64,000 nucleotides of DNA from Sipunculus nudus (lineage: Eukaryota; Annelida; Sipuncula; Golfingiida; Sipunculidae), in assembly GCA_026874595.1 (NCBI GenBank), contig CM049308.1, positions 94,603,624 to 94,667,623 of the forward strand, written 5' to 3'. Shown here one piece after another: positions 1 through 64,000 of the stretch. How positions within the stretch are numbered: the first letter of the stretch is position 1; every line of letters starts with the position of its first letter. Position numbers and translations under genes: made by a program. Under the pieces are notes generated by a model, which was not told the origin of the DNA, ran no database searches, and was given only the letters and a program-made list of their open reading frames with translations.

Positions 1-570
1 AGACCTGGCTCCAGGACTCAATCAGCAGTCCTCATCATCAGGCATTGTAACGCAATCCCATCTAACTCTCGCTTACTGATTTATTTACACCATTTGTCAA
101 AATTTATTAACAATAATCACTGTCTGAGGAAGGAAAAGGTAACATTTGCTTGAATATATCTGGTGTTAACTATCAAGATGTCTGGATAATTAAAGGAACT
201 AGCTTGTTACTATTCATTCTTTTGTACTGGAAGACCAGTTTAGTTTTTAGTCAGAAATACAACAGATGAAGACTGACTATACTATTTTAAAATAAGTATA
301 TTACAGCACACCAAAGACAGGTAAACATTTAGTTGCACAGGTCATAGGAATAACATGCCTGAAGATAACTTGTAAATTAATAAGGAGTAGATCAGACAAA
401 AGTTTACTTCATACTTACCCTACTTACTACATATTTTATTAAGAGAATCAACTGTTTATTGATGCTCTAGAAAAAAATTGAACATTTTGTCTCGGAAAAT
501 GTAAAGCAATCACGAAAAATCAAATACTATATATATAAATATTATTGTAAGTACACATTTTTAAAGTGTA
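1..570. other. AT-rich stretch, nothing recognised
   Basis: I see no convincing exon, RNA gene or repeat here. It may be 3' untranslated or intergenic DNA downstream of the exon candidate that ends at 571 on the minus strand. Confidence 0.5.
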
Positions 571-759
571 TCACTGTTCAACAGCAATAAATGTATGTTT
601 TGCTTTGGCACTGACATTTGCATTATCTTGAAACCTAATCTGGAACAGTTTGTCTTCTCTTGCACTGCTTAAAGTGGAACAAAATAGCCACATCACATAC
701 TGTGGAGGCAAGTAACAATCTGCTCTGTCTTGATATTCTATCATAGTTGTGAACTGATG
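571..759 (-). CDS. possible terminal exon, unrecognised protein
   Basis: On the minus strand a splice-acceptor-like sequence (GTTGTTTCAACAG) ends at 760. It is followed by 62 open codons and a TGA stop at 571-573. The residue mix is protein-like: it includes CYLPPQYVMWLFCSTLSS and then EDKLFQIRFQDNANV, with balanced charged and aromatic residues and no low-complexity bias. If real, it would be the last coding exon of a minus-strand gene, entered in phase 0. I do not recognise the family. No partner exon could be tied to it: the promoter-like patch at 5760-6400 lies upstream on the right strand, but nothing connects the two. A chance open frame of this length is possible. Confidence 0.3.
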   Translation of the reverse strand, partial: HQFTTMIEYQDRADCYLPPQYVMWLFCSTLSSAREDKLFQIRFQDNANVSAKAKHTFIAVEQ

Positions 760-2060
760 CTGTTGAAACAACCCTTCCACAAATAATTTGAAATATATCT
801 GGATTTATGGAGAAATAAGTATAAGGACCATGCAAGGACACCTTAATATCGTTCCCCACAGTTCAAGACCAAAACATGTATATCCATGGCACAGCTACTT
901 AGGAGTTCCGAGACAAAGTCCAGGGCCACCAGTGTCAGTTATAATTGACAGCATACCCCACCTGAGGTTACTGGTGGTGACAGTCTAGTAGACAACTGAT
1001 GAGCAGAGGCAATGATGATACAATAATGACTGGGATCTAAGTGTTCTTGCTGTACACAATATATATATAAAACATTAGGAAATAAATCAATGTGTTTTAA
1101 CTATACAATATACACAGGATTACTGCATCCTGTAACACAGTAAGAAATCAATACATTTTATAAATCTGAGAGACTAACAGGGATACAATATGTCACAAAA
1201 AGTTAGTTCTTGAAATCACATTATCTTGGGCTGTTAACTTGAAGCAGGCAGGGAGAGATAAAACGAGGACAAACACCTGCTTCAGCAGTGTCTGACAGCA
1301 TTCATCCATACGCCTGGTAGCAAAGCCACATAAGCCATTCCTTGGCTGATGTTTCTGTCAGCAGTCAGAAACAAGTATCCTATATACTCAGTAGAAATAT
1401 CAAGTCAGGCAGAACAGTGGTATCTGTACAGTTCAGTGCTGGTGAAAAGGCAATGCTATCAAACCAGCAGACTCCACAACACTGTAATGCAGTGCACAGG
1501 ACTGAGAGAAAAGTAAACTTGTTTTAACGATTACCACAGTGTACTTTTAATTCAATGCAAAGGATGTCATCAATTACAGTCCACAATATTTATCTTTCAT
1601 CTTTCACAGAAAACAAATTACAAATGACATGTGATTCACCTTTCACACTATCAGTTCAGTTATGCTTTATACAAAGTTTCTAAGCAAAACAATCCCAACA
1701 CACAGTCTCAGTAAATCGCATACAGCTATTAACATCTTGTAATGGCTGCATGTTTGTAAACACAGTCCACATGTGTCTGTTTACCATAACAAGGCTGTGT
1801 GACTCAAGGTCCCATTGTGAGCCACAGCACATGATGTTTCAGCCAGAGGAAATATGTATTACATTTTTGGGCCAAGTCATTCAGGGCATCTCATGATTGG
1901 CAGGTGTTGTGGCTCTCCGTGCTCAGAATCCCATGCGCTGTGTTTATGTTGACATTGTTTAGAAGAGAAAGAAAGCGGTTTCAGGGCAATATTTTGGAGG
2001 AACAAATTTATTGAAAGAAAAGAAGTTATTTTTAAGGTCAATTCAACATGCTTCAGGGTT
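760..2060. other. no gene recognised
   Basis: Non-repetitive sequence. A plus-strand open stretch at about 1360-1527 follows an acceptor-like TTTCTGTCAGCAG and ends in TAA. It has a reasonable residue mix (for example VVSVQFSAGEKAM), but nothing else supports it. Confidence 0.4.
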
Positions 2061-2079
2061 ATTAGGCCCCTCTGAAGTT

Positions 2080-4165
2080 TCTCATTTTCCTGTCTATACT
2101 TTCCTGTTCTTTACTTAATGTTTCATCTGTCTAACTCCTTACTTCAAGTAACCTTACTGTTTAAATTCCTTTCTTTATGTTTCTTGCTTCTCCTGTTAAC
2201 ATTCTTAACTTTGTTTCTTTTGTTTAAATTAATTTCTTTATGTTTCTTGCCTCTCCTGTTAACATTCTTAACTTTATGTTTCTTTTGTTTAAATTAATTT
2301 CTTTATGTTTCTTGCCACTCCTGTTTACATTCTTAACTTTATGTTTCTTTTATTAAAATTCCTTCCTTTATGTTTCTTACTTCTCCTGTTGACATTCTTT
2401 TCTTAGTTTTTTTTCTGTTTAAATTAATTCCTTTATGTTTCTTGATTCTTTTGTCTAAATTCTTTACTTTGTTTTTTTTCTGTTTAAATTAATTCCTTTA
2501 TGTTTCTTGATTCTTTTGTCTAAATTCTTTACTTTATGTTTCTTCTGTTTATATTCTTTACTTGATTTTTATTGTGTTTATTTCCTCCTTACTTCATGTT
2601 TCTTTTTCTTATATTCTTTACTTGATGTTTCTTCTGTTTGAATTCCCTTCCTTCATGTTTCTTTCTTCTCCTGTTACATACTTTTGTTTTTGTTTCTTCT
2701 GTTTAAATTAATTACTTTATGTTTATTGCTTCCCCTGTTTATATTCTTTACTTTATGTGTCTTCTGTTTAAATTCCTTCCTTTACGTTTCTTGCTTCTCC
2801 TGTTAACATTATTTAATTTATATTTATTCTATTTGAATTCCTTCATGTTTCTAACTTCTCCTGTTGACATTCTTTACTTTATGTTTCTTCTGTCTAAATT
2901 CCCTACTTCATGTTTCTTTTTTTTATATTCTTTGCTTCATGTTTCTTCTGTTAACATTCCTTCCTTTACATTTCTTGCTTCTCCTGTTTACATTATTACT
3001 TTATGTTTCTTCTGTTTAAATTTCTTCTTTATGTTTCTTGCTTCTCCTGTTTACATTATTTACTTTATATTTCTTCTATTTAAATTCCTTCATGTTTCTT
3101 ACTTCTTCTGTTGACATTCTTTAATTTATGTTTCTTCTGTCTAAATTCCCTACTTCACGTTTCTTTTTTTATATTCTTAGCCTCATGTTTCTTCTGTTTA
3201 CATTTCTTGCTTCTCCTGTTTACATTCAGTACTTTAGTTTTCATCTGTTTAAATTAATTCCATTACATTTCCTGCTTCTCCTGTTTACATTCAATACTTT
3301 GTGTCTTTTATGTTTTAATTTCTTCCTTTACGTTTCTTGCTTCTCCTGTTTACATTATTTACTTTATGTTTCTTCTGTATAAATTCCCTTCTTCATGTTT
3401 CATTTTTTTATATTCTTTGCTTCATGTTTCTTCTGTTTACATTCCTTCCTTAACATTTCTTACTTCTCCTGTCGACATTCTTTACTTTATGTTTCTTCTG
3501 TCTAAATTCCCTACTTCATGTTTCTTTTTTTAATATTCTTTACTTCATGTTTTGCTCTGTTTAAATTCCTTCCTTTACATTTCTTGCTTCTTCTGTTTCC
3601 ATCCTTTACTTTATGTGTCTTCTGTTTAAATTTCTTCCTTTACATTTCTTGTTTTTCCTGTTTACATTATTTACTTTATCTTTCTTCTGTTTAATTCCTG
3701 TATGTTTCTGCTGTTTCTTACTTCTCCTGTCAACATTCTTTACTTCATGTTTCTTTTTTTATATTCTTTACTTCATGTTTTTTTTGTTTAAATTCCTTGA
3801 TGTTTCTTACTTTTATTGTTGACATTCTTTTTATGTTTCTTCTGTCTACATTCCCTACTTAATGTTCCTTTTTTTTATATTCTTTTCTTCATGTTTCTTC
3901 TGTTTACAATTCTCCTTCACATTTATTGCTTCTCCTGTTTACATTCACTGCTTTGTTTTTTTTTTCTGTTTAAATTCCTTTATGTTTCTTACTTCTCCTG
4001 TTGACATTCTTTCCTTTGATTTTCTTTTATGTTTCTTGTTTCCTCTGTCTCAATTCCTTACAGCATGTTTCTTCTGTTTTTATTCTTAACTTGATTTTTC
4101 TGCTGTTTATTTCCTTCCTTTATGTTTCTTGCTTCTCCTGTTTTCATTCCTTACCTTGTGTTTCT
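2080..4165. repeat. old, diverged T-rich minisatellite (about 27-31 bp unit)
   Basis: Dozens of imperfect units share a core like TTTATGTTTCTTCTGTTTA, alternating with TTGCTTCTCCTGTTTACATT. Unit length varies with indels, and T runs expand and contract. The open frames seen here (F/L/S/C-rich) are by-products of the T-rich composition. The core is clearly related to the regular 29-bp array at 4301-5215, so this looks like an older section of the same array. Confidence 0.85.
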
Positions 4166-4300
4166 TCTCTCTATATCAGGTGATGGATACAGGATATCGG
4201 AAGGGAGGGGGCTCAACAACCCAAGCCTGGTACAGGCATGCCCAGAGTGCCACTAGACTATACATAACTGAATAGAACAAGGATGCCTGGAGTGCCACTA
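4166..4300. other. unique spacer between two array sections
   Basis: A 135-bp GC-richer island interrupts the minisatellite. It contains a short internal duplication: GAGTGCCACTAGACTAT occurs around 4247 and 4291, each time after a GCC(C/T)-type stretch. Confidence 0.6.
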
Positions 4301-5215
4301 GACTATTACATTATGTTACTTCTGTCTATATTCCTTACTTTATGTTACTCCTGTCTTTATTCCTTACTTTATGTTATTTCTGTCTATATTCCTTACTTTG
4401 TTACTTCTGTCTATATTCCTTACTTTATGTTACTTCTGTCTATATTCCTTACTTTATGTTACTTCTGTCTATATTCCTTACTGTATGTTATTTCTGTCTA
4501 TATTCCTTACTTTATGTTATATCTGTCTATATTCCTTACTTTATGTTACTTTTGTCTATGTTCCTTACTTTAAGTTATTTCTGTCTATATTCCTTACTTT
4601 ATGTTATTTCTGTCTATATTCCTTACTTTATTTTACTTCTGTCTATATTCCTTACTTTATGTTACTTCTGTCTATATTCCTTACTTGATGTTACTTCTGT
4701 CTGTATTCCTTACTTTATGTTAGTTCTGTCTATATTCCTTTCTTAAAGTTACATCTCTTTATATATCATACTTTAAGTTACATCTGTTTATATTCCTTAT
4801 TTTAAGTTATATCTATCTGTTTATAATCCTCATTTTATGTTACTTCTGTCCATATTCCTTACTTTATGTTACTTCTGTCTATGTTCCTTACTTTATGTTA
4901 CTTCTGTTTATATTCCTTACTTTATGTTACTTGTTTATATTCCTTACTTTAAGTTACATCTGTTTATATTCCTTACTTTAAGTTACATCTGTTTATATTC
5001 CTTACTTTAAGTTACATCTGTTTATATTCCTCATTTTATGTTACTTCTGTCTATATTCCTTACTTTATGTTACTTCTGTCTATATTCCTTACTTTATGTT
5101 ACTTGTCTATATTCCTTACTTTAAGCTACATCTGTTTATATTCCTTCCTTTAAGTTACATCTGTTTATATTCCTCATTTCAGGTTACTTCTGTCCATATT
5201 CCTTCTTTATAGTTA
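4301..5215. repeat. 29-bp tandem array
   Basis: About 31 units with the core CTATATTCCTTACTTTATGT followed by TACTTCTGT (29 bp). The first half is near-uniform. The second half alternates units ending ACTTCTGTC with units carrying AAGTTACATCTGTTT, so at least two unit variants are interspersed. 29 is not a multiple of three, so the array is open for long stretches in all three frames at once. That argues against coding. Confidence 0.95.
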
Positions 5216-5759
5216 TCTGTCTTGTCTCTAGTGTGTCTGCTTTATAATGATCATGCCTCACACAGCTGTAATCATGGCTTTCATTTTTTTATGCCAGCGA
5301 ATGGGGCAATTTCATGAGGAACTATACTATTATTACCAAGTAATAAAATTCTGAAAATAAGATTTTAGATAATAAGAACCAAAACATCAACTTTAGGATA
5401 ACTCCATCAGTAATCCTTACTGAGTTCACTGATGAAACTATAATTATTGTTCTTAGTTTGTTTTATTATTACGAATATGTTATTACTTCATTCAGACATT
5501 TCAAATAGCCAGTTCAATACAATATAGCAAACCAGGTATTTCACAGATTTACCATCATAACATTTATCAGTGCAATTATGTATTATTATGTGTCTGGAAT
5601 CTTTTCATGGTTGAATACACAAATGTTCATGTAAGTTAGTGAAAGTGTCAACGTAGTATCTCAAGGGTAAATGTACGCTCTTTACACAGAGCTTTACCTA
5701 TAGGGCTACTACCTATATTGTAAGGCGCTGTTTGTAATGACCTCGTATCCTGAATTGCT
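5216..5759. other. no gene recognised
   Basis: AT-rich single-copy-looking sequence with no supported exon or repeat. Confidence 0.5.
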
Positions 5760-6400
5760 ACACCAGAGGGGAGCACTGTATTTTTGTCCAATCAGATGAG
5801 ACCTTGTGCTGGAAGACAAAGCCAAGCAAGGAATACATGGAGCCAATCATGTTTATTTCCTTTTGAGTGACAGCTCATCGCCCCGCTTAACCGTCTGAAC
5901 AGGCCACAGGCTCAGAGAGAATTGCCGCAGACGTGGTTTGCTCAGGGCCTTGGGCACATAGGATGCTCGGCCGGTGAGCTGTAATTCAAACGAAACATAA
6001 CAACCATGGCTGCGTGCACACCTTGCTGGCTTGTTTCAGTTCTGCAGACAACAGATACATGGCTACGCTAACACAGTCATAAGGTCATAATCGAATTGGT
6101 TGATGATGCGAGAATGCAGAAGAAGTAATTTAAATTCAACCGGAAACTCATCAAGCGGCGCTTGAAGCGCAGCAATGGGCGGAGCCAGGATGCCTGTTGA
6201 GTGTTTGTTTATTTGCATCTGATTGGCTGCTTGTCACACCATACGCACGTTTATTTCAGCGGACAACGAACCGCCATCTGGTGTCTAAATATATCATAAA
6301 CGGTCCAAGCTGGCAGCGTGAAAATCAGTTGCTTCTTAGAAGCGCAAGATTTCCGCTGCCTCGGGAGCGTAGGGTAAATGAATTAATGAATTGTCTTTGA
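5760..6400. promoter_or_regulatory. promoter-like, CpG-enriched patch with CCAAT and GC boxes
   Basis: This is locally GC- and CpG-richer than its surroundings. Two forward CCAAT boxes (GTCCAATCAGATG near 5788; GCCAATCATG near 5843) and one inverted box (CTGATTGGCTG near 6218) are visible, plus a GC box (GGGCGGAGCC near 6178). A Kozak-like ACAACCATGGCTGCG at about 6000 opens only a short frame. CCAAT and GC boxes are established elements of animal RNA-polymerase-II promoters. Direction and target gene are not resolved. Confidence 0.35.
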
Positions 6401-8220
6401 CACTTAGCACATCGAGATTAGCAAACTGGCAGGAAGAATAATCATTAGGGTATAATTAACCTGAGAGTGAGAAATGTTCATTTATTTGTATTGTCTTTAC
6501 CTTCTATACATATATGAGTCACCTAGGACAGGGACAGGCAGTTAAGGTTACAGTTTGGAGTTGGAGTTAAAAGTTACCTTAAGTTGCATTTAGATAGAGA
6601 AAATAGCTAGGATCATTGCCAGTAAGTGAAGTCATCATCATTGAGTTAGTTGTTAGAAGAATAAGAGAGACTTTTTTACATGAGTAAAAAGGAATAAACC
6701 ATTGATACATCATCACCAAGAACACTGTTGCTCCTGGAACTCCCAACCAACAATAATACATCACCGACAACAAACATAAAATCACAACCAGTGATACTAT
6801 AATTATAGTTCCATAATAAATTTTTGAAGATTCACTGCTTATAAACCTGTATAGTGATACTGCGATTAATGCTATCACCAATAGAAATGTGGGGAGTGTC
6901 TTGGGTAATTGGCAAGAAATGGCTGGTATGATTGACCAGGCACTGAGAATAATGGCATTATGAAAACGTGTACATGAAGGGAAGAATTGATGAGATTATT
7001 GCAGTCTCGTGCTGTCAGCTCCCAGACAGAACTGACTTGACTTTTACAATCTAAGTGTATTTCAGTAATTATGAGTAATGACATTTCCTTCAGTGTAGAG
7101 ATAAGTGTATCAGAGCCACTAAGTGATAAACTTAGAGAAAGAAGTTAACAGTGTCAGGAGTGAGTGTGTTGTCTGAGACTGGCAGTAGAATGTGAGAAGA
7201 TCCTTTGTAAAGGCTCATCTTGTTAACGTGATGGTGATGAATCTCATTCACTGGACTTTTTAGTGTTAATGTTATTACTTTATTCACAAGGAACATCTCT
7301 CAAAATGTGCTGATAAGAGTTAACAACCTCTAACTCAGCATTTTCAACACTCTGTTATAGTCAAAGTCCAATAGACATGGTTTCTCAACCATACCAGCTT
7401 TAGCACTGTATAACAGGACCTGGGCAAGGGCAGTCAGAACACTGAATTAACACTGACAAACCTGTAGTTAAGCTACATACTCTTTAGTAGATTAAAATGC
7501 AGTTATATGTGATGACGAGGTGATTAGTACATGAACAGAGCAGTCAGCTGTGCAACATATTTGTGTTTAATGCAAAATCATGTACTAAACACTATATTGT
7601 TGTAATTGTTGAACGCATTGAAATGTAATTGTGTTTATACTCACAGATGATGGCAAAACAGATTTTATAGTGTATGTAGATATGCAGTTCTGTTACTTGT
7701 GTTAACTAATGGCAGTGTTTATTAGAAAATATAAGACTGCTACCTTCCACTGGATTGATGTACTTGTTTAAATTGAATATTTGTTGAAATGTTTGGAACT
7801 TTGGGCCTGTGGCCTTTTTCCTGAATAAAGTTCTTTTCTGTTCTGTTCTGCAAAATCATGATAATTAAAAGTCATATACAAGAGTTAATTCATTTATACA
7901 CCTATAGTGTGATAACAAGGGTTTTTAAGGGCAAACTGGAGTAGTTTTTACTGTTTTTAGAAGGTAAATGATATGCTTTACACTGATAGCCTCATGATAA
8001 AGATAAAGAAGCAGTCAGAAATAGCATTTTTCAGGTTAAGTTAACTTTCTGAGGGGTATCTGAGAGCAAAATAAGATGTTTGCAGCCTTAAAAAGTGTGA
8101 ACAATTAAGATCTTTTCCAGGTGTTTTTGACTACAGCTCCCTAAGTTAATCTAACCAAACATGAGGGAGATAGTGAAAATCATGTTTGCAACCATCGCAC
8201 CAAGAATGAATGCCATGTTC
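6401..8220. other. no gene recognised; weak hydrophobic ORF
   Basis: A 100-codon minus-strand frame at 6579-6881 is rich in I/L/V and could form two membrane spans (around IIIVSLVVILCLLSVMYYCW). The DNA is AT-rich and there is no clear splice or start context, so I do not call it a gene. Confidence 0.4.
7795..7852 (+). mobile_element. possible 3' end of a LINE/SINE-type retroelement
   Basis: The sequence reads GGGCCTGTGGCC, then CTGAATAAAGTTCTTTT, then a short (TTCTG)n run. An AATAAA-containing terminus followed by a simple pentamer tail is typical of some animal LINE/SINE 3' ends. The upstream body is not recognisable and no target-site duplication was found. Confidence 0.35.
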
Positions 8221-8236
8221 CAAGATTTATTGAATT

Positions 8237-8935
8237 TTTAACAATAAATTTTAACAGTGGAAAATGAATTTCTATAACTATAAATTTTAACAGTGATAAA
8301 ATGAATTTCTAACTATAAATTTTAACAGTGGAAAATGAATTTCTAACTATAAATTTTAACAGTGGAAAATGAATTTCTAACTATAAATTTTTACAGTGGA
8401 AAATGAATTTCTAGCTATAAATTTTAACAGTGGAAAATGAATTTCTAACTATAAATTTTAACAGTGGAAAATGAATTTCTAACTATAAATTTTAACAGTG
8501 GAAAATGAATTTCTAACTATAAATTTTAACAGTGGAAAATGAATTTCTAGCTATAAATTTTGACAGTGGAAAATGAATTTCTAACTATAAATTTTAACAG
8601 TGGAAAATGAATTTCTAACTATAAATTTTAACAGTGGAAAATGAATTCTAGCTATAAATTTTAACAGTGGAAAATGAATTTCTAACTATAAATTTTAACA
8701 GTGGAAAATGAATTTCTAACTATAAATTTTTCCATTGGGAAATGATATTCTAGCTATGGAAAATGAATTTCTACAAATAAATTTTAACAGTTGGAAATGA
8801 ATTTCTACCTATAAATTTTAACAATGGAAAATGAATTTCAACCTATAGATGTTAACATCATTAATGAATTTCTACCTATGAATTTAAACAGCAGAAAATA
8901 AATTTCTACCTATAGATTTAATGAATTTCTACCTA
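8237..8935. repeat. 34-bp tandem array
   Basis: About 20 units of AATGAATTTCTAACTATAAA + TTTTAACAGTGGAA (34 bp). Central units are almost identical (A/G at 'TA(A/G)CTAT'), and units after about 8730 decay with indels. AT-rich and non-coding. Confidence 0.95.
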
Positions 8936-8941
8936 TAAGTA

Positions 8942-9080
8942 CAGTGGACTCTTGTAAGCTGGACACTTAAGGGACTGGAGGATTTTGTGCATATTAATGA
9001 GTTGTCCTGTTTAGAGGAGTTTGGCATATTGTGTCAATTTGTTATTGAAAGTTTCTGATATCATTTAGTTTCATTTAAAG
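8942..9080 (+). mobile_element. pogo/Tigger-like terminal region (left)
   Basis: Begins TA-CAGTGGACTCTTGTAAGC and then GGACACTTAAG...GAGTTGTCC. Ends starting CAGT(G/A)GACTC with repeated TGTCC/GGACA words are characteristic of pogo/Tigger-type Tc1/mariner MITEs, which insert at TA. A matching inverted end lies at 15830-15990. No transposase is seen. Confidence 0.35.
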
Positions 9081-9384
9081 TATGCCCAATTTAAAACAGG
9101 CTACATAAATATGATTTTCAAAATAGCTTAAATATGCACTTGCAATTTATAAAATATTATTATTTAAAAACAAGGCCTACAGGCCTAATGCGAACCTGTG
9201 CATTGAGAAATACACCAGGTATAATGCTTCAATGCTGGACCATTTCTTCTCATGTATATGAACAATGCAAGTACAAAACATTTTGAATAAGAAATAGTTA
9301 CACAAACATCACTGCTGAAATTCTGGCATGGGTGCACACAACACAAAAATGATTGTAGCTGGCACCACCAGTCTTGTATACAAA
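9081..9384. repeat. dispersed repeat fragment flanking copy A
   Basis: Its end (GGCACCACCAGTCTTGTATAC, then AAA) recurs at about 11926-11945 to the right of copy A. The same host repeat therefore continues on both sides, and copy A appears to have been inserted into it. Confidence 0.55.
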
Positions 9385-11822
9385 CAAGTGACCCATGGGT
9401 CATGACGCTCAGCTGCCAAGCATGACCTGCGACATCATGGGCTGCGATTCACAACTTCTAGTAAAATTGTTGCAGAACCTTTATGCCAATTTTGTTTAAA
9501 CTTTCTACGTTGCCATAAATTCTTATCATATATGTCTGGTTAAAACATAGTGAATGATGGTCTGAGGCAAAATGTATGGTTGTTGAGCTGTCAGGAACTA
9601 ATCCCACAGCCTGCTCGATACCTGTCAGTCTCAAAAGGAATACCACACAGGCCACATATAAGATCAAAATGTAGCAAAAGATCAAGAAAATCCATGCAAG
9701 AATTATTGTAAAACGGGTGCTTCCATATTAATTTTTATTCAATACAAGCCAACTGTACTGAGCTTTCATAAATGATGGTCATATTTATTAAGAAATCTTT
9801 GACCCAATGCAAGATTACATTAATATACATCCCACTGCATTCACTTTAATAGTTCTTGAGATAATATGTTCTAAAGGAATTTAAAGATGGCTTCCTGGTG
9901 GCCATATTGGATTTCTGACAGGTCGGAAATTGAACAACAAACATCCTCTAAAAGGGACCAAACATCATAAAAAAATCACAGAAACTGCCCTGGCAAAAGG
10001 ATTTCTAAAATGGATACTTGGCAGACATAATGGTTTTCTGACAAGTCTGACATTTGATATCACACATCCTCCAATAAGACACTAAACTTGTAGCAATTGC
10101 TCAAAAAAATGTAACAGCTATGAATGTCCAAAACAATTCAAAAGGCATGATCAGGTTGGAGAGCTCTCATATCAGATTTATGAACATGCAAATGTAAAAA
10201 GTGCAAGTCCAATTTGTTTTAATTATCAGCTTGCTATTCAATGGGGTCAGCAGGGTAGGTAAACTGCAAAACCTAAAAGAAAAGAAATGCAGAAAGCATC
10301 ACTAAGAGTCTTGTAATCAAATAAAGCCATCCTAAATCCAGGTACAGACCCACATATTATCAGAACAAACACTTGCTGGTATATCTGATGATTTGTATAA
10401 TAATATTCAGATATCTAGAAAACTAAGTTTATTGCTATGATTCCATGATATAAACTGCAAAATGTTCCCATCATTTTATAAATCAGTAGCTAAACCTTAA
10501 CACTTAACTCTCATAGTCTTAATGCCTGACCAAAGCATTCCGGCAACAGTGTTTTTGTTATGCACTAATGATATATCCTTATCACTCCATGAGCTGATAC
10601 AAAAGGGAGTCATATATCACAAGTGTCACTGACAATTATGGGCACACAGTGAGATGTACCAGTTGTGAGCCCCATGGTTATATATACAAGAAAACAAGAA
10701 AAATAGAGATGGTCTACAGAATAAGTTATTGTGAACATCCCTGACCTATGACCTTGGCCTTTTGCCCACATATCAACTGGATTCTTTCTAAATGATGGGT
10801 AACTACTAACCACTTACATCTGGCCGGGTGTAATTACTTGGCAACCAATGAGTGAATAACTTAGACCTGCAACCTTTGACCTCCTGACCAGCTGACCTCA
10901 AAATCAATTAGTTATTTCTTCATGCAAAAAGACCCATAAATATGAAGTTTGAATCACATTCAGTGATGCATAGATGTGGCATATGTGAAAGACTGAAGGT
11001 TTGGGTTGAACAGTTTAACTTGAAATATGTTCACAAGCATTTAGAACAATATTGTGACCTTGACCTTTGACCTTTTGAACTCAACATCAATAGGCTTCTT
11101 CCCCTATTGGTAGGTAAGCTATATATGACAGATGGAAAGTATAGATTGAAAAGTTTGCCTGAAAATGACTCCACGCAAGAAAATGGTGCTGTGAACTTGA
11201 CCTTTGACCTCAAAATCAACAGGTCTTTTCCCCTGTTGGCAGAGAAGCGATATCAGTGCTGAAAGGTTTGGAATGAAAGGTCCAGCTTGAAATGTGTCCA
11301 CAACCTTTTCAAAGAAGTGGATCCTGTGACCCTGACCTTTGACCTTGTGACCTCAACATCTTTAGGATTCTTCTCCCACTTAGTAGGTGAGCTATATGTG
11401 AAAGATCAAAGAATTGCGATGAAAGGTTTGGCTTAAAATGCATCTACAGGCTTTTCAAAGAAGTTGGTTCTGTGACCTTGACCTTTGACCTTGTGACCTC
11501 AAAATAATTATGGTTCTTCCCCTGTTGATAGATGAGCTGTATGTGAAAGATGGAAGGTTTGGGATGAAAATTTTGGCTAAAAGAATTATTTCTGGGGGGT
11601 GCAAACACACCCCATAACTTCGAGAATATAGGTCGCAGTGACCTAATTTCAGGTTTGCAAGGAGATCTTTTTAGAACCTCTAAGACTGCATAGGGTTCAT
11701 GGCCCTAGCCCCTAGGGTTACGATTTGTGCCCTGCTAACAGCCGGCCGGCCGGCCAGATGGAAGGACGACAGACAAAGACCCATCCCTATAGCCCAGCAT
11801 GACTGAAAGTCAGCTGAGCTAA
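9385..11822 (+). mobile_element. 2.4-kb dispersed element, copy A (complete-looking, non-autonomous)
   Basis: Begins CAAGTGACCCATGGGTCA and ends with a small hairpin (GACT-GAA-AGTC) followed by AGCTGAGCTAA. The same sequence, at high identity and in the same order, occurs at 38089-41830 (copy B), which defines both ends. The right third is built from about 115-145-bp diverged tandem units, each with GACCTTGACCTTTGACC. There is no coding capacity. The CTAA 3' end with a hairpin just upstream is reminiscent of Helitron-type elements. The flanking A-runs could be a 3-bp duplication or chance, so the class is not settled. Confidence 0.75.
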
Positions 11823-12140
11823 AAAGCTATCAGAGATATATACATATGCCCAATTTCAGACTGATATATCAAATCCCTCCTGAAAATAAGCAGGGACACA
11901 CATTGTGCAAAAATTATTGTAAGTGGCACCACCAGTCTTGTATACGACAAAGCTAATCGATATGTATATATATGCCCAATTTCACACTGATATATCAAAA
12001 TCCTCTGTAGAAATAAGCAGGCACATACACTGTGCAAAAGTCATTGTAGGTGGTGACACCTGTCTTTTGAACGAGTAAGCCATCAAAGACACATAGACAG
12101 GTCAAAATATCAGGCCAATACATCAAAATTACCTTGAGTC
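11823..12140. repeat. about 125-bp imperfect tandem dispersed repeat
   Basis: Two to three diverged units carry CATATGCCCAATTTCA..CTGATATATCAAA and GTGGCACCACCAGTCTTGTA. This is the host repeat into which copy A inserted. Confidence 0.6.
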
Positions 12141-12830
12141 TGATGCATAGGGCTGACCAGGCTTAGGTGAGAAAGGCAGTTGCCCCGAGTGAACTGTGAC
12201 AAAATTTGCTGGCTTAGGCTAATGTACTCATGCACTCATGACCTGCACCTGGTTAGACTGAGTGAACCCACTGAGTGACACAGTTGGCAGTCTGCCAAAG
12301 CTATAAATAGATCCAGGCTGAACTTTGGTGCCAAATCTGAAGCAGTGGGCAGTCTGCTTACACTATAAATAGAATGCAGCTACTGCACTGAGTGAACTCC
12401 TGACCCATACCTGGCTGCACTGAGTGAACTCTTGACCTGTTGCCTAATCTGATACAGCTGGCAGTCTGCCAAAGCTATAAATAGATTGAGACTGACCTCT
12501 AGCCTGTTGCCAAGTCTGAAATAGTAGCCACACCATTGCATAAGCTCATGCAGGGGCCCTGCCCTGAGGGGCATGACACCCATGAGGTGATCACATGGTG
12601 CCCATGAGGTGTTGACATGTCGCCCATGAGGTGATCACATGTCACCCATGAGGTGATCACATGCCTTGTGCTTGCCTTCACTGATTGAACTCTTGACCTA
12701 TATCTGGCTGCACTGAATGAACTCTTGATCTGTTGCCAAATCTGAAACAGTTGGCAGTTTCTCAACCTATTTAAAGATACAGACACAATCTTGGAGTGTT
12801 GGTGAATCTGTTTACACATACTGAAAGACT
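12141..12830. repeat. degenerate tandem repeats
   Basis: Imperfect units of CTGAGTGAACTC...TTGGCAGTCTGCCAAAGCTATAAATAGA recur from about 12240 to 12780. A nested short tandem at about 12588-12662 repeats CCCATGAGGTGATCACATG four times, with TGATCA palindromes. No gene is seen. Confidence 0.7.
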
Positions 12831-13199
12831 GGCTAAAATGCTTTTTTTCAAGCTCACATATTCATAAACTTTTTATCAAAATATCTAGAATAATAAAAGA
12901 TGCAGTCCTCTCATTGTTAAAGGTCCAATAATTCTGCCAAAAATCATTCAAGTAAACTTGAACAAAGGCCACCTAAGAATAATTTTTGTGCAATGTTACA
13001 GAAGTTATAATTGAAACACAAATTTTGTGGAAGAACAGTTTTGCAGTCCTCAGTTTGAAATAGACATAATAATGGCCATCAGACCAACAAAAGCTTTTCT
13101 GATATGATTGAAAGAACCATGTCCTAGGATAATTCTTTTGACAGATTGAACAATTCAACTTGACAGTTTCATCATTTATACATTTTAAGCTGAAAGAGG

Positions 13200-14131
13200 C
13201 TAAAATTAAGAGGTTTTTGCCCATAAAAAAACGGTCAATGTAGGTGGCACCACAAAATCTGCAATTTCAAATATGAATCATGTGACCAACATTTGCACAA
13301 CACTTACGAATGCTAGCTTCTGTCATTTCTGAGATTACTATGTCAGTATGCTTACTTGGCCAAATGACTGTTCAAATTTGTTTAACTCCACTAAAATTCA
13401 TCAAATGCAAACCATATGAACAAACTTTAGAGGGTTTGCCTCTGGAGTCATTCGTGCAAAATACTGAACAATTTGGCTGGACCATTTAAAAGAAGACTTT
13501 TAAAGGTTTTTCAGTTTTTCCCTATAAAATCTAAGTAAACTCAGATAGCCAAAAAATAAGCTGAATCCCACAACATTTGATATGTGACAGATTATTACAT
13601 AAAATCTTGGAATGGTAGCTCCTGCCATTCCTGAGAAATTATGGGTTAATGTACAGATGACCAATGACCCCCGTACAAAAAAAGGTCAATGCAGGTGGCG
13701 CCACCAATACCTGAATTTCATATATGACTCATGTGACCAACACTGGCATAAAATTTGGTGATGATAGCTCTGGCCGTTTCTGAAACTGTCATTTTAGTAT
13801 GCTTTTTTGGACAGATGACTAAGTTCAACTTCCTGTAACTTAGCCAAAATTCACCGAACTTGAACCATTCAAACAAACTTGAGAGAGATGGTATAAAAGA
13901 TTATTTCTGTGAAATATTGAACAATTTGGCTTTACCGTTTCATCAGAGAAGATTTTTAAAGGTTTTTTACCTTTTTCTCTATAAAATCTGAGAAAATGCA
14001 TAGTTTTTCAGATGGCTAATTTTTTGTATTAAATTTCATGATGCTAGCTCCAGTCATTTACGAAATAATAATGGTTAACGTACAGACGGCGGACGCCGCA
14101 ACACCTTCCCATTAGCTCACAGGTTCGCTAA
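13200..14131 (+). mobile_element. dispersed element with GGTGGCGCCACC module, first copy
   Basis: Contains repeated modules starting (A/C)GGTGG(C/T)(A/G)CCACCA and running through TATGA(A/C)TC(A/G)TGTGACCAAC. It ends CAGACGGCGGACGCC...AGCTCACAGGTTCGCTAA. A homologous unit lies at 14150-15267. No open frame. Confidence 0.6.
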
Positions 14132-14149
14132 AAATTAACTACAGATGCA

Positions 14150-15267
14150 TATTGAATGCAAAGATATAATACAGATACATCTCACTGATGGCAAAATCTT
14201 GAATTAAGTTGAGTTTGGATACCTATTATTTATAATCCATGTGCAGCCCTCTTTATATACCCACAGAGAGCTGTATACCTGTGATTGTAAACATTGCCTG
14301 GCATAAGGAATATCTAAAATCATAAATCTACATTTTTTAAAAGCTTTTAAAAAACATTCTTGTCAATATTAACCATAGATATCCTGAAATCTGAATGTCT
14401 AGAGGAATGATGTAATGAATGCTGATAAACAGGTGCCAGGCTAGATGTATTTGCTTCACAGATCTTACATATATGGTAAAATGACTCAATTCAATCTTTA
14501 TAATTCAGCCAAAATTCATTCTTTGGAACCATAAAAGACAATTATTAAAAGAATTATTCAGGGGATTATTCTTGTAAAATATTAAACAAATTTGCCTCAG
14601 TGGCATCAGTCAAAAAACATTTTACAGGTTTATAACTCATATGGGAAAATTCAGGAAAATTGCTAAGTTTAGCTTCTCATAACTCAGCCAAAAAATCACT
14701 GAACCAAAACCATTTGAACAAACTTCAGAAAGCACTACCCTAGGATCATTTCTGTTTGATATTAACAATTAGGCCATATGGTTTCAGAGCAGAAGTTTTT
14801 TGGAGCCGTAAGTATAATACGGGCACTGATGACCCCTGTACAAAAAAGGCCAATGCAGGTGGTGCCACCAGTACCTCAATTGCAGATATGACTCGTGTGA
14901 CCAACATTGGCATAAAATTTGATGATGATAGCTCCAGCCATTTCTGAGATTGTAATTTTACTATGCTTTTTTGGACAAAGATTGTTCCAGGAATCATTTC
15001 TGTGAAATATTGGACAATTTGGCTGAACAGTTTCGGAGAAGAAGATTTTCAAAGCTTTTTTAGCTTTTTCCCAATAAAATCTAAGAAAATGCAGTTAGCC
15101 AAAAAATAAGCAAAATCCAAAAGAGTTTTTTAGATGAGTAATTTTTTGCATAAAATTTCCTGATGCAAACTCTTGCCGTTTTCAAGATAGTATGGGTTAA
15201 CGTACAGACAACGGACGATGGACGCCGGACGACACCACACCATCGCATAAGCTCACAGGTTCGCTAA
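14150..15267 (+). mobile_element. dispersed element with GGTGGCGCCACC module, second copy
   Basis: Shares the internal module (GGTGGTGCCACCAGTACCTC near 14857) and the same 3' end (AGCTCACAGGTTCGCTAA at 15250-15267) with the 13200-14131 copy, with substantial divergence. Non-coding. Confidence 0.6.
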
Positions 15268-15829
15268 AAAAAAAAGACAAACATCAGCTAGGCCTTGAAA
15301 ATAAATCTTGGCAGTTTCTCTTCAAAGTATCATGCTTCATCTTCTAAGCAAGCGGCAGTTCATGGATGGGTTGCTCTAGGCATATTGAAGATTGATTATT
15401 GACAGCATGCTGAGAGCATGATTATTTGTCTAAGTAAATGGTCTTCACCACGCATTCACCATAAAAAAGTTTAAACTGTCCCAAACTATAATAATGGCAC
15501 CCCGGGCCGGACCCAGATCACAAAGCACGAACAGCAGTCTTTGATGGTGCTCTTGAAAAGCTTTTTCAGTTTGAAGGCTTATTTTTTCCTAACTGACCTG
15601 CCAATCTTAATTTAATAATGACTGTGTTATCAACACGTATATAGAAATAAACAACAATTTCAATACTGTATATTTACATATAACATTCCAATGGTTCACC
15701 AAATTATGCTTGTCCCCGGACTGTCGCTTTGACCAAAACAGGTCATATGAGGTCATGACCTCGGAGCATCATCGCCTATGTCTGTCCACTTCAGAGGGTT
15801 GTAATATGTACTGAATATGCTGGCAGGAC

Positions 15830-15990
15830 GAGAAAGTTTGTCCGTTGTCCGAGATAGCGAGTTGTCCGCTTTACTGAGTTTACTTTAAACATAATATAGA
15901 GGCAAAATTGAATGGACTGAGATTTAGTGTCCGCATTAGTGAGTTGTCTGCCTTACTGAGTTGTCCGCAAGTAGGAGTGTCACTGAACGA
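15830..15990 (-). mobile_element. pogo/Tigger-like terminal region (right)
   Basis: A run of TTGTCCG...GAGTTGTCCGC...TTACTGAGTT words ends GTCCGCAAGTAGGAGTGTCACTG. The reverse complement begins CAGTGACACTCCTACTTGCG, resembling the start at 8942. It could be the other end of one ancient element whose interior is now filled with nested repeats, or an independent MITE. Confidence 0.35.
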
Positions 15991-16083
15991 ACAGAAGAAA
16001 ATGAATTTTGACCTATAAATTACACAAATGATATAGCATGGACCCAGTTTCAGGTCAAGATGTCAGGAATATTTGTCTGAATG

Positions 16084-16111
16084 TTAGGGTTAAGGCTAAC
16101 CCTAACCCTAC
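16084..16111. repeat. short interstitial telomere-like motif, inverted
   Basis: TTAGGGTTAAGGC is followed directly by TAACCCTAACCCTA, so both telomeric strands meet head to head within 28 bp. Confidence 0.6.
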
Positions 16112-16129
16112 TCCAACTTCATCTGTGAC

Positions 16130-16235
16130 ATCTTTGCCCCAATAACCAGTGGCTGGCCAGATGGAAGGACAATGGACAAAGACCAAACCCTACGGCTCAC
16201 AGAACTTAAAGCCGACAAGAAACTATCCACTCATC
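16130..16235 (+). mobile_element. degenerate 3' end related to the 2.4-kb family
   Basis: GGCCAGATGGAAGGAC...GACAAAGACC...CCTACGGCTCACAG parallels the last 90 bp of copy A (11750-11822), but the terminal hairpin is degraded. Confidence 0.45.
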
Positions 16236-16365
16236 AAATTCAGGACCAAGACTATCCCCAGTGACAAAATCTCATAAATATCCTGCTTTGTAGTATCACT
16301 GACAGACTGATAAAATGCAGAAAGTTCTTGTTTATTGTGACCGTGACAGTATTGTTTCTACACAC

Positions 16366-16490
16366 CTGAGGACACCCTCTTGATTGAGGTCCTGATGCTG
16401 CTACATCTCTCCCCTACTGACAAGTCTACATCAGTAACCACTTCATAACAGATCTCGACGTATCTCACAATATAATGGCCAGTATTTGTG
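16366..16490 (-). CDS. possible downstream exon of the membrane-protein gene
   Basis: The minus strand is open from an AG at 16491-16492 to a GT donor (TCCTCAG|GTGTGT) at 16365. It encodes a stretch with IVRYVEICYEVVTDVDLS and then GERCSSIRTSIKRVS. The exon would be entered in phase 2, which matches the phase at which exon 16604-16863 ends. Against it: the intron would be only about 113 bp, the acceptor lacks a pyrimidine tract, and the residues do not obviously continue an SMP domain. Confidence 0.2.
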
Positions 16491-16603
16491 CTTCACTTAA
16501 TAAGTTTACCTCTTTTGAGTGAACAAATGAGCTGTTATATCCAGAATCCTGCTGTTTTAACTATGAAACTGAGTGAAATAATCACAAATTCTTGAAGACT
16601 TAC

Positions 16604-16863
16604 CATCTGTTGATGAAGAAGTTTACCCATTCTGTGGTTTCACAGTGGCCCTTGAGCGCCCTCTTGCGGTGGACAACGGCTTCAGCATGACGGATGTGTT
16701 GTTCAGTAAGCTGGATGACCTTGCTCCTCCAAATGAGGAACGTCAGCACCACAAGGCCAAATATCCATATAAATGAACACCCAAACAGCCCCAAAATCCA
16801 TGAAAAAATGACGATGAGAGTCACAAATATGTAGAGCAGCAGCTGCTGGTTCTCTCGTGACAC
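16604..16863 (-). CDS. exon: membrane hairpin plus start of SMP-like domain (extended-synaptotagmin-like)
   Basis: A clean 260-bp exon on the minus strand: acceptor TTTTTCAG at 16864 and donor ATG|GTAAGT at 16603. It encodes 86 residues plus two bases, entered in phase 0 and left in phase 2. Residues about 8-50 form one long or two closely spaced hydrophobic spans (LLLYIFVTLIVIFSWILGLF, then IWIFGLVVLTFLIW). A charged linker follows (RSKVIQLTEQHIRHAEA) and then ETTEWVNFFINR. In E-Syt/tricalbin-type ER-plasma-membrane tethers, an N-terminal ER hairpin is followed by a linker and an SMP lipid-transfer domain that opens with an (E)xAEWLN..-W motif. The match is in layout and this short motif only. 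TMEM24/C2CD2-like proteins are an alternative. The rest of the SMP domain and the C2 domains are not found in this window. Confidence 0.5.
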
Positions 16864-17029
16864 CTGAAAAAGGTCAAGGTCAAAATAAATGTCAAAACCA
16901 CACCATATTTTTTTATGAAAGAAAAATTTAAAAAGACAGAATTCACCTGAAAAATGATAATCAGAGAAAAAAAAAGTAAATATGAAACATCTGATACCTG
17001 AATAAAAGGTTTGCAAGGCCAAGGTCATA

Positions 17030-17100
17030 ACAAATTTGTTAATTAAAAACACAAAGCCAAATTTCCAGGTAAAGAAACACCCAGAAAGACCATAATTCAC
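17030..17100 (-). pseudogene. decayed second copy of the membrane-exon segment
   Basis: Plus-strand ACAAAGCCAAATTTCCAGGT...AACACCCAGAAAGACC parallels the exon segment at about 16755-16800 (ACAAGGCCAAATATCCATAT...AACACCCAAACAGCCC). On the minus strand it reads GLSGCFFTWKFGFVF against exon residues GLFGCSFIWIFGLVV, in an uninterrupted frame with the real exon. It is most likely a partial tandem duplication of the exon lying in the upstream intron. Confidence 0.5.
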
Positions 17101-19140
17101 TAGATGACAAGACCGAGGTCACAAGGTCAAGGTAAAGATTAAGGTCCAAACAAACTGGTGCTTAAAACCAGACAATGCTGTAACCTGAACGTCTAGTTAT
17201 ACCATTCATCAGTATCTTGTCATATTAAACAGATTAGAAGATAACAGCCTCATCACACTTTGTACCCAGCACATGTGAACAAACCATGATAAATTAGTTG
17301 TTATGATAACTGCATGGGCAAATATGGCTGTAACCTGAGGTGAGCTGTTCCTACTGGCTCTAAAAATCTAAACTGTTTGTAGAGACACCATAAATACTGA
17401 CAACAAACTGACAGACAGACAGACCTGCAGTATGTCAGCCTTGTACACAGCACCCTAGACATACACACTACAAACTGACACACACAGAGTAAGTTACAAA
17501 AATGTCCACAATAAACACTATATATGGACAAACTGAAATGCTGAAATATGCTAAAATTCTATGGTTTATGCTGAGAAGCACAGTTAGGATGTAAGTTCTG
17601 CTCACAGCAGCTTAGGTGTATATTGTACATGAAGTGAAGAAAAGTGTTAAAAATCTGTCTAAAAATGAGTGAATGCTGAATACACCCACGCCTGAAAGCT
17701 AAAGCACAGGGAGAAAGGGCTGCCAAGAATATACCATGTGTGGCTATGGAAACCTTTTCTGTTTAATTGTGAATCAGCAATAAGCAGATCTGTGTTGGTA
17801 ACATACATCAATATGACTGAACTAGTTCTATCTGTATACCAGGAATCTCATCATATTTACTCAGATATATGTAATCTGGTTGGTGTTTATGATGAGATAA
17901 ATATAGCCTTGTGGATTAAATCAACGAGTGTTAATATTTCCCACACAGTGACATGTATTAAATTAAATAAACAGGAACCATTTACCTTTTCTTTTACAAT
18001 AAAGACTTATTGTTTAAATTATTTAACTTGTCAGACACTTTGTTAAAATTATTAAAATAATTTTTTGACTGTAAGAGGGTCATCTGTGTATTAAATGCAT
18101 GCATGCTACACTGACCATGGACTTTTATTATTACCAATTAACTGTTTATTGAAAATTTAATAATAAAATATTTTTTTTTTCAAAATAAACAGATGATGAT
18201 ACATATATAAATAAATTCTGAAAATAAAGTGTTTGGAGCAAAAATAATTTTATCTGAGTTTGACATTACACGTATATAACATATGGAGTTTTAAAAATCA
18301 TTCATTGGATTACTTTGATATTTCTCAACTTCATTTAAGTAATGAAGTACAGTACAAGTTAGGGTAGTTATTTAAGGCACTGGACTATGGAGCAAAAGAG
18401 CCACAATTCCAACACTAAAGAGTCTCAAAGATAAAATGGTAAAACTCCCATGGAACATCAGGTAGTTGCTTTGATGTAATGACAGGTTTTGAAATATAAA
18501 TTTTCTGTAGCCAATGCTTATAACCTGAAATCCAGAAAGCTTATCATGTAACATATAATTTTTATCAATATTTTTTGCATGGTCACTTGCACCTTCATTT
18601 AACAGACAGTGCCACCAACAGGCCATGGACCTATCTTCTAATTATAAAAAGAAAAAAGAAGATTAAAAAAGCTACCTGAGCAGGTAAGAGAAAAGCCACA
18701 TACCATTCCTGGTGATAGAGATCCACTCAGCTCAGCTTGTAGGATCACTGTTAAGAGGGTATGTCTTGTTACCGAGTGTCAACATACGCTATGAAGCAGG
18801 GTGCCTGAGCATTGATTATACCTGTCACAGACCAGCCCTGGCAGCCAGAAAGTGAGCTGGGACATCCTAAGGTTATCAGATGCTCAGCAGTTTAAATATA
18901 ATCAATATTACAGATACAAGGCTCAGTAACACTGTCACAGTAAACAATGACACTGGTGTACACAGCCTGCCTGGCATGTGAGCAATTTCCAGGACCACTT
19001 TTGACAGTTCCCATTAATCACTTATTATTTGAAACGTCTTTATCCTGATCTATATTGGAACTGATGACCTTGGTCTGTTTAAACTGGTGCACGTTTTGAG
19101 CTGCTGGTCCCAGACGTCAATCACTGATCACAAACTGTAT
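17101..19140. other. intron-like sequence, no firm gene
   Basis: Mostly AT-rich and single-copy looking. One micro-exon candidate is at 18704-18747 on the minus strand: acceptor ACCCTCTTAACAG, 44 bp reading ILQAELSGSLSPGM, donor ATG|GTATGT. It leaves in phase 0, compatible with exon 16604-16863, but needs an unseen partner ending in phase 1. Confidence in that exon alone is about 0.2. Confidence 0.4.
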
Positions 19141-19745
19141 TGATTACTATATGATTTATACTATATGATCTATATCATACTATGTGATTTATACTATATG
19201 ATCTATATCATACTATGTGATTTATACTATATTATCTACACCATACTAGGCGATTTATGCTATATGATCTACACCATACTATGCGATTTATGCTATATGA
19301 TCTACACCATACTATGCAATTTATGCTATATGATCTTCACCATACTATGCGATTTATGCTATATGATCTACACCATACTATGCGATTTATGCTATATGAT
19401 CTATATCATACTATGCGATTTATGCTATATGATCTTCACCATACTATGCGATTTATGCTATATGATCTACACCATACTATGCGATTTATGCTATATGATC
19501 TACACCATAATATGGGATTTATGCTATATGATCTACACCATACTATGCGATTTATACTATATGATCTATACCATTCTATGTGATTTATACTATATGATCT
19601 ACACCATACTATGCGATTTATACCATATGATCTACACCATACTATGTGATATATATTATATGATCTACATCATACTATGTGATTTATACTATATGATCTA
19701 CATCATACTATGTGATTTGTACTATATGATCTATATCATACTATA
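19141..19745. repeat. 33-bp tandem array
   Basis: About 18 units of CTATGCGATTTATGCTATAT + GATCTACACCATA. Because 33 is a multiple of three, two frames stay open for more than 100 codons (Y/I/L/C/D-rich). This is a consequence of unit length, not evidence for a gene. Units vary mainly at TGCGATT/TGTGATT and CTACACC/CTATATC. The two variants are grouped: outer units are TGTG type and central units TGCG type. Confidence 0.95.
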
Positions 19746-20515
19746 TTATACAGATACGTCTTCAACTGAGCTGGCTTTGATTCAGACATGTCTGGCAGGC
19801 TCTCATCAAGATGTGACCATAAGAAAACATAAAGAAATTTAAAAAAGAAACTTAATTGATGACAGAACAAGAGAGCACAGACCTCCACCAACAAAAACAT
19901 CCAGGACTTGATATAATAATCATCTACAAACTTCAATCAAATCTTCCTTGCTACTATGTGCATACATCTACAAGAAATTTAATTAACCTGCGCGAAGCAA
20001 AGGTTATTATTTTCATTCAATTCTCTGTGTGTATGCACATGTCCACAGGATATCTGGAGACGGTATAAAGGATGTTATTGAAATTTATCATTTAGGTTGC
20101 TGCTGCTCATGTACATGTAAGATTTAAGTTTGTCCCTGGGTGATAACCACATTGGAATTTCATGTTTAATATAAATTCATCTGTATCTGTATGATGATTA
20201 ATTTGTCTGCCATGCTTTTGTTGCAATTTTTACTGATGAACAATAGATTAGCCATCATGGTTCAAGTAATGCCAGCTATAGTGCATGAAAAATACTTATA
20301 CATGTATATTAATTTGTGCGAGTGCAGGATTTCTCTGGCTGAGACGTCTGGAGAACAAGGGCCCAGAGTGCCTGATGCTAACATGTGACATGTTCGTATA
20401 AAAACATCTTGTAAAACTGTTTGATTCATTTAATTTTCTATTTTAAATAAGAATTTTATCAATGATTACCAGTTTTGCATTGTTTCATAAAATGAACTGC
20501 TCAAATTATTTAAAA
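19746..20515. other. no gene recognised
   Basis: No supported exon, RNA gene or repeat. Confidence 0.45.
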
Positions 20516-20940
20516 ACAAGAGCAACCCAAAAGCCGAGCTTCCCCACACAAGGGAGCATAATCATACTGGGAGTATTACACTGTGTAAAAATCAGGAGGG
20601 AAGCTCTGTGACCTTGATCTCTGACCTTGTGACCTCAAAATTGATAGGGTTCTTCATCTATGGGTGGGGAGGCCATATGTGAAAGATGAAAGGTTTTGGT
20701 CAACCAGTTTGGCTTAAAATGGGTCCACAAGCTTTCCAAGAAGTGGGTCCTGTGGCCTTGACCTTTGATCCCATGACCACAAAATTGAAAGGCCTTTTCA
20801 TCTGTGGGAGAGTGAGCCATATGTGAAGATGAAAGGTTTTGGTCAAATAGCTTGGCTTAAAATTGGTCCACAAACCAATACCAGGACAGACATGCAGACA
20901 GACAAATGCACAGACGGATGTGTGAACAGAGGCGTTACTA
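20516..20940. mobile_element. dispersed repeat fragment with GACCTTGACCTTTGA units
   Basis: Two to three diverged units of about 145 bp (CTGTGACCTTGATCTCTGACC...CCATATGTGAAAGATGAAAGG) resemble the right third of copy A but are much more diverged. Confidence 0.6.
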
Positions 20941-21379
20941 TATCCCCTCCTGCAACTTCGTTGGAAGAACTAGTTTTGAACAAGTTTTGCAAAGTCAAGA
21001 AATACATGAGGTCAGCAAGTATGCAAAGTGCACCTGAACAGACTTATCTTTGTTTTGCCTGAAGAAATTGACCTCATCTTCAGAGTGTGGGTGGAAGATC
21101 AACCAACCAACCACAAACTGAAAATCAAGTTTATATCTGCAGGCATTTGCATAGAAAGTTTGTACAACTGTGGCTTTTTTTCGATGAATGAATGAAAGAA
21201 TGATAGAACTAGATATTTCTTGGCACTGCAGGTGCCATAGTATCCCCAGAAAATTAATCCCCCCACCCCCTTTTAAGAATAGGCCCCCCATCTTCAGCAG
21301 CATAAATGACACTTGAGAAACTATATTTTTCACCAAATATGGGGGCCAATATGGTTAATCACTCTTGAGAAAAGAGCAT

Positions 21380-22510
21380 TAATCTATTTTACTGAAATGG
21401 GAAGGTAGGCGGCACCACCTGTCTGGTTTACGAGAAAATTTTCCAAGATTGATAGACATGCAAAATTTAAGACCAATACCTTAAACCACTTTGGAGATAT
21501 GAGCAATTTTCACAAAATTCACATGTACTGATGGACACCACGCCAAAACGATTGCAGATGGCACCACCAGTCTTGAGTACAAGTTCGAGGAGTCCAAGAT
21601 CTATGGATATGAACAATTTCAGGCCTACAGGGCAAATCACTGCTCAGAAAAGGGCATTAATTTTTTCTACAAAAACAGGAAGGTAGGTGGCACCACCTAT
21701 CTGGTTTACGAGAAAACTTTCCAAGATGGGTGGGCATGCCAAATTTCAGACCAATACCTTGAACCACTCAGAGATATGAGCAATTTTCACTGAAAGCAAA
21801 TGGCGGATGGACGCCACACAATTACAATTGCAGAGAGTGCCATTAGTCTTGACTACAAGGTGAAGGTATCCAAGATCAATGTACATGCACAATTTCAGCC
21901 CAATCTGTCCATTAGTTTTAGACTTATAATGCTCACAGTACTGTCATGTGGCAATGATGGGGTATTAATAGGCACAAAAACAAGAAAAGAATAGAAGGTG
22001 GGGCCACCTGTCTTCCGCTGAAGACAAAGCTATCCAAAATCTTCCGCCAATTTGATTTTTAAACCAATCCATGCATCCCTTATTGAGATACTAATGATTT
22101 TATGTGATTTTCACCATATATGGTAATATTCAAAGTCAAGGCCACTCTCATAGGAAAAGTCATGACCCCAGTTTAAATATACATCATTCAATAACCAATG
22201 TCTATTTATATGCATAATATGAAAGAAATCTTTCCATTAGTTTTTGACTTATAATGCTCACAGTACTGTTCAGTGGCAATGATGGGGGTATTTAGCTGCA
22301 CAAAAACAAGAAAAGGATAACAGGTGGTACACCACCAGTTTCTGGTACATGACAACACTATCCAAGATCTTCGGTCCAGTTGATTTTAGGATCAATTCAT
22401 GCAAGATTTCTTGATATTTTAAAGAATTTGTGTGATTTTCCCCAAAATTGGACCTATTCAAGGTCAAGGTCCCTCTCCTAGTAAAGGTCATGACCCCATT
22501 TTAAATAGGC
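21380..22510. repeat. diverged dispersed repeats with GGTGGCACCACC modules
   Basis: Modules starting GGTAGG(C/T)GGCACCACCT(G/A)TCTGGTTTACG recur near 21400 and 21690. Related ones (GGTGGTACACCACC; GTGGGGCCACCTGTC) lie near 22325 and 21999. The units contain GAGATATGAGCAATTTTCAC. No coding potential. Confidence 0.6.
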
Positions 22511-22825
22511 TTTTTCCTCTCACCCATATCTATGCTATTGGTAAAGATCTGTAAAGTATTTTTTGAGTTATCACATTCAAACAAATCTCTGCGGTGGCAG
22601 CACGACCGTGCTTAAACCATAGTAAAGTCTAGGGATACAATGAGTGACACAGATTGGTCACATGGTATGCACTGGCCACTTAGTGGTGGAGGGAGTGGAG
22701 GCATAAAACTACACAAAAAAGTAGTCTTTCCTGAAAAAGCATGCTACTTTTAAAAAGTTAAGAGTGGCAGAATGCATAAATGAAACATAAATAAATGAAA
22801 TTTTGGATAATTAGGGTTTAGGTAC

Positions 22826-23063
22826 CTGAAACTCAAGTAAACATCATCTTCTTTCTGGTCATTACTCCTGGATATTGTATCACTCTGTGGACTCAGCTTG
22901 CCTGCTGTAGGGCAGGGACCATACAACACACCCCCTGTACAGCTACACACCTGCTGTATGTAACAGACAAGAGGACACTGACCTTGGGGGAGTGGGAGCA
23001 GTCAGTATCTATCATCATCAAACTCTGTAGCAGGGACCTCAGCCATATACAAAGTGACATTAA
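22826..23063 (-). pseudogene. exon-like open segment interrupted by one in-frame TGA
   Basis: The minus strand has an acceptor (CTTGTATGAACAG) ending at 23064 and a donor (TTTCAG|GTACC) at 22825. One frame between them reads VTLYMAEVPATEFDDDRY, then TGA at about 23003-23005, then LLPLPQGQCPLVCYIQQVCS and on through CTGGVLYGPC, KLSPQSDT and DQKEDDVYLSF. Both sides of the stop look like one protein; a single base change from TGG (Trp) would explain it. Alternatives are a decayed exon, a sequencing error, a selenocysteine codon, or two shorter exons using the internal AAG|GTCAGT and ACAGCAG sites at 22950-22985. Family not recognised. Its phases (in 1, out 2) do not join directly to the exons at 37.4 kb or 16.6 kb. 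Confidence 0.4.
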
Positions 23064-23130
23064 CTGTTCATACAAGAAACATCTGATTCTACATCATTTT
23101 GATTTCAAGACAGATCCTGAATTCCTGTGG

Positions 23131-23283
23131 TAACATCAGGGTTCCCTGGTTATCTGACTTGTCACAGCTCACTGTATCAGCTAACATCAGGGTTCCCTGC
23201 TTATCTGACTTGTCACAGCTCACTGTATCAGCTAACATCAGGGTTCCGGTTATCTGACTTGTCACAGCTCACTGTATCAGCTA
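23131..23283. repeat. 51-bp tandem triplication
   Basis: Three units of TAACATCAGGGTTCCCTGGT...CACAGCTCACTGTATCAGC start at 23131, 23182 and 23233. The third unit lacks four bases (CCCT). Confidence 0.95.
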
Positions 23284-24800
23284 GTTAATCTGGGTTTGAT
23301 ACAGCAGTCATGCATTGTCTTGTTGCATCAGTTCTATAATCAACATTCATGAAAACACAAATTGAGTCTATAGGACAATCAGGCACTGACTTGTTTGTAC
23401 ATGATCATGGGATGAGGACAGATATTCAGTGTTTGACTACTTTCCAAGTGGTTATCAGGATTGCTGGGTTTTCACTGTGAGGTAACTGCTATGGGTTTTA
23501 GACAGGATTATTTGATGGGTTTACACTGTGAGGTAACTGCTCTGGGTTTCAGGATAGATTTCATGGGTTTTCACTGTGAGGTAACTGCTATGGGTTTTAG
23601 ACAGGATTATTTGATGGGTTTACACTGTGAGGTAACTGCTCTGGGTTTCAGGATAGATTTCATGGGTTTTCACTGTCAGGTAACTGACCCAGGTTTTAGA
23701 CAGGATTATTTGATGGGTTTACACTGTGAGGTAACTGCTCTGGGTTTCAGGATAGATTTCATGGGTTTTCACTGTCAGGTAACTGACCCAGGTTTTAGAC
23801 AGGATTATTTGATGGGTTTACACTGTGAGGTAACTGCTCTGGGTTTCAGGATAGATTTCATGGGTTTTCACTGTCAGGTAACTGACCCAAGTTTTAGACA
23901 GGATTATTTGATGGGTTTACACTGTGAGGTAACTGCTCTGGGTTTCAGGATAGATTTCATGGGTTTTCACTGTCAGGTAACTGCTATGGGTTTTAGACAG
24001 GATTATTTGATGGGTTTACACTGTGAGGTAACTGCTCTGGGTTTCAGGATAGATTTCATGGGTTTTCACTGTCAGGTAACTGACCCAGGTTTTAGACAGG
24101 ATTATTTGATGGGTTTACACTGTGAGGTAACTGCTCTGGGTTTCAGGATAGATTTCATGGGTTTTCACTGTCAGGTAACTGACCCAGGTTTTAGACAGGA
24201 TTATTTGATGGGTTTACACTGTGAGGTAACTGCTCTGGGTTTCAGGATAGATCTCATGGGTTTTCACTTTCAGGTAACTGACCCAGGTTTTAGACAGGAT
24301 TATTTGATGGGTTTACACTGTGAGGTAACTGCTCTGGGTTTCAGGATAGATTTCATGGGTTTTCACTGTCAGGTAACTGACCCAGGTTTTAGACAGGATT
24401 ATTTGATGGGTTTACACTGTGAGGTAACTGCTCTGGGTTTCAGGATAGATTTCATGGGTTTTCACTGTCAGGTAACTGACCCAGGTTTTAGACAGGATTA
24501 TTTGATGGGTTTACACTGTGAGGTAACTGCTCTGGGATTCAGGATAGATTTCATGGGTTTTCACTGTCAGGTAACTGACCCAGGTTTTAGACAGGATTAT
24601 TTGATGGGTTTACACTGTGAGGTAACTGCTCTGGGTTTCAGGATAGATTTCATGGGTTTTCACTGTCAGGTAACTGACCCAGGTTTTAGACAGGATTATT
24701 TGATGGGTTTACACTGTGAGGTAACTGCTCTGGGTTTCAGGATAGATTTCATGGGTTTTCACTGTCAGGTAACTGACCCAGGTTTTAGACAGGATTATTT

Positions 24801-27403
24801 GATGGTTTTACACTGTGAGGTCACTGCCAATGATTTCAGGGAAGATTATTTAATGGGTTTTCACTTTGAGGTAACTGCTCTTGGTGTTCGGCAGGATTAT
24901 TTTATGGGTTTTCACTGTCAGGTAACTGACTCAGATTTTGAAGCAGGATTATTTGATGGGTTTTCACTGTGAGGTGACTGCTCTGGGTTTCAGGATAGAT
25001 TATTTCATGGGTTTTCACTGTGAGATAACTGTTCTGGGTATTTTGCAGGATTATTTCATGGGTTTTCACTGTGAGGTAACTGCTCTGGGTTTCAGGCAGG
25101 ATCATCATGGGTTTTCATGATGAGGTAACTGCCAATGATTTCAGGCAAGATTATTTGATGGGTTTTCACAGTGAGGTAACTGCCGATGATTTCACGCAAG
25201 ATTATTTAATGGGTTTTCATTGTGAGGTTACTGTTCTGGGCTTCAGGCGAAATCATTTCATGGGTTTTCTCTAGGAAGTAACTGCCCCAGTCTTAAGGTA
25301 GGATTATTTCATGGGTTTTCACTGTCAGGTAACTGACTCAGGTTTTAGACAGGATTATTTGATGGGTTTTCACTGTGAGGTAACTGACCCAGGTTTCAGG
25401 ATAGATTATTTCATGGGTTTTCACTGTGAGAAAACTGTTCTGGGTTTCAGGATAGATTTCATGGGTTTTCACTGTCAGGTAACTGACCCAGGTTTTAGAC
25501 AGGATTATTTGATGGGTTTACACTGTGAGGTAACTGCTCTGGGTTTCAGGATAGATTTCATGGGTTTACACTGTCAGGTAACTGACCCAGGTTTTAGACA
25601 GGATTATTTGATGGGTTTACACTGTGAGGTAACTGCTCTGGGTTTCAGGATAGATTTCATGGGTTTTCACTGTCAGGTAACTGACCCAGGTTTTAGACAG
25701 GATTATTTGATGGGTTAACACTGTGAGGTAACTGCTCTGGGTTTCAGGATAGATTTCATGGGTTTTCACTGTCAGGTAACTGACCCAGGTTTTAGACAGG
25801 ATTATTTGATGGGTTTACACTGTGAGGTAACTGCTCTGGGTTTCAGGATAGATTTCATGGGTTTTCACTGTCAGGTAACGGACCCAGGTTTTAGACAGGA
25901 TTATTTGATGGGTTTACCCTGTGAGGTAACTGCTCTGGGTTTCAGGATAGATTTCATGGGTTTTCACTGTCAGGTAACTGACCCAGGTTTTAGACAGGAT
26001 TATTTGATGGGTTTTCACTGTGAGGTAACTGCTCTGGGTTTCAGGATAGATTTCATGGGTTTTCACTGTCAGGTAACTGACTCAGGTTTTAGACAGGATT
26101 ATTTGATGGGTTTACACTGTGAGGTAACTACTCTGGGTTTCAGGATAGATTTCATGGGTTTTCACTGTCAGGTAACTGACTCAGGTTTTAGACAGGATTA
26201 TTTGATGGGTTTTCACTGTGAGGTAACTGCTCTGGGTTTCAGGATAGATTTCATGGGTTTTCACTGTCAGGTAACTGACCCAGGTTTTAGACAGGATTAT
26301 TTGATGGGTTTTCACTGTGAGGTAACTGCTCTGGGTTTCAGGATAGATTATTTCATGGGTTTTCACTGTCAGGTAACTGACCCAGGTTTTAGACAGGATA
26401 ATTTGATAGGTTTACACTGTGAGGTAACTGCTCTGGGTTTCAGGTTAGATTTCATGGGTTTTCACTGTCAGGTAACTGACCCAGGTTTTAGACAGGATTA
26501 TTTGATGGGTTTACACTGTGAGGTAACTGCTCTAGGTTTCAGGATAGATTTCATGGGTTTTCACTGTCAGGTAATTGACCCAGGTTTTAGACAGGATTAT
26601 TTGATGGGTTTACACTGTGAGGTTACTGCTCTGGGTATCAGGATAGATATCATGGGTTTTCACTGTCAGGTAACTGACTCAGGTTTTAGACAGGATTATT
26701 TGATGGGTTTACACTGTGAGGTAACTGCTCTGGGTTTCAGGATAGATTTCATGGGTTTTCACTGTCAGGTAACTGACTCAGGTTTTAGACAGGATTATTT
26801 GATGGGTTTACACTGTGAGGTAACTGCTCTGGGTTTCAGGATAGATTTCATGGGTTTTCACTGTCAGGTAACTGACCCAGGTTTTAGACAGGATTATTTG
26901 ATGGGTTTTCACTGTGAGGTAACTGCTCTGGGTTTCAGGATAGATTATTTCATGGGTTTTCACTGTGAGGTAACTGCTCTGGGTTTCAGGATAGATTATT
27001 TCATGGGTTTTCACTGTGAGGTAACTGTTCTGGGTAATTTGCAGGATTATTTCATGGGTTTTCACTGTGAGGTTACTGCTCTGGGTTTCAGGCAGGATTA
27101 TTTCATGGGTTTTCATGATGAGGTAACTGCCAATGATTTCAGGCAAGATTATTTGATGGGTTTTTACTCTGAGGTAACTGCCAATCATTTCAGGCAAGAT
27201 AATTTGATGGGTTTTTACTGCTGGGTTACTGCTCTGGGTTTCAGGATAGATTTCATGGGTTTTCACTGTCAGGTAACTGACCCAGGTTTTAGACAGGATT
27301 ATTTGATGGGTTTACACTGTGAGGTAACTGCTCTGGGTTTCAGGATAGATTTCATGGGTTTTCACTGTCAGGTAACTGACCCAGGTTTTAGACAGGATTA
27401 TTT
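24801..27403. repeat. higher-order block 1 (2603 bp)
   Basis: Defined by the marker variant GATGGTTTTACACTGTGAGG, which starts at 24801, 27404 and 29206. The block holds a distinctive irregular segment (about 24801-25310) followed by ordinary dimers. Because 2603 is not a multiple of three, the reading frame shifts between blocks. Confidence 0.85.
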
Positions 27404-29205
27404 GATGGTTTTACACTGTGAGGTCACTGCCAATGATTTCAGGGAAGATTATTTAATGGGTTTTCACTTTGAGGTAACTGCTCTTGGTGTTCGGCAGGAT
27501 TATTTTATGGGTTTTCACTGTCAGGTAACTGACTCAGATTTTGAAGCAGGATTATTTGATGGGTTTTCACTGTGAGGTGACTGCTCTGGGTTTCAGGATA
27601 GATTATTTCATGGGTTTTCACTGTGAGATAACTGTTCTGGGTATTTTGCAGGATTATTTCATGGGTTTTCACTGTGAGGTAACTGCTCTGGGTTTCAGGC
27701 AGGATCATCATGGGTTTTCATGATGAGGTAACTGCCAATGATTTCAGGCAAGATTATTTGATGGGTTTTCACAGTGAGGTAACTGCCGATGATTTCACGC
27801 AAGATTATTTAATGGGTTTTCATTGTGAGGTTACTGTTCTGGGCTTCAGGCGAAATCATTTCATGGGTTTTCTCTAGGAAGTAACTGCCCCAGTCTTAAG
27901 GTAGGATTATTTCATGGGTTTTCACTGTCAGGTAACTGACTCAGGTTTTAGACAGGATTATTTGATGGGTTTTCACTGTGAGGTAACTGACCCAGGTTTC
28001 AGGATAGATTATTTCATGGGTTTTCACTGTGAGAAAACTGTTCTGGGTTTCAGGATAGATTTCATGGGTTTTCACTGTCAGGTAACTGACCCAGGTTTTA
28101 GACAGGATTATTTGATGGGTTTACACTGTGAGGTAACTGCTCTGGGTTTCAGGATAGATTTCATGGGTTTACACTGTCAGGTAACTGACCCAGGTTTTAG
28201 ACAGGATTATTTGATGGGTTTACACTGTGAGGTAACTGCTCTGGGTTTCAGGATAGATTTCATGGGTTTTCACTGTCAGGTAACTGACCCAGGTTTTAGA
28301 CAGGATTATTTGATGGGTTAACACTGTGAGGTAACTGCTCTGGGTTTCAGGATAGATTTCATGGGTTTTCACTGTCAGGTAACTGACCCAGGTTTTAGAC
28401 AGGATTATTTGATGGGTTTACACTGTGAGGTAACTGCTCTGGGTTTCAGGATAGATTTCATGGGTTTTCACTGTCAGGTAACGGACCCAGGTTTTAGACA
28501 GGATTATTTGATGGGTTTACCCTGTGAGGTAACTGCTCTGGGTTTCAGGATAGATTTCATGGGTTTTCACTGTCAGGTAACTGACCCAGGTTTTAGACAG
28601 GATTATTTGATGGGTTTTCACTGTGAGGTAACTGCTCTGGGTTTCAGGATAGATTTCATGGGTTTTCACTGTCAGGTAACTGACTCAGGTTTTAGACAGG
28701 ATTATTTGATGGGTTTACACTGTGAGGTAACTGCTCTGGGTTTCAGGATAGATTTCATGGGTTTTCACTGTCAGGTAACTGACTCAGGTTTTAGACAGGA
28801 TTATTTGATGGGTTTTCACTGTGAGGTAACTGCTCTGGGTTTCAGGATAGATTTCATGGGTTTTCACTGTCAGGTAACTGACCCAGGTTTTAGACAGGAT
28901 TATTTGATGGGTTTTCACTGTGAGGTAACTGCTCTGGGTTTCAGGATAGATTATTTCATGGGTTTTCACTGTCAGGTAACTGACCCAGGTTTTAGACAGG
29001 ATAATTTGATAGGTTTACACTGTGAGGTAACTGCTCTGGGTTTCAGGTTAGATTTCATGGGTTTTCACTGTCAGGTAACTGACTCAGGTTTTAGACAGGA
29101 TTATTTGATGGGTTTACACTGTGAGGTAACTGCTCTGGGTTTCAGGATAGATTTCATGGGTTTTCACTGTCAGGTAACTGACCCAGGTTTTAGACAGGAT
29201 TATTT
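27404..29205. repeat. higher-order block 2 (1802 bp, shortened copy of block 1)
   Basis: Repeats block 1 almost exactly, including the private TAA variant (GATGGGTTAACACTG at about 28313, equal to 25710 in block 1). It lacks 801 bp, exactly 8 dimers plus small irregularities, from its distal part. Confidence 0.85.
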
Positions 29206-32200
29206 GATGGTTTTACACTGTGAGGTCACTGCCAATGATTTCAGGGAAGATTATTTAATGGGTTTTCACTTTGAGGTAACTGCTCTTGGTGTTCGGCAGG
29301 ATTATTTTATGGGTTTTCACTGTCAGGTAACTGACTCAGATTTTGAAGCAGGATTATTTGATGGGTTTTCACTGTGAGGTGACTGCTCTGGGTTTCAGGA
29401 TAGATTATTTCATGGGTTTTCACTGTGAGATAACTGTTCTGGGTATTTTGCAGGATTATTTCATGGGTTTTCACTGTGAGGTAACTGCTCTGGGTTTCAG
29501 GCAGGATCATCATGGGTTTTCATGATGAGGTAACTGCCAATGATTTCAGGCAAGATTATTTGATGGGTTTTCACAGTGAGGTAACTGCCGATGATTTCAC
29601 GCAAGATTATTTAATGGGTTTTCATTGTGAGGTTACTGTTCTGGGCTTCAGGCGAAATCATTTCATGGGTTTTCTCTAGGAAGTAACTGCCCCAGTCTTA
29701 AGGTAGGATTATTTCATGGGTTTTCACTGTCAGGTAACTGACTCAGGTTTTAGACAGGATTATTTGATGGGTTTTCACTGTGAGGTAACTGACCCAGGTT
29801 TCAGGATAGATTATTTCATGGGTTTTCACTGTGAGAAAACTGTTCTGGGTTTCAGGATAGATTTCATGGGTTTTCACTGTCAGGTAACTGACCCAGGTTT
29901 TAGACAGGATTATTTGATGGGTTTACACTGTGAGGTAACTGCTCTGGGTTTCAGGATAGATTTCATGGGTTTACACTGTCAGGTAACTGACCCAGGTTTT
30001 AGACAGGATTATTTGATGGGTTTACACTGTGAGGTAACTGCTCTGGGTTTCAGGATAGATTTCATGGGTTTTCACTGTCAGGTAACTGACCCAGGTTTTA
30101 GACAGGATTATTTGATGGGTTAACACTGTGAGGTAACTGCTCTGGGTTTCAGGATAGATTTCATGGGTTTTCACTGTCAGGTAACTGACCCAGGTTTTAG
30201 ACAGGATTATTTGATGGGTTTACACTGTGAGGTAACTGCTCTGGGTTTCAGGATAGATTTCATGGGTTTTCACTGTCAGGTAACGGACCCAGGTTTTAGA
30301 CAGGATTATTTGATGGGTTTACCCTGTGAGGTAACTGCTCTGGGTTTCAGGATAGATTTCATGGGTTTTCACTGTCAGGTAACTGACCCAGGTTTTAGAC
30401 AGGATTATTTGATGGGTTTTCACTGTGAGGTAACTGCTCTGGGTTTCAGGATAGATTTCATGGGTTTTCACTGTCAGGTAACTGACTCAGGTTTTAGACA
30501 GGATTATTTGATGGGTTTACACTGTGAGGTAACTGCTCTGGGTTTCAGGATAGATTTCATGGGTTTTCACTGTCAGGTAACTGACTCAGGTTTTAGACAG
30601 GATTATTTGATGGGTTTTCACTGTGAGGTAACTGCTCTGGGTTTCAGGATAGATTTCATGGGTTTTCACTGTCAGGTAACTGACCCAGGTTTTAGACAGG
30701 ATTATTTGATGGGTTTTCACTGTGAGGTAACTGCTCTGGGTTTCAGGATAGATTATTTCATGGGTTTTCACTGTCAGGTAACTGACCCAGGTTTTAGACA
30801 GGATAATTTGATAGGTTTACACTGTGAGGTAACTGCTCTGGGTTTCAGGTTAGATTTCATGGGTTTTCACTGTCAGGTAACTGACCCAGGTTTTAGACAG
30901 GATTATTTGATGGGTTTACACTGTGAGGTAACTGCTCTAGGTTTCAGGATAGATTTCATGGGTTTTCACTGTCAGGTAATTGACCCAGGTTTTAGACAGG
31001 ATTATTTGATGGGTTTACACTGTGAGGTTACTGCTCTGGGTATCAGGATAGATATCATGGGTTTTCACTGTCAGGTAACTGACTCAGGTTTTAGACAGGA
31101 TTATTTGATGGGTTTACACTGTGAGGTAACTGCTCTGGGTTTCAGGATAGATTTCATGGGTTTTCACTGTCAGGTAACTGACTCAGGTTTTAGACAGGAT
31201 TATTTGATGGGTTTACACTGTGAGGTAACTGCTCTGGGTTTCAGGATAGATTTCATGGGTTTTCACTGTCAGGTAACGGACCCAGGTTTTAGACAGGATT
31301 ATTTGATGGGTTTACCCTGTGAGGTAACTGCTCTGGGTTTCAGGATAGATTTCATGGGTTTTCACTGTCAGGTAACTGACCCAGGTTTTAGACAGGATTA
31401 TTTGATGGGTTTTCACTGTGAGGTAACTGCTCTGGGTTTCAGGATAGATTTCATGGGTTTTCACTGTCAGGTAACTGACTCAGGTTTTAGACAGGATTAT
31501 TTGATGGGTTTACACTGTGAGGTAACTGCTCTGGGTTTCAGGATAGATTTCATGGGTTTTCACTGTCAGGTAACTGACTCAGGTTTTAGACAGGATTATT
31601 TGATGGGTTTTCACTGTGAGGTAACTGCTCTGGGTTTCAGGATAGATTTCATGGGTTTTCACTGTCAGGTAACTGACCCAGGTTTTAGACAGGATTATTT
31701 GATGGGTTTTCACTGTGAGGTAACTGCTCTGGGTTTCAGGATAGATTATTTCATGGGTTTTCACTGTCAGGTAACTGACCCAGGTTTTAGACAGGATAAT
31801 TTGATAGGTTTACACTGTGAGGTAACTGCTCTGGGTTTCAGGTTAGATTTCATGGGTTTTCACTGTCAGGTAACTGACCCAGGTTTTAGACAGGATTATT
31901 TGATGGGTTTACACTGTGAGGTAACTGCTCTAGGTTTCAGGATAGATTTCATGGGTTTTCACTGTCAGGTAATTGACCCAGGTTTTAGACAGGATTATTT
32001 GATGGGTTTACACTGTGAGGTTACTGCTCTGGGTATCAGGATAGATATCATGGGTTTTCACTGTCAGGTAACTGACTCAGGTTTTAGACAGGATTATTTG
32101 ATGGGTTTACACTGTGAGGTAACTGCTCTGGGTTTCAGGATAGATTTCATGGGTTTTCACTGTCAGGTAACTGACTCAGGTTTTAGACAGGATTATTTGA

Positions 32201-34323
32201 TGGGTTTACACTGTGAGGTAACTGCTCTGGGTTTCAGGATAGATTTCATGGGTTTTCACTGTCAGGTAACTGACCCAGGTTTTAGACAGGATTATTTGAT
32301 GGGTTTTCACTGTGAGGTAACTGCTCTGGGTTTCAGGATAGATTATTTCATGGGTTTTCACTGTGAGGTAACTGCTCTGGGTTTCAGGATAGATTATTTC
32401 ATGGGTTTTCACTGTGAGGTAACTGTTCTGGGTAATTTGCAGGATTATTTCATGGGTTTTCACTGTGAGGTTACTGCTCTGGGTTTCAGGCAGGATTATT
32501 TCATGGGTTTTCATGATGAGGTAACTGCCAATGATTTCAGGCAAGATTATTTGATGGGTTTTTACTCTGAGGTAACTGCCAATCATTTCAGGCAAGATAA
32601 TTTGATGGGTTTTTACTGCTGGGTTACTGCTCTGGGTTTCAGGATAGATTTCATGGGTTTTCACTGTCAGGTAATTGACCCAGGTTTTAGACAGGATTAT
32701 TTGATGGGTTTACACTGTGAGGTTACTGCTCTGGGTATCAGGATAGATATCATGGGTTTTCACTGTCAGGTAACTGACTCAGGTTTTAGACAGGATTATT
32801 TGATGGGTTTACACTGTGAGGTAACTGCTCTGGGTTTCAGGATAGATTTCATGGGTTTTCACTGTCAGGTAATTGACCCAGGTTTTAGACAGGATTATTT
32901 GATGGGTTTACACTGTGAGGTTACTGCTCTGGGTATCAGGATAGATATCATGGGTTTTCACTGTCAGGTAACTGACTCAGGTTTTAGACAGGATTATTTG
33001 ATGGGTTTACACTGTGAGGTAACTGCTCTGGGTTTCAGGATAGATTTCATGGGTTTTCACTGTCAGGTAACTGACTCAGGTTTTAGACAGGATTATTTGA
33101 TGGGTTTTCACTGTGAGGTAACTGCTCTGGGTTTCAGGATAGATTTCATGGGTTTTCACTGTCAGGTAACTGACCCAGGTTTTAGACAGGATTATTTGAT
33201 GGGTTTTCACTGTGAGGTAACTGCTCTGGGTTTCAGGATAGATTATTTCATGGGTTTTCACTGTGAGGTAACTGCTCTGGGTTTCAGGATAGATTATTTC
33301 ATGGGTTTTCACTGTGAGGTAACTGTTCTGGGTAATTTGCAGGATTATTTCATGGGTTTTCACTGTGAGGTTACTGCTCTGGGTTTCAGGCAGGATTATT
33401 TCATGGGTTTTCATGATGAGGTAACTGCCAATGATTTCAGGCAAGATTATTTGATGGGTTTTTACTCTGAGGTAACTGCCAATCATTTCAGGCAAGATAA
33501 TTTGATGGGTTTTTACTGCTGGGTTACTGCTCTGGGTTTCAGGATAGATTTCATGGGTTTTCACTGTCAGGTAATTGACCCAGGTTTTAGACAGGATTAT
33601 TTGATGGGTTTACACTGTGAGGTTACTGCTCTGGGTATCAGGATAGATATCATGGGTTTTCACTGTCAGGTAACTGACTCAGGTTTTAGACAGGATTATT
33701 TGATGGGTTTACACTGTGAGGTAACTGCTCTGGGTTTCAGGATAGATTTCATGGGTTTTCACTGTCAGGTAACTGACTCAGGTTTTAGACAGGATTATTT
33801 GATGGGTTTTCACTGTGAGGTAACTGCTCTGGGTTTCAGGATAGATTTCATGGGTTTTCACTGTCAGGTAACTGACCCAGGTTTTAGACAGGATTATTTG
33901 ATGGGTTTTCACTGTGAGGTAACTGCTCTGGGTTTCAGGATAGATTATTTCATGGGTTTTCACTGTGAGGTAACTGTTCTGGGTAATTTGCAGGATTATT
34001 TCATGGGTTTTCACTGTGAGGTTACTGCTCTGGGTTTCAGGCAGGATTATTTCATGGGTTTTCATGATGAGGTAACTGCCAATGATTTCAGGCAAGATTA
34101 TTTGATGGGTTTTTACTCTGAGGTAACTGCCAATCATTTCAGGCAAGATAATTTGATGGGTTTTTACTGCTGGGTTTCTGCTCTGGCTTTGAGGCAAGAT
34201 TATTTCATTGGTTTTCACTGTGAGGTTACTGTCCAGGATTTCAGGCAAGATTATTTGATGGGTTTTCACTGTGAGGTTACTGTTCTGGGCTTCAGGCGAG
34301 ATTATTTCATTGGTTTTCTCTAG
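29206..34323. repeat. higher-order block 3 with extra internal duplications
   Basis: Begins as a third copy of the block (private TAA variant at about 30116). It then carries an extra 993-bp duplication (the GGTTTACCCTGTGAGG variant occurs near 30316 and 31309) and further copies of the distal segment marked by GGTAATTTGCAGG at about 32432, 33332 and 33985 (steps of about 900 and 654 bp). Confidence 0.8.
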
Positions 34324-34765
34324 GAAGTAACTGCCCCAGTCTTAAGGTAGGATTATTTCATGGGTTTTCACTGTTAGGTTACTGCTTTGGGTTTTAGGCC
34401 AGATAATTTTATGGGTTTTCACTGTGGGGTTACTGCTCTGGGTTGCAGGCAAGGTTATTTTATGGGTTTTCCCTAGGGGGTAACTTCCCCAGGCTTAGGT
34501 AGGATCATTTCATGAGTTTTCACTGTTAGGTAACTGATCTGGGTTTTAGGTAGGATCATTTCATGGGTTTTCACTGTGGGGTTACTGTTCTGGGCTTCAG
34601 GCAATATTATTTGATAGGTTTTCAATGTCAGGTAACTGCCCTGGGTTTCAGTGAGGGATTATTTCATGGGTTTTTACTGTGAGGTAACTGCTCTGGGTTT
34701 CAATGCAGGATTATCTCATGGGTTTTCACTGTGAGGTAATGAACCTAGGTTTCAATGCATGATTT

Positions 34766-35029
34766 GTATTTATTTACGGATATTCTAGAAACTAACCGCA
34801 CATATTACAAGTTAATGTAGTACTCAGTGAATTAGCACTACAATGGTCCCCCCTTCCAGCAAACAACATCTCTGCCAAAGAAACTAGAATACGGGTAGTC
34901 GACAAGCGACTTCGTATATCCGCCGAAATCAGAGTGGGACAGATGAAGTGAGGCATGGATTGAGTAACAAGGGGAAATAGAGTGAGGTGTGTTGCATATT
35001 AGCATGGATGTCTGCAGCTGAAATGTGTA
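34766..35029. other. unique junction between the giant array and the next element
   Basis: Short non-repetitive sequence, slightly GC-richer, with CTTCGTATATCCGCCG. No gene seen. Confidence 0.4.
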
Positions 35030-36400
35030 TGTAGGTTGTGCCACCTACCACAAAATCCAGAAAGCTATCAAAGTTGTAAACAAATGCAAAAAGTCAAACC
35101 ATTGCCGAGGTGCAGGTGGCGCCACCAGTTTTGCGTATGATAAAGAGCTATGTAAGATCTATATACATGCAAAATTTTGGCCCAATCCGTCAAACGGTTC
35201 CCGAGATATTAGCCTGGATGTTTGCAGCATAAACATAAATGTAGGTGGCGCCACCTGCCACAAAATCCAGAAAGCTATCCAAGATGTATAAACCTGCAAA
35301 ATTTTAGGCAGAAAAGTCAAACCAGTGCAAAGATAGGAGTAATTTTATCCCATGGCAGACAAACAGACGAACGGTGTGCAAAAAAAGATTGCAGGTGGCG
35401 CCACCAGTTTTGCGTATGATAAAGAGATATGTAAGATCTACATACATGCAAAATTTTGGCCCAATTGGTCAAACGGTTCCCGAGATATAAGCCTGGATGT
35501 CTGCAAAGTAAACATAAATGTAGGTGGCGCCACCTGCCACAAAATTCAGAAAGCTATCCAGGATGTATGAACCTGCAAAATTTTTGGCAGATAAGTCAAA
35601 CCAGTGCAAAGATAGGAGTGATTTTATCCCATGGCAGACAAACAGACGAACGGTGTGCAAAAAAGAATGCAGGTGGCGCCACCAGTTTTGCGTATGATAG
35701 AGCTACGTAAGATCTATACACATGCAAAATTTTGGCCCAATCGGTCAAATGATTCCCATGATTTAAGCCTGGATGTTTGCAGCATAAACATAAATGTAGG
35801 TGGCGCCACCTGCCACAAAATCCAGAAAGCTATCAAAGAGGTATAAACCTGCAAAATTTTAGGCAGATAAGTCAAACCAGTGCAAAGATAGGAGTGATTT
35901 TATCCAATGGCAGACAAACAGACGGACGGTGTGCAAAAATGATTGCAGGTGGTGCCACCAGTTTTGCGTATGATAAAGAGCTATGTGAGATCTATGCAAA
36001 ATTTTGGCCCAATCGGTAGAACGGTTCCTGAGATATGAGCTTGGATGTCTGCAGCATAAACGTGAATGTAGGTGGCCCCACCTGTAATAAAATCAAGAAA
36101 GCTGTCCAGGATGTATACACATGCAAAATTTCAGGTGGATAAGTCCATTCAATGCAGAGATATGAGTAATTTATCCCAAGGCAGATGAACAGATGGACAC
36201 TGTGCAAAAAATGGTTGCATGTGGTGCCACCATTTTTTATGTATGTTATAAAGCTATCCAAGGGCTACATTTGTGCAAACATTTTTTCTGGATCGGTCAA
36301 ACGGTTTCCGAGATATGTGGGTTAATGTGTCATAACAGACGCACAGATGGACGCAGAGCACAGAGGAAAGGTCAGAGGTCAAAACAAAATCGGGGCGCAG
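35030..36400 (+). mobile_element. dispersed element with about 280-bp internal tandem units
   Basis: Four to five units each contain two modules. One module opens GCAGGTGGCGCCACCAGTTT and the other GTAGGTGGCGCCACCTGCCA. Each is followed by a GCAAAATTTT(G/A)GGC(C/A) motif, and each unit ends AGACAAACAGACGAACGGTG. The two modules look like diverged halves of one ancestral unit. No coding capacity. It is probably a non-autonomous transposon, but its ends are not certain. Confidence 0.75.
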
Positions 36401-37416
36401 CAGTTCACATGTGACCCGAACATAATCCCTGGTTTCGTAAAATTCCGCCCAGGGGTTATGGAGGAGTTCTCCGGACACCTACGCAGCGGCGGCGGCCGGC
36501 TGAAAACATAGTATCCGCAAAACTCTGTTTTGGCAGATACAAAAATGGTCCGTAACTGCAGGTGGTCATTTGAGCAAGGAACATGTAATCTGACCTAAGA
36601 TGGCTGTTGCAACAAATTTTTTCAAGATAGTGGCCATCTTGCTCATCGCTGGATTGATGTTGTGATTTGACATTTTTCAAAATGTTTTAAATAAAGAAAT
36701 TATACAAAGATGTTTAATAAAGATTTGTTACTCAAATTTAAGTATGCTTTCTTTTATCCTGAAAAAGACATCTGACATTGTTTTGACATCATGCAATTTG
36801 ACATGGATTCCTCAGACCTTGTGCCACAAGCAGAAAAAAAAAACAATTTACAAGTAAATATTACATGGGGAATAAATACATAAAGAAATGCAAGAATTCA
36901 GTCAGAATTTTTTCCATCAGACTTCCGACCAGATTTTTTGGTCAGACTTCATTATATTTTCACATATTCAATAATAAATCTGTGTGCTGTTTATGTCAGT
37001 CAATTTGTCACAAACATGTGTCTACTGCAAGGCACAAGAAAAGGTGGCCAAGAAGGTGGCCCTGGTAAGAATATGGCCATATTATGCACGGTAGGAGCAC
37101 CAACAGGGCCATCATCACCGCCAACAACTACACTGCTGTTATTACCCTATTATTGCTGGTTCATATAATGGCCAGTCTCTAATGGCCTTACAAAGCAGGT
37201 GAAATTGTTACTTTTGACCCAAAATTGGTAGTCAGTAGTCACATATGGCAGATGGTCAGTTGGTCAAGGGACCTTAAAACTGTTCACTTGATCTCTTGAT
37301 TAGTGAGTCCCTCGCACCAGGGACCTCTCTATTTTCATTTGCTCTATACCATATTTTGCCACTATTATATGCTATACATTGACTTTTTATCACTGTAATC
37401 ACTAGGCAGTACTGAC
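36401..37416. other. no gene recognised
   Basis: Contains a GC-rich patch (GCGGCGGCGGCCGGC at about 36485) at the end of the preceding element. The rest is AT-rich intron-like sequence. Confidence 0.4.
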
Positions 37417-37544
37417 CTTCAGATAGTGTGAGCCATTGGTTTCTTCAGGGTCAGCAAGGATGCTGTCCTGTTTATGAATGTGTAGCTTCTCCTTCTTGCC
37501 CTCCATGATTCTACATCACCCTCATCAGCGCATGTTTTAACAGG
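37417..37544 (-). CDS. first coding exon (start codon), probably of the SMP/E-Syt-like gene
   Basis: A strong acceptor on the minus strand (TTTTCTTGTTTCAG) ends at 37545. The exon carries a short 5' leader with in-frame TGA stops, then ATG at 37506-37504 and 30 codons: MEGKKEKLHIHKQDSILADP, then EETNGSHYLK. It leaves in phase 0 at AAG|GTCAGT (37416). The upstream in-frame stops make the ATG a credible start. A charged, polar N-terminus without signal peptide fits a cytosolic tail before an ER hairpin. The phase matches entry into exon 16604-16863 (VSRENQQLLLYIF...), giving a plausible continuous N-terminus. That join, across about 20.5 kb, is inference. Confidence 0.55.
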
Positions 37545-37762
37545 CTGAAACAAGAAAAAAGACATTACATCACCCTCATCAGTGTATGTTTAAACAGGCT
37601 GAAACCAGAAAAAAGACATTACATCATCCTTATCAGCACCTGTTTAAACAAGCTGAAACAAAAAAAGACAGTACATCACCCTCATCATCGCATGTTTAAA
37701 CAGGCTAAAACACAAAAAAAGACATTACATCACCCTCATCAGCACATGTTAAAACAGAATGA
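37545..37762. repeat. 54-bp tandem repeat that duplicates the exon's 3' splice site
   Basis: About four units of GACATTACATCACCCTCATC...TTTAAACAGGCTGAAAC start near 37561, 37615, 37669 and 37722. The unit is homologous to the adjoining edge of exon 37417-37544 (plus-strand CATCACCCTCATCAGCGCAT and ACAGGCTGAAACA). Seen on the minus strand, each unit therefore carries a copy of the acceptor (TTTCAG|CCTG) plus leader sequence. Confidence 0.85.
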
Positions 37763-37770
37763 AGCAAAAA

Positions 37771-37846
37771 CAAGGGACCCATGGGTCACATTGCTCAGCT
37801 GAATTTTGGAAATTTTTAGTAAATGCAATATTTATTAACTTCTTTT

Positions 37847-37849
<3 letters not shown>
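37771..37849 (+). mobile_element. truncated 5' end of the 2.4-kb family
   Basis: CAAGGGACCCATGGGTCAC..TGCTCAGCTG matches the start of copies A and B (CAAGTGACCCATGGGTCATG), then loses similarity before the (TA)n run. Confidence 0.55.

Positions 37850-37918
<69 letters not shown>
37850..37918. repeat. (TA)n microsatellite, about 68 bp
   Basis: Uninterrupted TA dinucleotide run. Confidence 0.98.
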
Positions 37919-37919
<1 letters not shown>

Positions 37920-37921
37920 CA

Positions 37922-38026
37922 TTATATGCTTAGGGTGCAGATAACAACGCGGTAGTGAGGCGTAACATTTATTTTACTAATGTGAACAAAACCTGTAATT
38001 ATAAACGAGGGCCGACAGCAGGCCCA
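37922..38026. repeat. 105-bp repeat, left copy
   Basis: TTATATGCTTAGGGTGCAGA...GAGGGCCGACAGCAGGCCCA. Recurs in the same orientation at 42049-42153 with a handful of substitutions. The right copy abuts the 3' side of the minus-strand DIRS remnant, so both may be terminal sequence of that element family. Confidence 0.8.
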
Positions 38027-38088
38027 AAGAAAAAAAAATACAAACATATATTATTACAGCAAACCATTGCTTAAAAGGAAACAAGGAA

Positions 38089-41000
38089 CAAGTGACCCAT
38101 AGGTCATGACGCTCAGCTGCCAAGCATGACCTGCGACATCATGGGCTGCAATTCACAACTTCTAGTAAAATTGTTGCAGAACCTATATGCCAATTTTGTT
38201 TAAACTTTCTTTATTGCCATAAATTCTTATCAGTGAATGATGGTCTGAGGCAATATGTATGGTTATTGAGCTATCAGGAACTAATCCCACAGCTTGCTCG
38301 ATACCTGTCAGTCTCAAAAGGAATACCACACAGGCCACATATAAGATCAAAATATAGCAAAAGATCAAGGAAATCCATGCAAGAATTATTGTGAAACGGG
38401 TGCTTCCATATTAATTTTTATTCAATACAAGCCAACTGTACTGAGCTTTCATAAATGATGGTCATATTTATTAAGAAATCTTTGACCCAATGCAAGATTA
38501 CATTAATATACATCCCACTGCATTCACTTTAATAGTTCTTGAGATAATATGTTCTAAAGGAATTTAAAGATGGCGTCCTGGTGGCCATATTGGATTTCTG
38601 ACAGGTCGGAAATTGAACAACAAACATCCTCTAAAAGGGACCAAACATCATAAAAAAATCACAGAAACTGTCCTGGCAAAAGGAATTCTAAAATGGATAC
38701 CTGGCAGACATAATGGTTTTATGACAAGTCACACACCCTCCAATAAGACACTAAACTTGTAGCAATTGCTTCAAAGAATGTAACAGTTATGAATGTCCAA
38801 AACAATTCAAAAGGCATGATCAGGTTGGAGAGCTCTCATATCAGATTTATGAACATGCAAATGTAAAAAGTGCAAGTCCAGTTTGTTTTAATTATCAGCT
38901 TGCTATTCAATGGGGTCAGCAAGGTAGGTAAACTGCAAAACCTAAAAGAAAAGAAATGCAGAAAGCATCACTAAGAGTCTTGTAATCAAATAAAGCCATC
39001 CTAAATCCAGGTACAGACCCACATATTATCAGAACAAACACTTGCTGGTATATCTGATGATTTGTATAATAATATTCAGATATCTAGAAAACTAAGTTTA
39101 TTGCTATGATTCCATGATATAAACTGCAAAATGTTCCCATCATTTTATAAATCAGTAGCTAAACTTAACACTTAACTCTCATAGTCTTAATGCCTGGCCA
39201 AAGCATTCCGGCAACAGTGTTTTTGTTATGCACTAATGATATATCCTTATCACTCCATGAGCTGATACAAAAGGGAGTCATATATTACAAGTGTCACTGA
39301 CAATTATGGGCACATAGTGAGATATACCAGTTGTGAGTGCCATATGGTTACATATACAAGAAAACAAGAAAAATAGAGATGGTCTACAAAATAAGTTATT
39401 GTGAACATCCCTGACCTATGACCTTGGCCTTTTGCCCACATATCAACTGGATTCTTTCTAAATGATGGGTAACTACTAACCACTTACATCTGGCCGGGTG
39501 TAATTACTTGGCAACCAATGAGTTAATAACTTAGACCTGCAACCTTTAACCTCCTGACCAGCTGACCTCAAAATCAATCAGTTATTTCTTCATGCAAAAA
39601 GACCCATAAATATGAAGTTTGAATCAAATTCAGTGATGCATAGATGTGGCATATGTGAAAGACTGAAGGTTTGGGTTGAACAGTTTCACTTGAAATATGT
39701 TCACAAGCATTTAGAACAATATTGTGACCTTGACCTTTTGAACTCAACATCAATAGGCTTCTTCTCCTATTGGTAGGTAAGCCATATATGACAGATGGAA
39801 AGTATAGATTGAAAAGTTTGCTGAAAATGACTCCACGCAAGAAGAGGGTGCTGTGAACTTGACCTTTGACCTCAAAATCAACAGGTCTTTTCCCCTGTTG
39901 GCAGAGAAGCGATATCAGTGCTGAAAGGTTTAGAATGAAAGGTCTAGCTTGAAATGTGTCCACAACCTTTTAAACTAGAATATCAGCAAAAGCTGACAAA
40001 AGCCCTCAGCCAAAAGAACAGTGTTTAGAGGTGGTAACAGTAACAATTACTAAATATCTGTTCTCACATGGTTGATATCTGTACATATCTCAGTTATAAA
40101 TTTAAAATGGAGAGGTATGTACCATGATTCATAACAATCCACCAAATGCTTCCTTAAAAATAAGCTTCTAAGTTTTATTCTATTATAAGCTCTGTGACCT
40201 TGAAAAGTAGGTCAAGGTCACCCATGTTCGAACATGAACGAGATTTTTGTCAATATACATCTTCACCAAAGAAATAAAATTCCTATTGTGAATCCTTTTA
40301 GAGATATCCCGCTCACAAGGCCAAAGCTGAAAAATCCAAGAAAAATTCAATAAAAAATCAGAAATTGCAGGTGGCGCCCCCAAACTTGTGCAGCAGTTAC
40401 AGACCATCAGTCCCTATGATCATAGTAAGTATTGTGAAAATCCATCCAATGGTTCCTGAGAAATAAGCTTCTAAATGTTTTTTCTATAATCAGCTCTAAA
40501 ACGTAGAAAAATAGGTCAAGGTCACCCATCTTCAAACTTGACCGAGATTTTGTCAATATACATCTTCTCCGAAAAAATAAAATTCTTACGGTGAATCCTT
40601 TCGAGATATCCCACTCACAAGCCCAAAGTTGAAAAATCCGATAAAAATTCATTAAAAATCAGAAATTGTAGGTGGCGCCACCAAACTTGTATAGCAGGTA
40701 CAGACTATCAGTCCAAATAACCATAGTAAGTTTTATGAAAATCCACCCAATGGTTCCTGAGTAAAAAGCATCTAAGTGTTTTTTCTATTATCAGCTCTAA
40801 AACGTAGAAAAATAGGTCAAGGTCACCCATCTTCGAACTTGACCGAGATTTTGTCAATATACATCTTCTCCGAAAAAATAAAATTCTTACGGTGAATCCT
40901 TTTCGAGATATCCTGCTCACAAGCCCAAAATTGAAAAATCCGATAAAAATTCATTAAAAATCAGAAATTGTAGGTGGCGCCACCAAACTTGTATAGCAGG

Positions 41001-41830
41001 TACAGACTATCAGTCCAAATAACCATAGTAAGTTTTGTGAAAATCCACCAAATGGTTCCTGAGTAATAAGCATCTAAGTGTTTTTTCTATTATCAGCTCT
41101 AAAACGTAGAAAAATAGGTCAAGGTCACCCATCTTCGAACTTGATCGAGATTTTGTCGATATACATCTTTACCGAGGAAATAAAATTCTGACGGTGAATC
41201 CTTTTCAAGATATCCCACTCACAAGGTAAAAGTTAACGGACGCCGGACGGACGGACGGACGGACAGCTTGGGTGACGACAATAGCCCATCAGCCTAAGGG
41301 CTGAGGGCTAAAAAAGTGGATCCTGTGACCCTGACCTTTGACCTTGTGACCTCAACATCTATAGGATTCTTCTCCCACTTAGTAGGTGAGCTACATGTGA
41401 AAGATCAAATAATTGGGATGAAAGGTTTGGCTTTAAATGTATCCTGAGGCTTTTCAAAGAAGTTGGTTCTGTGACCTTGACCTTTGACCTTGTGACCTCA
41501 AAATAATTTTGGTTCTTCCCCTGTTGGTGGGTGAGCTGTATGTGAAAGATGGAAGGTTTGGGATGAAAATTTTGGCTATAAGAATTATTTCTGGGGGGGT
41601 GCAAACACACCCCATAACTTCGAGAATATAGGTCGCAGTGACCTAATTTCAGGTTTGCAAGGAGATCTTTTTAGAACCTCTTAGACTGCATAGGGTTCAT
41701 TGCCCTAGCCCCTATGGTTACGATTTGTGCCCTGCTAACGACCGGATGGACGGCCGGACGGACAGACGGAAGGACGCCGGACAAAGACCCATCGCTATAG
41801 CCCAGCATGACTGAAAGTCAGCTGAGCTAA
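38089..41830 (+). mobile_element. 2.4-kb dispersed element, copy B, interrupted
   Basis: Same start (CAAGTGACCCAT) and same hairpin-CTAA end (CTAA at 41827-41830) as copy A. It is colinear throughout, apart from a roughly 1337-bp insertion at 39975-41311 and small indels. Without the insertion it is about 2405 bp, against 2438 bp for copy A. Divergence is a few percent by eye. Non-coding. Confidence 0.8.
39975..41311 (+). mobile_element. 1.34-kb element nested in copy B, with about 303-bp internal repeats
   Basis: Absent from copy A at the corresponding place (after ACAACCTTTT, 11313), which defines the ends: CTAGAATATCAGCAAAAGC ... CAGCCTAAGGGCTGAGGGCTAA. The right end has a stem (CAGCC/GGCTG) followed by CTAA, and the motif AGCCCTCAGCC near the left end is inverted at the right end. 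Inside, about 3.5 units begin at AGCTCT near 40187, 40492, 40793 and 41096. Each carries TAGGTCAAGGTCACCC and, in two of them, TAGGTGGCGCCACC. A (CGGA)n-type run precedes the 3' end. No open frame. The layout resembles pearl/HINE-type non-autonomous elements of bivalves (family-level inference). Confidence 0.75.
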
Positions 41831-42048
41831 AAATGATATTATACTTGATCACCCATCGAGTCGTGTAATGTAAAAGAAAGGGTGGGCAGGGAAGGACAAC
41901 AAAACAAGTGCGTTTTCAGCGTGGACCTGAGCTGAACGATCCTGCCCTTGCGCCGGGATTAGTCATGGACGACGGCACAATGAATGGAGCTGTACGTGTC
42001 TATATTACTGCCCCGCAAATAATAATAATTAACACATTTAATAAACAC

Positions 42049-42153
42049 TTATATGCTTAGGGTGCAGATAATAACACGGTAGTGGGGCTCAACATTTATT
42101 TCACTAATGTGAACAAAACCTGCAATTATAAACGAGGGCCGACAGCAGGCCCA
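42049..42153. repeat. 105-bp repeat, right copy
   Basis: Second copy of the repeat at 37922-38026. It lies just downstream (minus-strand sense) of the tyrosine recombinase remnant at 42210-43250. Confidence 0.8.
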
Positions 42154-42209
42154 TGGGCGTCTATGGTCGCCCTTTGCCCTGTTAATTATATTTAAATTAT
42201 TTTATCATA

Positions 42210-43250
42210 CTAGATAATATTTTGAACATAAGGAAGTCTTTGAGAAGATATAGAAACATGATAAGACTTCATAAGAAGCTTACGGGACAAGCCGAGGAGC
42301 ATCTCCACAGGTGGTATTATGTATCGTTGATAAGCATTGCTCTTCCAATGCCTAACAATTTAATTTCCCAGTCATTGAGCCTCGCTGCCGCTGCTGTTGT
42401 TGCACCCCCCCCCCACTCTAAAGCTATGGCTAGTGTACTGTTCTGGGTCAATACCTGCGAGTGCTAGATAGAGCCTGGTCTGTCTTACAAACATACCCCG
42501 ACTAAGTGTCGCACCGTTTGGATATACGAAGGTATGGGACAAACTTTGACGCTCGGTGACATTAAGTATCATGTATACCCTCATTGCGCAGCATGCGCAT
42601 ACTCTATGGCCGTTACATGCCACATAAACTTTAAAACCTTTGTTACGATGATCAGTTTTTGACAATTTTATGAAAACCTGCATGTATGTCAACCCATCGG
42701 CTGATGCCCCAAATACAACATCCTGATTGGTAAGATGCACATATGGGTTAAATTCCCGTAATGACGGTATAGTAAATTCTGAAACTCTCAGTAAGTGGGC
42801 TAATGTCATAGCTGCCCACAATAATTTTGCTTGATATGTATCATCAATAAGAGGAAACAGTTTTTGGAGTATTTGAACTGTAATAGGTAATTTTGATTTG
42901 GTTGAACCTGACTGGTACTCAACCGCTCTTAAAGCAAGTTTTAGTCTGGGGGCAGAAGTTGGGGGCGGAGAATGGCCTGACAATACATGCAAACCACATA
43001 TCGAGGCGATATGCACATTTATAGTATTAAACTTGAATCTTTTCACTTTGAAGCAATGTGTTACATATAAGAGAAGTGTCTCTTCTGAACATGGCATAGC
43101 AATGAGTCCATAATGCTCGCAAAACTGCAAGTACTGTTTTTGTGTTGATGTATATGTGCAGATTGTATTTGGTCTATTACCATGCCTCACCAGATGGCTA
43201 CACTCCTGGCAGAGCTTCTCTGCGGTCAGATATGTCCCTGAAATTAACAA
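42210..43250 (-). pseudogene. tyrosine recombinase of a DIRS-order retrotransposon, frameshifted
   Basis: Tyrosine recombinases cut and rejoin DNA through a catalytic Tyr; DIRS elements use one instead of a DDE integrase. An intact 292-codon frame (42372-43250) shows LLRVSEFT (first catalytic Arg), KLSKTDHRNKGFKV (Lys), and HSFRVGG (H-x-x-R). A run of ten Gs (42405-42414) then throws the frame. The continuation is readable in the other frames: ATTAAAARLNDWEIKLLG, then after a second shift WKSNAYQRYI with the Tyr nucleophile, stopping at 42210. The catalytic set is thus present but disrupted. The element also has an RNase H fragment just upstream (43270-43557) and lacks its reverse transcriptase. 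Confidence 0.85.
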
Positions 43251-43269
43251 ACTTTAAATACAATAATTG

Positions 43270-43557
43270 TCATTCAAAATACACCAGTGAATTTGGTATT
43301 GTAGGATAAACATCTGATTGAGGTACTGGTTTCCTAAATGTACCTAGCTGGAGCCGGCTGAGACTGTCCACAGCACTGTTTTTAACACCGGGCACGTGAT
43401 ATGCCCAGTATTCAATGTTATTACTTGCACATATGAAAAACATAGCACTAACTAATTGCATAATTTCCGGCAACTTACTAGAACCAGATTGCAGAATCTG
43501 GACAGTGATATTATCACAATGAAATAGCACACGTTTCCTGCACAACATGGTATGCAA
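43270..43557 (-). pseudogene. RNase H C-terminal fragment of the same DIRS-type element
   Basis: Encodes VLFHCDNITVQILQSGSS (RNase H TDN-type Asp motif), then AYHVPGVKNSAVDSLSRLQ, the closing H-x-x-G-x-x-N-x-x-x-D-x-LSR signature of gypsy/DIRS RNase H, and about 25 tail residues before the stop. Similarity ends at about 43555, so the element is 5'-truncated and has lost gag and RT. 19 bp separate this stop from the recombinase frame. Confidence 0.8.
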
Positions 43558-43560
43558 ACT

Positions 43561-44700
43561 TTACATATAATCAGTAACAAAACACCCTTTTGGATATACC
43601 CGGAACAAATAAATAACCATCCAAAGTCTCAAGATTGAAAGTCTAGAGGAAGAGTAAGAGTCTAATTTGTATAGCACAAAGGCACCCCTTAGTAGCAGTG
43701 GTAGCAGATGTAAATCAAGCAGCCATGTTTGAACAGACGACAGGCTGTATCTGAGTACTCAGGTGGATAAAGACCCATATATACAAAAATTAATACATTA
43801 CAGCCACTTAATTAATATGTTAACCTGCTGTGGATATACCAATCAAACAGACTAAATGCATTTTTTATGCTGACATCATCCAAATAATAGGTGAGAAGCT
43901 GTCAGTTTAAAAGTTAGTTCTAACTTTTTGTTTCGATATCGGAGTGTATGGATACTGATACCACTACCAGCGATGTCAGTTCTGCTGGTATGGTATATAT
44001 ACCGCTAGTCCTATCCAGTCTTGTCAGAATTCTGTCCTTTCAAAATTATGTCCAACTGATAACCAGATCCCATCAGAAAAATCCTTATAACAGTATGTCC
44101 TATCAGAATTATGTCCTATCAGAATTATGTCCTATCAGAATTATGTCCTATCAGAATTTCATGAATTCTGGTGTCAGATCACAAACATATCTATACATAT
44201 CTCCTGAACTTAAATTATTTTGTATCCTTAATTTCTGAATACAAGATGTTTTAAAAATCTTGTTCTTCAGACTTACACAGAGTAACACTTTCCAGGTAAA
44301 ATGTCACAGAAACTTCCCACAGCAGGTCTAGTCACTGGCACAGCAGGACATGGAGGTTTATCAGTTCCCTGTAAATTAACACAGCATTATCAGGATCAAT
44401 TCCTCCAGCACAGGCTGGGAGGCTCAAGGAAGACATTACCATTGACAGGCACTGGAAGACCTTGCTGTAAGGAAAAGGGATCATTACGCACTCACAACTA
44501 TTGTTCTGGGACTGACAAGGCCAATGAAAATGCCAGGCCTGTTTGAAGATGGTCTCATTAATTTTCACGTCATGTCTCTATGGGTATCTTAGTCTTGACT
44601 GATCTTGTTCCTTTGTGACCTTGCTTGGTTCAATCAGCAGCGCTCACCCTATCTGTGTGAGAGAAATACCAGAGGACCCTCGGAGCAGACACTTTGCTGA
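43561..44700. other. no firm gene; short 16-bp repeat and possible exon fragment
   Basis: At 44101-44164 there are four exact copies of TATCAGAATTATGTCC (the last truncated). At about 44295-44480 the minus strand has exon-like phrases bounded by AG and GT (for example LPVPVNGNVFLEPPSLCW; and GTDKPPCPAVPVTRPAVGS after TTAATTTACAG), but in different frames, so I do not call a gene. Confidence 0.4.
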
Positions 44701-44707
44701 TGTCTTG

Positions 44708-46245
44708 AACTGTGACAAAATGATTTATGTTTGAATGTTTGAGGCATGAACTGTGACCCAGTGATTTATGTTTCAGGCATAAACTGTGACACAGTGATTT
44801 ACGTTTGAATGAGCGAGGCATGAACTGTGACACAGTGATTTATGTTTGAATGAGCGAGGCATGAACTGTGACCCAGTGATTTATGTTTGAATGATTGAGG
44901 CATGAACTGCGACACAGCGATTTATGTTTAAATGAGCGAGGCATGAACTGTGACCCAGTGATTTATGTTTGAATGAGCGAGGCATGAACTGTGACACAGT
45001 GATTTATGTTTGAATGATTGAGGCATGAACTGTGACACAGTGATTTATGTTTGAATGAGAGAGGCATGAACTGTGACCCAGTGATTTATGTTTGAATGAT
45101 TGAGGCATGAACTGTGACACAGTGATTTATGTTTGTATGATTGAGGCATGAACTGTGACCCAGTGATTTATGTTTGAATGATTGAGGCATGAACTGTGAC
45201 CCAGTGATTTATGTTTGTATGATTGAGGCATGAACTGTGACACAGTGATTTATGTTTGAATGATTGAGGCATGAACTGTGACACAGTGATTTATGTTTGA
45301 ATGAGCAAGGCATGAACTGTGACACAGTGATTTATGTTTGAATGAGCGAGGCATGAACTGTGACACAGTGATTTATGTTTGAATGATTAAGGCATGAACT
45401 GCGACACAGTGATTTATGTTTGAATGATTAGGGCATGAACTGTGACGCAGTGATTTATGTTTGAATGATTGAGGCATGAACTGTGACACAGTGATTTATG
45501 TTTGTATGATTGAGGCATGAACTGTGACCCAGTGATTTATGTTTGAATGATTGAGGCATGAACTGCGACACAGTGATTTATGTTTGAATGAGCGAGGCAT
45601 GAGCTGTGACCCAGTGATTTATGTTTGAATGAGGGAGGCATGAACTGTGACCCAGTGATTTATGTTTGAATGAGCGAGGCATGAACTGTGACCCAGTGAT
45701 TTATGTTTGAATGAGCGAGGCATGAACTGTGACCCAGTGATTTATGTTTGAATGATTGAGGCATGAACTGTGACACAGAGATTTATGTTTGAATGATTGA
45801 GGCATGAACTGTGACACAGCGATTAATGTTTGAATGAGAAGGCATGAACTGTGACACAGTGATTTATGTTTGAATGAGCGAGGCATGAACTGTGACCCAG
45901 TGATTTATGTTTGAATGAGCGAGGCATGAACTGTGACCCAGTGATTTATGTTTGAATGATTGAGGCATGAACTGCGACACAGCTATTTATGTTTAAATGA
46001 GCGAGGCATGAACTGTGACCCAGTGATTTATGTTTGAATGAGCGAGGCAAGAACTGTGACACAGTGATTTATGTTTGAATGATTGAGGCATGAACTGTGA
46101 CACAGCGAATTATGTTTGAATGATCGAGGCATGGACTGTGACACAGTGAAATATGTTTGAATGAGCAAGGCATTAATTGTGACACAGTGAAATATGTTTG
46201 AATAATCGAGGAATCAACTGAGACACAATGAAATGTTTGAATGAG
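44708..46245. repeat. 41-bp tandem array
   Basis: About 37 units of TGATTTATGTTTGAATGATT + GAGGCATGAACTGTGACACAG (41 bp). Two sites vary independently along the array: GATTGAGG versus GAGCGAGG, and GACACAG versus GACCCAG. The last four units (after about 46100) are increasingly diverged. Minus-strand frames reading MPRSFKHKSLCHSS are by-products of the unit. Confidence 0.95.
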
Positions 46246-46409
46246 GCATGTTATTTCAGTATTATTAGTGAAGTCTTTCCTTAGAAATCCAAACTTACTT
46301 TGTATGACATCAGTAATGTACACAGTATTCCATTATCATGAATCAACAATATGTACCAGACTGCTATGCTGGTGGCTGATTAAGGTGATTGAGGACATTT
46401 GTCAAGCTT

Positions 46410-46471
46410 GACAAATGACTAGCAAAGACCCATCTTTACAGCCCAGCATGACTGGAAGAAAGCTGTGCTAG
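46410..46471 (+). mobile_element. 3' end fragment related to the 2.4-kb family
   Basis: AAAGACCCATCTTTACAGCC + CAGCATGACTGGAAGAAAGC + TGTGCTAG parallels the end of copies A and B. It ends CTAG instead of CTAA. Confidence 0.55.
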
Positions 46472-46867
46472 AAAGGTAAACTTATGATAAAGCTGACATA
46501 GCGCCATTTCAGCCTTCTGACATCAGAGAGTCTATGGCCAGCATACTTGCTGTCAGAGTGCTGTTACTTCCTTCAACAAGGAACAGGCTGTAAGGTGCTA
46601 TGAGGATGCAAATATTTTTGTTATATCTGACAACGCCTTATGGCCTAACATGGGCCAGAAAAATTCTGTTTGCACTCAGCATACTGGTAATCCACATGTT
46701 TATTGAATTTCTGACCGCATGAATAAGAGCATGGCTCGCATGGTCTCTGGACACAGCCAATTTGTATGCAAAACAGAAAATGACTCATAGAGACAGAGTT
46801 TCAGTTTGGGGTGTGAGTTCATATGCATTTTTTTTTGTGTCAATCCATCATATATTGTATCCTTATG

Positions 46868-47286
46868 ATTTTTTTTTAAATATTTTTTGGTGGAGGTAAC
46901 CACCCTAATTTTTTTATGCTAACTTAACTACGTATATGTACATCTGCAGATTTCCATTCCAGTTTTGGACTTCGTGACAGGGCAGTATCACACTCTTCCT
47001 CTCATTTTATATCCTGGTGTTAACCAGGCCTGGTGACTACTGCACCAGCAGGCCCTGGGTGTGTAATCGTCCCCATTGCTGGGTCATACCACCGAGGAAC
47101 CCCCAAAAGGCGCACTCGTTTGTGATTGAAACCTGGCTGTTGGGCACAGCCTTGTCATGAAGCCTGCAAAGTGCTCACCCTGGGTGGGGGCTGACTATGA
47201 AAAGCTCACCGCCTCGGCTGAGATTCGAACTCACTATCTCCTGGCTTTGAGTCCTGTGCTCTACCCCTGAGCTACAGAAGCCGGTA
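46868..47286 (-). mobile_element. tRNA-derived SINE with target-site duplications
   Basis: On the minus strand the element starts CCGGCTTCTGTAGCTCAGGG. It has an A box (TAGCTCAGGGGTAGAGC) and a B box (GAGTTCGAATC) at tRNA spacing, ending the head at GCCGAGGC. The anticodon arm does not pair properly, so this is a SINE head rather than a functional tRNA. A tRNA-unrelated body of about 330 bp follows, and the tail is A-rich (TTTAAAAAAAAA-type). TGTATCCTTATG flanks it on both sides (46856-46867 and 47287-47298), a 12-bp target-site duplication as expected for LINE-mobilised SINEs. Confidence 0.8.
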
Positions 47287-47298
47287 TGTATCCTTATG

Positions 47299-47854
47299 CT
47301 AAGATTATGGGCTGTTTACCAGGGTAAGAATGCAACCTGATGAAGGACCGCTGCGATGCAATCCTCCTCAATAAGGCTTGTATCAGGACTCAAGTTAGGC
47401 TTACCAGCCCAATATAAATGTCTACTGAGTCTGTTGTCACAGCTACAGCTGATATGGCTATATTTAAGTAACATGTATTTAAGTATGATGAACTGAATAC
47501 AGAGTAAATACTGTCTGTCCATGTTGAAATTAGGGTTATAGAGTTTACATGCTATGAGACAAAGTCTGCTGAATAAGCCATAGGTTGAGGTTACAGTTCT
47601 GCAGTCATCTGATACCAGGCTTCACACCTACTCCCTGCAGCTGATGTTCATGGAATTACTGGCACAGAACTGTGGCAGGATAATTACCAAGTTTGCTAAA
47701 TTCATCAACTAAAGTTCAGGTTACTGAGTACATAAAGGAGACATGTGACTTAACCTTGATGCCTCAGTCAGATACAGTTCACCACAATAAGTACATGATA
47801 TCAACTGTTTCTACAGTAGCTGTTTTATTGTGCCTTTTGCTGGGTATGAGGCTA
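47299..47854. other. no gene recognised
   Basis: Single-copy-looking sequence. A plus-strand frame from 47693 contains a hydrophobic run (STVAVLLCLLLGMRLLL) and reads into the inserted retrotransposon, but its start is unsupported. Confidence 0.4.
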
Positions 47855-47974
47855 TTACTGTGTAATCAGACTGATGTACTCTATTTGATAGGAAAGTGGC
47901 CAAACATTGCTGAGCAAGGGGTCATTCACCAGTCCTATATATGTAAACATGATCAAAAGTTTACAAGCATTATC
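47855..47974. repeat. 120-bp direct repeat flanking the DIRS-type insertion, left copy
   Basis: TTACTGTGTAATCAGACTGA...TTTACAAGCATTATC. Identical over 120 bp to 50338-50457. Sequence outside the two copies is unrelated at the inner edges. Confidence 0.95.
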
Positions 47975-48106
47975 GCCGTATCCTATGCATCTGTGGAAGA
48001 TGCAATTAATATCATCCAAAACATGGGTCCTACAGTTTATTTAGCAAAGGCGGACATAGAATCGGCATTCAGGCTTCTGCCTATCAAACCTTTTCGAGGA
48101 ATTTAG
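47975..48106 (+). pseudogene. reverse transcriptase, N-terminal piece (palm motif A)
   Basis: Reads AVSYASVEDAINIIQNMG, then VYLAKADIESAFRLLPIKP. The Asp of KADIESAFRL is the motif-A metal ligand of DIRS/gypsy-like RTs. After about 48092 the frame runs into a stop (RGI-stop), because the segment that normally carries motif B is missing. The next RT piece continues in another frame from 48093. Confidence 0.8.
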
Positions 48107-49088
48107 CACAGCTCTGCACTATATAGTCAGTTCCAAACAAATACCAGGTAGAATAGTACACTACCTCGATGATTTTCTTTTTATAGGCCACAACAAAGAA
48201 GCTTGTCAAAATTTACTAGATACATTTCATAGAACATGCGATTCATTAGGCATTCCCCTGGCTAAAAACAAAACAGTAGGCCCGAAGCAAAGGCTATCAT
48301 TCCTAGGGATCGAATTAGATTGCAAGTCGAAAACTGCTAGGCTTCCCAATGATAAGGTTTTACAGTGCAAAAACCAACTATCTTGCTACATGAAGAAAAA
48401 GAAAATTACACTAAAAGCCCTGCAGTCATTAATCGGCCTGCTCAATTTTGCCTGCTCGGTTATCCTCTCAGGTAGAGCCTTCTTAAGGAGGTTGATAGAT
48501 AAAACCATGGGTTTACAGAAACCATTTCATCACACTAGATTAGGTCATGAGGAAAGATCGGATCTCAAACTTTGGCAAGAATTCTTAGTCCACAACAATA
48601 GGAAAAGCTTCTTTTTAAATCGGGAATGGGATACTTCAGACAGCCTCATGTTGCATACAGATGCAGCGAAAGGCTTAGGCTATGGCGCAATTTTTGGCAG
48701 GGATTGGTTTTTTGGGCAATTTCCAAAAGAATGGGAAAATGCAGACATAGTGACCCTAGAACTCATACCAATTGTCATGGCCCTGCAGTGCTGGGGCCAG
48801 CAACTTAAAAACAAATGGATTCTTATCTTCACTGACAATCAGGCACTTGTTTTAATCATAAACAATCAGTCATGCAAAGAAAAAACAACTATGAATTTAA
48901 TCAGACAATTCGTATTAATTACATTACAATATAACATTCTGTTTAAAGCTAAGCATATTGCAGGGAAAATGAACTCAGCAGCTGATGCATTGTCTCGATT
49001 GCAGGTTTCCAGGTTCCGCAAACTGGTGCCAGAAGCTCGGCAGATACCAATGCCAGTCACATGCCCAGCCAGGTATTCACACTTTTAA
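48093..49088 (+). pseudogene. reverse transcriptase C-terminal part plus RNase H
   Basis: 332 open codons without an ATG start. Begins FEEFSTALHYIV, then VHYLDDFLFIG (motif C, the DD metal ligands), LGIPLAKNKTVGP and LSFLGIELD (motifs D/E), and the thumb (ALQSLIGLLNFACSVI). RNase H follows: LMLHTDAAKGLGYGAIF (first Asp), TLELIPIVMALQCWG (Glu), ILIFTDNQALVLIINNQ (Asp), and AKHIAGKMNSAADALSRLQ. Compared with intact DIRS RTs, the stretch between LLPIKP and FEEFSTAL (motif B, usually with a PxG/S loop) is absent. The missing segment and frame change make the enzyme non-functional. Confidence 0.85.
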
Positions 49089-50006
49089 GACAGGGGGATA
49101 CCTTGGTTGGGCAAAGCCTTGCTCCATCCACGAGGGAGGCTTACTCAAGAGTATGGGATTATTTCATATTCTTTTGCACCAACATTGGTATGCCCCATTG
49201 GGCACATACACCGGTGTCACCATCGGTCTTATTTATATTCTTAACAGATTGTTTTACAGATGGGTTGTCTGGCTCATCCCTTGCTACATATTCTTCTGCT
49301 ATATCCTACGTTCATAAGTTATCAAACCTCCCTGACCCTGGCTCATCATTAGCAATTCGAAAACTCATAGTTGCGGCCCAAAAGAGTGCCCAAAATAATG
49401 ACATACGCTGTCCAATCACAAAGCCCATCTTGTCAAAATTAGTAAATGCAGTTCCGGTAACTTCTACCTCCGCATACTGTCGGTAGATGTACCCAGCTCT
49501 ATATCAGATTTGTTTTTTTCGGATTCTTTAGGCTAGGAGAGCTGGTCGCAAAGACTAAGGAACACCTCGGCACGGTAATACAAATTCAAAATGTAATGAC
49601 TATTTCAGAAAACGGCATCCCTATAAGACAACACTTTAAGCTAATTCATGCAAAAACAGTTAAGGCTGGTCAGTACCAGCAAGTAGTTATAGCGGCACAG
49701 CCGGGCAATCATTGCCCCGTAAGATCACTTTTGGCCTTTTTGCAATTCAGAGGGAACCAAAATCGTCCATTATTCTGCTTACAAAACCTCAAACCACTGC
49801 TCAGAAATCAAGTAGAGAAACAACTAGCTAAAGACCTCAAATTCATTCACCTAGACCCCAAACAATTCAAAGGCCACAGCTTCCGCATTGGCGCTGCCAC
49901 GGAAGCTGCGGTCGCAGGTCTTAGCAACGCTCAGATAAGATCTCTTGGGAGATGGCACACAGATGCTTTAAAAAAATACATCAGATTACATGCAGTTCAA
50001 AGCTAA
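49061..50006 (+). pseudogene. tyrosine recombinase of the DIRS-type element, broken by stop and frameshift
   Basis: The N-terminal SAM-like part reads LAPSTREAYSRVWDYFIFFC and ATYSSAISYVHKLSNLPDP up to a TAG at 49484-49486. The same frame continues (MYPALYQICFF) to a T7-type run near 49510, where one base shifts it. The other frame then gives GFFRLGELVAKTKEHLG (catalytic Arg), LIHAKTVKAGQYQQVV (Lys), GHSFRIGAATEAAVAGLS (H-x-x-R) and RSLGRWHTDALKKYIR (Trp/His and the Tyr nucleophile), ending at 50006. It overlaps the RNase H frame by 28 bp, a common arrangement in this order. All catalytic residues remain readable. Confidence 0.85.
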
Positions 50007-50337
50007 CACAAAACTTCTACCTTGGGTGGGGTTACCACTTCGTGGTAGTGGCATTATTATACCCCACCTTCCTTGGGGCAAATTAATAGGACATATTTCA
50101 AGGGCATATTTATTTTTGTATATCATGTCATATAAATTGCATGTAGTTATATTTTTGTAAACAACCAATACCTGTCAATTTGTAATTTTGTGTATGTGTT
50201 AATATAGCTGGCAGCGACAAGCTGCTCAAACGCAAACTGGTGTTGTTTTGTCTCCCCAAAGAACATAGCAAGCTAGATGTTTGTGTGTGTGAGAGAGTGC
50301 ATAAACTAAAGCCATCAGAGTAGTCTATGGATGGTTT

Positions 50338-50457
50338 TTACTGTGTAATCAGACTGATGTACTCTATTTGATAGGAAAGTGGCCAAACATTGCTGAGCAA
50401 GGGGTCATTCACCAGTCCTATATATGTAAACATGATCAAAAGTTTACAAGCATTATC
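50338..50457. repeat. 120-bp direct repeat flanking the DIRS-type insertion, right copy
   Basis: Perfect match to 47855-47974. Continues into TGGCACTGC on the right, where the left copy continues into the element (GCCGTATCC). Confidence 0.95.
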
Positions 50458-51500
50458 TGGCACTGCTTACTATCCATTTGGCTGTCCAAAACTTACTCAG
50501 AGCAAAGCTAGTGCAGTAAACATTGGGTGCAGTCAGACTTTGGGTAGAACTCAGAGAGCACATAACACCATCACACCTGAAATTTTATTCATTCAGAATG
50601 TCAAACTTGCCCAAAATCCTCTAAGTGATTTAATCTACCTACAAGACAACCGTTATTCACTGAAGTTGAAGGGTGGATGCGGTGATTACTAGAAATAATG
50701 AGAGATTAATCAATATTAAAACTATACTCTGCAAACTGTGTGTCCAAAAAAAAAGAATAACATTATTTTTAATGTGTGAGTGAAGATTATACTTATACCA
50801 TTAAAAAGAAACATACTGCACCAATCCTTATGTCATGTCATCAAGATCGATTTAGTACTACAAGTAATCACATACACATTGAAGCAACAGTGGATAAAAC
50901 ATGGCTGAAATGTATTTATTCAAATTCACTGGGCTCAAACTTTATTACTTTTACGATAAATCAATTTGAACATTTGAATTGAACTCCTTATAAATTAAGA
51001 ACATAAATGCTGTGGCACTAGTCCTATACAACAGATAAACTTAACTTTCCAAGATCAATGAGCACAAAAATTTCAGCACAATCTGATTGAGAATAACAGA
51101 CATATTTGATCTTCAGTGTGAGTTTTCAGGCACACATACAATACTGAGTCCTAATTTGGACTAAAGCACTCATTCTGATTACCAGGACTTAAGTTCAGTA
51201 GCTGAATTTTCCTTTCAGCCCTAAGCAAGTCAATTTCATAAAACTTTTCATGATGACAGATTTATATTTACAACATTATTACATTTTCAGATTCATGGAA
51301 TATTTTTATTAACATCCTAGAGGTATTAATCTGCTAAAATATTTTTTGTTTTGAAGCTCCATGAAAACAGTTCACTGACAACCAGTGGTAGTTTTCATAA
51401 AGATCTGGCCATCACTTATTTGGATGTCAAATTGGAAGGTTACTTGTCTTCCATTCATGAAACATGCCCTGTTACTGACCATTTGGACACATGGATGACA
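50458..51500. other. no gene recognised
   Basis: AT-rich, single-copy looking. Presumably the continuation of the pre-insertion host sequence left of 47854. Confidence 0.4.
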
Positions 51501-51553
51501 AAGATAAGCCTTTACTGCTACAGCCCAGCACAGCCACAAGTGGTCTGTGCTAA
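51501..51553 (+). mobile_element. hairpin-CTAA 3' end of a dispersed element
   Basis: CAGCCCAGCACAGCCACAAG + TGGTCTGTGCTAA: the stem AGCACAG-CCAC/GTGG-CTGTGCT is followed by AA. Related in form to the ends of copies A and B. Confidence 0.5.
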
Positions 51554-51703
51554 AAATGTCAGTGAGTCAAACTAGTAAAGACTGATAAATAACTGTCTAC
51601 TGTTGTCACTGTACAACACCAACAGCTGGAGCATAAACACTGATATAAACCCAGTAAACCTGACCTCTGTATGACAGAGGTCAATGAAATATGTATAACT
51701 TAC

Positions 51704-51752
51704 AGGAATGGTACTCATGCTCAGTAAAGGCCAATCAGGCACTGTGCTGGTA
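51704..51752 (-). CDS. possible 49-bp exon
   Basis: Minus strand AG at 51753-51754 and donor CCT|GTAAGT at 51703. It encodes TSTVPDWPLLSMSTIP. The donor is perfect but the acceptor lacks a pyrimidine tract, and no partner exon is identified. Confidence 0.2.
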
Positions 51753-51948
51753 CTATACATTACCAAAAACTACAAGCTGTAACATAGAGTTTATCAAGTA
51801 CAACACACCTGGCCCTGTGCAGACACACACACTCCACTGTGACCTGGGAATGTGCATCTAAAATCAAGGCTCCTATGAAGCATGAAAATCACTGACATTT
51901 GACCATTTACCCATTAAGCTACTATTAGTTCAGCTACCAAGACCTGCT

Positions 51949-52072
51949 ACAGACAACACACAAAACTTAGACTGCATATATACTGAGCTAACAAACAACA
52001 CACAAAACTTAGACTGCACATATACTGAGCTAACAAACAACACACACACTTAGACTGCATATATACTGAGCT
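51949..52072. repeat. 42-bp tandem triplication
   Basis: Three units of ACAACACACAAAACTTAGAC + TGCATATATACTGAGCTAACAA, with minor changes in the last unit. Confidence 0.95.
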
Positions 52073-52786
52073 AAGCATGTCAGCTGCTGACATTTTTTTT
52101 AAATATCAAGTTAGGCTACACCAACATAAATTATAATATTGTTCTATGGAACCACTGCTCCCTATATTTTATGGACCTCTTTTTCAATGAGTAAGATGTC
52201 CCCAATTTCAACAAGCTGCTATTTGCTGCTCTTGCCTGCTCCCTTCAAAGAAATTACTATGTGTATTAATAATGCAAATTTCATTCACAAATGTTTTATT
52301 GACAATGGATTAAACTCACTGTTCATATAAACCGGTCAAGAATTGTTGCACATGTGTATCCTCCCTGCCAGTTACTACAATTTAAAATTATGTCTTTACA
52401 AGAAAATCAATAAAAAAAAAGAAAGAAATAGGTGCCTGCTCACTCAATATATAAGGTCTGAAAATGGGAGGGAATGATTGATTTTTTTGTGCTTGGCCTA
52501 AATGCCAGAAATGATTACTAGTAAGATTATCTGCCATTGTGTCTTCCAGGAAAAAAATATAAAAAACACTGCGTGGTCATTATGCCTGAACATATTGAAA
52601 AAAATACCACCGTGCCTTTCTGAACCAAAATTATATTCTGTAAAGCATTTCTGCGCGAACATTAAACAAACTAACCTTCTTGAATGTAACTGTAAAACAA
52701 AGAAGTACTCCAGTGCTTTCATATATCTCCAGGTATTTCTGAGTGATCCTTTAATGCCAGCATCTTAACAGGACATCATTATCACT

Positions 52787-53240
52787 GCACCTTTACCTAA
52801 GCCTTGATTTAGTGTATGTTCATATCACTGTCTTTATGGATGAGCACCTTTACCTAAGCCTTGATTCAGTGTATGTTCATATCACTGTCTTTATGGATGA
52901 GCACCTTTACCTAAGCCTTGATTCAGTGTATGTTCATATCACTGTCTTTATGGATGAGCACCTTTACCTAAGCCTTGATTCAGTGTATGTTCATATCACT
53001 GTCTTTATGGATGAGCACCTTTACCTAAGCCTTGATTCAGTGTATGTTCATATCACTGTCTTTATGGATGAGCACCTTTACCTAAGCCTTGATTCAGTGT
53101 ATGTTCATATCACTGTCTTTATGGATGAGCACCTTTACCTAAGCCTTGATTCAGTGTATGTTCATATCACTGTCTTTACGGATGAGCACCTTTACCTAAG
53201 CCTTGATTCAGTGTATGTTCATATCACTGTCTTTATGGAT
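52787..53240. repeat. 57-bp tandem array, nearly perfect
   Basis: Eight units of GTGTATGTTCATATCACTGT + CTTTATGGATGAGCACCTTT + ACCTAAGCCTTGATTCA. Only two substitutions are seen across the units (TTTAGTG in the first, TTTACGG in the seventh). 57 is a multiple of three, so a 19-residue repeat frame (YVHITVFMDEHLYLSLDSV) stays open. No gene context supports translation. Confidence 0.97.
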
Positions 53241-53283
53241 GACAAAATAATGTAAGCAGCAGGTGGTCATGACCGGGTGGCTA

Positions 53284-53433
53284 TCAGCCAAGGCAGCATG
53301 TGACAGCCTGTTCTTCAAATTTATCTGGTAATATGTCAGACTGCTGTAGACAGCACCCATTTCTACAGCCAGTGAATCCCCAGCTGGCCTCATACAGTAC
53401 CAGGTAGCTGAGTGGATGAGAGTACAGATATAT
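53284..53433 (-). CDS. possible terminal exon of an unrecognised protein
   Basis: The acceptor TTATTATGATTTCCAG ends at 53434. Entered in phase 0, as left by exon 54737-54935, it reads IYLYSHPLSYLVLYEASWGF, then TGCRNGCCLQQSDILPDK, and stops at TGA 53286-53284. An alternative frame (AGDSLAVEMGAVYSSLTYYQ) is also open over part of the segment and would need a different entry phase, so the frame is not certain. Family not recognised. Confidence 0.35.
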   Translation of the reverse strand: MYLYSHPLSYLVLYEASWGFTGCRNGCCLQQSDILPDKFEEQAVTCCLG

Positions 53434-54736
53434 CTGGAAATCATAATAATAAATTCCAATATAAATCTGTCCTGATGATGAATAATAATACTAGTGTTAT
53501 ACTGCTAAGTCTTCAATTAATTACAAATTAACCTGTTGATCTGATTCTCAATTCTATTACTGTAAACACTCATAATATTCAATCAGAGATGTGTATATAT
53601 ACCAAACGTTTCTTCCTGTATAATGCTAAGATGAGCATTATACTTAGGAATATACAAGGACCAAGTTCCTGTGCTTACATGTTATGAATGATACAGGATG
53701 GCAATCCTTGTGAATGATAATGCTCACTGCATTATTTCAACTGATAACATTTCTTTGGGTATAAGCTTTTGGTTGAAAAGGTGAGAAAATGATTGTAAAT
53801 GCAGTGATTGAAAATAATCAGTCAATAAACACCAACTTTGATTATCAAATAATGACTAGCTTCTATTCAATGCATCAGTTATTCAGTGCAATTTTAAAAC
53901 CCAAACTAGTTGGCTGGCGTTGCGCACAACCATTTTAACAAAATACAATATAGGTGTATAGAGAACAAACTGTGTATAGTACTATGCAAGAAATAAATCT
54001 GCCAACATCTCAAGCTCACTTACTGTACAAAGGATCATGATCATGACATTTCTCTAGAGTCACTACATCTGTAATCTGTACATGCTCTCCCTCTCTTTAG
54101 CACCGAGGAATCAGCTTTCTTATTATTAACAAACATCATGCAGTAACTGACAAGAAAACCTGAAATGTTGATAAGACTGTGATATTTCTGGATGTATATC
54201 TGATCCCTTAACTTGGCAATACCGTTCATTTAGTTTTCCCTTACACTGTTACACAGCATTCTTCACAAAGCCCACAGTAAACTGCTTCCAGCAACTTGAA
54301 AAAAGTATCATATCTGAAACCAAATCTTGCCTGACCTACAATAACAGAGCCGTATCACTTAACTAGGATCAGAAAAACAGCTGAGTACATTGAACAACAA
54401 TAGCTCTGTTCTTGACTGAAGGGCAGGAAACCTGAGAAAATACCACAGAACAAAGAGCAGAAAAATATAATGAGATTAATTCATCAAATGCCATTCTCTC
54501 ATACATCATACCAACTCTAAGATACATCTTTCATGGCTGACAAAAAGCCAGCTACAAAACACTAGCAGGACCAAGCAATGGCAAAAACACTTAATAATAC
54601 ATCTCTACCAGAAAACATAATAATCTTTAATTTACTTTTTCATATTGCTAAAGTAATAATTTTTATCCATTGTCATATCACAACCAAATCAGATCTATGA
54701 AATTAACAATCCCTGCAAGATACAAATTGCTTTTAC

Positions 54737-54935
54737 CTGGGACAAAAGTCTAAGGTACAACCATAGCTGGGACAGTCCATGTCTCAGGTTGATTAAATTC
54801 CCAGAGGACAAAGAAGACATCAGAGAAGAATATTTCAAATCTTCTGCTGTTTCATTCTGTCTGGTAATGTCAAAGTCCTGAGGAAGCCAGCTACCTGAGC
54901 TGGGTGAGGCAATAAGCATGTCACTCACATCATAA
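54737..54935 (-). CDS. exon of an unrecognised protein
   Basis: 199 bp on the minus strand between acceptor GTGATACAG (ending at 54936) and donor TCCCAG|GTAAAAG (54736). It encodes YDVSDMLIASPSSGSWLPQD, then FDITRQNETAEDLKYSSLMS and INLRHGLSQLWLYLRLLSQ: an acidic/serine-rich segment followed by a leucine-rich amphipathic end. Leaves in phase 0, which matches the exon at 53284-53433 after a 1.3-kb intron. Codon and residue use look genuinely protein-like. I cannot name the family. Its upstream exons would lie beyond 54935 and were not found. Confidence 0.45.
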
Positions 54936-57060
54936 CTGTATCACTATTTGATGAATGTAACAATAAACCATCAGACATGCAATAACCAGGAGACATCCAG
55001 ACTGTCCCCGGTAAATACTAACTATACACCTGGAATTTGATCAAACTGTCTGTGGACATAATTCTGATATTCAGATAGTGAGCATTTTGCCAGGTGACAT
55101 TTTGTAGTTGTTGATACCCTAGGCATCTTTTGTTGCCTCTGCCAAGAGTGTGCATTAATTCCCATTTGTGTGGTGTTTGTGTGTTTGTTCACAACATAAC
55201 TCAGGCAATCATGAACTGAATCATATGAAATTTTTCAGGGCACCTTAGGAATAGGCCAAGAAGAATAAATTAGATTTTGGTGTGGGTCCAGCTCATGATC
55301 CAGATCCGGGAAGGACTTCAAGGAATATTCACAGAGGTGCAGTCAAATATGCTCCATTGAACATGGGAATATGGATTTAATACTGTGGAAGTGGTTTTGT
55401 TAGTTGGGTTTTAATTTTCCCACTTTTAGCAGGAGCTAGATTTAAGCTAAATTAGAACTTGCATTATTTCGATGCTTGGAAGGCTGCAGCATTCTCGCCT
55501 GACACATAGTCACGTGGCCTGACTTGGGTCTAAATATATATAATCCCTCCATGCAGGGTCTCTTGAGTTGAGGCTTCTTCAGCTAGAATGTTAGAGTAGT
55601 CATGTTGTCATAAGAGGTTATAGGAAGTGATATCTCAGCTGAAATCCACTCAAATTAATAGTGATTTGTAGAAACAACTGTAAAACAAGACCTTTGGAAT
55701 CCCTTCCAAATGACCTGGGAGTACGATGGCCCTGTGGCAGTACCATTGCATCATAAAATGTGATTAGTCCCGGTTAATTATGTATTGTTTTAAACTTTGC
55801 AGTCACAGTATTCTGTCACCCGTAGTATGTACCTAGTCACCCAGTCTGTTAGGTAGGAGGTAGGTTGTGCTACAAACCTGTCTTTTATATAATTTTTAAT
55901 AATTCGATACAAAATAAACTACCTATCCATACTGATTTGCAGGAAAATTCTATAAATTTTGAAATTGCGCTATGAAAAAAAGAGCAAAAATTCAGACACA
56001 ATAAATTAACCACTTCCACAGTATGTGAATGCAAACACTTGTTGGGGAATATATGCACCACTGAAACCTGGGAATATGGTCCAATAAGTAAATGAAAACA
56101 CAGGTTGCAGAGTACCCCACATTAATTTAAGGTCCGCCCACATGGCTGAGGCTAGGATTCATGAGAATGCATATTTCTAGTGGTATTATCTTTCAATTAC
56201 AAAAAGAATTTAAACACATTCATTGTTCCACAGAGTCCTCACTAAATCATTATAATATTCTGCCTGTAGTTCGTATTGTGGTATGACCAAATATTTACTC
56301 AACTAAATTATTATAATAAGTTCATGAAAATGGAATCCCAACAAGAAAATGCTCAAAGATGAGACCATAATGAAAATTTAAATCCATGCATATTGTGTCA
56401 CAAGGCAATAATAAAACCTGATACCTGAAGCTGGGGATAAACAGACTCAACAACACAGAATATCAGTCTGGTTCATGTTCACATAACAATTTGTGTCTAG
56501 ACTTCTTCACATGATAAAGGTGATCACAGCACTGAGACAGCCAGACAGTACCTGCCTAATCAACTGTGTCATACTCCTCATTCATTGGAAAATTAATCAG
56601 ATCCCAGGCCGCTCAGACGTTCCTAACACAAACAACAATAATATATTGAAAGGGAAGGTTACAAGAAAGTGAGAGTGTCTATTGGGTGTGAACCTTGGCT
56701 ATAATCTATGGTCCACAGCCCACAGTTATCTGTGTATTATCAATAATGTTATAAAATTTGTCATTATCAAGTAAACTGATTTAATTTAACTATGTCTCTG
56801 GACCTAAGTAAGCTTTTTGTCTCTATCTAATTGTTCTTATTGTAGCTCACATTCACAATAGTAATTAAACCTGTAATAAGCTGTGTTTCAATGTACTCAT
56901 ATATGTGTATATGAGTGAAACTTAGCTCATATGATCTTGTCACTGTAGTGTTTACATGTGTGTGTATATATGCGTATGTACACAAAAAGTGTTACAGGAT
57001 TAATTTTCACAAACAGGATCTCATGATTAAAAGGCATCAGTTCAGCAGCTTTTGGGGAAG
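54936..57060. other. no gene recognised; dispersed-repeat fragment at 55150-55345
   Basis: The fragment GTTTGTTCACAACATAACTC...GAAATTTTTCAGGGCACCTT...GGTCCAGCTCATGATCCAGA resembles a widespread class of short animal repeats by its phrase pattern, but I cannot assign it. The rest shows nothing supported. Confidence 0.4.
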
Positions 57061-57079
57061 ACCTGTAAGATATACCATA

Positions 57080-57240
57080 CCACTATACAGTGATGAAGAC
57101 TCGAGTTCGGACTTGAACTCGAGTCCAGACTTAAGTCCACTTTTAAGACTTGGACTTGAGGGTGCTGGACTCCGACTTGTGTTGTGACTTAGACCTAAGG
57201 ACTTGAGAAATCAAGACTAAGTCCATCTCAAGTCAAGTAG
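57080..57240. repeat. cryptic repeat of GACTTGA/ACTCGAGTCC words
   Basis: Short imperfect direct and inverted words (AGACTCGAGTTCGGACTTGA; ACTCGAGTCCAGACTTAAGT; CAAGTCAAG) follow each other for about 160 bp. Confidence 0.6.
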
Positions 57241-57498
57241 AAAAGAAATTGCAGTCACATATAATATACCAAAGATTGTACACATGGTTGAACAAATAAC
57301 AGAAAATTACAAAAAATAAGACTATACATAATAATTTTGAGCTTTGCATCAAGCGCTAAATGTAATTAAACATTAAAGTAAAGGGCACTTGTACACCAAA
57401 ATAAAGTTTGCATGATTATCTCAAATATCCCTTTTGTTATTAGAAGATTTGTATTGATTCAGACTGGCTGCAATTAGGGTTGGGGCCAGGTACATGTG

Positions 57499-58478
57499 AC
57501 GGTACCTGGGTACAGGTACTTGCAAAGTGGTCAGGTACAGGTACAGGTACAGCATATTTGTAAAGTACCATGGTACAGGTACAGATACTTTAAAAATACC
57601 TAGGTACAGGTACAGTATATTTGTAAAGTACCATGGTACAGGTACAGATACTTTAAAAATACCTAGGTACAGGTACAGGTACAGCATATTTGTAAAGTAC
57701 CATGGTACAGGTACAGATACTTTAAAAAATACCTAGGTACAGGTACAGGTACAGTATATTTGTAAAGTACCATGGTACAGGTACAGATACTTTAAAAATA
57801 CCTAGGTACAGGTACAGGTACAGCATATTTGTAAAGTACCATGGTACAGGTACAGATACTTTAAAAATACCTAGGTACAGGTACAGGTACAGCATATTTG
57901 TAAAGTACCATGGTACAGGTACAGATACTTTAAAAATACCTAGGTACAGGTACAGTATATTTGTAAAGTACCATGGTACAGGTACAGATACTTTAAAAAT
58001 ACCTAGGTACAGGTACAGTATATTTGTAAAGTACCATGGTACAGGTACAGATACTTTAAAAATACCTAGGTACAGGTACAGTATATTTGTAAAGTACCAT
58101 GGTACAGGTACAGATACTTTAAAAATACCTAGGTACAGGTACAGTATATTTGTAAAGTACCATGGTACAGGTACAGATACTTTAAAAATACCTAGGTACA
58201 GGTACAGTATATTTGTAAAGTACCATGGTACAGGTACAGATACTTTAAAAATACCTAGGTACAGGTACAGTATATTTGTAAAGTACCATGGTACAGGTAC
58301 AGATACTTTAAAAATACCTAGGTACAGGTACAGGTACAGCATATTTGTAAAGTACCATGGTACAGGTACAGATACTTTAAAAATACCTAGGTACAGGTAC
58401 AGGTACAGCATATTTGTAAAGTACCATGGTACAGGTACAGATACTTTAAAAAGTACCTAGGTACAGGTACAGGTACAT
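57499..58478. repeat. 63/69-bp GGTAC-rich tandem array with internal palindromes
   Basis: About 15 units, each with GTACCATGGTAC and TACCTAGGTA (both perfect palindromes) joined by AGGTACAGATACTTTAAAAA on one side and AGGTACAGTATATTTGTAAA on the other. Units are 63 bp or 69 bp depending on one extra AGGTAC hexamer, and units with the extra hexamer usually have AGCATAT in place of AGTATAT. Minus-strand frames (YLGIFKVSVPVPWYFTN) are by-products. Confidence 0.97.
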
Positions 58479-58894
58479 TTTAAATATATACAAACTAATG
58501 ACAATTGCATTAAATTCATCTAGAAATGCAACAATTAGTTATAATAGAATGACAGAATATATCATTAAAAAGTATTAAATGATCACTTCCTATGTCATCT
58601 GGAAAAATACAACCCTGGCCAATGTAAAGGATTGCCTTTAGTAAATGTGATAAATGAACGAAGCTGAAAAAGTTTACAAAGGTAATAATACAGAAATATA
58701 AAACTTTCATAAAATTTCTATATTTCAAATCAAGTTTTGACCCTTCAGAGTAATGGTTTAAAGTCAAAATCTCTTTAAAGTTAAACCACACTTTAAAGTA
58801 GAGGCTAAATAGCTTGACTCATAGGGAAATCTTACAATCAATTTTATAGATTAACATCATGACAATATTACATACAAAATAAGAAGTAATAATA
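58479..58894. other. AT-rich spacer between two arrays
   Basis: No gene or repeat recognised. Confidence 0.5.
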
Positions 58895-61800
58895 AGCATG
58901 TTTATGGCAGAAAGTCACACTGAGGATGTTCTGAGCACCTGCAAGTAATGCGTGAGCTGGGACTTTTTTCTTTAAAATTGGAAGTTCTGCTTTTGTTTGG
59001 CTTATGTTGAGAGTTCAGTGATATAATTTGTATTTTCTTTACTTCTACATTTTTCCTACACAAATATTCTTTATAAGCATGGCAGAAAGTCACACTGAGG
59101 ATGTTTTGAGCACCTGCAAGTAATGCGTGAGCTGGGACTTTTTTCTTTAAAATTGGAAGTTCTGCTTTTGTTTGGCTTATGTTGAGAGTTCAGTGATATA
59201 ATTTGTATTTTCTTTACTTCTACATTTTTCCTACACCAATATTCTTTATAAGCATGGCAGAAAGTCACACTGAGGATGTTCTAAGCACCTGCAAGTAATG
59301 CGTGAGCTGGGACTTTTTTCTTTAAAATGGGAAGTTCTGCTTTTGTTTGGCTTATGTTGAGAGTTCAGTGATATAATTTGTATTTTCTTTACTTCTACAT
59401 TTTTCCTACACCAATATTCTTTATAAGCATGGCAAAAAGTCACACTGAGGATGTTTTGAGCACCTGCATGTAATGCATGAGCTGGGACTTTTTTCTTTAA
59501 AATGGGAAGTTCTGCTTTTGTTTGGCTTATGTTGAGAGTTCAGTGATATAATTTGTATTTTCTTTACTTCTACATTTTTCCTACACCAATATTCTTTATA
59601 AGCATGGCAGAAAGTCACACTGAGGATGTTTTGAGCACCTGCAAGTAATGCGTGAGCTGGGACTTTTTTCTTTAAAATGGGAAGTTCTGCTTTTGTTTGG
59701 CTTATGTTGAGAGTTCAGTGATATAATTTGTATTTTCTTTACTTCTACATTTTTCCTACACCAATATTCTTTATAAGCATGGCAGAAAGTCACACTGAGG
59801 ATGTTTTGAGCACCTGCAAGTAATGCGTGAGCTGGGACTTTTTTCTTTAAAATGGGAAGTTCTGCTTTTGTTTGGCTTATGTTGAGAGTTCAGTGATATA
59901 ATTTGTATTTTCTTTACTTCTACATTTTTCCTACACCAATATTCTTTATAAGCATGGCAGAAAGTCACACTGAGGATGTTTTGAGCACCTGCAAGTAATG
60001 CGTGAGCTGGGACTTTTTTCTTTAAAATGGGAAGTTCTGCTTTTGTTTGGCTTATGTTGAGAGTTCAGTGATATAATTTGTATTTTCTTTACTTCTACAT
60101 TTTTCCTACACCAATATTCTTTATAAGCATGGCAGAAAGTCACACTGAGGATGTTTTGAGCACCTGCATGTAATGCATGAGCTGGGACTTTTTTCTTTAA
60201 AATGGGAAGTTCTGCTTTTGTTTGGCTTATGTTGAGAGTTCAGTGATATAATTTGTATTTTCTTTACTTCTACATTTTTCCTACACCAATATTCTTTATA
60301 AGCATGGCAGAAAGTCACACTGAGGATGTTTTGAGCACCTGCATGTAATGCATGAGCTGGGACTTTTTTCTTTAAAATGGGAAGTTCTGCTTTTGTTTGG
60401 CTTATGTTGAGAGTTCAGTGATATAATTTGTATTTTCTTTACTTCTACATTTTTCCTACACCAATATTCTTTATAAGCACGGCAGAAAGTCACACTGAGG
60501 ATGTTTTGAGCACCTGCATGTAATGCATGAGCTGGGACTTTTTTCTTTAAAATAGGAAGTTCTGCTTTTGTTTGGCTTATGTTGAGAGTTCAGTGATATA
60601 ATTTGTATTTTCTTTACTTCTACATTTTTCCTACACCAATATTCTTTATAAGCATGGCAGAAAGTCACACTGAGGATGTTTTGAGCACCTGCATGTAATG
60701 CATGAGCTAGGACTTTTTTCTTTAAAATGGGAAGTTCTGCTTTTGTTTGGCTTATGTTGAGAGTTCAGTGATATAATTTCTATTTTCTTTACTTCTACAT
60801 TTTTCCTACACCAATATTCTTTATAAGCATGGCAGAAAGTCACACTGAGGATGTTTTGAGCACCTGCATGTAATGCATGAGCTGGGACTTTTTTCTTTAA
60901 AATGGGAAGTTCTGCTTTTGTTTGGCTTATGTTGAGAGTTCAGTGATATAATTTGTATTTTCTTTACTTCTACATTTTTCCTACACCAATATTCTTTATA
61001 AGCATGGCAGAAAGTCACACTGAGGATGTTTTGAGCACCTGCAAGTAATGCATGAGCTGGGACTTTTTTCTTTAAAATGGGAAGTTCTGCTTTTGTTTGG
61101 CTTATGTTGAGAGTTCAGTGATATAATTTGTTTTTTCTTTACTTCTACATTTTTCCTACATCAATATTCTTTATAAGCATGGCAGAAAGTCACAATGAGG
61201 ATGTTTTGAGCACCTGCATGTAATGCATGAGCTGGGACTTTTTTCTTTAAAATGGGAAGTTCTGCTTTTGTTTGGCTTATGTTGAGAGTTCAGTGATATA
61301 ATTTGTTTTTTCTTTACTTCTACATTTTTCCTACACCAATATTCTTTATAAGCATGGCAGAAAGTCACACTGAGGATGTTTTGAGCACCTGCATGTAATG
61401 CGTGAGCTGGGACTTTTTTCTTTAAAATGGGAAGTTCTGCTTTTGTTTGGCTTATGTTGAGAGTTCAGTGATATAATTTGTATTTTCTTTACTTCTACAT
61501 TTTTCCTACACCAATATTCTTTATAAGCATGGCAGAAAGTCACACTGAGGATGTTTTGAGCACCTGCATGTAATGCATGAGCTGGGACTTTTTTCTTTAA
61601 AATGGGAAGTTCTGCTTTTGTTTGGCTTATGTTGAGATTTCAGTGATATAATTTGTATTTTCTTTACTTCTACATTTTTCCTACACCAATATTCTTTATA
61701 AGCATGGCAGAAAGTCACACTGAGGATGTTTTGAGCACCTGCATGTAATGCATGAGCTGGGACTTTTTTCTTTAAAATGGGAAGTTCTGCTTTTGTTTGG

Positions 61801-64000
61801 CTTATGTTGAGAGTTCAGTGATATAATTTGTATTTTCTTTACTTCTACATTTTTCCTACACCAATATTCTTTATAAGCATGGCAGAAAGTCACACTGAGG
61901 ATGTTTTGAGCACCTGCATGTAATGCATGAGCTGGGACTTTTTTCTTTGAAATGGGAAGTTCTGCTTTTGTTTGGCTTATGTTGAGAGTTCAGTGATATA
62001 ATTTGTATTTTCTTTACTTCTACATTTTTCCTACACCAATATTCTTTATAAGCATGGCAGAAAGTCACACTGAGGATGTTTTGAGCACCTGCAAGTAATG
62101 CGTGAGCTGGGACTTTTTTCTTTAAAATGGGAAGTTCTGCTTTTGTTTGGCTTATGTTGAGAGTTCAGTGATATAATTTGTATTTTCTTTACTTCTACAT
62201 TTTTCCTACACAAATATTCTTTATAAGCATGGCAGAAAGTCACACTGAGGATGTTCTGAGCACCTGCAAGTAATGCGTGAGCTGGGACTTTTTTCTTTAA
62301 AATGGGAAGTTCTGCTTTTGTTTGGCTTATGTTGAGAGTTCAGTGATATAATTTGTATTTTCTTTACTTCTGCATTTTTCCTACACCAATATTCTTTATA
62401 AGCATGGCAGAAAGTCACACTGAGGATGTTTTAAGCACCTGCATGTAATGCATGAGCTGGGACTTTTTTCTTTAAAATGGGAAGTTCTGCTTTTGTTTGG
62501 CTTATGTTGAGAGTTCAGTGATATAATTTGTATTTTCTTTACTTCTACATTTTTCCTACACAAATATTCTTTATAAGCATGGCAGAAAGTCACACTGAGG
62601 ATGTTTTGAGCACCTGCAAGTAATGCGTGAGCTGGGACTTTTTTCTTTAAAATGGGAAGTTCTGCTTTTGTTTGGCTTATGTTGAGAGTTCAGTGATATA
62701 ATTTGTATTTTCTTTACTTCTACATTTTTCCTACACCAATATTCTTTATAAGCATGGCAGAAAGTCACACTGAGGATGTTTTGAGCACCTGCAAGTAATG
62801 CGTGAGCAGGGACTTTTTTCTTTAAAATGGGAAGTTCTGCTTTTGTTTGGCTTATGTTGAGAGTTCAGTGATATAATTTGTATTTTCTTTACTTCTACAT
62901 TTTTCCTACACCAATATTCTTTATAAGCATGGCAGAAAGTCACACTGAGGATGTTTTGAGCACCTGCATGTAATGCATGAGCTGGGACTTTTTTCTTTAA
63001 AATGGGAAGTTCTGCTTTTGTTTGGCATATGTTGAGAGTTCAGTGATATAATTTCTATTTTCTTTACTTCTACATTTTTCCTACACCAATATTCTTTATA
63101 AGCATGGCAGAAAGTCACACTGAGGATGTTTTGAGCACCTGCATGTAATGCATGAGCTGGGACTTTTTTCTTTAAAATGGGAAGTTCTGCTTTTGTTTGG
63201 CTTATGTTTAGAGTTCAGTGATATAATTTGTATTTTCTTTACTTCTACATTTTTCCTACACCAATATTCTTTATAAGCATGGCAGAAAGTCACACTGAGG
63301 ATGTTTTGAGCCCCTGCATGTAATGCATGAGCTGGGACTTTTTTCTTTAAAATGGGAAGTTCTGCTTTTGTTTGGCTTATGTTGAGAGTTCAGTGATATA
63401 ATTTGTATTTTCTTTACTTCTGCATTTTTCCTACACCAATATTCTTTATAAGCATGGCAGAAAGTCACACTGAGGATGTTTTGAGCACCTGCAAGTAATG
63501 CGTGAGCTGGGACTTTTTTCTTTAAAATGGGAAGTTCTGCTTTTGTTTGGCTTATGTTGAGAGTTCAGTGATATAATTTGTATTTTCTTTACTTCTACAT
63601 TTTTCCTACACCAATATTCTTTATAAGCACGGCAGAAAGTCACACTGAGGATGTTTTGAGCACCTGCATGTAATGCATGAGCTGGGACTTTTTTCTTTAA
63701 AATGGGAAGTTCTGCTTTTGTTTGGCTTATGTTGAGAGTTCAGTGATATAATTTGTATTTTCTTTACTTCTACATTTTTCCTACACCAATATTCTTTATA
63801 AGCACGGCAGAAAGTCACACTGAGGATGTTTTGAGCACCTGCATGTAATGCATGAGCTGGGACTTTTTTCTTTAAAATGGGAAGTTCTGCTTTTGTTTGG
63901 CTTATGTTGAGAGTTCAGTGATATAATTTGTATTTTCTTTACTTCTACATTTTTCCTACACCAATATTCTTTATAAGCATGGCAGAAAGTCACACTGAGG
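58895..64000. repeat. 175-bp satellite array, runs off the window
   Basis: About 29 head-to-tail units of exactly 175 bp, from GGCAGAAAGTCACACTGAGG through TTCTTTATAAGCAT, with no length variation. Each unit contains a 65-codon minus-strand frame (MTFCHAYKEYWCRKNVEVKK...). 175 is not a multiple of three and each frame ends inside the next unit, so it cannot be a repeat protein. Unit variants: GCAAGTAATGCGTGAGC versus GCATGTAATGCATGAGC; ACACCAA versus ACACAAA. Confidence 0.98.

Follow-up and report, generated by a model that had tools for sequence, protein, structure and literature searches.

Anatomy of the array and its place in the genome

The analysed window is a stretch of 64,000 nucleotides of Sipunculus nudus (C3:94603624-94667623 in an assembly of 1,426,538,692 bases, or 1.43 Gb, in 153 contigs), and it contains an array of short tandem repeats slightly longer than 11 kb (Table 1). 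TRF reported a single array at 23465-34739 with a period of 99 bp and 112.7 copies. A dynamic-programming parse of 23465-34772 resolved it into 226 units, all intact and with no gap base between them. The parse row at 23419-23464, which fits no unit, was left out as flank, and this reduced the counts from 227 to 226 units and from 50 to 49 distinct ones. Units of 51 bp (143) and 48 bp (73) predominate, and the other 10 measure 49, 50, 52 or 54 bp. The 51-bp and 48-bp halves make up 99-bp dimers, and diverged 51-bp monomers are present besides; compared with the 51-bp type, the 48-bp unit is 3 bp shorter and carries substitutions. A 30-mer of the 51-bp unit, searched with up to 3 mismatches, gave 113 matches and none in 100 shuffles.

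The two ends of the array differ. The left edge is homogeneous (8 distinct sequences among 27 units), whereas each of the 12 units of the right edge is distinct, with 1 to 14 positions separating these monomers from the nearest other unit. Conservation across sites is uneven among 23 diverged monomers (chi2 156, 50 df); these are related to each other and the value is given as a description only. The 51-bp unit can also be read as two halves of about 25 bp. When rotation and cut were optimised equally for real and shuffled units, 6 of 300 shuffles reached the score, which is suggestive only.

Table 1. Features of the array and its constituent blocks (positions in the window; the strand is the orientation in which the units are read)
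Feature	Position	Strand	Source
Whole array, 226 units	23465..34772	+	TRF, parse
Left edge: regular 99-bp dimers, 27 units, abrupt boundary	23465..24802	+	parse
2603-bp block, copy 1; private G>A at 26130	24653..27255	+	reconstruction
Older block, seven 51-bp-type monomers, collinear with 33902-34156 plus 34259-34360	24957..25311	+	block comparison
1802-bp block, copy 1	27256..29057	+	reconstruction
1802-bp block, copy 2; private T at 29084 in first unit	29058..30859	+	parse, reconstruction
993-bp block, copy 1	30263..31255	+	reconstruction
993-bp block, copy 2, 0 substitutions	31256..32248	+	reconstruction
702-bp block, copy X1	31952..32653	+	block comparison
198-bp duplication, exact	32654..32851	+	reconstruction
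702-bp block, copy X2, 1/702 sites differ from X1	32852..33553	+	block comparison
702-bp block, copy 3: 51-bp unit missing, last unit non-hybrid	33554..34207	+	block comparison
Hybrid joint unit	27208..27255, 32606-32653, 33506-33553	+	hybrid test
Right edge: 12 diverged monomers, none identical	34157..34772	+	parse

The distribution of the repeat was studied by a search of the assembly with a 99-mer. At least 125 matches were found (5 scored candidates), and those listed all lie at C3:94627088-94638362, which is the array itself. This search scores only its best candidates, passes over very common words, and gives counts that are lower bounds. The left flank (181 bp) was found once in the assembly. 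Exact 31-mer matches numbered 0 in viral_contigs and 0 in genome_contigs, and the region 23400-27300 had no match among phages, in collections that may exclude records of the window itself or of very similar sequence. A limited literature search found no account of this array, and the publications listed as sharing array sequence terms are unrelated, judged by their titles and the start of their abstracts.

Reconstruction of the growth steps

The preliminary description had proposed that the array has three tiers (51/48-bp halves, 99-bp dimers, and blocks of 2603 and 1802 bp) and that it grew by nested block duplications. The parse, TRF and the self-matches agree on the tiers. The longest exact self-matches are 1801 bp at a shift of 1802, 1505 bp at 2603, and 1450 bp at 4405 (2603 + 1802), followed by 1146 bp at 5398, 1087 bp at 993, 664 bp at 900, and 451 bp at 702. 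The largest block occurs three times, and each copy is cut or extended differently. Private variants are inherited by the copies, as had been claimed: the TAA variant marks the units beginning at 25711, 28314 and 30116, and the variant GGTTTACCCTG is found at 25911, 28514, 30316 and 31309.

Nested duplication was examined by undoing it. Removal of one copy each of the 993-, 1802- and 2603-bp blocks leaves a precursor of 5,910 bp, and its forward re-duplication, with the kept copies unaltered, returns 11,308 bp with 3 mismatches. With positions 26130 and 29084 reverted, the 2603-, 1802- and 993-bp steps are all letter-exact, so three large events and two substitutions are enough to recreate the array exactly; the 198-bp duplication step is likewise exact. 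About half of the array is a recent addition by three large duplications in step with the unit. Its near-identity, from which recent growth had been deduced, amounts to 2 changes over 5,398 duplicated bp.

Additional steps of about 993, 900 and 654 bp had been assigned to a third block. The 993-bp step is real, and the value of 654 bp is really 651 bp, a shift at which a 276-bp exact run is seen. The other two steps lie not inside the third block but 3' of it. They resolve into three copies of a 702-bp block, a 198-bp duplication, and a single gain or loss of 51 bp, with the shift of 900 equal to 702 + 198 and that of 651 equal to 702 - 51.

Much of the order of events can be recovered, as had been expected. 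The hybrid joint unit that closes 702-bp copies also closes the first 2603-bp block (at 27208), and consequently the 2603-bp event came after at least the first 702-bp step, a point on which the earlier picture has to be amended. The first block lacks the 993-bp step, so this step is most simply younger than the 2603-bp step. A single 2603-bp duplication taking place after the 1802-bp one cannot yield the observed block order, and for this reason the 1802-bp step is most simply younger as well. The most parsimonious order thus places the 2603-bp step before the 1802-bp and 993-bp steps, and either order fits the latter two. The 198-bp, 51-bp and second 702-bp steps may be older or younger than the 2603-bp step. 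Alternatively, the 2603-bp duplication could have happened twice, with 801 bp lost afterwards to leave the 1802-bp step, a history that needs one extra event.

The preliminary description had considered the array probably length-polymorphic or mis-assembled, and the most serious competing explanation is that the assembly doubled one true block through mis-joined reads or the merging of haplotypes. False duplication would likewise produce near-identical copies such as those described above, with just two differences in 5,398 bp. However, the exact overlaps that could be used for mis-joins are just 49, 88 and 94 bp long, the left flank was found once in the assembly, and the second 1802-bp copy begins with a unit carrying a variant that is absent from both neighbouring copies. 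The assembly, with so few contigs for its size, is also probably based on long reads. The visible evidence, namely the overlap lengths and the left flank found once, speaks mildly against mis-assembly, which is regarded as improbable, though it is the rival that fares best.

Joints, tempo and comparison with known repeats

Every block joint is in register with the unit, as follows from the intactness of all 226 units without gap bases. Joints that keep register are predicted by misaligned homologous exchange or by repair synthesis on the sister, and not by random end joining. The hybrid unit closing the 702-bp copies X1 and X2 matches the unit at 34157 in columns 1-20 and the common 48-bp unit in the remainder. 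This hybrid model has 0 mismatches, versus 5 for the best single unit; it was the strongest among 49 units tested, a comparison made without shuffle control. The base at 29084 belongs to the unit at the 1802-bp joint, and it is identical to a variant that occurs frequently in the array. A conversion patch is a likely source of it and would account for it better than a clean exchange combined with a new mutation.

The proposed path has three steps. An array of 51-bp monomers would have come first, since diverged copies of the monomer are still present at the right edge and within the blocks. Two adjacent variants, one of them 3 bp shorter, would then have been amplified as the 99-bp dimer. Finally, blocks of 198 to 2603 bp were duplicated in tandem, every time in register with the unit, most likely through unequal sister-chromatid exchange or repair synthesis off a misaligned sister; the three largest of these steps enlarged the array from the 5,910-bp precursor to its present length, with two substitutions since.

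Older and younger copies differ strongly in their divergence. When the seven monomers of the older block are compared with their counterparts near the right edge, which follow in the same order, 17 of 355 sites differ and there is one 2-bp gap; the two monomers at 34157-34258 were skipped by choice in this alignment. Recent block copies have 0 to 2 differing sites. The ratio of 17/355 in the old copies to 2/5,398 in the recently duplicated bases suggests a long quiet phase followed by a burst of growth, a contrast that conversion between copies could exaggerate. Substitution rates are in the range of 10^-9 to 10^-8 per site and year. With these general values, and with a single substitution in 2,603 bp, the 2603-bp step would be very roughly 20,000 to 190,000 years old.

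A more specific version of this history can be put forward tentatively. The joint units, one an exact hybrid and one with an array-frequent variant, may favour template-switching repair synthesis over simple exchange, and the same reading would make the locus a miniature of the path of centromeric satellites from monomer to dimer to block, taken in a burst. A long quiet phase, from which the older block copies with their 4.8% difference remain, would have been followed by about six duplications of up to 2.6 kb, with about three substitutions between copies. This version is considered doubtful, with perhaps one chance in four.

In the relevant papers, higher-order repeats are treated as nested tandem repeats with hybrid monomers (PMC8336445), a layered centromere is flanked by monomeric repeats (PMC8099727), and unequal exchange is connected with higher-order repeats (PMC7767330). 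For minisatellites, simple duplications and deletions have been described or proposed, as has the annealing of strands from sister chromatids (PMC2599865). The array resembles the higher-order repeats of primate alpha satellite in that monomers are nested in larger, much more similar blocks, a homogeneous part lies next to divergent monomers, and hybrid monomers occur (PMC8336445, PMC8099727). It differs in having a monomer of 51 bp instead of 171 bp, irregularly nested blocks, and diverged monomers that are confined to the right edge and the interior, without mirror symmetry. Moreover, it extends over 11 kb (11.3 kb) at one reported locus, and not over megabases, and is known from sequence alone. 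With the hypervariable minisatellites MS32, CEB1 and MSY1 it shares a unit length inside or close to the 9-100 bp range, and variant repeats from which a map can be read (PMC2599865). Kilobase block duplications set it apart from them, as does its being known from one assembly.

The array behaves like these systems and is best classed as a minisatellite with irregular higher-order structure. Its tandem units (51/48 bp, with the 99-bp dimer) fall within about 10-100 bp, and among the 99-mer matches listed it is locus-specific, that search giving a floor. Diverged monomers are located within much more similar multi-monomer blocks, as in higher-order repeats, and regular iteration of one block many times is not found. 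Taken together, the array is probably (about 0.82) a non-coding minisatellite that occupies a single locus, as far as a lower-bound search can tell, and that has irregular higher-order structure and grew as proposed. No host function is implied by it.

How a tandem array grew is usually a matter of statistical inference. In this case the recent steps are legible from one sequence, with their sizes, their joints and much of their order, and the locus is a compact test case for the beginnings of higher-order repeats. What took place is ordinary, well-known repeat growth; it is the order that is unusually legible.

Other readings and the neighbourhood of the array

The array might belong to a mobile element, for example as the tandem repeats of a non-autonomous transposon, and remnants of a DIRS-like reverse transcriptase and of integrase-like sequences do lie about 8-15 kb to its right. 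Nevertheless, the 99-mer matches listed come from the array alone, nothing else in the window matched the array at an E value of 1 or less, and its left flank was found once in the assembly. What the left and right flanks have in common is limited to a diverged repeat family and some short, weak matches, and none of these comes closer than about 600 bp to the left edge. An origin of this kind is therefore very unlikely.

Least plausible of all is a repetitive protein encoded by the 99-bp dimer (33 codons), for which 51, 48 and 99 are suitably divisible by 3 and one frame (30163-34323) is open across 1386 codons, because 2603 and 1802 both leave a remainder of 2 when divided by 3, and the frame is also shifted by units of 49 and 52 bp. 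Even the frame that has the longest opening is interrupted by 161 stops in the course of the array (161 to 334 in each of the six). Pfam gave only DUF2026 (E 3.6e-5) and DUF6687 (E 0.0023) on the open frame; neither family reaches its curated cut-off, nor does any single stretch. No frame is kept through units and blocks, and the array is judged to be non-coding.

Two further ideas were rejected. Growth driven by hairpins was considered, and for the two strands of one dimer the folds did not surpass those of shuffled sequence (z -0.02 and 0.30). One hand-picked stretch, 25059-25158, has a predicted hairpin (z -3.12, with 0 of 200 shuffles as good) and lies at no block joint. It is found within a block that was duplicated later, and its units recur at 27662 and 29464. 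About 180 bp to the left of the array, another 51-bp repeat is present three times (23131-23283). The periods are equal, but homology was not supported, since 28 of 500 shuffles scored as high for the plus strand and 392 of 500 for the minus.

The retroelement remnants are located at 47684-50003 (plus strand) and 42375-43560 (minus strand), and we take them to resemble DIRS-type retroelements. They comprise reverse transcriptase (Pfam E 3e-6) and integrase-like pieces (E 0.012 to 0.038), all below the cut-off. The only Rfam match in the whole window is outside the array, a tRNA-like sequence at 47210-47281 on the minus strand (29.8 bits against a threshold of 29) that ARAGORN did not call. Ten other tandem arrays, chosen from those that TRF lists in the window, were examined for exact self-matches. 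Compared with them, the array described here is the only one with exact block copies longer than 1 kb; their longest exact self-match, 516 bp, belongs to a 175-bp satellite and arises when it is shifted by one unit. This satellite (58904-64000) shows 98% matches between copies and runs past the end of the window.
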